Shown here one piece after another: positions 1 to 36,449 of a stretch of 36,449 nt of DNA. The notes beneath the pieces are model-generated. The model had not been told where the DNA came from. It saw only the letters and a list, made by a program, of their open reading frames with translations, and did no database searches. Location: positions 1-36,449 of the forward strand of contig JANTFR010000005.1 in the NCBI GenBank assembly GCA_024763355.1. Direction: 5' to 3'. A program made the translations under genes and the position numbers. The stretch comes from Anaerolineales bacterium. Its GTDB lineage: Bacteria > Chloroflexota > Anaerolineae > Anaerolineales > DRKV01. The first letter of the stretch is position 1, and the number at the start of each line of letters is the position of its first letter.

Positions 1-2
1 AG

Positions 3-443
3 GTGGCCCGCATGACGCATCAAGATTGGGTGAATACCGTCGCCTTCAGCCCGGACGGGCGCTACGTGGTCAGCGGCGGGTGCGATTGGGGAAATAAAAA
101 CGGTGTCTGTACGCAGGGCATGGTGCGGGTGTGGGAGGCGCTGACCGGACGTGAGGTGGCCCGCATGACGCATGAGGGGGGTGTGAATGCCGTGGCCTTC
201 AGCCCGGATACCCTTTCGGGCACAGGCGGGCGCTACGTGGTCAGCGGGAGTGATGATGGCACGGCGCGGGTCTGGCTATGGCAACCCGATGACTTACTCG
301 CCGAAGCCTGCCGCCGCCTGCCCCGCAACCTGACCCTGGCAGAGTGGCAGCAGTACATCGGTTCGGATGTGCCGTATCATGCCACCTGCCCGGAGAAGCC
401 CATCCCTGAAGATGCCCGCCAGGCAATGGAAAACAAGCCGTGA
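3..443 (+). CDS. WD40 repeat protein, C-terminal part (5' truncated by window edge)
   Basis: Repeats of VNTVAFSPDGRYVVSG / VNAVAFSPD...GRYVVSGSDDGTARVW; C-terminal tail DLLAEACRRLPRNLTLAEWQQYIG typical of large WD40 signalling proteins; open to the window start. Confidence 0.85.
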   Translation: MARMTHQDWVNTVAFSPDGRYVVSGGCDWGNKNGVCTQGMVRVWEALTGREVARMTHEGGVNAVAFSPDTLSGTGGRYVVSGSDDGTARVWLWQPDDLLAEACRRLPRNLTLAEWQQYIGSDVPYHATCPEKPIPEDARQAMENKP

Positions 444-483
444 GGCCGGGCGGCGGCCTCGTTGTGTCGATGCCCCACGCGAA

Positions 484-511
484 AAGCCGCCGGAGACCTC
501 TCCGGCGGCTT
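484..511 (-). terminator. Hairpin downstream of tRNA-Pro (probable terminator)
   Basis: AAGCCGCCGGAGA-CC-TCTCCGGCGGCTT perfect inverted repeat followed on the minus strand by TTTTC. Confidence 0.6.
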
Positions 512-520
512 GTGAGACAG

Positions 521-595
521 TCGGGGCGGGCGGATTTGAACCGCCGACCTCACGGACCCGAACCGTGCGCTCTATCCGGGCTGAGCCACGCCCCG
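521..595 (-). tRNA. tRNA-Pro (anticodon CGG)
   Basis: Minus strand CGGGGCG...CACGG-TTCGGGT-CCGTG...GGCGG-TTCAAAT-CCGCC-CGCCCCG-A folds as a 75-nt cloverleaf; anticodon loop TTCGGGT. Confidence 0.95.
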
Positions 596-607
596 ATTGC
601 AGGCGGC

Positions 608-636
608 ATTATACCTGACACCTGGCGCTTTGGCAA
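608..636 (-). promoter_or_regulatory. Sigma70-type promoter for tRNA-Pro
   Basis: Minus strand TTGCCA-N17-TATAAT, with -10 about 12 nt upstream of the tRNA 5' end. Confidence 0.7.
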
Positions 637-675
637 GGTGCTTTCCGGCGCTTCCAGGGCTTTTCAATAATGGGT

Positions 676-698
676 CGGCGAGGGCAATGCCCTCGCCG
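676..698. repeat. Short intergenic palindrome
   Basis: CGGCGAGGGC-AAT-GCCCTCGCCG perfect 10-bp arms. Confidence 0.7.
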
Positions 699-892
699 GA
701 TACCCGCAGTGCAGGCAAATGCAGCGGCAAAAATCAGCGAGAATCGGCGTTCAGACCTCCGAGATTTTGCAGGTGCGATGCTCGCCCGGAGCGGCATGCA
801 CAGGCGATTACGCTTCCCAGTGCGGCTCTTGGCGGAAATCTCGGAGGTCTTTACCCCCCGGCAGGATAGCGTGTGCCCTCCAACACGTCTTT
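699..892. repeat. Dispersed intergenic repeat, copy 1 (interrupted by 753-850 element)
   Basis: GATACCCGCAGTGCAGGCAAATGCAGCGGC... and CCCGGCAGGATAGCGTGTGCCCTCCAACACGTCTTT both recur near 8254-8367. Confidence 0.75.
753..850. mobile_element. Putative MITE-like element with 15-bp terminal inverted repeats
   Basis: AGACCTCCGAGATTT (753-767) and AAATCTCGGAGGTCT (836-850) are exact reverse complements; absent at the equivalent point of repeat copy 2. Confidence 0.5.
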
Positions 893-2129
893 AGCGCTCT
901 CTCGGCGCTTCTCCCGCCCCCGCTTGCTCCAGGGGGAGATAGAGCGTGAAGCAACTGCCTTTTCCTTCTTCGCTCTCCGCCTCGATGCGCCCGCCGTGCA
1001 GTTGCGCCAGGTCGCGGGCTACCGAAAGCCCTAATCCCATCCCGTTGTGATGCCGCGTCAGATGTCCCTCCACCTGATAGAAGCGCTCGAAGATGCGCTC
1101 CAGGGCGCTGGCAGGGATGCCGATGCCCTCGTCCCGGACGCTAATTTGCGCATAGTCACCACTCTGGGCCTGAGCCAGGGAGACCCACACGTTTCCACCG
1201 CTATCCGTAAAGGCCAAAGCGTTCTCGATGAGATTCTTCAGGATGATGCGGATTTTCTCCGGGTCGCCCTCCAGCACCAGGGGATGGGAGGGCATTTCCA
1301 GGTGGAGGCGAATCCCTTTGGCTTCAGCCTCCCCCCGGAAGGTCTCGCAGAGCGACTCTGCCAGCGTGTTCAGGTTGACGGTGTGAAGCCGCAGGCGCGC
1401 CGTGCCCGTCTGGTAGTTATCCGCCTGGGTCGCGGTCTCGATGATTTCCTTGATGCGCATGGCGCTCTGGATGATGACGTCCACGTGTTCTTGCGTGGAT
1501 GCGTCGGCGGCTGTGGCCTGTAAAAATGTGGCGTGTCCGACCACCAGCCCCAGCGGGGTGCGTAATTCGTGGGAGGTGATGGCGATGAACTCGTCCTTGC
1601 GGCGCTGAAGGGCTTCGATTTCCGCTTGCAGGTAGCGTTTTTCGGCGGCGAGATTCTGGATGAAGGCCGGCCATGCCAGCGCTTTCCCCAGGGAGCGGAG
1701 GCGGGCGAGGGAGCCGCACGAAAGGGGCGCAGCCATCCGGGGGTAGGCGGCTATCAAAAGGCCGAGGCGGTACTCGCGGTGTTCCACCGGCAGGACGGCG
1801 ATGCCTTCCAGGGGCGCGTCTTCTTCCAAAAAAATGGGACGTCCTTCCCACGCCTCGCAGGCAGGAGGGGGATAGGCTAGGATTTCCCCGTGATGGAAAG
1901 CCCGCTGAAGTCCCTCCACGAGGAGTGGCGCCTGTACCCATTCCCGCACGGCGGGGGGAACGGCGGGGGCGAAATACCATCCCAGCGGCACGGCATCGCC
2001 CGCCGAGGGAAAAAGTACCAGTATCCCGAAGGCGTCTTCGAGAAGGGCCAGCAGGCGGCGGATGGTTTCCTCCGGAGGCAGGGTGCTGCCTTCCAGAAGT
2101 GCGGCGGAATCGGAGAGGGTATCGGTCAT
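891..2129 (-). CDS. Sensor histidine kinase (HisKA + HATPase_c)
   Basis: FIAITSHELRTPLGLVVGHATFL H-box; NLIENALAFTDSGGNVWV N-box; ISVRDEGIGIP G1; GMGLGLSVARDLAQLHGG G2. Start taken as MTDTLSD; the ORF extension to 2315 overlaps the divergent promoter region. Confidence 0.9.
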   Translation of the reverse strand: MTDTLSDSAALLEGSTLPPEETIRRLLALLEDAFGILVLFPSAGDAVPLGWYFAPAVPPAVREWVQAPLLVEGLQRAFHHGEILAYPPPACEAWEGRPIFLEEDAPLEGIAVLPVEHREYRLGLLIAAYPRMAAPLSCGSLARLRSLGKALAWPAFIQNLAAEKRYLQAEIEALQRRKDEFIAITSHELRTPLGLVVGHATFLQATAADASTQEHVDVIIQSAMRIKEIIETATQADNYQTGTARLRLHTVNLNTLAESLCETFRGEAEAKGIRLHLEMPSHPLVLEGDPEKIRIILKNLIENALAFTDSGGNVWVSLAQAQSGDYAQISVRDEGIGIPASALERIFERFYQVEGHLTRHHNGMGLGLSVARDLAQLHGGRIEAESEEGKGSCFTLYLPLEQAGAGEAPRER

Positions 2130-2268
2130 GCGGGCTGGAAAATCGGGGGAGAAGGGAGGAAATGTGTCTGGGATTATAGCACAAGGGCTAATGCGGAGGT
2201 AAAATAGACATGCTCTCAACGGGGCATTGTTTTTCTCAAAACCTTCCCATGAAAAGGAGTTTTTCGCA

Positions 2269-3348
<1,080 letters not shown>

Positions 3349-3370
3349 GGCGCTTGGCCCTCACCCCCGG

Positions 3371-3396
3371 CCCCTCTCTCACGCGTGGGAGAGGGG
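3371..3396. repeat. REP-like palindrome after inositol-phosphate synthase gene (possible terminator)
   Basis: CCCCTCTC-TC-ACGCGT-GG-GAGAGGGG near-perfect palindrome between two same-strand genes. Confidence 0.6.
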
Positions 3397-3433
3397 TGCC
3401 GGAGCGCAGCGAGGACGGGATGAAAGATTGTAG

Positions 3434-3468
3434 CAACCACCCAACCACCTGACTACCCGAGGTTCCCT
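3434..3468 (+). repeat. Short period-8 array upstream of alcohol dehydrogenase ATG
   Basis: CAACCACC CAACCACC TGACTACC followed by CGAGGTTCCCT-ATG. Confidence 0.6.
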
Positions 3469-4479
3469 ATGAAAGCCTGGCGTTTGTACAACCCCGCTCC
3501 TGCCGAGAACTATCCCCTGCGACTGGAAGACGTGCCCATCCCGCAGCCTGGCGCGGGACAGGTCTTGTTGCGCGTGCATGTCTGCGGCGTGTGCCACACC
3601 GACCTGCACACCGTGGAAGGAGACATCACCCCGCCGCGTTACCCCATCACCCCCGGTCATCAGGTGGTGGCTACCGTAGCCGCGCTGGGGGAAGGCGTGG
3701 AGGAGACCTGGCTGGGGAAGCGCGTCGGCGTCCCCTGGTTTTACTCCGCCTGCGGAGAGTGCGAATACTGCCGCCGCGGTGAGGAGAACCTCTGCCCGCA
3801 GGCCCGTTTCACGGGCTTCCACGTGGACGGCGGCTACGCCGAATACATGCTGGCCGAGGCCCGCTACCTGCTCCCCATGCCGGAGAGCATTCCCCACGAG
3901 CAGGCTGCCCCGCTGTTGTGCGCCGGCATCATCGGCTACCGCTCCCTGCGGAAAGCGGATTTGCAGCCTGGCGAGCGCCTGGGATTGTTCGGCTTCGGGG
4001 CCAGCGCGCACCTTGCCATCCAGGTGGCGCGCTACTGGGATTGCGAAGTGTACGTCTTTACGCGTTCTCCCGCCCACCGGCAGCACGCCCTGGCGTTGGG
4101 CGCGGCCTGGGCGGGGGGCGCGGAGGATGCCGCCCCGAAACCCCTCGACCGGGCGGTGATTTTCGCCCCGGCGGGCGGCATCGTCCCGCTGGCGCTGGAA
4201 AAACTGCGCCCTGGCGGGACGCTGGCAATCAACGCCATCCACATGACGCCCATCCCGGAGATGCCCTACCGTCTCATCTACGGTGAGCGTACCCTGCGCA
4301 GCGTCGCCAACGCCACCTACCGCGATGGCGTGGAATTCCTGCAACTGGCCGCCGAAATCCCCGTGCGGGCTACCACCCAACTCTATGCTTTGGAGGACGC
4401 CCCCCAGGCCCTCCTGGACGTGAAACACAGCCGTATTAACGGTGAAGCCGTCCTCCTCGTGCGAAGCGGGATGGTATAA
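3469..4479 (+). CDS. Zinc-dependent alcohol dehydrogenase family protein
   Basis: [38 protein letters not shown] structural-zinc cysteines, [16 protein letters not shown]. Confidence 0.92.
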
Positions 4480-4540
4480 TTTCCTCAACATTCCCCACTC
4501 GCAAACTTTCGGTACTTTCAAACTTTCTCAGGAGTATTTC

Positions 4541-5293
4541 ATGTCTGGACATTCAAAATGGTCCACCATCAAACGCAAAAAGGGCGCCCAGGACGCCAAA
4601 CGGGGACAGTTGTTTACCCGTCTGGCGCGGGAAATCACCCTGGCGGCCCGCGAGGGCGGCGGCGACCCGGAGAGCAACTTCCGCCTGCGCCTGGCGGTTG
4701 ACCGCGCCCGCTCCAACAACATGCCCAAGGACAACATTGAACGCGCCATCAAACGCGGCACCGGCGAGGACAAGAGCGGCGGCGAACTGGAAGAAATTAC
4801 CTACGAAGGCTATGCTCCCCACGGCGTAGCCCTGATGATTGCCGTCGTCACCGACAACCGCAACCGCGCCGTCGCCGAGGTGCGTCACGTCCTCAACCGT
4901 TTTGGCGGCAGTCTTGGCGAGAACGGCTCGGTGGCCTGGCAGTTCAACCGCATGGCGTATTTCTCCTTCCCGGCAGAGGGCAAAGACCCGGATGCCATCT
5001 TCGAACTGGCCGTGGAAGCCGGTGCCGACGACGTCAACTTCGACGACGAGACCATCGAGATTACCGGCCCGGTGGAGGCTTTCAAGACGATTGCCGATGC
5101 TCTCCAGGCGGCCAACATCGAGTCCGAAGAAGCCGGCCTGAAGTACATACCCACCAACGAGATAGAACTGGGGGTGGATGATACCCTCCAGGTAATGCGC
5201 GTCATTGATGCCCTGGAAGAACTGGACGACGTACAAGAAGTGTTCTCCAACCTGAGCGTTACCGAAGAAGCCCTGGCGCGCGTCGACGCCTGA
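4541..5293 (+). CDS. yebC: YebC/PmpR family DNA-binding regulatory protein
   Basis: MSGHSKWSTIKRKKGAQDAKRGQLFTRLAREI N-terminus is diagnostic; GGAG upstream of ATG. Confidence 0.97.
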   Translation: MSGHSKWSTIKRKKGAQDAKRGQLFTRLAREITLAAREGGGDPESNFRLRLAVDRARSNNMPKDNIERAIKRGTGEDKSGGELEEITYEGYAPHGVALMIAVVTDNRNRAVAEVRHVLNRFGGSLGENGSVAWQFNRMAYFSFPAEGKDPDAIFELAVEAGADDVNFDDETIEITGPVEAFKTIADALQAANIESEEAGLKYIPTNEIELGVDDTLQVMRVIDALEELDDVQEVFSNLSVTEEALARVDA

Positions 5294-5326
5294 GACCGGG
5301 CTTGCTTGCGTTGTGTATGGACATTT

Positions 5327-5364
5327 CACAGGATTGCCAGCCCGCGCGGGCTGGCAATCCTGTG
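5327..5364. repeat. 38-nt perfect palindrome in yebC-ruvC gap
   Basis: CACAGGATTGCCAGCCCGC|GCGGGCTGGCAATCCTGTG, 19-bp arms, no unpaired centre. Confidence 0.9.
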
Positions 5365-5380
5365 TGTAGGAGACGAAACG

Positions 5381-5887
5381 ATGCTGGTAATTGGCATTGA
5401 CCCCGGCACGGCCATCACGGGCTACGGGCTGGTAAGCGAAGACGACCGCGGCGATTTGCGCGCCGTGGCCTATGGCGTGGTCACCACCAAAGCGGGATTG
5501 CCCATGCCGGAACGCCTGCTGGTCCTCTACCGTGAATTGCAGGACATCCTCGCCCGCTACCGGCCCGAAAGCGGAGCGGTGGAAAAACTGTTCTTCCAGC
5601 GCAACGTCACCACGGCTATTTCCGTGGGGCAGGCGCGGGGCGTCTCCATGCTGGCGCTGGCCGAGGCGGGGCTGCCGGTGGACGAATACACCCCAATGGA
5701 AATCAAGCAAGCCGTGGCGGGATACGGCGGGGCTGACAAACACCAAGTGCAGTACATGGTGCGCGCTCTCCTGGGGCTGGATGAAATTCCCCGTCCCGAT
5801 GACGCCGCCGATGCCCTGGCGGTGGCAATCTGTCACCTGCATACGGCCCGCACCCGGCGCATGGCGCAGCAAGGAGGCGGAGCATGA
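5381..5887 (+). CDS. ruvC: Crossover junction endodeoxyribonuclease RuvC
   Basis: [58 protein letters not shown] upstream. Confidence 0.97.
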
Positions 5888-6465
5888 TTGCTACTTTGCG
5901 CGGCGTAGTGGCACATGGCGGGGAGAACAGCCTCGTGGTAGAAGTCGGCGGGGTGGGGCTGCTCGTCTGGGTTCCCCCCTCCGTGGCGCAGGAAGCCGCG
6001 CCGGGCGAGATGATTTTCCTGCACACCTACCTCGTCGTGCGGGAGGATTCCCTGGCGCTTTACGGCTTCGAGAGCGCTGCCGAGCGCGAACTGTTCGCCG
6101 TCTTCCTGGGGGTCAACGGGGTCGGCCCGCGGCTGGCGCTGAACATCCTCTCCACCCTCTCGCCGGAGGCCGTGCGCCGCGCCGTCTTCAACGAGCAGGC
6201 GGAGGTCTTCCAGCGGGTCTCCGGCATTGGGCGCAAAACGGCCCAGAAGATGCTTCTCCATCTGCAAGACCGCCTGGAACCCTCCCTCGAAGATTTGAGC
6301 GGCGTCGGGACGATGGGCGATGTGGATACCGAAGTGCTGGATGCCCTCACCGCGCTGGGCTACTCCGTCGTGGAGGCCCAGACCGCCATCCAGCGCCTTC
6401 CCAAAGATGCGCCCCCCGATGTGGAAAGCCGCCTGCGTCTGGTGCTCCAATCCCTGGGGGGCTGA
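5884..6465 (+). CDS. ruvA: Holliday junction branch migration protein RuvA
   Basis: [66 protein letters not shown] overlap with ruvC. Confidence 0.97.
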
Positions 6466-6487
6466 TTGCGCATAGCCAAATTGTGAG

Positions 6488-8176
6488 ATGAAAAAATTCC
6501 TGCCATTGCTGCTTCTGACCGTCCTCCTGTTGACCGCCTGCGGCGCGGGAGCGCAGCCCCCTTCGGGCGGCGCGGTGACCCCTGGGGTTTCTGCACCCTC
6601 CCAAAGGGAGTCCGTTACCCCGCGGCCCTCTCAGGGTGCCCCGACCCCCGCGGGGAGCGCAACCCCCACAAATCCGCCGCCCAGCCCCACGCCGTTTCCC
6701 TACCTCGCCCCCGCCTGGTTTCGGGACGCTTCGCTCTACCTCATCTTCGTGCGCTCCTTCGCCGATTCCAACGGGGACGGCGTGGGCGACCTGAACGGCA
6801 TCCGGGAGCATCTGGATTATCTCCAGGAATTGGGGGTGGATACCCTCTGGCTGATGCCCATTTACCCCTCGCCCTCCTCGCACGGCTACGATGTGACCGA
6901 TTACACCGCCGTCAATCCCCAATACGGCACGCTGGAAGACCTGCAAGGGCTGGTGGAGGCCGTCCATGCCCGCAACATGCGCCTGATTCTGGATTTCGTG
7001 CCTTCGCATCTCTCCAGCGACCACCCCTTCTTTCAGGATGCCTACGCCAACCCCGATTCGCCCTACAGCGATTGGTTCGTGTGGACGAACAAGGCACACA
7101 CCCAATACGCCGGTTTTGCAGGGAGCGCATCCATGCCGCGCTTCAATCACTACAATCCCGAAGTGGTGCGCTACCTGAGCGAGGCGGCCCTTTTCTGGCT
7201 CGACCTGGACGGCGACGGCGATTACACCGACGGGGTGGACGGCTTCCGCGTGGACAACGCCACCTTTCCGCCGGCGGAGTTCTTTTATGCCTTGCGCCAT
7301 GCCGTCAAGGAGGCTAACCCCGACGCGCTCCTGCTGGGGGAGGCCTGGGTGACCAGCCCCTCCGACCTGGGGCATTTCTTCGAGAACCAGTTCGACGCCC
7401 TGTTCGACTTTCCCCTCTACGCCCTGCTGGAGGGCAACCAGAATTTCAACGCCGATGGTCTCCTGGCGGGGAAAAGTTCTCCTGCCCTGTTGAACGTCCT
7501 CTTTCAGGATGAGGCCAAATCCTACCCGCCGGAGGGGATTGCGGTGCGCTTCGTCAGCAATCACGACACCAACCGCGTTGCCACCGAGGTGGAGGGCGAC
7601 CCGGCACGCGAGCGTCTGGCGATTGCTTTTCTTGCAGCCCTGCCCGGCCCCCCGCTGGTCTACTACGGGGAGGAAATCGGGATGTACGGGCAGAAAGGCG
7701 GCCCGCCGTATTGGGACAACTACCGCCGCGAGCCGATGGACTGGTACGCCGCCGAAAAAGGCCCCGGGCAAACGACCTGGTTCCGTCCGCCCGATGACTG
7801 GAACAAACCGGACGACGGCATCTCGGTGGAGGAGGAGGACGCCAACGCCGCCTCCCTGCTCAATTTTTACCGCCGGGTGCTGAAACTGCGCCGCGAAATG
7901 CCCGTCCTGCGCTCCGGAGAGATGCAAATTCTCTCCCTGGAGGTCGGCGGCCCCGGCCCGTGGGGGATGCTGCGCGGCGCAGGCGATGAGGCGGTGCTGG
8001 CCCTCTTCAATTTCGGTACGGAGGCCCAGGAGATGACCATCCCGGAATTTCCCTTCGGGACTGACAGTTTGACCGATTTGCTGAGCGGAGAATCCTTCCC
8101 CGCTGCGCAGGAGGGAGAACCCTACACCCTCACCCTCCCGCCCGGTGGCGCTGTCTGGCTGGCAATGACCCCCTGA
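6488..8176 (+). CDS. Alpha-amylase family (GH13) lipoprotein
   Basis: Lipobox LLLTAC; Ser/Thr/Pro linker; FVRSFADSNGDGVGDLNGI, GFRVDNA, LLLGEAW, FVSNHDTNR GH13 conserved regions. Confidence 0.93.
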   Translation: MKKFLPLLLLTVLLLTACGAGAQPPSGGAVTPGVSAPSQRESVTPRPSQGAPTPAGSATPTNPPPSPTPFPYLAPAWFRDASLYLIFVRSFADSNGDGVGDLNGIREHLDYLQELGVDTLWLMPIYPSPSSHGYDVTDYTAVNPQYGTLEDLQGLVEAVHARNMRLILDFVPSHLSSDHPFFQDAYANPDSPYSDWFVWTNKAHTQYAGFAGSASMPRFNHYNPEVVRYLSEAALFWLDLDGDGDYTDGVDGFRVDNATFPPAEFFYALRHAVKEANPDALLLGEAWVTSPSDLGHFFENQFDALFDFPLYALLEGNQNFNADGLLAGKSSPALLNVLFQDEAKSYPPEGIAVRFVSNHDTNRVATEVEGDPARERLAIAFLAALPGPPLVYYGEEIGMYGQKGGPPYWDNYRREPMDWYAAEKGPGQTTWFRPPDDWNKPDDGISVEEEDANAASLLNFYRRVLKLRREMPVLRSGEMQILSLEVGGPGPWGMLRGAGDEAVLALFNFGTEAQEMTIPEFPFGTDSLTDLLSGESFPAAQEGEPYTLTLPPGGAVWLAMTP

Positions 8177-8226
8177 GCGGGAGTACGAAAAGGCTGTTGG
8201 AGGAAATCCGCCCGACCTGGACGAAA

Positions 8227-8367
8227 GAACGCGGATTGCGCAGATTTCACGCAGATACCCGCAGCGCAGGCAAATGAAGCGTCGAAAATCAGCGCGAATC
8301 AGCGTGCATCAGCGCCATCAGCGTTCTGCTGCCCGGCAGGACAGCGTGTGCCCTCCAACACATCTTT
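8227..8367. repeat. Dispersed intergenic repeat, copy 2
   Basis: GATACCCGCAGCGCAGGCAAATGAAGCG and CCCGGCAGGACAGCGTGTGCCCTCCAACACATCTTT (34/36 identical to 857-892); internal ATCAGCG units at 8288, 8298, 8308 and 8317. Confidence 0.8.
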
Positions 8368-8391
8368 GGTGCTGCCCCCTGAACGAAGCGC

Positions 8392-8420
8392 TTGCCGAAT
8401 ACTCCCGGAAAGGTTAGAAT
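8392..8420 (+). promoter_or_regulatory. Putative promoter of folC (possibly leaderless)
   Basis: TTGCCG-N17-TAGAAT with only 6 nt between the -10 and the ATG at 8427. Confidence 0.6.
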
Positions 8421-8426
8421 CTCCCC

Positions 8427-9824
8427 ATGTCCACCGAGAGAGACGCGGCTTATCAGGCCGCCCTGGATTACATTTACAGTTTCGTTGATTTCAGCCGCAA
8501 GCGCAACCTGACCGCCGATGAGGCCCGTTTCGATTTGCGCCGGATGCGCGGCTTTGCCGCCCGTCTGGGCAATCCCCAGCAGGCGTATCCCGTCATCCAC
8601 ATCGCGGGGACGAAAGGCAAGGGGTCGGTGGCCTCCCTGTGCGCCGGCGCGTTGCAAGCCGCGGGCTATCGGGTGGGACTGTACACCTCCCCGCATATGC
8701 AGGAGTTCACCGAGCGGATGCGCGTGGACGGCGAAGAAATTCCGCCCGATGTACTGGCCGCCCTGGTGGAGGAAATCAAGCCTCACGTGGCCGCCACCCC
8801 TCTGTTGACCACTTTCGAGATTACTACCGCCCTGGCTTTTTTGTATTTCGCCCGTCAGAACGTGGATGTGGCCGTCACCGAAGTGGGGCTGGGTGGCCGG
8901 CTGGACGCTACCAACATCGTCGAACCGGCCCTCTCGGTAATCACATCCCTCTCCTACGACCACGCCGCCATCCTGGGGGATACCTTGAGCAAAATTGCCG
9001 CCGAAAAAGCGGGCATCATCAAGCCGGGGCGTCCGGTGGTGCTGGCCCCGCAAAAAGAGGAAGCCCGCCGCGTGGTAACGCGCATCGCCGCCGAGCGCAG
9101 TGCGCCTCTCGTCCAGGTAGGCACGGACTGGTTTTACGCTTCCCTTTCCCATTCGCTGGAAGGCCAGACCATGCTGGTCTGGTCTGCAGATGAACAACCG
9201 TTGGTGGATGCTTATATCAATTCCGGCGGAGAGCACGAGTGGGAGCCGACCCGTTTGCAGTTGCATCTCTTGGGGCATCATCAGGTGGAGAACGCGGCTA
9301 CCGCGTTTGCCGCTCTGCAAGTTTTTCGAGAAACAACCTTGCCCGTTTCTTTAGAAGATATCCAGCGGGGGTTTGCCAGCACCCGCTGGCCGGGGCGCTT
9401 TGAACTCCTGCGCCGCTACCCGCCGGTGGTGATTGACGCCGCCCACAACCGTGATTCGGCCTTGCGTTTGCGCCTGGCCCTGGACGACTACTTCCCCACG
9501 TACCCCGTCGTGCTGGTTTTCGGCGCCTCGGAGGACAAAGACGTAGAGGGCATGTTTGCCGAATTGCTGCCCCGAGTCCAGCACGTGATTGCCACCCGTT
9601 CCGTGCATCCCCGCGCCCTGGAACCGCAAAAACTTGTGCCCCTGGGAGCGAAATTCGCCCGGCGCGTGCAGGTCATCGAACCGATTGAGGACGCCTTGCA
9701 GGAGGCGCTGCGCGTTGCAGGCGATGAGTCCCTGGTGCTGGTTACGGGCAGCATTTTCGTGGCCGCCGCGGCCCGTAATGTGTGGGAAGTGTCGGATATC
9801 AGGCATCAGATACCAGGCGTGTAG
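8427..9824 (+). CDS. folC: Bifunctional folylpolyglutamate synthase/dihydrofolate synthase
   Basis: VIHIAGTKGKGSVASLCAGAL, YTSPHMQEFTERM, VTEVGLGGRLDATNI, VIDAAHNRDSA. Confidence 0.96.
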   Translation: MSTERDAAYQAALDYIYSFVDFSRKRNLTADEARFDLRRMRGFAARLGNPQQAYPVIHIAGTKGKGSVASLCAGALQAAGYRVGLYTSPHMQEFTERMRVDGEEIPPDVLAALVEEIKPHVAATPLLTTFEITTALAFLYFARQNVDVAVTEVGLGGRLDATNIVEPALSVITSLSYDHAAILGDTLSKIAAEKAGIIKPGRPVVLAPQKEEARRVVTRIAAERSAPLVQVGTDWFYASLSHSLEGQTMLVWSADEQPLVDAYINSGGEHEWEPTRLQLHLLGHHQVENAATAFAALQVFRETTLPVSLEDIQRGFASTRWPGRFELLRRYPPVVIDAAHNRDSALRLRLALDDYFPTYPVVLVFGASEDKDVEGMFAELLPRVQHVIATRSVHPRALEPQKLVPLGAKFARRVQVIEPIEDALQEALRVAGDESLVLVTGSIFVAAAARNVWEVSDIRHQIPGV

Positions 9825-9835
9825 AGGGACGTGCC

Positions 9836-9930
9836 CGCCCGACCAGGCGACTACCCGACAACCTGACCGCCCAACCACTTGACTACCCGACTACCCGACT
9901 ACCCGACTATCTGACTACCCGACTACATCC
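9836..9930 (+). repeat. Octamer tandem array immediately upstream of lon ATG
   Basis: 11 in-phase 8-mers: CGCCCGAC CAGGCGAC TACCCGAC AACCTGAC CGCCCAAC CACTTGAC TACCCGAC x3 TATCTGAC TACCCGAC, then TACATCC-ATG. Confidence 0.95.
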
Positions 9931-12435
9931 ATGTACAACGACGATTTTGATTGGGACGACCCCTCAGAAGACTGGGATGAGGAAACCTTCTCTCCAGAGG
10001 ATGAAGATTTCTTCACCCTTTTACAGCAGCGTACCGATGAACTCTACGCCATCCCGGATGCCGAACCGGATGAAGATGGCACCATTACTGCTGCCGTGCT
10101 CCCGCTGCGGGATGTAGTGGTTTTCCCGCGGATGGTCTCCCCCGTTTTTGTGGGGCGTTCCGTTTCCCTGCAAGCCATCGAGGCGGCGCAGAGGCGGGGA
10201 GAGACGATGATAGCCCTCCTGCAGAAAGACCCGCAGGTGGACGACCCCTCGCCGCAGGATTTCTACTCCATCGGTGTGGAGATGGCCGTGGGGCGGCTGA
10301 TACGCGTCCCTGATGGGGCCAGGGCCGCGCTCGTGCAGGCGCGCCGCCGCCTGGAACTTGTCCACATCACGCAGGCCGATGGGTACTTCCAGGCTAAAGC
10401 CCGGATTGTGAGTGAGTACATCGAGATAGACGAACAGGTGCAGGCCAACATGCGTACCGTGTTGGCCCTTTTTGAGCGCGTCGCCCAACTCAACGATGCT
10501 ATCCCCGAAGACGCCTACCTGTTTGCCATGAACATTGACGAGCCGGGCGTGCTGGCCGACATGGTAGCGACCTCGTTGAACATTAGTTTGAGTGACCGCC
10601 TGGAACTTCTTTTCATGTTCAACCCCCTCAAGCGTTTGGAAAAAGTGCTTTCATTGCTCAACAAGGAATTGCAGGTACTCGAACTGAGCGACGAAATCCA
10701 GAACCGCACCCAAACGGAGATGGACCGTTCCCAGCGGGAGTATTACCTGCGCGAGCAGATGAAGGTCATTCAGTCCGAACTGGGGGAGGGCGACCCCTGG
10801 ACGCGGGAGGTCAACGAACTGCGCGCCAAAGTCGAGGCGGCGGAACTCCCCGATGAAGTGCAGGCCCGCGCCCTGCGGGAGGTGGAACGTCTTTCCCAGA
10901 TGCCGCCCATGTCCCCGGAGGGGGGCGTCATCCGCTCTTACCTGGAGTGGATTCTGGAACTCCCCTGGGCGAATCTCACCGAGGACAACCTGGATTTGAA
11001 GCATGCCACCGAAGTGCTGGAGCGCAACCACTACGGCCTGCCCCGCGCCAAAGAGCGCATTCTGGAGTACATCGCCGTGCGCAGCCTCAAACCGGAGAAA
11101 GCCGCCCGGCAGCCCATTTTGTGCTTTGTAGGCCCGCCGGGAACGGGCAAGACCTCCCTGGGACGCTCGATTGCCGAAGCGCTGGGACGCAAATTCGTGC
11201 GCGTCTCGTTGGGCGGAGTGCGCGATGAAGCCGAAATCCGCGGCCACCGGCGCACCTACATCGGCGCGCTGCCCGGACGTATCCTCCAAACCATCCGCCG
11301 GGCCGGGACGCGCAACCCCCTCTTCATGCTGGACGAGATTGATAAACTGGGCAGCGACTACCGCGGCGATCCCTCCTCTGCCTTGCTGGAAGTCCTCGAC
11401 CCGGAGCAAAACCACGCTTTCTCTGACCACTATCTGGAAGTACCCTTCGATCTTTCGCAGGTTATGTTCATCACTACGGCCAACACGGAAGCCACCATCC
11501 CGCCTGCCTTGCTCGACCGGATGGAAGTCATCGAATTTCCCGGCTACATCGAGGAGGAGAAAGTCGAGATTGCCCGCCGTTTCCTCATCCCCCGCCAAAT
11601 CGAGGAAAGCGGTCTGGAGCCGAAAGAAATCCACTTCTCCGCGGGAGCCTTGCAGCGTATCATCCGGGAATATACCTACGAGGCCGGAGTGCGTAACCTG
11701 GAGCGGGAAATCGGGCGTGTCTGCCGCAAAATCGCCCGCCTGAAGGCTGCCGGCAAGCCCTATCCCTCGCAAATCACCGCCGCCAGCATGGAGAAATTCC
11801 TTGGCCCGCCCCAGTTCTTCAATCAGGAAGCGGAGCGCGAGGACGAAGTCGGGGTGGCGACCGCTCTGGCCTGGACGCCCAACGGGGGTGAAATCATGCC
11901 CGTGGAGGTGCAACTTGTCCCCGGAAAAGGCAATTTGCAAATTACCGGCCAGATTGGCGACGTGATGCAGGAATCCGCCCAGGCCGGGATGACGTATCTC
12001 AAGGCGCACGCGGACGAATTCGGGCTGGACAGCGAGATATTCGACCAACTAGACGTTCACATCCACATCCCCGAAGGCGCTATCCCCAAGGACGGCCCCA
12101 GCGCGGGCGTGACCATCGCCACGGCGCTCATCTCGGCCTTCACGGGGCGTCTCGTGCGGCACGATGTAGGCATGACGGGCGAGATTACTTTGCGCGGGCG
12201 CGTCCTGCCGGTGGGAGGCGTGCGCGAGAAGGTGCTGGCCGCCCATCGTGCCGGTATCAAGACCATCCTCTTGCCGGAGAAAAACCGCAAAGACCTTGTG
12301 GATATTCCCAAGAAGGCGCGCAACGACCTCAACTTGATTTTCACCCGCCGCATGGAAGACGTGTTGAGGGAAGCCCTGCTCCCTGACGTGGTTCAGCCGC
12401 CTCGTTTGCCGAAACGCGAGGCCGAGAACGATTGA
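9931..12435 (+). CDS. lon: ATP-dependent protease La (Lon)
   Basis: LPLRDVVVFPRMVSPVFVGR, GPPGTGKTSLGRSIA Walker A, FMLDEIDKLG Walker B, PKDGPSAGVTIATALISA catalytic Ser. Confidence 0.98.
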   Translation: MYNDDFDWDDPSEDWDEETFSPEDEDFFTLLQQRTDELYAIPDAEPDEDGTITAAVLPLRDVVVFPRMVSPVFVGRSVSLQAIEAAQRRGETMIALLQKDPQVDDPSPQDFYSIGVEMAVGRLIRVPDGARAALVQARRRLELVHITQADGYFQAKARIVSEYIEIDEQVQANMRTVLALFERVAQLNDAIPEDAYLFAMNIDEPGVLADMVATSLNISLSDRLELLFMFNPLKRLEKVLSLLNKELQVLELSDEIQNRTQTEMDRSQREYYLREQMKVIQSELGEGDPWTREVNELRAKVEAAELPDEVQARALREVERLSQMPPMSPEGGVIRSYLEWILELPWANLTEDNLDLKHATEVLERNHYGLPRAKERILEYIAVRSLKPEKAARQPILCFVGPPGTGKTSLGRSIAEALGRKFVRVSLGGVRDEAEIRGHRRTYIGALPGRILQTIRRAGTRNPLFMLDEIDKLGSDYRGDPSSALLEVLDPEQNHAFSDHYLEVPFDLSQVMFITTANTEATIPPALLDRMEVIEFPGYIEEEKVEIARRFLIPRQIEESGLEPKEIHFSAGALQRIIREYTYEAGVRNLEREIGRVCRKIARLKAAGKPYPSQITAASMEKFLGPPQFFNQEAEREDEVGVATALAWTPNGGEIMPVEVQLVPGKGNLQITGQIGDVMQESAQAGMTYLKAHADEFGLDSEIFDQLDVHIHIPEGAIPKDGPSAGVTIATALISAFTGRLVRHDVGMTGEITLRGRVLPVGGVREKVLAAHRAGIKTILLPEKNRKDLVDIPKKARNDLNLIFTRRMEDVLREALLPDVVQPPRLPKREAEND

Positions 12436-12436
12436 C

Positions 12437-13804
12437 ATGCCTCTTGACCTTACCCCCGGCCCGCAGCGCCATACCTTTCCCGAAAACGTCTCCGTTCTTG
12501 CCCTGGCCGAGGCGCTCAGCGCCCTGGCAAATGCGGATGGCGGAGAGGTTCTTCTGGGGGTTAGCCCTGCCGGGAGGGAAGTCATCGGCTTGCACGACCC
12601 GCAGGGGGCGGTTGACCGCGTCTTTCAGGCCGTCTTGCGCGTTCAGCCGCCGCTGGTGCTGCCCGTGCCGGAAGTCGTTCTCCACGATGGACGCCCCCTG
12701 CTGAGAATTACTGTGCCCCCCGGTCTGCCGCACGTTTACAGTTTGGACGGTCGTTACCTGACCCGCAAGGGTGCTCGCAGCGTGCCGCTGGCGGCGGAGA
12801 AACTGCGCCGTCTTCTCGTGGAGCGCGGGGCGGTGCAATTCGAGAGTTTGCTGCCTCCGCAAGCCGATTGGGGCGCGCTGGACGAGGTCCAAATCGAGGC
12901 CTACCGCCAGGCCATCGGCCTGCCCGCCGAACTCCCTCCGCAGGAGATTCTGCTGCGCCGCGGCTGCGCCCGCCAGACCCCGGAGGGGAAGGTGGCCCCC
13001 ACGTATGCAGGCCTGCTGCTCTTCGGAAAACATCCCAGACAGCATCTCCCCAGCGCGGTTATCCTGGCAGCACGTTTTACCGGTGATACTTTCGGAGAAG
13101 CCTTTCTCAAACAGGAAATCGAGGGCACACTGCCGCAGCAATTGCGCCGGGCGGAGGCTTTTCTGCGCGACCATCTCCCGAAGGTAGTGCGCATGGATGG
13201 GATGGCGCACCGTGAAGCATGGGTGTATCCCTTTGAGGCGGTGCGCGAGTTACTCGTCAATGCCGTAGCGCATCGCGATTACAATCGCCAAGGGGATAGC
13301 GTCCACCTCAACCTGTTTGCCGACCACTTGGAAGTCCATTCTCCCGGCGGACTGCCCGGCCCTGTCACGCTTGATAACCTTTTGCAGGCGCGTTATTCGC
13401 GCAACCCGGTCATCGTGCAGGTGTTGGCCGACCTGGGTTTTGTGGAGCGTTTGGGGTATGGCCTTGACCGGGTGGTAGCCTCCGTGCGTCAGGCGGGGCT
13501 GCCGCAGCCGCGTTTCGAGGAGGTGGCCGGTTCGTTTCGGGTGCATCTGTTTGGCGGGTCATCCCCTTCCCACACGCCTTCGCAGACCGATGTGTACGCG
13601 GATATTCCTCTCAACCCGCGTCAGGAGCGTCTCGTGGTATACCTGCTCCAAAACCGGCGCATCACCAACCGGGAGTATCAACAGTTGTGCCCCGACGTGC
13701 ACCCCGAGACTTTGCGCCGCGACCTGGCCGACCTCTCCCGCCGCGGCCTGGTGCTCAAAATGGGGGCCAAACGCGGCACGTATTACGTCCTCAAGCCCCG
13801 CTGA
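12437..13804 (+). CDS. AlbA_2 (Schlafen-like) domain ATP-binding regulator with winged-helix C-terminus
   Basis: ALANADGGEVLLGV, DGRYLTRKGARSVPLA, YPFEAVRELLVNAVAHRDY, FVERLGYGLDRV; C-terminal NREYQQLCPDVHPETLRRDLADLSRRGLV HTH; starts 1 nt after lon stop. Confidence 0.85.
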   Translation: MPLDLTPGPQRHTFPENVSVLALAEALSALANADGGEVLLGVSPAGREVIGLHDPQGAVDRVFQAVLRVQPPLVLPVPEVVLHDGRPLLRITVPPGLPHVYSLDGRYLTRKGARSVPLAAEKLRRLLVERGAVQFESLLPPQADWGALDEVQIEAYRQAIGLPAELPPQEILLRRGCARQTPEGKVAPTYAGLLLFGKHPRQHLPSAVILAARFTGDTFGEAFLKQEIEGTLPQQLRRAEAFLRDHLPKVVRMDGMAHREAWVYPFEAVRELLVNAVAHRDYNRQGDSVHLNLFADHLEVHSPGGLPGPVTLDNLLQARYSRNPVIVQVLADLGFVERLGYGLDRVVASVRQAGLPQPRFEEVAGSFRVHLFGGSSPSHTPSQTDVYADIPLNPRQERLVVYLLQNRRITNREYQQLCPDVHPETLRRDLADLSRRGLVLKMGAKRGTYYVLKPR

Positions 13805-13951
13805 TAGAGACGGGACTGGCGTCTCTCGTTACTATCTCCTGCTCGGCTGTATGACTCCCGAACAGGGGTAAAATGCGGAGAGAAAATTGCTATGTCTTTT
13901 TTATTTTTTTTTGCAAAGTATTCTGGTATCATTCTTCCTTGAGGTGCATTT

Positions 13952-14332
13952 ATGAGCGCGAAAATTCTGATTTTAGAGGATGACCCCCAACTCCAGGAAA
14001 TCTTTGGGCGTTTCCTGAAGCGTCAGGGATACGAAACCTTCAGCGCCTCCTCGCTGAAGGCCGGGCGTGAACGCTTGACAGGAGGGCAGTTCGACATTTT
14101 CTTGTGTGACATGCGCCTTCCCGATGGCGACGGCCTGACGCTTGTAGAGGAATTCCGTGATACTTTGCGAGATGCCGGAACGCAGGTAGTCGTAGTTTCC
14201 GCCGAGCCGCAGTACACTTCCCTGGCGGAGGAACTTGGCATCGAATTCTTCTTGACCAAGCCGGTTTCCCTGCAGATGCTGGGGGTTTTGCTGGAACGTC
14301 TGTTGCTCAAGAGGGAGAAACCTCGTGATTAA
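13952..14332 (+). CDS. Single-domain response regulator (receiver)
   Basis: ILILEDDPQLQEIFGRFLKRQGY, FLCDMRLPDGDGL phospho-Asp, VVVVSAE, FFLTKPVSL. Confidence 0.93.
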   Translation: MSAKILILEDDPQLQEIFGRFLKRQGYETFSASSLKAGRERLTGGQFDIFLCDMRLPDGDGLTLVEEFRDTLRDAGTQVVVVSAEPQYTSLAEELGIEFFLTKPVSLQMLGVLLERLLLKREKPRD

Positions 14333-16655
14333 GTTCTCGCGGAACTGGTTTGCGCGCCTGGACGCTTTCATGTCGCGCTCCACCCTCCCTGAGCGCATGC
14401 GTGCCTTGCTGCTGATGTGGGAAATTGGTGTGTTGCTATTGCTGATGGGGATTTACCTGTACACAGCCTTTTCTTTTGTGCGGCAAGTCAAGGAGGAACG
14501 ACTGGATGGAGAAATAACCCTGGCCCAGAAGCGGTTTGCCGAGTTTGGAGATGGACTCTCCACACAGGCGCGCTTTATAGCCCAATCTGGCGACCTGGCC
14601 CAGGCAGTTTCCGGCGGCGACCGCGATGGAGCGCGTGAAGCGGTTGTTCAGCGTATTCGGTTCTTCGATATAGATAATGTGGATGTGCTGGGGCTTGACG
14701 GGGATTCCGTTGTGGAAATTCACCGTGCTTTTGGGGTTGGCCATGATGCCTGGATGCCTCTGTTTCAACGCGCCGCGCAAGGCGAGACAGTGCTTTCTTT
14801 GATTTCGGTTCCCGCTGCGGAGGGAACCCCCCCCCGTCATCTGCTCGTGGCCGCCGCCCCGCTGCGGGATAATGATAGCGCTATTATGGGAGTGGTGGCC
14901 GTTGGGCAATCGCTGGATGATGAGCGTCTGGGAAATCTGTTGTTTGCCCGGCCGGATGTTCATGCCGCCCTGTATGGAGACGGCGTTTATTGGGCGGGGG
15001 ATGCGCACTCCGGTGAAGAGGAACGCTTGAGCCGCATCCTCGCGGATACAGCCTACGTGCGTCAGGCTGTGGAAACGGGCATACCAGTGATAAGGCCTCT
15101 CCCCTTATTGCCCGGCCTGGAGCCGTACATCAGTGCCTATGTTCCTCTTTCCGTGGGAGGAGAGAGCCGCCTGGTGCTGGCTTTGGCCGTGGACATCCAG
15201 AATTTGATTGCCACCCGGCGCAATACGATTATCGGGTTTGCGCTTTTGCTGGTGATTGGAATGGCTGTTTTACAATACCTCCTGGTAGGCCTCGTCCGGC
15301 ATACAGTGGCGCGCCCTTTGCAAGAAATGGCGCGGGTCTCCGAAGCGTTTGTCGGAGGCCAGTACGATTTGACGGTCTCCATTCACTCCAGCGGGGACAT
15401 GCAGCGGATGGTAGAGAGTTTTAATCGCATGGCCGCTACCGTGAGCGAGCGGGATGCCCGCCTGAAAGAGTTTAACCGTACGCTGGAAATTCAGGTGGCG
15501 GAGCGCACGGCGGAATTGCAGCGCATGGAGACTGCGGTGCGGGCTGCGGCCAACGCGGTGGTTATCACAGATACCAGGGGAGTGATTCGCTGGGTCAACC
15601 CCGCTTTCGAGCGCTTGACAGGATACAGCGCCGAGGAGGCCATCGGTGAGACCTCAAGGATTCTGCGTTCGGGAATCCAATCCGACGATTTTTATCGGCA
15701 AATGTGGGAGACCATAGAAGCCGGCGAAGTGTGGCGAGGCGAACTGGTCAATCGCCGTAAAGACGGTTCGCTGTACGTCGAACACATGACTATCGCCCCG
15801 GTACGGAATGAGGACGGCGTTATCACAGATTACATTGCCATCAAGGAAGACATCACCGAATACCGCCGGCTTGTGGATGAATTGCAGCGCGCCCGTCAGG
15901 AAGCCGAGGCTGCCAATCAGGCCAAGAGTCAATTCCTGGCGAATATGAGCCACGAATTCCGCACACCTTTGACGGCCATTGTGGGATACAGTGAATTGTT
16001 GGAAGAAGATATTCTGGAGAAGGGCTATCTGACTTTCCTGCCGGATGTGCGCAGTATCCGGCAAGCGGGAGAGCACCTGGCTTCCTTGATTGACGCTGTG
16101 CTGGACTTGGCAAAAATCGAGGCCGGATACATGCAACTGGATATCCGCTCCTTCCCTGTAGATGAGATTTTGCGCTCTGTCATTGCTACGATGGAGCCGT
16201 TATTTGCCAAAAGCGGTAATCGCCTGGAGGTGAGCATGCCGCCCGACCTGGGAGAAATGACCGCCGATTCTACGAAAACGCGCCAGATTTTGATTAATTT
16301 GTTGGGCAATGCCAACAAGTTCACCGAACAAGGGATTGTCACCTTGCGTTCCAGACGCTTCACAGACGAGAAAGGGAAAGCCTGGGTGGAATTTCAGGTA
16401 CAGGATACCGGGATTGGCATGACAGAGGAGCAACTGGAGCGCATTTTCGACGAATTTGTGCAGGCCGACCCCTCCGTGACGCGTGCGTTCGGTGGCACCG
16501 GCCTGGGATTGAGCGTCAGTAAACATTTCTGCGAAATGATGGGCGGTACCATTTTCGCGGAAAGCGAGGTCGGCAAGGGCAGCACCTTCACTGTGCGCCT
16601 GCCCGCCAATGTGGCTACATCAACGAAAGGCAAACCTGATGAACGCAAGTATTGA
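14325..16655 (+). CDS. Membrane sensor histidine kinase (double-Cache-like, HAMP, PAS, HisKA, HATPase)
   Basis: Two TM segments bracketing ~270-aa extracellular region; HAMP after IGFALLLVIGMAVLQYLLVGLV; PAS AVVITDTRGVIRWVNPAFERLTGYS; FLANMSHEFRTPLTAIVGYSELL; GGTGLGLSVSKHFCEMMGG. Confidence 0.93.
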   Translation: MIKFSRNWFARLDAFMSRSTLPERMRALLLMWEIGVLLLLMGIYLYTAFSFVRQVKEERLDGEITLAQKRFAEFGDGLSTQARFIAQSGDLAQAVSGGDRDGAREAVVQRIRFFDIDNVDVLGLDGDSVVEIHRAFGVGHDAWMPLFQRAAQGETVLSLISVPAAEGTPPRHLLVAAAPLRDNDSAIMGVVAVGQSLDDERLGNLLFARPDVHAALYGDGVYWAGDAHSGEEERLSRILADTAYVRQAVETGIPVIRPLPLLPGLEPYISAYVPLSVGGESRLVLALAVDIQNLIATRRNTIIGFALLLVIGMAVLQYLLVGLVRHTVARPLQEMARVSEAFVGGQYDLTVSIHSSGDMQRMVESFNRMAATVSERDARLKEFNRTLEIQVAERTAELQRMETAVRAAANAVVITDTRGVIRWVNPAFERLTGYSAEEAIGETSRILRSGIQSDDFYRQMWETIEAGEVWRGELVNRRKDGSLYVEHMTIAPVRNEDGVITDYIAIKEDITEYRRLVDELQRARQEAEAANQAKSQFLANMSHEFRTPLTAIVGYSELLEEDILEKGYLTFLPDVRSIRQAGEHLASLIDAVLDLAKIEAGYMQLDIRSFPVDEILRSVIATMEPLFAKSGNRLEVSMPPDLGEMTADSTKTRQILINLLGNANKFTEQGIVTLRSRRFTDEKGKAWVEFQVQDTGIGMTEEQLERIFDEFVQADPSVTRAFGGTGLGLSVSKHFCEMMGGTIFAESEVGKGSTFTVRLPANVATSTKGKPDERKY

Positions 16656-17064
16656 GCAATCCGCACATCCATCTTCTCGGCCCGTCGTCCTGCTCATTGA
16701 AGATAATTTCATGAATCGGGATATGCTGGCGCGGCGTTTGCAGCGCCGCGGCTTTCGTACGCTGGATGCGGAGGATGGCTTGCGGGGGCTGCAAACCGCC
16801 CGTCAAGAGAAGCCCGACCTTATCTTGCTTGACATCAGTCTCCCGGAAATGGATGGCTACGAGGTTGCCCGGCGTCTCAAAAGCGAGCCGGAGACATCTG
16901 CTATTCCGATTATTGCTTTGACAGCCCATGCTCTTTCGGAAGACCGGGATAAAGCCTTGAATGCCGGCTGCGATGCGTACGCCATCAAGCCGGTGGATTT
17001 TCCCGCTTTGCTGGACACAATGCGGCGGCTGTTGGGGGCCTCCCAAGGAGAGCAAGAGGCATGA
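16639..17064 (+). CDS. Single-domain response regulator (receiver)
   Basis: VVLLIEDNFMNRDMLARRLQRRGF, LILLDISLPEMDGYEVARRLK, IIALTAHALSEDRDKALNAGCDAYAIKPVD; ATG overlaps upstream stop. Confidence 0.93.
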   Translation: MNASIEQSAHPSSRPVVLLIEDNFMNRDMLARRLQRRGFRTLDAEDGLRGLQTARQEKPDLILLDISLPEMDGYEVARRLKSEPETSAIPIIALTAHALSEDRDKALNAGCDAYAIKPVDFPALLDTMRRLLGASQGEQEA

Positions 17065-18119
17065 CGCTGCAGCAACATCGCATCCTGATTGTGGATGACC
17101 AGCCTACCAACCGCGACTTGCTGGCCCGGCATATCCGTCGTATGGGACACACCTGGGAAATGGCCGAGAATGGGCGCGTGGCGTTGGAGAAACTCCGTTC
17201 CCGGCCCTTTGACCTTATGCTGCTGGACATCATGATGCCGGAAATGAGCGGGTACGAAGTTCTGGAGCACATGCAGCAGGAAGACGACCTTCGTAACGTG
17301 CCTGTCATCGTGGTATCAGCGGTCAATGACCAGAGCAGTGTGGTACGCTGCATCGAATTGGGCGCAACAGATTACCTCTTCAAGCCTTTTGACCGGGTGC
17401 TGCTGCGTGCCCGGATTACGGCCAGTCTGATGCGCAAATCCTGGCACGACCAGGAATTGGAATACCGCCGCCGCATCGAAGAAGAACAGGCCAAATCGGA
17501 GCGCCTGCTGCTCAACGTGCTGCCTGCTCCGATTGCCGACCGCCTCAAGGCCGGTGAGGAACCCATTGCAGACCTGTTCGATGACGCCACCGTCCTGTTT
17601 GCCGACCTGGTGGGGTTCACCGCCTATGCCGCGGAACATACCCCCGATGCCGTCGTAGATGCGCTCAACCGTGTGTACACGCGCTTTGATGCCATTGTCT
17701 CGCACCATGGTCTGGAGAAAATCAAAACCATCGGCGACGCTTACATGGCCGTAGGAGGCATCCCTCTCCCTTTGGATGGTCATGCCGAGGCGGCTGCCCT
17801 GGCCGCCCTGGAGATGCAGGCTGCCTTGCCGGAAATTAATGCCGACCTGGGAACGGATTTGCAAATGCGCATTGGGCTGAACAGCGGGCCGGTCGTCGCC
17901 GGCGTCATCGGACGGCACAAATTTTCCTACGACGTATGGGGCGATACGGTCAATACCGCCAGCCGCATGCAGACGCTGGCCGAGGCGGGGCAAATTCGTG
18001 TCACTGCAAGTCTCTATTTTCGAGTGCGCCACATGTTTGAGATGGAAGCGTGTCCCCCTCTTGTGGTCAAAGGGAAAGGGCGACTGGAAACATACGTTTT
18101 GTTAGGCAGGAAGGAATGA
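17061..18119 (+). CDS. Receiver domain fused to class III adenylate cyclase
   Basis: RILIVDDQPTNRDLLARHI, MLLDIMMPEMSGYEVLEHM; TVLFADLVGFTAYA, EKIKTIGDAYMAVGGIP, YDVWGDTVNTASRMQ. Confidence 0.95.
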   Translation: MTLQQHRILIVDDQPTNRDLLARHIRRMGHTWEMAENGRVALEKLRSRPFDLMLLDIMMPEMSGYEVLEHMQQEDDLRNVPVIVVSAVNDQSSVVRCIELGATDYLFKPFDRVLLRARITASLMRKSWHDQELEYRRRIEEEQAKSERLLLNVLPAPIADRLKAGEEPIADLFDDATVLFADLVGFTAYAAEHTPDAVVDALNRVYTRFDAIVSHHGLEKIKTIGDAYMAVGGIPLPLDGHAEAAALAALEMQAALPEINADLGTDLQMRIGLNSGPVVAGVIGRHKFSYDVWGDTVNTASRMQTLAEAGQIRVTASLYFRVRHMFEMEACPPLVVKGKGRLETYVLLGRKE

Positions 18120-21100
18120 GTATGGCCTGGTCTTTAAACGGATATGTTGTAGCGGTGCTGTTCTCTTTGTTTATCATACTGCCGATAGTCGTTTTCTCCT
18201 GGCGGCGGCGGGATGTCCCCGCGGCTTTGGCCCTGGCCTTTCTTGGGGCGGCTCTGGCAGAATGGGCTGTATTCTACGCTTTGGAATTGGGTAGTCTCCA
18301 AGAATCGTGGCTGTTATTGTTCGTGCGCCTTGAATATGTGGGCATTTCTTTGGTATCCCCTGCGTTCTTTTTGCTGGCCGCCCACCATAGCGGGCGGCTG
18401 GAATGGCTGAAACCTTCCCGAATAGCCGCTCTGCTTGTGCTTCCCGTGGTCAGTATGGTGCTTGTCTGGACGCCGCTTTCTCGCTGGATGTGGTCCAGTG
18501 TGGCAGTGGAACAAGCGGGCGGGCAGATGTTCTTTAACCCCGTGCATGGCTGGTGGTTTGGGGTCCATACCGCATATGCTTATGTGCTCCTGCTGGGGGC
18601 TGCGTGGATGCTGCTGCGCTCTTATCGGGCCCACCCGGATGTGTATCGCGGTCAGGCGCTCAGTCTGCTGGTCGCTGTTCTGGCTCCTTGGGCGGGGAAT
18701 TTGCTTTACCTGACAGGTTTGAATCCCTGGCCGCGCCTGGACCTGACACCTTTTCTGTTCAGCGTTACCGCCGTGGCGATGGCGTATGGCATCTTCCGCT
18801 TCCGTTTGATTGACCTGACGCCGATTGCAGCCGACATCGTTTTGCGTAACATGGGAGAGGGCGTCGTCGTAATCGATTCTGCCAATCGAGTGGTGGATAT
18901 CAACCCGGTGGCTGCCGGTTGGCTGGGGAGTACCCCCCGGCTCTTGCGCGGTGGTCTGGTAGGTGATGTTTTTGCGCCCTGGCCTGATGTGCTGGAGCGT
19001 TTTCGTGCCTTTGAACAAGGCCGCCTGACGTTCAAGATGCAGATAGGCGGAGAGCAGAAGGTTTTTCAGGCGCATGTTTCTTCGTTACGCACCGAACCCT
19101 TTGCCTCCTCTCTGGGACAGGTGCTCATCGTGCGGGATGTCACCTCGGAGCATTTGCTGCGGGAGGAACTGGAGCAGAGCAACCGGGCCCAAAGTGCCTT
19201 AAACGCCTTGCTGCAACTGGCGCAGCGCACTACCTCTTTGACGGATTTTCTGGAGCAGGGGTTGGATACCGTCTTGAGTGTTCCCTGGCTGGCGGTGGAG
19301 CAGAAGGGCGGTATTTTCCTGATGGAGGGAACACCCCCGCATCTGGCATTAAAAGTCAATCGCAATCTGGCGAAGCCTCTGCTGACGCTCTGCCGGCAGG
19401 TCGAAGTAGGTCGTTGTTTGTGCGGGCAGGCGGCTGCTACGGGGGAAATCCAGTTCGTCTCCGATGTGGATGAGCAGCATGAAATTTACTTCGACGGGAT
19501 GCAGCCTCATGGGCACTACAACATTCCCATCAAACGGGAGGAGGACGTCCTGGGGGTGATGGTTTTGTACCTGCCGGCGGGACATGTCAGCCGTCCGGAG
19601 GAGTTGGGTTTTCTGCAATTGGTGGCCGACGCTTTTGCCAACACGATTGAGCAGAAACGCGCCCAAGAAGTTATCCGTCGCCACGCCCTCACCTTTGCGA
19701 GTTTGTCTGAGAGCGTCATTATCACCGACCTGGAGGGGCGTATTCTCGATGCCAACCCGGCGACAGAACACATCTTTGGCTATTCTCGGGATGAATTACT
19801 TGGCCAGCGTTCCGACGTATGGCATCATCCGGACGAGCATGGACGGCTGAGCAGTGAAATCCTGGCTGGCCTGGTGCGCGATGGACATTGGGAGGGGGAA
19901 ATCCGTTTCGTGCGTAAGGACGGGACAATGGGCTGGGCGGGCATCACCGTGGTGCCGCTTCTGGATGATGAGGGGCGGCGGATTGCCTCGATTGGCGTGA
20001 GCCGAGACATCACTGAGCGCAAGAAGGCGCAAATGGCGCTCGAAGCGCAAAAGCGCCTCTTCGAGAATCTTGTTGCAGTGGCGCGAGCAACTACGGCTTA
20101 TCCCACCTTGAAGGCCACGCTGCGTAACGCCCTGGACGTAGCGGTCGAGATTACCGGAGCCGAACGGTCCAGCCTTTTCCTGCTGGACCAGAATTTGCGG
20201 GTTACGGAGAGTATCCTGGCGCGCGGGCAGGTAGGCCAAAGCGAAGCCGATGCCTTGGTTGGGCAGGTGATGGACAAGGGCTTGGCAGGCTGGGTTTCCA
20301 GCCACCGGAAACCCGCACTCATCCCAGATGTGCGTTTCGACGAGCGTTGGGTGACACTGCCCGACCAGCCGTACAAAGCGGCCTCCGTTTTGTCCATTCC
20401 CATTCAGGAGCAGAGACGTTTATTGGGCATTCTTACCCTGGTGCACTCCGAGACGGAACACTTCACAGAAGAACATCTAACCCTCATGGAGGCTGCTGCT
20501 GACCAGATGGCTTTGGCCTTGCGCAATGCCCAGATGTACGAGGAACAATTCCACCTTGCGGAGAAACTGGCCGAGGCTCGAGACGCCGCCGAAGAGGCCA
20601 ATCGAACCAAGGGGATGTTTTTGGCGAATATGAGTCACGAGTTGCGTACCCCTCTCAATGCTATTATTGGCTATAGCGAGTTGTTGGCGGAGGAAATTGC
20701 CGAGGCCGGCTATCCCTACCTGGTGGAGGATGCCAAGCATATCGAGCAAGCCGGACGGCAGTTGCTGGAACTGATTAACGATGTGTTGGACCTTTCCAAA
20801 ATCGAAGCGGGCAAAATGTCGCTGTACGTTGAGCCGTTTGAGATTCCTTCTCTCCTTGCCGAGGTAAGCGATATAGTGCAGCCTTTGATGGATAAGAATG
20901 CCAACAAATTTGCAACCCGTTTCCCCGATGATTTGCCTACCATGTATGCCGACCAGAGCAAGGTGCGCCAGATTTTGCTCAATCTGCTCAGCAACGCGGC
21001 CAAGTTCACCGAAAATGGCCGGGTGACGTTATCTGTGGAATTGGATGATGCACAGCATGTCCGTTTCATTGTCAGCGATACCGGCATAGGCATCTCTCCG

Positions 21101-21295
21101 GAGCAGGTTCAGCAGTTGTTCCGCCCGTTTTCCCAGGCGGATGCTTCTACTAGCCGGAAATATGGCGGTACCGGCCTGGGACTGGCTATCAGTCGCCATT
21201 TCTGTGAGATGATGGGAGGCCGCATTGAGGTGGACAGCACCCCCGAAGAGGGGAGTACTTTCACAGTGTACCTGCCCATCCAGGTGAAGGCCTGA
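18116..21295 (+). CDS. 7TM-sensor histidine kinase with PAS/GAF/PAS/GAF modules
   Basis: Seven-helix N-terminus (HisKA_7TM-like), PAS VVVIDSANRVVDINPVAAGWLG, GAF modules, PAS SVIITDLEGRILDANPATEHIFGYS, FLANMSHELRTPLNAIIGYSELL, GGTGLGLAISRHFCEMMGG; ATGA overlap with upstream gene. Confidence 0.92.
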   Translation: MSMAWSLNGYVVAVLFSLFIILPIVVFSWRRRDVPAALALAFLGAALAEWAVFYALELGSLQESWLLLFVRLEYVGISLVSPAFFLLAAHHSGRLEWLKPSRIAALLVLPVVSMVLVWTPLSRWMWSSVAVEQAGGQMFFNPVHGWWFGVHTAYAYVLLLGAAWMLLRSYRAHPDVYRGQALSLLVAVLAPWAGNLLYLTGLNPWPRLDLTPFLFSVTAVAMAYGIFRFRLIDLTPIAADIVLRNMGEGVVVIDSANRVVDINPVAAGWLGSTPRLLRGGLVGDVFAPWPDVLERFRAFEQGRLTFKMQIGGEQKVFQAHVSSLRTEPFASSLGQVLIVRDVTSEHLLREELEQSNRAQSALNALLQLAQRTTSLTDFLEQGLDTVLSVPWLAVEQKGGIFLMEGTPPHLALKVNRNLAKPLLTLCRQVEVGRCLCGQAAATGEIQFVSDVDEQHEIYFDGMQPHGHYNIPIKREEDVLGVMVLYLPAGHVSRPEELGFLQLVADAFANTIEQKRAQEVIRRHALTFASLSESVIITDLEGRILDANPATEHIFGYSRDELLGQRSDVWHHPDEHGRLSSEILAGLVRDGHWEGEIRFVRKDGTMGWAGITVVPLLDDEGRRIASIGVSRDITERKKAQMALEAQKRLFENLVAVARATTAYPTLKATLRNALDVAVEITGAERSSLFLLDQNLRVTESILARGQVGQSEADALVGQVMDKGLAGWVSSHRKPALIPDVRFDERWVTLPDQPYKAASVLSIPIQEQRRLLGILTLVHSETEHFTEEHLTLMEAAADQMALALRNAQMYEEQFHLAEKLAEARDAAEEANRTKGMFLANMSHELRTPLNAIIGYSELLAEEIAEAGYPYLVEDAKHIEQAGRQLLELINDVLDLSKIEAGKMSLYVEPFEIPSLLAEVSDIVQPLMDKNANKFATRFPDDLPTMYADQSKVRQILLNLLSNAAKFTENGRVTLSVELDDAQHVRFIVSDTGIGISPEQVQQLFRPFSQADASTSRKYGGTGLGLAISRHFCEMMGGRIEVDSTPEEGSTFTVYLPIQVKA

Positions 21296-21329
21296 CCCAG
21301 GGACGTTTTGGTAGCCAGGGTTCCCGAAA

Positions 21330-22361
21330 TCAATTGGGGAGTAATTCAAAAACGGGGAAAGGCTCGCGTATCCCTTTGATGGATACCGGCCCCAAGGGGC
21401 GGTATTGCACTTTCCCCTCTGCCAGCGTACGCGTCCGAGGTCCAAAGACGACCTGTCCGGGATGTGCCATACTTTGCAGGCGATGGGCAATATTCGTGGT
21501 CGTCCCGATGGCCGTGTACGACAGGCGCTCCATCCCCCCCATATTACCCGCTACCACTGGACCGCTGTTCACCCCTATTCCAAAGCGCAGTTCCTCCCCG
21601 GACGGGCTGATGACCGCCAGGCGGCGGGCGCATTCCAGAGCATGGTAGGCGTGTTCAGGCTGTTCTTCGGGGGCATTGAATAAAATCATTACGCCATCTC
21701 CCATGAACTGATTGACCGTCCCGCCGAATTTAGCGGTCTCTGCCAGCACCATCGCCCACAGATGGTTGAGCATAGAGACCACCACTTCGGGCGTGCGCTG
21801 CTCTGCCCACTGCGTGAAGTTGCGTAAATCGGCAAACACCACGCTGACCTCCCGCCGCTCTCCGCCGGGCTGAGCCTTGCGCTCGTCACGCAGCATCTCA
21901 TCCACCACGCTGGAGGGGACGAAACGCCGGATGATGGCGTCTAATTGCCGGCTGGTGCGCTGCAACTGGGCGCTCAGAAGACTGAGTTCGTTTCGGGCCT
22001 GGGTGAGGCGTTGTTCCAGCCGTCCTTCCTCGGTTACGTCTCTGACCAAAAGTAGAATGCCGTTTTGATGGGGGAGCGCTTCCAGGGTGATGTAGGCGAC
22101 CGCGCCATTGGCCTCTCGGCGATGAACGCGTTGGATGATAAGAGGCGTTTGGTTTCCTGACAGCAAGGCGCCCAACGCTTCCTCGCTGCCGATAAATTCC
22201 GGGAACAAATCGCCGATGGATTGCCCCTCCGGTTTTTCTGCCGCATCCCAGAGCCAACGGTGCAGTCCCGGGGAATGCCAGCCCAAGCCCAGGCTGGCGT
22301 CAAACCAGCCGTACTCCACGCCGAGATGGCGCATGATGAGGTCGGGAAGGGAAGTGTTCAT
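21330..22361 (-). CDS. PAS-domain adenylate/guanylate cyclase (class III)
   Basis: EVSVVFADLRNFTQWAEQ, GGTVNQFMGDGVMILFNAPEEQ, GIGVNSGPVVAGNMG, YTAIGTTTNIAHRLQ; PAS-like N-terminus. Start taken as MNTSLPDL. Confidence 0.88.
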   Translation of the reverse strand: MNTSLPDLIMRHLGVEYGWFDASLGLGWHSPGLHRWLWDAAEKPEGQSIGDLFPEFIGSEEALGALLSGNQTPLIIQRVHRREANGAVAYITLEALPHQNGILLLVRDVTEEGRLEQRLTQARNELSLLSAQLQRTSRQLDAIIRRFVPSSVVDEMLRDERKAQPGGERREVSVVFADLRNFTQWAEQRTPEVVVSMLNHLWAMVLAETAKFGGTVNQFMGDGVMILFNAPEEQPEHAYHALECARRLAVISPSGEELRFGIGVNSGPVVAGNMGGMERLSYTAIGTTTNIAHRLQSMAHPGQVVFGPRTRTLAEGKVQYRPLGPVSIKGIREPFPVFELLPN

Positions 22362-22595
22362 GAGTATGTCTCGTTTCTCAAAGTCTTGCGAAAAGTGCAG
22401 AAATGCCCTTGGGCGTGTTCCTGCCCGTTCGCAAGGATGCCGGATACCCATTATACTGTGGATGTGACCGTCACCGCTCTGTGCTTTTTGGGGATGGCAC
22501 TTGAAACGGTTGTTTCTCCCCGTGGATTTGGCGTTTTCCGGTTGTATAATCAACAATTGCACAATGCAAGAAGAGAAACACATCACCATCTGGTC

Positions 22596-23591
22596 ATGGC
22601 ACATAACGGCAAAAAACCTCTTACCGGCGAACTCTACTCCCACAAACTGGAACAAAGGGCTTTTCGAGCCTTGCGGCAGGGCTATGAAACCAATGCCCTT
22701 TACCTGTTTCGGGAAGTGGTGGCGCGTAACCCTGGTAACGTGCGGGCATGGCGCGCTTTGATTGACCTGGAATCCGAAGTGGATGCCAGGGTTGTTGCGG
22801 CCGAACATGTCCTGACGTTGGAGCCTTTCGACGATGAAGTGCGCGCTCGCGTGGATACCTTGCGTCACGAGCAAGAACGGGTTTACCGCCAAAAAAAAGG
22901 TTGGGCGCAGGAACAAGTGGAGCGGGCACAAGAATATGAGCAAAACGGGCAGATGGAGGAGGCCCGCGCTCTCCTGGAGGGGGTAGTGGCCGTTTTTCAG
23001 GATGATGCGCGTGCCTGGCGGATGTTGGCGAAACTGCGCCAGGACGACCTGGACGGCCTCATTGAAGCCCTTGAACAGGTCGTGCGTTGTGACCCGGATG
23101 ACAGCCGTAGCCGCGCTGCACTGGCCCGCTGGCGTTATTTGCGCGAACATCCCCTGAAGTTGGCTGCCTGGTACGAAGAGCAGGGTAATCTGGAACGGGC
23201 TTTGGAGATTTGGCGGCAGCAAACCCTTTACGCCCGTACCCCGCGAGAATGGCGCATGATTTACCACAATGTCCAGCGCCTGGACCGCTTGATGCGTACT
23301 GGAAAGAGTCGCCATTTCCCGCTGCTGGCGGTTTCCTGGCTCACTTTTGTCCCCCTGATTTTGTATTTTATGCTCCTCGGGCTGCAAACGCACCTGAATT
23401 TTGCCGAGGCAACACCCGCCGCCTGGCTTGCTGGGGCGGGGGTATTTCTTGGCGGGCTGTTGTTGGCTGTTTTGTACGTGGACGATGTAGCGCCCGAGGG
23501 CCTGTGGCGCGCCTCCACATTGGCCCGTTGGCTGGTGGGCGCTTTGGGGTGGGGAATATTGCTGATATCTTTTGGATTCTTGTTGTTCTAA
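22596..23591 (+). CDS. TPR-like protein with C-terminal transmembrane segments
   Basis: Repeated helical motifs (ALYLFREVVARNPGNVRAWRALIDLE, ALLEGVVAVFQDDARAWRMLAKLRQ); C-terminal hydrophobic LTFVPLILYFMLLGL, WLAGAGVFLGGLLLAVLYV and LVGALGWGILLISFGFLLF. Confidence 0.75.
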   Translation: MAHNGKKPLTGELYSHKLEQRAFRALRQGYETNALYLFREVVARNPGNVRAWRALIDLESEVDARVVAAEHVLTLEPFDDEVRARVDTLRHEQERVYRQKKGWAQEQVERAQEYEQNGQMEEARALLEGVVAVFQDDARAWRMLAKLRQDDLDGLIEALEQVVRCDPDDSRSRAALARWRYLREHPLKLAAWYEEQGNLERALEIWRQQTLYARTPREWRMIYHNVQRLDRLMRTGKSRHFPLLAVSWLTFVPLILYFMLLGLQTHLNFAEATPAAWLAGAGVFLGGLLLAVLYVDDVAPEGLWRASTLARWLVGALGWGILLISFGFLLF

Positions 23592-23597
23592 GCGGGG

Positions 23598-24977
23598 CTA
23601 TGCGGGGAGGGCGAACAAGAACATCAAGTCGTTGACGTTAGTTTGCGTAGGGCCGGGCTTGAGCAAATCTCCCAAAGCATCGAAAAAATGATAGGCGTCA
23701 TTGCGTCGCAGGAAGTCCTCCGGCGACAAACCGGCCTGCCGGGCGCGGGCCAGCGTTTCTCCCGTTACCACGGCTCCGGCAGCATCGGTGGGGCCGTCCC
23801 CCCCGTCGGTCGCCAGACTGACCAGGACGAGACGGGGCAGCCCTGCCAAGTCGCGCACCGCCCCCAGGGCGAGTTCCTGGTTGCGCCCTCCCAGCCCCTC
23901 GCCGTGCAGGGTGACGGTGGTCTCCCCGCCGGCGACGATGCAGGCCGGGCGGGGGAGCGGGTTCCCGCTGCGATGTACCTCGCCCAGGACGGCCGCCAGA
24001 AAGCGCCCTGCCTCGCGAGCCTCCCCTTGCAGGGCGGTGGTCAGCAGCAGGGTGTGGAATCCCTCCGCCTGGGCCTGCGCCAGCGCGGCGCGGGCCGCCA
24101 GGGGATTATCGCCCACTATCCGGTTGTGTACCCGCTCGAAAATTGGGTCCGTTGCTTTCCCCGTTTCGGGGATTTCCCCCGCCGCGCCGCGCTGCAAGTG
24201 CTCTAGAATTTCCGGCGGGGTGGTCTCCGTCAGGTTGTATCGGCGGAGAATCTCCAGCGCATCTTGAAAGGTGGTCGAGTCGGGGACGGTGGGGCCGGAG
24301 GCAATCACGTCCAGCGGCGAACCGACCACATCGGAGAGAATCAGGGTCAGGACGGTGGCAGGGGCAGCCCAGCGCGCCAGCCCGCCGCCTTTGACCGTAT
24401 CCAGGTGCTTGCGCAGACAGTTGATTTCCCGGATATCCGCCCCACAGGCCAGCAAGCGGCGGGTGAGGTGCTGCAGGGCTTCCAGGGAGATGCCGGGAGC
24501 AGGGGCAGTCATCAGAGCGGAGCCGCCCCCGGAGATGAGGGCGAGTACCAGGTCGTTGGGTCGTGTCTCGGAGAGCAGCGCCCGAATCTGTCGGGTGGCC
24601 TGCACGCCGTCTTCCCCCGGCACAGGATGGGAGGCCTCGTAAAGGCGTACTTGCGGAGGGAGCGCTGCAGCGCCCGCCTGCCCCCGTTTGGTAATCGCAA
24701 TCCCCGCGGATAGCCGCTTCCCCGCGATTTCTGCTGCCGCTTCCGCCATCGGGAGGCTGGCCTTGCCCGTTGCGATGAGGTACACCTGCCCCCCTTCGGC
24801 GGGTTTCCAGACAAAATCCCCGGTGCGCAGGGTGTCGCCCTCCCGTTGCAGTACACGGCGGACGGCTTCGGCGGGGTCCACGGCGTTCAGCGCGGCGGCC
24901 ATAATGCGGCTGACGGCCTTCTCCCAGGAGGATTCGCGCAGGCTGTTGGTGAGCAAGGTTGCGGGGTCGAGATACAT
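23598..24977 (-). CDS. Glycerate 2-kinase (MOFRL family)
   Basis: LALISGGGSALMTAPAPGISLEALQHLTRRLLACGADIREINCLRKHLDTVKGGGLA, VASGPTVPDSTTF-type motif, GGRNQELALGAV, ATDGGDGPTDAAGA. Confidence 0.95.
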   Translation of the reverse strand: MYLDPATLLTNSLRESSWEKAVSRIMAAALNAVDPAEAVRRVLQREGDTLRTGDFVWKPAEGGQVYLIATGKASLPMAEAAAEIAGKRLSAGIAITKRGQAGAAALPPQVRLYEASHPVPGEDGVQATRQIRALLSETRPNDLVLALISGGGSALMTAPAPGISLEALQHLTRRLLACGADIREINCLRKHLDTVKGGGLARWAAPATVLTLILSDVVGSPLDVIASGPTVPDSTTFQDALEILRRYNLTETTPPEILEHLQRGAAGEIPETGKATDPIFERVHNRIVGDNPLAARAALAQAQAEGFHTLLLTTALQGEAREAGRFLAAVLGEVHRSGNPLPRPACIVAGGETTVTLHGEGLGGRNQELALGAVRDLAGLPRLVLVSLATDGGDGPTDAAGAVVTGETLARARQAGLSPEDFLRRNDAYHFFDALGDLLKPGPTQTNVNDLMFLFALPA

Positions 24978-24997
24978 GGTGAGCCTCGTTTGCCGAT

Positions 24998-25030
24998 AAA
25001 AAACGTGCCCGCCTGGGGGCAGGGGGCACG
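24998..25030 (-). terminator. Rho-independent terminator of the small basic-protein gene
   Basis: Minus strand CGTGCCC-(13 nt)-GGGCACG-TTTTTT. Confidence 0.75.
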
Positions 25031-25046
25031 GGAAGGTTTTCTCGGT

Positions 25047-25223
25047 TTATTTGTCCAGGTCTTTCAGGTCGTTGGGCAAATAAACGCTGATGCGCCGGAT
25101 TTTCTCCAAAATGCGCTCTCGTTCTTTGGCATCTTTGGATGTGGCGTACCTGGCTTTGAGTTGATGCAGTTTGGCGCGGCGCTGCCGCTGGCGGCGCAAT
25201 TCTTTATTTCGTATGCGTGACAT
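25047..25223 (-). CDS. Small highly basic protein (58 aa), unknown function
   Basis: MSRIRNKELRRQRQRRAKLHQLKARYATSKDAKERERILEKIRRISVYLPNDLKDLDK; AAGGAGG SD 5 nt upstream of ATG; own terminator. Confidence 0.75.
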   Translation of the reverse strand: MSRIRNKELRRQRQRRAKLHQLKARYATSKDAKERERILEKIRRISVYLPNDLKDLDK

Positions 25224-25288
25224 GCACACCTCCTTGAAAAATGAAATTTGCAACCGTGCAGCCTGCTGTCCATTCGCTTGTTTGCAAT

Positions 25289-25303
25289 AGGTGACCGTCA
25301 CCT
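25289..25303. promoter_or_regulatory. Palindromic putative operator AGGTGACCGTCACCT
   Basis: 15-nt palindrome upstream of 25047-25223; 11-mer core recurs at 22464, 31228 and 31247. Confidence 0.45.
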
Positions 25304-25362
25304 GACAGACTAAACAGTTGCCGAGATTTTATGCTCTCGCTATTGTACCGCAAAGTAGAATC

Positions 25363-25394
25363 AGACTTCCGAAATTTCCGGATTTCGGAAGTCT
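25363..25394. repeat. Intergenic palindrome (AGACTTCCGAAAT family)
   Basis: AGACTTCCGAAAT-TTCCGG-ATTTCGGAAGTCT, perfect 13-bp arms. Confidence 0.85.
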
Positions 25395-25562
25395 TGAGGC
25401 TGGATAGCAGAAAGGGCATGTAATTCCTGTTCGCCGCACCGTGTGGGACAATGCAGGGGCGCAGAAACGCGAAGCAAAGCGGATGGGAAAATGTGTCTTT
25501 TACCGGTGAAGGCGGGACAATTTATGGTATAGTTTTTGAAACTGTTTCCCGGAGGATGCACC

Positions 25563-26723
25563 GTGTCCGTTGAACCCCTTGTTGTGAAAGTTCGTCAACC
25601 CAAACAATCTCGGGTAGGCACCAGTCCCTTGACGCCCGCGCCATCCCCTGTGCTGGTTTTGCTCCACGGAGCAGGGGGGGATGAGATGCAATTGTTTTCT
25701 CTGGCGGATGAAATTGATGACCGCTGGTTGGTGCTGAGCGTGCGCGCCCCCATTGCCCAGGCAAAAGGCGCTTTTGTATGGTACCGGGTTTCCCCTTTTG
25801 ACATTACCAAGGTGAACGAGACGGACATCTTGACCGGCGCGGAGCGGCTGGCGCGCACGCTTCAGGATGCCCTCGCGGCCTGGAGGGCTGACCCTTCTCT
25901 GGTATTCCTGGTGGGGGTAGACCAGGGGGCTACCGTGGCGCTTAACCTGCTTTTGATGTATCCCGCTTTGGCGAGCGGGGTAGCCGCTTTTGCGGGCACT
26001 ACCTGGGATAGTATGCGTTACGCGGTCGCCGACCGGGATGCGTTGAAAGGGAAGCCGCTTTTCCTGGCATATGGGGCGCACGATTCGGTGATTCCCTTGC
26101 AAGTGGCGCGTCAATCCCGCGAGTTTTTCCTCGAATACGAGATGGACGTCACATATCGAGAATATCGCGGCGTAACCCACAACCTGCAAAGCCGTGTATG
26201 GAACGATATGCTGGTCTGGACGGCGGAGCGTATGGAGCGCTTGCAACGCCACAAGCGGCGCGTCCGTTTGCAGGCTCGCCTGGGATACGTCACCCTGCGG
26301 GTGCGGAATTTGGAACGCTCGATGTTGTTTTACCAGCGTTTTTTGGGCTTGCGCCTGGTAGAGCGCGTCGGGCGGGCTTACGTCTTTCTCTCTGGCAGTG
26401 GAAGACACCACGACCTGGCTTTGCTCCACGTCGGCACCGATGCGCTGGACCAACCCGCCGGCACGATAGGGGTCTTGGAAATAGCCTTTGAAGTGCCGGA
26501 CCAGGAGGCGTTTGCCCAGGTGTATCGCAAACTTGATGAGGCTCGCCTGCCCGTCAAAGCGATTGACCGCCTGATTGCCTGGGAACTGCGATTTAGCGAC
26601 CCGGATGGCAACCGCGTTGTGGTGTATTGCGATAACCGGGACTTGCCCGGCGCGTCCGATTTGTGGCAGGGGCGCGATTTGCCCTTGCCGCGGGGGAAGA
26701 TTTTCTCTGCCTTGGGGGATTGA
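25563..26723 (+). CDS. Alpha/beta hydrolase (esterase/phospholipase-like) fused to a VOC/glyoxalase-like domain
   Basis: N-term VLVLLHGAGGDEMQLFSLADEI ... VFLVGVDQGATVALNLLL ... GAHDSVIPLQVARQSREFF; C-term LGYVTLRVRNLERSMLFYQRFLGLRLVERVG ... ELRFSDPDGNRVVVYC. GTG start with GGAGG upstream. Confidence 0.88.
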   Translation: MSVEPLVVKVRQPKQSRVGTSPLTPAPSPVLVLLHGAGGDEMQLFSLADEIDDRWLVLSVRAPIAQAKGAFVWYRVSPFDITKVNETDILTGAERLARTLQDALAAWRADPSLVFLVGVDQGATVALNLLLMYPALASGVAAFAGTTWDSMRYAVADRDALKGKPLFLAYGAHDSVIPLQVARQSREFFLEYEMDVTYREYRGVTHNLQSRVWNDMLVWTAERMERLQRHKRRVRLQARLGYVTLRVRNLERSMLFYQRFLGLRLVERVGRAYVFLSGSGRHHDLALLHVGTDALDQPAGTIGVLEIAFEVPDQEAFAQVYRKLDEARLPVKAIDRLIAWELRFSDPDGNRVVVYCDNRDLPGASDLWQGRDLPLPRGKIFSALGD

Positions 26724-26737
26724 TGGCGCGATGTACG

Positions 26738-26770
26738 AGACTTCCGAAGTCTTCAAGACTTCGGAAGTCT
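26738..26770. repeat. Nested palindrome (AGACTTCCGAAGTCTT family)
   Basis: AGACTTCCGAAGTCTT-C-AAGACTTCGGAAGTCT, perfect 16-bp arms. Confidence 0.9.
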
Positions 26771-26783
26771 GATGAAGCCTCGC

Positions 26784-27668
26784 CTAGGGAATCAGCAGTC
26801 CGGCGGCAAAGAGTAGGGCGTAAAGCAAGGTCAGTTGGCCGGTGCCGGCCAGCGCCTGGTTCAGGATGCGCCCTTTTTGAGTGGCAACCACTTTCCAGAT
26901 TTTCCAGGCCGCGGGGATGGAAAGCAGGGTCAGCAGCGGCCAGGGGGAAGTTTCTCCGCGGAGCCACAGGATGAAGGGGACGAGATAACTGCCAAGCAGC
27001 AGGAGGGCGTATTCGGCTTTCGTGCCGTTTTCTCCCAGGCGTACCGCCACGGTGTGTTTGCCCGTCTTGCGGTCGGTCTCGATGTCCCGCAGGTTGTTGA
27101 CCACCAAAATGTTTGTGGTCAGGAAGCCCATCGGGAGGGCGGCCCACCACGCCAACGCAGGGACGGCGCGCATCTGCACGAAGACTGTCCCGCAGACTGC
27201 TGCCAACCCGAAGAAGAGGAAAACGAACAGGTCGCCCAGGCCGTGATAGCCCAAAGGGTAAGGGCCGCCGGTGTAGGCAATCGCCGAAAGGATGGCGGCT
27301 ACACCCACCACCAGAATCGGCCAGCCGCCTGCCGAGATGAGGTACACACCCAGCAGGGCCGCCAGCCCAAAGGAAACCCACATGCCGGCGAAGACCTGTT
27401 GTAAACTCAGCAGGCCGGTCTGGGTGACGCGCACGGGGCCGAGACGCTCCTCCGTGTCGGCGCCTTTCTGGAAGTCGTAGGCGTCATTGGCGAAGTTCGC
27501 CCCGATTTGAATGAGGAGCGCCCCGAAGAAGGCCGCCAGCCAGGGCAGCAGGCGGAAGCCGCCCTGCGCCGCGGCGACTGCTCCTCCTACGATGACGGGC
27601 GCCGCGGCCGCAGGGAGGGTTTTGGGGCGGGAAGCGAGAATCCAGGGGTTTTGGTTTATTGGTTGCAT
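26784..27668 (-). CDS. menA: 1,4-dihydroxy-2-naphthoate polyprenyltransferase (UbiA family)
   Basis: [73 protein letters not shown]. Confidence 0.93.
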
Positions 27669-27740
27669 TGGTTCATTAGTTCATTAGTTCATTGGTTCGT
27701 TGGTTCGTTGGCTGGCTGGTCGGTTGATTCGTTCGTTGGT
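27669..27740 (-). repeat. Octamer tandem array immediately upstream of menA ATG
   Basis: Nine in-phase 8-mers (+ strand): TGGTTCAT TAGTTCAT TAGTTCAT TGGTTCGT TGGTTCGT TGGCTGGC TGGTCGGT TGATTCGT TCGTTGGT. Confidence 0.93.
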
Positions 27741-27878
27741 TCACCGGGGCCTGACGCCGCTGCGCATTGTGCGGGACAACCTCGCCTTCCCCGTACCACA
27801 ACGCTCTGTGTTGTGCTGTGCGGGACACACTCGCCACTCCGCACCTCCTGACCCGCAACCCCCTAACTTCGCAACTCC

Positions 27879-30188
27879 CTACCCCGCAACCCCTATGATG
27901 CGAAAAATCATCTCCGGAGCCGGGAACTCCCTCGCGTGCTGCCGCGTCAGGTGGACGGTTTCGCCGCGGCGTTGGAGGATGAAGGTTTCCAGGCGGGAGG
28001 GGCCGTAGCCGTCGCCCGCGTCAAGGTAGAGATGCGAGGTATGCGGGCGCTCGTCGCCGGGCAGGGGGGCGTAGAGACGTACTTCCAAGAGGCCGTTCTC
28101 GGAGCGCAGGGGCAGGGCGCTGCCGGCGCGCACGAAAAGCGGGATGCGCTCCAGGGGGGCGGCGATTCTCTCCGGGCCGGGGGCGGGGTAAACGCGCTCC
28201 TCCCAAAAGTCGTACCAGCCTCCCGGGGGCAGGAGCACATCGCGGGCACGTCCGCCTTCTTCCAAAATCGGAGCAACCAGCAGGGAATCGCCCAGCAGGA
28301 AGGCGTCATCCACATCCCAAGAGTCGGGATTGTCGGGCCAATCCCAGAAAAGGGGGCGCAGCAGGGGAAGGCCATCTTCGGCGGCCTGCCAGGCCAGCGT
28401 GTACCAGTAGGGCAGCAGGCGGTCGCGCAGGCGGATGGCGGCGCGCACCCGCTCCCGCGTGCGGTGGTCGAAACGCCAGGGTTCGCGGGGCGGCAGGCCG
28501 GTGGCGGAATGCAGGCGGAAGAAGGGCGTGAAGGCAGCCATTTGGAACCAGCGCAGGTACAATTCGGGGTCGGGGTGGCCGCTGAAGCCGCCGATGTCGG
28601 AGCCACTGTAGTAGATGCCGGAGAGGCTGAGGTTGAGCAGGATGGCAACCGTGCGCCGCAGGGCGGGCCAGGAACTCTCCACGTCGCCCGTCCAATGCCA
28701 GGCGTATCGCTGCACGCCCGCCCAGCCGGAGCGGGTCAGGTTCCAGGGACGCTTTTCGGGGCGGTAGAGACGCTGAGCCTCGAAGCCGGCGCGGTTCATC
28801 AGCAGGGCGTACAGGTTGTGCCCTTCGCGGTGCGTGCCGCCGCGCCCCTCGAAATCGTGGCGCAGGGTGCGCGGCAGGGTCGCTTCTCCCCAGGCGGCGA
28901 AGGCCGCCGGTTCGTTCATGTCGTGCCAGAAGCCGCTGATGCCCTGGTCGAGCAGGCGGGGGTAGAAACTGCCCCACCAGCGCCGCGTTTTGGGAGCGGT
29001 GAAATCGGGAAAGTAGCACCATCCCGGCCAGACCAGCCCTTTGTGAGGCCGTCCGTCCGGCTGGGCACAGAAGACGCCCTCCTCCAGCCCGCTGCGCGCC
29101 ACGGTGTATTGGGAATCGGCCTTGACGCCGGGGTCCAGGATAGTCACCAGACGGATGCCCTGCGCCTGCATCTCCTCGGCCAGGGCGGGCAAGTCGGGGA
29201 AGCGCTGCGGATGGACGGTGAAGACGCGATAACCGTCCATGTAGTCGATGTCCAGGTGGATGGCGCTGAGGGGGATGTCGTACTCGGCGAAGCCTGCCGC
29301 CACCTCGCGGATGTCGGCCTCGTCCTTGTAGCCCCAGCGGGACTGATGATACCCCAACGCCCAGCGGGGCGGGAGGGGAGGGCGTCCGGTCAGTTCGGTG
29401 TAGCGCGCCAAAAGACGCCGTGGTTCCCCTGCAATCAGGTAGTAGCGCAACGCCCCGCCCGTGAAGGCGGTTTCCACCCTGCCCTCCGTGAAGGTCACTT
29501 CACCCTCGAAGGCGTTTTCGTAGAAGACCAGATAACTGCCCCCGCGGTGCAGCCCCAGGTAGAGCGGGATGTTGAGGTAGATTGCGGGACTATCCGGGCC
29601 GTAACTGCCGCCGGGGTCCAGGTTCCACAGGCGGATGCGCCTGCCCGGTGCGTTGCGCGCCAGCGGGGCGGCGCTTTCTCCCAGGCCGTAGATGCGTTCT
29701 TCGGGGCGCAGGCGCGCCGCGTGGCGGATGTGTTCCTGGGCGAAACGGGGCGGTTCCTCGCGGCGCAGGAGCGTTCCTTGCGGGGTGTGGAGGCTCAGCG
29801 CGCCCTTGCGGGAGATGCGGACTTCCAGCGCGGCGGTGCGGAGTTGCCATCCCTCGGCGGTCTCCTCCATCTCGACCTCCACCGGCGGCCACTTCTCCCC
29901 GGCGATGGCGTAAGGGAGGGGCATCCGCCCCGGCTGCCAGGTGAGGCGCGCCATCTCCGGGGCGAGGAAAGCGATTCCCAGGCGGCGCGCGCCGAAGGCA
30001 ATCTCGTACTCCCCTGTCTCCCGGCGGCGGATGCTCTGGGCGCTTTCGGGCGGGCGGAAATCTGCCTCCGGCGGGGAGGCGGGCGCGCCCTCGAGAGCAT
30101 CCCGCAGGAGGGCATAGCGCACGGTGCGCAGGGTGGGGAGCAGCCCGATGAACCGAACGGCGTCGATGAATTTTCTCAAAGGGGGCAT
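27879..30188 (-). CDS. GH31 family alpha-glucosidase
   Basis: ERIYGLGE, PRWALGYHQSRWGYKDEADI, IHLDIDYMDGYRVFT, GFWHDMNEPAAF, WTGDVESSWPALR, GSDIGGFSG. Start taken as MPPLRKF. Confidence 0.95.
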   Translation of the reverse strand: MPPLRKFIDAVRFIGLLPTLRTVRYALLRDALEGAPASPPEADFRPPESAQSIRRRETGEYEIAFGARRLGIAFLAPEMARLTWQPGRMPLPYAIAGEKWPPVEVEMEETAEGWQLRTAALEVRISRKGALSLHTPQGTLLRREEPPRFAQEHIRHAARLRPEERIYGLGESAAPLARNAPGRRIRLWNLDPGGSYGPDSPAIYLNIPLYLGLHRGGSYLVFYENAFEGEVTFTEGRVETAFTGGALRYYLIAGEPRRLLARYTELTGRPPLPPRWALGYHQSRWGYKDEADIREVAAGFAEYDIPLSAIHLDIDYMDGYRVFTVHPQRFPDLPALAEEMQAQGIRLVTILDPGVKADSQYTVARSGLEEGVFCAQPDGRPHKGLVWPGWCYFPDFTAPKTRRWWGSFYPRLLDQGISGFWHDMNEPAAFAAWGEATLPRTLRHDFEGRGGTHREGHNLYALLMNRAGFEAQRLYRPEKRPWNLTRSGWAGVQRYAWHWTGDVESSWPALRRTVAILLNLSLSGIYYSGSDIGGFSGHPDPELYLRWFQMAAFTPFFRLHSATGLPPREPWRFDHRTRERVRAAIRLRDRLLPYWYTLAWQAAEDGLPLLRPLFWDWPDNPDSWDVDDAFLLGDSLLVAPILEEGGRARDVLLPPGGWYDFWEERVYPAPGPERIAAPLERIPLFVRAGSALPLRSENGLLEVRLYAPLPGDERPHTSHLYLDAGDGYGPSRLETFILQRRGETVHLTRQHAREFPAPEMIFRIIGVAG

Positions 30189-30285
30189 GGGGCTGATTTT
30201 ATCACAGGCTTTTAAGCCGCAACAAGTGCCGGACTGGTACAATGGGGGGCACAAAATCCGTACAATTTTCAGGAGAAATGTGATA

Positions 30286-31164
30286 ATGACCGACCCGGAT
30301 TCTCTACAGCCCGATGAAATGACCGCCGCCCCGGAGGAGACGGACTCCCCCGCAGAGGCTCCCGTTATGGAAGAAGCCTCCTCCCCCAAAGGCAGGCCTG
30401 CGCCGAGCATCAGCCCCCACTCGTGGACGACCATCGCCGGAGTGCTGATTGCGCTCCTGATTGGCTTTGCCGGCGGCTACCTGGCGCGCCCCTACTTGAA
30501 TGGGCGAGGCGGCGAAAACGCCGCACCTGCCGCGGATGCTCCGGTTGCTACCGCCGAGCCGGTGGACGCCGCCGCGTCCCTCCCCGAAACGCCCCCCGCG
30601 GATGCCGAAGCCCGCCGCAAGGTGCTCATGGACGCTCTGATTTCCCAGACCAAGCACTTCAAAGGCGACCCCAATGCCCCCGTCACCATTCTGGAGTTTA
30701 GCGATTTTCAATGCCCCTACTGCGGGCGCTTCTTCGCCCAGGTGGAGCCGGAAATCAACCGCCAGTCCGTCGAAAGCGGGCAGGCGCGCGTGGGATACAT
30801 CCATTTCGCTTTTTTGGGGCCGGAATCGCTGTGGGCTGCCGAAGCCAGCGAGTGCGCTGCCGACCAGGATGCCTTTTGGGAATACCACGACAAACTCTTC
30901 AGCAGTCAGAACGGCGAAAACAAGGGCGCTTTCAGCAAGGATAACCTGAAAGGTTTTGCCGCCGATTTGGGGCTGGATACGGATGCCTTCAATCAGTGTT
31001 TGGATGGCGGCAAATATACCCGGTATGTGCAGTCGCAGGTAGATTTCGGGCGGCAAATCGGGGTGCAAAGCACGCCCACCTTCCTGGTGAACGGCATCCC
31101 CGTCGTGGGGGCGCAGCCTTTCGAGGCTTTCCAGCAGGCCATCGAAGCCAGTTCGGGAAATTGA
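30286..31164 (+). CDS. Membrane-anchored DsbA-family thioredoxin-fold protein
   Basis: Single N-terminal TM; VTILEFSDFQCPYCGRFFAQVEPEI with CPYC active site; GVQSTPTFLVNGIPVVGAQPFEAF. Confidence 0.92.
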   Translation: MTDPDSLQPDEMTAAPEETDSPAEAPVMEEASSPKGRPAPSISPHSWTTIAGVLIALLIGFAGGYLARPYLNGRGGENAAPAADAPVATAEPVDAAASLPETPPADAEARRKVLMDALISQTKHFKGDPNAPVTILEFSDFQCPYCGRFFAQVEPEINRQSVESGQARVGYIHFAFLGPESLWAAEASECAADQDAFWEYHDKLFSSQNGENKGAFSKDNLKGFAADLGLDTDAFNQCLDGGKYTRYVQSQVDFGRQIGVQSTPTFLVNGIPVVGAQPFEAFQQAIEASSGN

Positions 31165-31217
31165 TTGCGTATAGCCACTAACGTGACGCAAGGCTTTGTC
31201 TTGCGTGAAAATCAAGG

Positions 31218-31266
31218 GTGAGGTGAGGTGACAGTCACTTGCGAAGTGACTGTCACCTCACCTCAC
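31218..31266. repeat. 23-bp perfect inverted repeat with GCG loop
   Basis: GTGAGGTGAGGTGACAGTCACTT-GCG-AAGTGACTGTCACCTCACCTCAC. Confidence 0.95.
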
Positions 31267-31275
31267 TTTTCAAAG

Positions 31276-31309
31276 AAAAAGTCCGAGATACAGTATCTCG
31301 GACTTTTTT
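31276..31309. terminator. Bidirectional rho-independent terminator between dsbA-like gene and clpP
   Basis: AAAAAGTCCGAGATAC-A-GTATCTCGGACTTTTTT between convergent genes. Confidence 0.9.
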
Positions 31310-31328
31310 GTGTTGTGCTGGAGAAAAC

Positions 31329-31973
31329 TTACGCCTCTTCCTGTTCGGCCTCATCCCCTTTGGGGGGCGCTTTGTCTTCGGGAGGGGTGAGGACTTTATC
31401 TACCAGGCCGTATTCGGCGGCCTGTTCGGCGCTCATGTAGAAATCCCGCTCGGTATCGCGCTCTATGACCTCGATGCTCTGCCCGGTATGGAAGGAGAGA
31501 ATCTCGTTCAGGCGCGCTTTGAGGCGCAGGATTTCGCGGGCCTGGATTTCGATATCCGAGGCCTGCCCCTGCGCGCCGCCGAGGGGCTGGTGCATGTGGA
31601 TGGTAGCGTGGGGGAGGGCAAAGCGGCGTCCCTTGCTGCCTGCGGTCAACAGGACGGTGCCGAAGGAGGCGGTCACGCCCACGGCCACGGTGCTGATGGG
31701 GTTGCTAATCATCTGCATCGTGTCGTAGATTGCCATTCCGGCGTAGACCTGTCCACCGGGGGAGTTGATGTACATCTGGATTTCGCGCTCCGGGTCTTCC
31801 TGGTTGAGGTAGAGCAATTGGGCCACAATCAGGTTGGCTACCTGGTCGTTGATGGGGGTTCCCAGAAAGATGATGCGGTTACGCAGCAACAGCGAGTAGA
31901 TATCGAAGGCGCGTTCCCCGCGCCCGGTGCTCTCAATGACCATAGGGACGAGGGCTTGCGGTAGGGTATTCAT
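31329..31973 (-). CDS. clpP: ATP-dependent Clp protease proteolytic subunit
   Basis: [90 protein letters not shown]. Confidence 0.97.
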
Positions 31974-32070
31974 AGGGTTTCCTTCTCCTTGCCTGGGTTG
32001 ATGGCTTTCTGACAGAGTTTATTGTACCCGTTTTTCCGTTGGATTTTTGTTAGATATGGCGGGACGCGAG

Positions 32071-32096
32071 CGGGCGGCCTCGGTAGAGGCCGCCCG
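32071..32096. terminator. GC-rich hairpin downstream of tig (possible terminator)
   Basis: CGGGCGGCCTC-GGTA-GAGGCCGCCCG perfect 11-bp stem, without a clear minus-strand T-run. Confidence 0.45.
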
Positions 32097-32124
32097 TTTG
32101 TCTTGTGTTCCATCGCAATGGAAC

Positions 32125-33654
32125 CTATGCTTCTTCCGGGGTATCGCCTTCGGGGGTCTCTTCCGCTTCGGGAGCGGCGGCCTCTTCGGGGGTGTCCGTT
32201 TCGCTACTTCCTTCGGCTTTGGGGGCTTCGAGAGATTCTTCCGATGAATCTTCTGCGTCAGGGGCGCTTGTTTCTTCCTCCCCCGCTCCCGCTTCTGCCT
32301 CCTCGGCCTCCTCCGGTTCGTCGCCTTTGCCCTGAGCAATCTTGCTCAAAGCCTGGAGGGCTTTCTCGTTGATGAGGTCCGCCATGACGGAGCCAATCAG
32401 ACCTTGAAGGGCTTGGGGGTCTTGAATCATTTTGCGGAATTCCTTCTCCGGCATTTGCTGGGAGAGATGCGTCAGGAATTCCATCGTGCTCTGCTGGACT
32501 TCATCCTCTCCGGCTTCCACTTCTTCTTCCTGTGAGAACTGGAAGAGTGCCAGGGTGCGCCGCACTCTGGCCTCTGCGGCCTTGCGGAGTTCCTCTTCCA
32601 GTTCTTCTTCGCTTTGCTGACTGAATTGCAGGTAGGTTTGCAGGTCCAGCCCCTGTTCTTGGAGACTGTGCTCAAACTCCTCCTGTAAATTGTTCAGTTC
32701 TCGTTGCAGGGTGGCGGGAGCAAATTTGATTTCGGACTGTTCTACGAGGGCGTCGAGAACGCGGTTGCTGTAATCTTTGTCGTATTCGGAGCGGCTCTGG
32801 GATTCTAGTAACTCGTGGACGGTTGTGCGCAAATTGGCGATGGTCTCGAAATCGCCCAGGGACTGGGCAAATTCGTCATCCGCTTCGGGTACTTCGCGCT
32901 CGGTCACTTTTTCCACTTTGATGTGGAAGTGCACTTTTTTACCCTGGAAGGTCTCCGATGGGGCCTCCTCGTCGTACTCGTATTCCACTTCTTTCTCATC
33001 TTCGGCGGAAAGCCCCAATACCTGCCGCGAGAATCCGGGGAACGGCCATTCGTCCGTGGTGTCGGTTTCTTCAGATTCAATCAATACCGGTACGTGGCGG
33101 TCTTTGAGGATGGCGGTTTCCTCCCCCTCGGGGGCATCCAGCCATTCGGCATTGAGCACAATGTGGACGATGTCGCCTTCCTGGGCGGGACGCTCCACGG
33201 TGGTGACCACGGCTTGCTGCTGCCGGAGCATGTCGAGGTACTCGTCCACGTCTTTCTCGGAGGGTGCCTCATACTCGTAGGGCAGACGCAGGTCTTTGTA
33301 GTCCCCCAGGGTTACTTCCGGTTCCAGAGGAACGGTGAAGACCAGGGTGAGAGGGTCCATCTCGGTAATTTCCTCGAGAATGCCAGCCGCTCCGGGGGTA
33401 ATGTCGGCTTCCTCAAGCGCTTTGGGGTAGAGTTCATCGGCCAACTGGTCAATGGCCTCTTCGATGACCGCTGCTTCACCAACATGCCGAACAACGACGT
33501 TGTAAGGGGCTTTACCGGGGCGAAAGCCGGGAATTTTGATGCCGCGCGCTAATTTACGGGCTGCGCGCCGCTTGGCGCGCTCGAATTCTTCGTTCTCTAC
33601 CTGGATGGTGAGAGTGATTTCATGATTCTCAGTGGGGGTAGTCTCGATTTTCAA
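32125..33654 (-). CDS. tig: Trigger factor with long acidic C-terminal tail
   Basis: MKIETTPTENHEITLTIQVENEEFERAKRRAARKLARGIKIPGFRPGKAPYNVVVRHVGE ribosome-binding domain; PPIase and C-terminal domains follow. Confidence 0.93.
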   Translation of the reverse strand: MKIETTPTENHEITLTIQVENEEFERAKRRAARKLARGIKIPGFRPGKAPYNVVVRHVGEAAVIEEAIDQLADELYPKALEEADITPGAAGILEEITEMDPLTLVFTVPLEPEVTLGDYKDLRLPYEYEAPSEKDVDEYLDMLRQQQAVVTTVERPAQEGDIVHIVLNAEWLDAPEGEETAILKDRHVPVLIESEETDTTDEWPFPGFSRQVLGLSAEDEKEVEYEYDEEAPSETFQGKKVHFHIKVEKVTEREVPEADDEFAQSLGDFETIANLRTTVHELLESQSRSEYDKDYSNRVLDALVEQSEIKFAPATLQRELNNLQEEFEHSLQEQGLDLQTYLQFSQQSEEELEEELRKAAEARVRRTLALFQFSQEEEVEAGEDEVQQSTMEFLTHLSQQMPEKEFRKMIQDPQALQGLIGSVMADLINEKALQALSKIAQGKGDEPEEAEEAEAGAGEEETSAPDAEDSSEESLEAPKAEGSSETDTPEEAAAPEAEETPEGDTPEEA

Positions 33655-33717
33655 GGCTGCACTTCCTTACGAACAGAGTAATGTGAGATGTCGGCTCAGG
33701 ATGCCACGGTGGGACGG

Positions 33718-33739
33718 AAAAAAGCCCCCGTGCGGGGGC
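33718..33739 (-). terminator. Rho-independent terminator of tRNA-Leu
   Basis: Minus strand GCCCCCGCACGGGGGCTTTTTT. Confidence 0.85.
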
Positions 33740-33752
33740 GCAGTAAGCCTGG

Positions 33753-33834
33753 TGAGGAAGGAGGGACTCGAACCCTCACGCCTTGCGGCACGTGATTCTA
33801 AGTCACGCCTGTCTGCCAGTTCCAGCACTTCCCC
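33753..33834 (-). tRNA. tRNA-Leu (anticodon UAG)
   Basis: Minus strand GGGGAAGTGCTGGAACTGGCAGACAGGCGTGACTTAGAATCACGTGCCGCAAGGCGTGAGGGTTCGAGTCCCTCCTTCCTCA; anticodon loop CTTAGAA; long variable arm. Confidence 0.96.
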
Positions 33835-33845
33835 ACGGCTCAGGG

Positions 33846-33874
33846 ATTATACGCCAGGATGTTTTTTTCGTCAA
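33846..33874 (-). promoter_or_regulatory. Sigma70-type promoter for tRNA-Leu
   Basis: Minus strand TTGACG-N17-TATAAT, -10 ends about 11 nt before the tRNA. Confidence 0.8.
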
Positions 33875-33919
33875 AGGATTTCAGGGGGGCGTCAGGAATT
33901 TCAAATTTGACAAGGTACG

Positions 33920-34001
33920 GTGACTAAAGTCGCAGCGACGCCTGCGAAGCCGCCGCAAGGCGGCTTGACATGAACGCAACTGTTGCAGCGATTTCAATCG
34001 C
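33920..34001. repeat. Multi-hairpin intergenic element
   Basis: Consecutive palindromes GTGACTaAAGTCGC, GTCGCAGCGAC, AAGCCGCC-GCAA-GGCGGCTT, GCAACTGTTGC, GCGATTTCAATCGC. Confidence 0.75.
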
Positions 34002-34038
34002 CGGGTGGCTTCATACTTGGAATTGCTGAGGGGGCGCG

Positions 34039-35502
34039 CTAAAAAACGGAACCCGCCTCATTCCCGCTCGCCGCAATGGGCAAGGCCGCCCCAATGGATA
34101 GAAGGAAAAGGATTCCGTAAATGGAAAAGAGTAGCATGTAGCCGATGGCGGGATTGGCCGGGTAGTGGGCCGCAAAATAATCGGCGATAGGCCCCCCGAT
34201 GTAGGCTCCTACGGCTCCCGCCCCCGCTCCGGCCAGGTTGGAGATACCCAGATAGCGCCCTTCCTCTCCGGGCGGCACCAGGCGTGTCCCCAGCGCCCAG
34301 TTGGATGTGTAGAAAATCCCGCTGGCGATTCCCAGCAGGATGGCTCCGACGTACACAACACCCAGGTGGGGAACAGAGAGCAGCGTCACGGTTCCCAGGG
34401 CGGCAATGCCGCCCGCCGCCACCAACAGGGTTTTATCGCCCCAGCGGTCGCTTAGATAGCCGGCGGGCAGTACGCTGAGCAGGATGAAGACCCCTACCAG
34501 CAAGAGCATCCGGCTGGCCGGGATGGCCGCCCCCTCCCCGGCGTATCCCAGGCGCCCCTGAAAAAAGTAGAGGGTGAACCCCGCCAGGTTGGTGGTGGCG
34601 GTGAGAAAAGCCAGCCGGTTGACCACCCACCAGGTAAAAGCGCCGGTGGAGCGCTGACCCTTTTTCAGCCCGATGCGGAGGCTGAACCACACGCCCAGCC
34701 CAATGGCGGTGCTCATCGCCAGCAGCCCGATGAGGCCCAGTCCCCACAGGGCGGCGCGCAAACTGACGGCCTCCAGCAGGCGGGCGGCGCGGGCCGTCAG
34801 CGCGCCGCTCCCCAGGATGACGAGCGTAAAAACCGCGGTCATCCCGCCCAGGCGCAGCAAAGTCTCCCAGGGAAAGGGCGGTGGGGACGCGGAAGGCGTC
34901 TCCTCAGGAACCAGCATGGTCACGCCCATCGTGAGCAGGAGTACCGCCCCCAAAACCAGCAAGGCGTCTTCCAGATGTCCGTTCCCCACGAGGGGGCCGA
35001 TGGTGAAGGCTACCAGCATCAAGGGGAGGGGAACTTCCATCAAGGCCTTGACTCCCGAAAAACGGCCGCGCTTCTCCGCGGGAACCAGGTCGGGTATCAA
35101 GCCCTGTTGCGGGCCGTGGGCGATGTTGGTGGAGACCATCAACAAAACCAGGCCGGCAAACAGTAGATGGTAGCCATCCATACCCTCCAGGGTGGCGGTG
35201 TATCCGATGAGGGCCAGGCAGGCCAGGTCGAGCAGCGTGCCGGTGAAGATGAAGGGGCGGCGGCGTCCCCAGGGCGAGCGGGAGCGGTCGGAAAGCGTCC
35301 CCGCTGCGGCCTGCACCAGGACGGCGGTCATTAACCCCCAAAGACGCAAACTTCCATAAAATTGCCCCTGCGCGGCTTCGCCGACAAAGCGCTGCACGAG
35401 CAGGGGCAATACCAGAGGCGTCATCGTTTGCGAGAGCGTCGTCAGGCCGGTGAAGTAGATGTTGAGCGTGATGAGGTCGTACCAGCGGAGGGCGCGTCGC
35501 AT
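34039..35502 (-). CDS. MFS transporter
   Basis: About 12 hydrophobic segments; LRLWGLMTAVLVQAAAGTLSDRSRSPWGRRRPFIFTGTLLDL motif-A-like. Start taken as MRRALRWYDLITL. Confidence 0.88.
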   Translation of the reverse strand: MRRALRWYDLITLNIYFTGLTTLSQTMTPLVLPLLVQRFVGEAAQGQFYGSLRLWGLMTAVLVQAAAGTLSDRSRSPWGRRRPFIFTGTLLDLACLALIGYTATLEGMDGYHLLFAGLVLLMVSTNIAHGPQQGLIPDLVPAEKRGRFSGVKALMEVPLPLMLVAFTIGPLVGNGHLEDALLVLGAVLLLTMGVTMLVPEETPSASPPPFPWETLLRLGGMTAVFTLVILGSGALTARAARLLEAVSLRAALWGLGLIGLLAMSTAIGLGVWFSLRIGLKKGQRSTGAFTWWVVNRLAFLTATTNLAGFTLYFFQGRLGYAGEGAAIPASRMLLLVGVFILLSVLPAGYLSDRWGDKTLLVAAGGIAALGTVTLLSVPHLGVVYVGAILLGIASGIFYTSNWALGTRLVPPGEEGRYLGISNLAGAGAGAVGAYIGGPIADYFAAHYPANPAIGYMLLFSIYGILFLLSIGAALPIAASGNEAGSVF

Positions 35503-35513
35503 GCGATGAGGAA

Positions 35514-36197
35514 TCAGGAACTTTTGACGGGCATGTAGCGGGCCAGTTTGGCGGCCAGGTTGGAAAGGGGCATACTCTGTAAATAGATTTTGCCGGGACC
35601 TTTGAGAGTCGCCAGGAACAGTCCCTCGCCGGAGAAGAAAACGTTCTTCAGCCCTTTGACCCTGGCGATGTCGTAAGAGACGGTCGGCTCGAAGGCCGCG
35701 ATGTGACCGGGGTCCACTTTCATCACCTCTCCGGCGGCCAAGGTATATTCGCGCACTTCGCCCGGAATCTCCAGGAAAACCACGCCCGGTCCGGTCACCT
35801 TTTGCAAGATGAAGCCCTCTCCGCCGAAGAACCCGGCTCCCAGTTTCTTGCGAAAATGCATCTCCAGTTTGACGCTGTTCTCGGCGCACATGAAAGCATC
35901 CTTCTGGCAAATCAGACTTTCCCCGGCGGCCAGGTGCTGCGCCAGGATGTGTCCGGGGGCTTCGGGGGCAAAGGTGACAATCGCCTCGCCGTCAAGGCAG
36001 GTGTAGGTGGTCATAAAGAGTGATTCCCCCGCCAGGGCGCGCCCCAAACCGGCCATTAGCCCGCCTTTGGTGTTGGTTTCCATTTTGACCTTGCCCTTCA
36101 TCCAGGCCATGCCGCCCGACTCGGTGTAAACCGCCTCTCCCTGGGAGAGATGGACGTCCACGGTGGGCATCGTTGTGCCGAAAATCTCGTATTTCAT
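35514..36197 (-). CDS. AIM24 / TIGR00266 family protein
   Basis: MKYEIFGTTMPTVDVHLSQGEAVYTESGGMAWMKGKVKMETNTKGGLMAGLGRALAGESLFMTTYT; GLFLATLKGPGKIYLQSMPLSNLAAKL. Confidence 0.92.
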   Translation of the reverse strand: MKYEIFGTTMPTVDVHLSQGEAVYTESGGMAWMKGKVKMETNTKGGLMAGLGRALAGESLFMTTYTCLDGEAIVTFAPEAPGHILAQHLAAGESLICQKDAFMCAENSVKLEMHFRKKLGAGFFGGEGFILQKVTGPGVVFLEIPGEVREYTLAAGEVMKVDPGHIAAFEPTVSYDIARVKGLKNVFFSGEGLFLATLKGPGKIYLQSMPLSNLAAKLARYMPVKSS

Positions 36198-36239
36198 GGT
36201 GCTGCCTCCTTTTGTTGAAATGAAATTGTTGATAAACCG

Positions 36240-36449
36240 TTAGATGTCAACCTTCGCGCCGAAATCGCGTTCCTCCCCAATGGTGACGAAATAGGATGTG
36301 CAAGCCGCGTCAATCAAATCGGGGGAAAACGAGACGCTCTCCATGTTGTAGCGGGCGATGCTGACCATCTGGTTGAGAATATCGCGCGGGTGCGTCATCC
36401 GCAGGGGGCGCTGGAAGGGTTTGTACCACTTGGCGAGCATGTAATCCAA
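36240..36449 (-). CDS. Uncharacterised protein, C-terminal part (truncated by window edge)
   Basis: ORF open to window end, same strand as and upstream of the AIM24-like gene; possible ATPase C-terminus but not recognisable from this fragment. Confidence 0.5.
   Translation of the reverse strand: MDYMLAKWYKPFQRPLRMTHPRDILNQMVSIARYNMESVSFSPDLIDAACTSYFVTIGEERDFGAKVDI

Follow-up and report, generated by a model that had tools for sequence, protein, structure and literature searches.

A near-invariant hairpin, possibly a captured REP-like doublet, at the centre of an ISL3-like MITE in an Anaerolineales bacterium

Results

The window, by which we mean the whole 36,449-nt stretch of Anaerolineales DNA analysed here, is part of contig C5, one of 285 contigs of a 2.76-Mb genome that is 91% complete. 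Near its left end, at the 3' end of a histidine-kinase gene, a 98-bp hairpin lies between two remnants of a dispersed repeat termed MITE2, and a complete copy of this repeat is found further along the window. The features are as follows.

700 to 752, plus strand: left remnant of the host MITE2, ATACCCGCAG...AATCGGCGTTC, with the 5' TIR missing (alignment with eight other copies)
753 to 850, plus strand: 98-bp hairpin core, the element first reported (copy counts in its own genome and the sister species; fold z -5.9)
753 to 767, plus strand: left 15-bp invariant arm, AGACCTCCGAGATTT (sequence comparison of copies)
836 to 850, plus strand: right 15-bp invariant arm, AAATCTCGGAGGTCT (sequence comparison of copies)
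851 to 857, plus strand: TTACCCC, right-flank remnant of the parent MITE, which reads TTACCCCACAAATC...AGAGCC in full copies (comparison with full copies)
857 to 901, plus strand: right remnant of the host MITE2 with the 3' TIR retained (...CCAACACGTCTTTAGCGCTCTC), CCCGGCAGG...TTTAGCGCTCTC (sequence comparison with MITE2 copies)
891 to 893, minus strand: TAA stop codon of the histidine-kinase gene, from the MITE2 terminus (ORF 891-2315 minus; orthologue in G001, a genome of the same genus)
8179 to 8376, plus strand: complete MITE2 copy lacking the 98-bp insert, flanked by CCCTGAGC/CCCTGAAC (empty-site comparison)

The two arms are exact inverted repeats enclosing 98 bp, as the initial annotation had reported, and a 15-bp inverted repeat at these positions is far beyond chance. 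Whether as RNA or DNA, the 98 bp fold far below their shuffles (0 of 200 shuffles), and the arm pattern, allowing up to two mismatches, occurs 65 + 62 times in the genome against 3 + 2 for the reversed control. A BLAST search for further copies in the host genome, proposed in the initial annotation, recovered four of the 98-bp form (on C5, C25, C57 and C90), and the sister species HyVt-449 carries at least nine complete ones. A 66-bp relative with arms AGACTTCCGAGATTT is present in about 45 copies in the own genome, the remaining core copies including some minis of 32–51 bp; the 98- and 66-type arms differ by a C-to-T change that is matched on both arms. The architecture of the core is that of two nearly invariant 15-bp sequences, inverted, flanking a variable spacer of fixed length. 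At one locus (L080 951-1146, C151:2950-3145) the left arm and the 66-bp core are duplicated in tandem with a 98-bp period, and the right outer arm is absent exactly from the core edge.

The arms are far better conserved than the sequence around them. Across 23 aligned full 66-type copies they show one change in 690 sites (0.14%), compared with divergence from the consensus of 12% in the outer arms, 17% in the core spacer and 27% in the left outer spacer. This conservation is independent of selecting copies with intact arms, because it is also seen in 21 copies located through nothing but their right end: both arms are perfect in 19 of them, a single change is found in another, and the last (C3:17165) carries a matching change in both arms. 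Mismatches between target-site duplications (TSDs; 7/160) predict about 13 arm changes in 20 copies where one is observed (P 3e-5), a rough estimate which suggests that the arms are under constraint after insertion.

The unit that moves is longer than the hairpin. It has the form GGGTCAACGYGGAATTGTGGGGTA-8 nt-core-TTACCCCACAAATCTGNGNAGAGCC and measures 123 bp with a 66-bp core and 156 bp with a 98-bp core; its ends read GGGTCAACG.../...AGAGCC, or more fully GGGTCAACG/GGCTCTNC. Of the 58 copies of the core that the own genome contains, 25 have both outer arms, seven the left alone, three the right alone and 23 neither. Copies with both outer arms have imperfect, GG-ended TIRs of about 24 bp, and exact 8-bp TSDs adjoin 13 of the 22 two-ended copies, with a single mismatch in another five. 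Blindly scanning each fetched locus for an 8-bp TSD together with GG...CC TIRs gave 15 hits, against one when the TSD was displaced by 3 nt; nine of the 15 are the parent MITE, in the own genome or in the more distant genome S139_47, one is MITE2 and one is another hairpin-cored MITE. The parent element combines the short non-coding copies, TIRs and constant-length 8-bp TSDs of a MITE, whereas the 98 bp alone lack such TSDs: a search for them, suggested earlier, was rewarded at the full copies, but none adjoins the 15-bp arms. The insert had been taken for a non-autonomous MITE, and it does belong to a mobile element that is repeated and non-autonomous, but the 15-bp repeats are not its termini.

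In genomes of the same order, ISL3 elements end in GGCTCTCCCG, GGCTCCTCGC or GGTTCTCCCG, with exact 8-bp TSDs at four of those examined. Because these ends and TSDs are similar, we name the parent element ISL3-like; it shares with them GG-ended imperfect TIRs and the 8-bp TSD, the TIRs themselves being alike in part only. An ISL3 transposase (PF01610) is absent from the own genome, 91% complete, which counts against this reading, and we therefore do not claim membership of the family. A transposase with matching TIRs, as anticipated in the initial annotation, was not found. Likewise, no autonomous element joining a transposase to matching ends emerged, and none was seen at the left-end orphans C33, C70, C80 and C198.

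MITE2, the repeat that hosts the window copy, is 198 bp long with ends GGGAGTACGAAAAGG...TCTTTAGTGCTCCC; its 8-bp TSDs are exact in one copy (AAATTCTG) and match at 7/8 positions in three. All eight other aligned copies, that at 8179-8376 and seven elsewhere in the genome, are without the insert, which extends the single empty site first noticed. The 98 bp thus neither lack other copies nor occur in every copy of the surrounding repeat, the two findings that were to tell against an insertion. The proposed insertion into an older repeat stands in so far as the host is itself a MITE with TSDs, but this MITE2 copy is not intact, and the insertion is not confined to the 98 bp: TTACCCC is also present, and the host repeat has lost about 18 bp as well as TGCTG, together with its 5' end. 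The final two bases of the left remnant, TC, are assignable to either element, and TC and CCC at the junctions are common with the lost MITE flanks. No TSD had been seen at this copy because both true ends of the parent MITE are lost. In G001 the histidine-kinase orthologue ends about 12 residues earlier and neither repeat follows the gene. A second case in which parent MITE and MITE2 are joined is a chimera (L149 1881-2061, C45:15880-16060) where a MITE2 copy contains the leftmost 38 bp of the ISL3-like MITE. Elsewhere in the window, 8-bp units (ACTACCCG; GTTCATTG) form intergenic tandem arrays at 9829-9940, 3436-3460 and 27663-27742, apparently different units in one style.

When the 123-bp consensus was searched against 150 relatives, several matches were returned in HyVt-449 and a short match in only two other genomes. 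HyVt-449 has many copies of the 156-bp form, and full copies in the two species have extended flanks in common on both sides. The Anaerolineales MAG S139_47, from another family, holds one copy with an exact TSD (GCTGTCAT), for which horizontal transfer or misbinning are both possible. G001 carries an 82-bp element with ends GGCTCATGTGTAGAATCT/GGCTCATCTGTAAAGAGT, TSD TCGGGAGA and a different core hairpin (CAACGTGACAGTCACTTC). Therefore, among the sequences examined, hairpin-cored ISL3-like MITEs occur at least twice, their cores differing. The core of the 82-bp element is a GTGACAGTCACTT hairpin, which also flanks a Y1 transposase gene at locus L250 of a relative. A lone, perfect 23-bp hairpin at 31218-31266 of the window (GTGAGGTGAGGTGACAGTCACTT/AAGTGACTGTCACCTCACCTCAC) is of the same class as these two.

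Relatives of the core occur beside Y1 transposase genes. Compact 33-bp versions with nearly the same arm (AGACCTCCGAGRTYT) are present in 30 of 151 genomes of the order, the reversed control giving almost no matches. In genome G099 AGACCTCCGAGGTCT palindromes lie on both sides of a Y1_Tnp gene (L225 1024-1599, minus strand), which scores 29.8 bits with PF01797, above the cut-off, and 63.7 bits with the RAYT model NF047646, below its cut-off of 80. This ORF also contains an in-frame AAGACCTCGGAAACCTCGG stretch after its HYH motif, resembling the in-gene REP insertions of a RAYT subclass (PMC6006769). A perfect hairpin is located within 200 bp of the gene at 18 of 30 loci homologous to the G099 gene, and noncoding hairpin density is 26 in 4.2 kb near Y1 genes versus 3 in 8.4 kb elsewhere (P ~3e-23). 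Six of the ten Y1 genes at least 50% identical to that of G099, and none of 20 others, are flanked by hairpins of the AGAC[CT]TCCGA type (P 0.0004); hairpin and such genes also co-occur across genomes (P 3e-6, a statistic that ignores genome relatedness). In G084 (L240) the version adjoining a Y1 gene is 62 bp long, which is close to the 66-bp core, and has a spacer of about 30 nt.

In the core, two conserved REP-like sequences face each other in inverted orientation across a spacer and form a hairpin, and hairpins beside Y1/RAYT genes in relatives are near-identical, not identical, to it. The canonical GTRG foot (5' GT[AG]G) is absent, the feet reading GTTC, GGTC, AGAC, AAAA and others, and we therefore do not class the core as a REP. 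The 36-nt core spacer holds no convincing covariation or covarying structure, which counts against a REP doublet within a MITE, and at E 1e-5 neither the own genome nor that of the sister species has a homologue of the hairpin-flanked Y1 gene as cognate RAYT. The own genome does encode an intact RAYT at L187 1429-1956 (C2, ~30.9-31.5 kb; NF047646 83 bits), 155 bp upstream of the genome's only compact AGACCTCCGAGGTCT hairpin; it was dropped as the cognate of the core as it has its own, different REPs, of GGAGTGCGGCAT type. A further Y1 match lies at C115, but it is fragmentary and lacks a nearby hairpin.

Discussion

Our results provide a model in which the 98 bp are probably the hairpin core of an ISL3-like MITE, the core representing a captured atypical REP doublet and the window copy having lost its outer arms. 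The GG-ended ~24-bp TIRs and 8-bp TSDs mark the 123/156-bp units as having inserted whole through a DDE-type transposase acting in trans. The core may descend from an atypical, REPIN-like REP doublet that was captured at the centre of the MITE, as its sequence likeness and gene neighbourhood suggest, and may then have been amplified together with it, with the arms preserved because selection acts on the hairpin or a binding sequence. The simplest history of the window copy would be a nested insertion followed by loss of its ends through short homologies: a 156-bp MITE would have entered the MITE2 copy at the 3' end of the histidine-kinase gene, and short-homology deletions (TC, CCC) would then have removed both outer arms, leaving the core and TTACCCC.

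The 23 copies that lack both outer arms have breakpoints close to the core, which counts against movement by the MITE only, and they fit either deletion or independent movement of the core. It is unlikely, though worth weighing, that the core moves independently as a REPIN-like element, its hairpin being moved as single-stranded DNA by a Y1 (HUH) transposase that leaves no TSD; the window copy would then have entered MITE2 directly and the ISL3-like MITE would be one landing place among others. The core sequences of the arm-less copies are as fresh as those of full copies (e.g. C73:5248), the compact versions in the order are nearly all without the MITE, and the hairpins flanking Y1 genes point the same way. 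However, neither a fixed insertion tetranucleotide nor a clean empty site was found, no cognate Y1 gene turned up in the own or sister genome, and TTACCCC of the MITE flank is retained in the window copy and around a dozen other copies without full arms. Because of this retention, deletion is favoured for those copies, that of the window included.

A hairpin maintained by the host as a transcription terminator or mRNA-stabilising element, and conserved for its RNA function, appears improbable. The strong fold, the position of some copies right behind stop codons (e.g. C1:11991, C2:12599, C55:2377) and an arm conservation exceeding the age given by TSD mismatches are all in keeping with such a role, but the hairpin moves with a transposon, the region has no T-run or terminator-like site, and it matches no Rfam family, only tRNAs reaching the gathering score in that search. 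An intrinsic terminator, with a G+C-rich stem and T-run, is therefore rejected. The remaining model, in which the 98 bp are themselves a MITE with the 15-bp repeats as TIRs, would account for the exact termini, the constant 98-bp length and the several copies, but is largely refuted, and highly improbable, because TSDs lie outside the longer element rather than beside the arms, and the flanks common to full copies of two species extend on both sides.

Among known systems, ISL3-derived bacterial MITEs are likewise short and non-coding, with GG-ended imperfect TIRs, 8-bp TSDs in A/T-rich sites and tens of copies; here, in contrast, the genome yielded no ISL3 transposase, and the perfect 15-bp hairpin at the centre is much more strongly conserved than the TIRs. 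REPINs, or REP doublets, and their RAYTs (PMC3116915; PMC6006769; PMC8266576) provide the second comparison, as relatives of the core flank Y1 genes. A REPIN consists of two invariant, mutually inverted sequences of about 16 bp that form a single hairpin and are separated by a spacer which varies in sequence but not in length (PMC3116915), a layout matched by the two invariant 15-16-bp sequences of the core around its fixed-length spacer. Unlike REPINs, the core has no GTRG foot and no cognate transposase found in the genome, and it is mostly carried within a MITE having TSDs. Y1 subclasses 2.6 and 3 have atypical hairpins without GTRG (PMC6006769) and are possibly nearest to the core. REP-targeting insertion sequences such as ISPpu9 (PMC8450116) also associate a palindromic repeat with an insertion sequence; there, however, the insertion sequence sits inside the REP, whereas here a REP-like hairpin sits at the centre of a MITE. 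Searches of open-licence papers for ISL3 MITEs, Anaerolineae MITEs and REPIN-MITE composites brought up nothing of this kind.

More speculatively, and with considerable doubt, the family may be a hybrid element in which a single-strand hairpin unit of the Y1/RAYT type is fused to a double-strand transposon of the ISL3 type and spread by two unrelated systems. Such a hybrid would recur, since the 82-bp MITE of G001 has a different hairpin core that also flanks a Y1 gene. MITEs, REP/REPIN hairpins and Y1 transposases, usually treated apart, are here joined in one family from a little-studied bacterial lineage, which offers a natural case of a core and ends evolving at very different rates (0.14% versus 12%). 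If both systems do move the core, this would explain why copies occur with and without TSDs, and the spread of REP-like hairpins would become directly testable.

What the first reader, a model, noticed from the sequence alone, without database searches (positions are those of the whole stretch)
9836..9930. Eleven-unit period-8 array ends directly at the lon start codon
The sequence upstream of lon parses without slippage into 8-mers with consensus NNCCCGAC/TACCCGAC and runs to TACATCC-ATG. There is no Shine-Dalgarno. The sense-strand leader is A/C/T-rich and poor in G, so it should be unstructured. The fixed 8-bp phase despite unit divergence argues against a simple microsatellite. It could be a binding platform (octamer = phased protein or RNA contacts), a translation-enhancer leader or a small repeat family; function is inference.
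Basis: partly seen in the sequence, partly recalled or inferred. Interest (0 to 1): 0.75.

Follow-up and report, generated by a model that had tools for sequence, protein, structure and literature searches.

The report
Octamer repeat leader before lon
The 11-unit repeat in front of the lon gene is real and is one of many short repeat arrays that fill the gaps between genes in this bacterium, ending in front of start codons where a ribosome-binding site would normally be and probably keeping the messenger RNA unfolded so ribosomes can start.

Summary
Eleven phased 8-mers (consensus CGACTACC) occupy 9840-9927 and end 3 nt before the lon ATG (9931). There is no Shine-Dalgarno (SD), and the last 50 nt have a predicted MFE of 0. 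The host is an uncultured Anaerolineae (Chloroflexota) MAG.

The array is not lon-specific. It is absent in front of lon in all checked relatives. In 795 kb of the same genome, period 7-10 arrays make up about 11% of intergenic DNA. They are strand-polar. Sense-strand CCCGACTA runs end 2-11 nt before start codons in 11 of 14 gaps (1.8 expected); reverse-complement runs sit on stop codons. The pattern recurs in a sister species and in distant Anaerolineae. Array-led starts lack SD (0/44 vs 105/192) and are less structured than other SD-less starts. In the sister species (about 91% protein identity) most shared gaps also hold arrays, but usually of other unit families.

So unit sequence looks dispensable, while gene-boundary position, strand composition and openness are kept. 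Best reading: rapidly replaced repeat spacers, tolerated or favoured as unstructured SD-independent leaders. The nearest precedent is the TAACTGA repeats of Beggiatoaceae. New variant of a known kind; function inferred.

The parts
9840..9927 (+). Eleven-unit period-8 array, sense unit CGACTACC (same as ACCCGACT cyclically), ending 3 nt before lon
9931..12435 (+). lon (endopeptidase La), ATG start without SD; N-terminus agrees with orthologues (M....[DN]W)
8427..9824 (+). folC; the folC-lon pair is conserved across the order, with gaps usually -4 to about 100 nt
9792..9832 (+). Weak period-7 stretch (ATCAGGC ATCAGAT ACCAGGC ...) covering the folC stop codon, a likely trailer-type array
   Evidence: shuffle p = 0.004
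9825..9930 (+). folC-lon gap (106 nt): presumed intra-operon spacer and lon leader; no promoter-like or terminator-like site found

Best explanation
The lon array is one instance of a genome-wide class of degenerate short-period (7-10 bp) tandem arrays that fill gaps between genes in this Anaerolineae lineage. Shown by sequence: the arrays are strand-polar with respect to gene boundaries. In front of starts the sense strand is C-rich and G-poor (CCCGACTA, CCAATGAAC and others). Behind stops it is G-rich and often contains the stop codon (TAGTCGGG, GGTAGACGG, CACGAATGA). Array-led starts lack SD and have unusually open RNA around the start codon. Inferred: arrays arise and turn over by replication slippage plus copying between sites, and persist where they do no harm, in transcribed spacers. 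At starts the surviving orientation gives an unfolded, SD-free leader on which ribosomes can initiate, or re-initiate after folC, at the first exposed AUG. Openness, not unit sequence, is what is kept. For lon this means a permissive SD-independent leader inside the folC-lon transcript, not a specific regulatory site.
For: Genome-wide: 228 own-genome hits to two octamers versus 3 for the reversed control. Period-7 to -10 arrays are 86-100% intergenic at each period, and none occur in shuffles. Orientation: motif 8a sense in 29 gaps, antisense in 6; 7a 31 versus 1; AACCAATG 26 versus 2. Sense 8a runs end 2-11 nt from the start in 11/14 gaps versus 1.8 expected. This recurs in the sister species G002 (distances -2 to 14 nt). 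In distant families G251, G266 and G403 about half the distances are within 14 nt, while antisense runs there lie on stop codons. GC-skew polarity of array gaps: 45/51 own, 29/33 G002, 11/12 distant; none in non-array gaps. SD 0/44 in arrays reaching the start versus 105/192, p = 2e-13. Structure around the start codon: -2.3 kcal/mol versus -7.8 in other SD-less genes, p = 3e-9; repeated in G002, p = 0.007. Unit families are mostly replaced at orthologous gaps of G002: 8-mer sharing 0.049 versus 0.024 for unrelated gaps. Array-led genes are functionally unrelated housekeeping genes. Published precedent that lack of structure permits SD-independent initiation: PMC3121790.
Against: No expression data. 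The arrays may be neutral filler with the polarity imposed by purifying selection only. Leader openness does not explain why trailers are G-rich. A few arrays lie upstream of TATAAT-like boxes (e.g. L058 8814-8872) and so outside transcripts. The lon array is absent in relatives that manage without it. Gene starts come from a simple home-made caller.
Confidence: 0.55

Rival explanations
1. Neutral filler: tandem duplications of 7-10 bp arise often in this lineage and are simply not removed from dispensable intra-operon gaps. Polarity only reflects purging of harmful orientations (G-rich leaders, stop-free trailers), and arrays add nothing to expression.
For: Arrays fill gaps from stop to start, extend into the last and first codons, and are nearly absent from coding DNA. 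They are gained and lost between sister species (8 and 4 of 29 gaps). They spare conserved regulatory parts of gaps, such as an SD or a conserved leader.
Against: Unit families are shared between many unrelated loci and between distant genomes, which slippage from local seeds does not give. mutS is intact. Tight anchoring of 8a to starts and very low structure even against other SD-less genes go beyond neglect.
Confidence: 0.28
2. Sequence-specific platform: a protein or small RNA binds the octamer repeatedly and controls lon and other genes, as proposed for TAACTGA repeats (S1, Csp or Csr family candidates).
For: Genome-wide shared unit, invariant AC positions and near-invariant G, fixed 8-bp phase, start-codon anchoring; published proposal for a similar repeat (PMC4679880).
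Against: Orthologous boundaries carry different unit families and different periods in the sister species. Downstream genes share no function. At lon itself relatives lack it. No Rfam match.
Confidence: 0.08
3. Spread of preformed arrays by a copying or mobile process (template switching, RNA-templated synthesis or ectopic recombination) that places units at gene boundaries with fixed polarity.
For: The same families occur in many loci and in scattered lineages of the class (65 of 397 genomes); near-complete swapping at orthologous gaps; inverted array pairs in gaps.
Against: No enzyme, template RNA or insertion footprint was identified; the scans of viral contigs returned no answer. Selection among randomly placed arrays could give the same polarity.
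Confidence: 0.09

Closest known systems
TAACTGA heptamer direct repeats of marine Beggiatoaceae, some Cyanobacteria and Bacteroidetes (MacGregor 2015, PMC4679880)
   Same: Short tandem repeats, mostly intergenic, in forward orientation ending about 1 nt before start codons; they replace the SD; no functional theme among downstream genes; reverse-oriented copies reported at a stop codon; overlap of upstream ORF ends; patchy distribution.
   Different: There a single 7-mer with 2-6 copies. Here a pool of 7-, 8-, 9- and 10-mer families, degenerate, often composite and filling the whole stop-to-start gap, with different families at orthologous boundaries of sister species, in Anaerolineae.
GGGAATC / GGGGA(C/T)T heptamer repeats of Xanthomonas and Nostoc (PMC4692102); cyanobacterial STRR heptamers
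   Same: Genome-wide families of degenerate intergenic heptamer arrays, mostly between same-direction genes, with length and sequence varying between relatives.
   Different: Those are G-rich and quadruplex-forming, with no strand preference reported in the passages read (30% and 35% on the two strands). Here polarity to gene boundaries is strong and the leader strand is G-poor.
SD-independent initiation on unstructured leaders (Scharff et al. 2011, PMC3121790)
   Same: No SD and minimal RNA structure at the start codon.
   Different: Known cases are defined by lack of structure, with no conserved motif found. Here the open leader is built of tandem repeats and is more open than other SD-less genes of the same genome.

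Membership tests
Start-codon-proximal short tandem repeats (TAACTGA-type) | Tandem short units, intergenic, forward-oriented, ending within a few nt of a start codon | tested here: met
   11/14 strong sense 8a runs end 2-11 nt from the start; lon at 3 nt
Start-codon-proximal short tandem repeats (TAACTGA-type) | Unit is TAACTGA or a close heptamer | tested here: not met
   Unit is the octamer CCCGACTA plus other 7-, 8-, 9- and 10-mers
Start-codon-proximal short tandem repeats (TAACTGA-type) | SD rare in repeat-led genes | tested here: met
   0/44 versus 105/192, p = 2e-13
Unstructured SD-independent leader | Minimum of RNA folding at the start codon without SD | tested here: met
   lon -35..+15 MFE -0.7
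Unstructured SD-independent leader | Translation depends on openness of the leader | not testable with these tools
   Needs reporter assays
Simple microsatellite from local slippage | Unit private to the locus; related unit at the orthologous site of close relatives | tested here: not met
   Families shared genome-wide; orthologous gaps mostly carry other families
Known structured RNA (riboswitch or leader) | Rfam match | tested here: not met
   No match up to E = 1 in 9500-10300

The most novel reading that the evidence does not exclude
Gene boundaries in these Anaerolineae are actively written with interchangeable repeat cassettes: a copying process (possibly RNA-templated) installs short-period arrays with C-rich polarity into starts and its reverse complement behind stops. 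Unit sequence is swapped freely while boundary type is kept, forming a sequence-independent system that insulates neighbouring genes and serves as SD-free initiation leaders.
Probability: 0.1. Interest if true: 0.88.

Novelty: new variant of a known kind. Interest (0 to 1): 0.6.

Why it matters
Repeats that replace ribosome-binding sites have been described for single heptamers with no settled function. Here a genus uses a whole pool of unit families at many gene boundaries, with a polarity rule that also appears in distant families and with near-complete unit swapping between sister species. That separates position and composition from sequence and makes a testable claim: the repeats matter through RNA openness, not through a binding motif. 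It also raises the question of how arrays with unrelated units come to occupy the same gaps so quickly.

Tried and rejected
Lon-specific regulation: rejected, absent before lon in relatives. Loss of mismatch repair as driver: full-length mutS is present. A known RNA family: none. Promoter or terminator in the gap: none predicted. Simple general feature of the class: 20-kb samples of 19 other Anaerolineae genomes have 0-7% of intergenic DNA in such arrays, mostly near zero, versus 11% here and 26% in part of G002. A>T skew as a universal rule: strong in the own genome, not repeated in G002. G001 (71% protein identity) mostly has ordinary gaps at orthologous sites. Mobility by viruses: two scans of viral contigs returned no answer, so this is open.

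Full report
OBSERVATION. The window is contig C5 of a 2.76-Mb, 285-contig MAG. Its Lon has 57-69% identity to Lon of Anaerolineales MAGs and isolates, so the host is an uncultured Anaerolineae (Chloroflexota). Lag-8 identity is 60/87, never reached in 20,000 shuffles or Markov resamples. There is no SD; the last 50 nt have MFE 0.0 (antisense -9.8) and the region -35..+15 has -0.7 kcal/mol. The upstream gene is folC and the pair folC-lon is conserved through the order with short gaps. No promoter-like or terminator-like site was found in the gap.

NOT LON-SPECIFIC. None of 41 named Lon loci has a periodic array upstream. The order-level genomes have short, mostly ordinary folC-lon gaps, and two of them carry other repeat-like leaders (G005, G006). 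The own genome has 228 near-matches to two octamers against 3 for the reversed control. In 795 kb fetched as stretches (655 genes by a home-made caller), arrays of period 7, 8, 9 and 10 number 64, 39, 19 and 12. They are overwhelmingly intergenic, and shuffles give none. About 11% of intergenic DNA is in arrays, against 0-7% (mostly near zero) in 20-kb samples of 19 other class members; a G002 sample has 26%. The window holds two more arrays (27644-27737, 27852-27893).

ANATOMY. Many same-direction gaps are filled from stop to start, often as composites: 7- or 10-mers on the stop side, 8- or 9-mers on the start side. Orientation follows the gene. CCCGACTA-type motifs are sense in 29 gaps and antisense in 6; GACGAC-type 31 versus 1; AACCAATG 26 versus 2. 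Strong sense octamer runs end at 2, 2, 3 (lon), 4, 5, 6, 6, 7, 7, 9 and 11 nt from the start, plus three exceptions; 11 of 14 are within 11 nt where uniform placement predicts 1.8. The few antisense runs sit on upstream stop codons. The same holds in G002, with sense distances of -2 to 14 nt. In distant families G251, G266 and G403 the distances run from -1 to 73 nt, about half within 14 nt, and antisense runs there lie on stop codons. Free of any motif choice, the GC skew of array gaps falls from stop side to start side in 45/51 (own), 29/33 (G002) and 11/12 (distant) gaps; non-array gaps show no trend.

TRANSLATION SIGNALS. Arrays that reach the start never have an SD (0/44), while 105/192 non-array gaps do (p = 2e-13). 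The array physically occupies the SD position, so this is partly built in. What is not built in is openness. Start regions of array-led genes average -2.3 kcal/mol against -7.8 for other SD-less genes (p = 3e-9), and in G002 -3.6 against -7.0 (p = 0.007). Ten other array-led genes include transaldolase, transketolase, FtsW/RodA, TsaD-like and a NiFe-hydrogenase-like protein, with no common theme.

TURNOVER. Against G002 (median protein identity 91%) 29 orthologous same-direction gaps were compared: 11 have arrays in both, 8 only in G002, 4 only here, 6 in neither. Where both have arrays, the unit families usually differ: own CCAATGCAA against CACCCAAT, own GGACGGT against CACGTATC. A minority share a family (e.g. 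the L238/L104-14 pair). Shared 8-mers average 0.049 for orthologous and 0.024 for unrelated gaps. Array presence and polarity are kept and sequence is mostly not. This is the main argument against a sequence-specific binding platform.

INTERPRETATION. Shown: a genome-wide class of boundary-polar arrays, lon being a member; no SD; open RNA; replacement of units. Inferred: transcription through the lon array, initiation on the open leader, and origin by slippage and copying. Scharff et al. (PMC3121790) showed that local absence of structure permits SD-independent initiation. The closest precedent for the architecture is the TAACTGA repeats of Beggiatoaceae: forward, ending about 1 nt before starts, SD rare (PMC4679880). 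This case differs in unit length, number of families, filling of whole gaps and swapping between sister species. No description for Chloroflexota was found in the papers searched; that search is limited to open-access text.

LIMITS. Statistics rest on 29% of a MAG and on a simple gene caller that rewards SD (which raises SD counts in the non-array group). Starts inside ATG-bearing arrays (CCAATGAAC) are uncertain. A minority of arrays lie outside probable transcripts. The scans of viral contigs failed. The G-rich trailer polarity has no tested explanation; stop-codon content is one candidate.

Noticed in passing
window 27644-27893: Two further arrays (TTGGTTCA period 8; CCCGCAAC-type) in one gap between minus-strand genes; read on the sense strand the leader is CCAATGAAC-type ending at the start codon.
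   Followed up: partly
window 8195-8400, upstream of folC: A dispersed repeat of about 180 bp (AATCAGCG... TGCCCGGCAGG ... CCTCCAACACATCTTTGGTGCT) with 87-92% copies in L055 (two), L092 and L059, plus shorter matches in L047 and L050.
   Followed up: partly
L041 2010-2160: A second dispersed element with inverted ends (GACTTCCGAGATTT ... AAATCTCGGAAGTC), at least 12 copies or fragments in the 795-kb sample, MITE-like.
   Followed up: partly
L213 1253-1315, L223 10606-10683, L215 4976-5279: In distant Anaerolineae one gap can carry inverted arrays: GGGTAGTC at the upstream stop and CCCGACTA at the downstream start, able to form a hairpin.
   Followed up: no
L116 17933-18184 (G001): Three octamer arrays spaced about 100 bp apart, two of them with the same flank GTTGGCGCTCAGCCTATA, as a larger repeat near the contig end.
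   Followed up: no
G002, many contig ends: Octamer arrays often lie at contig ends, so these repeats probably break short-read assemblies and are under-counted.
   Followed up: no
G000:C131 3089-5470: A second lon gene (53% identical) in the same genome.
   Followed up: no
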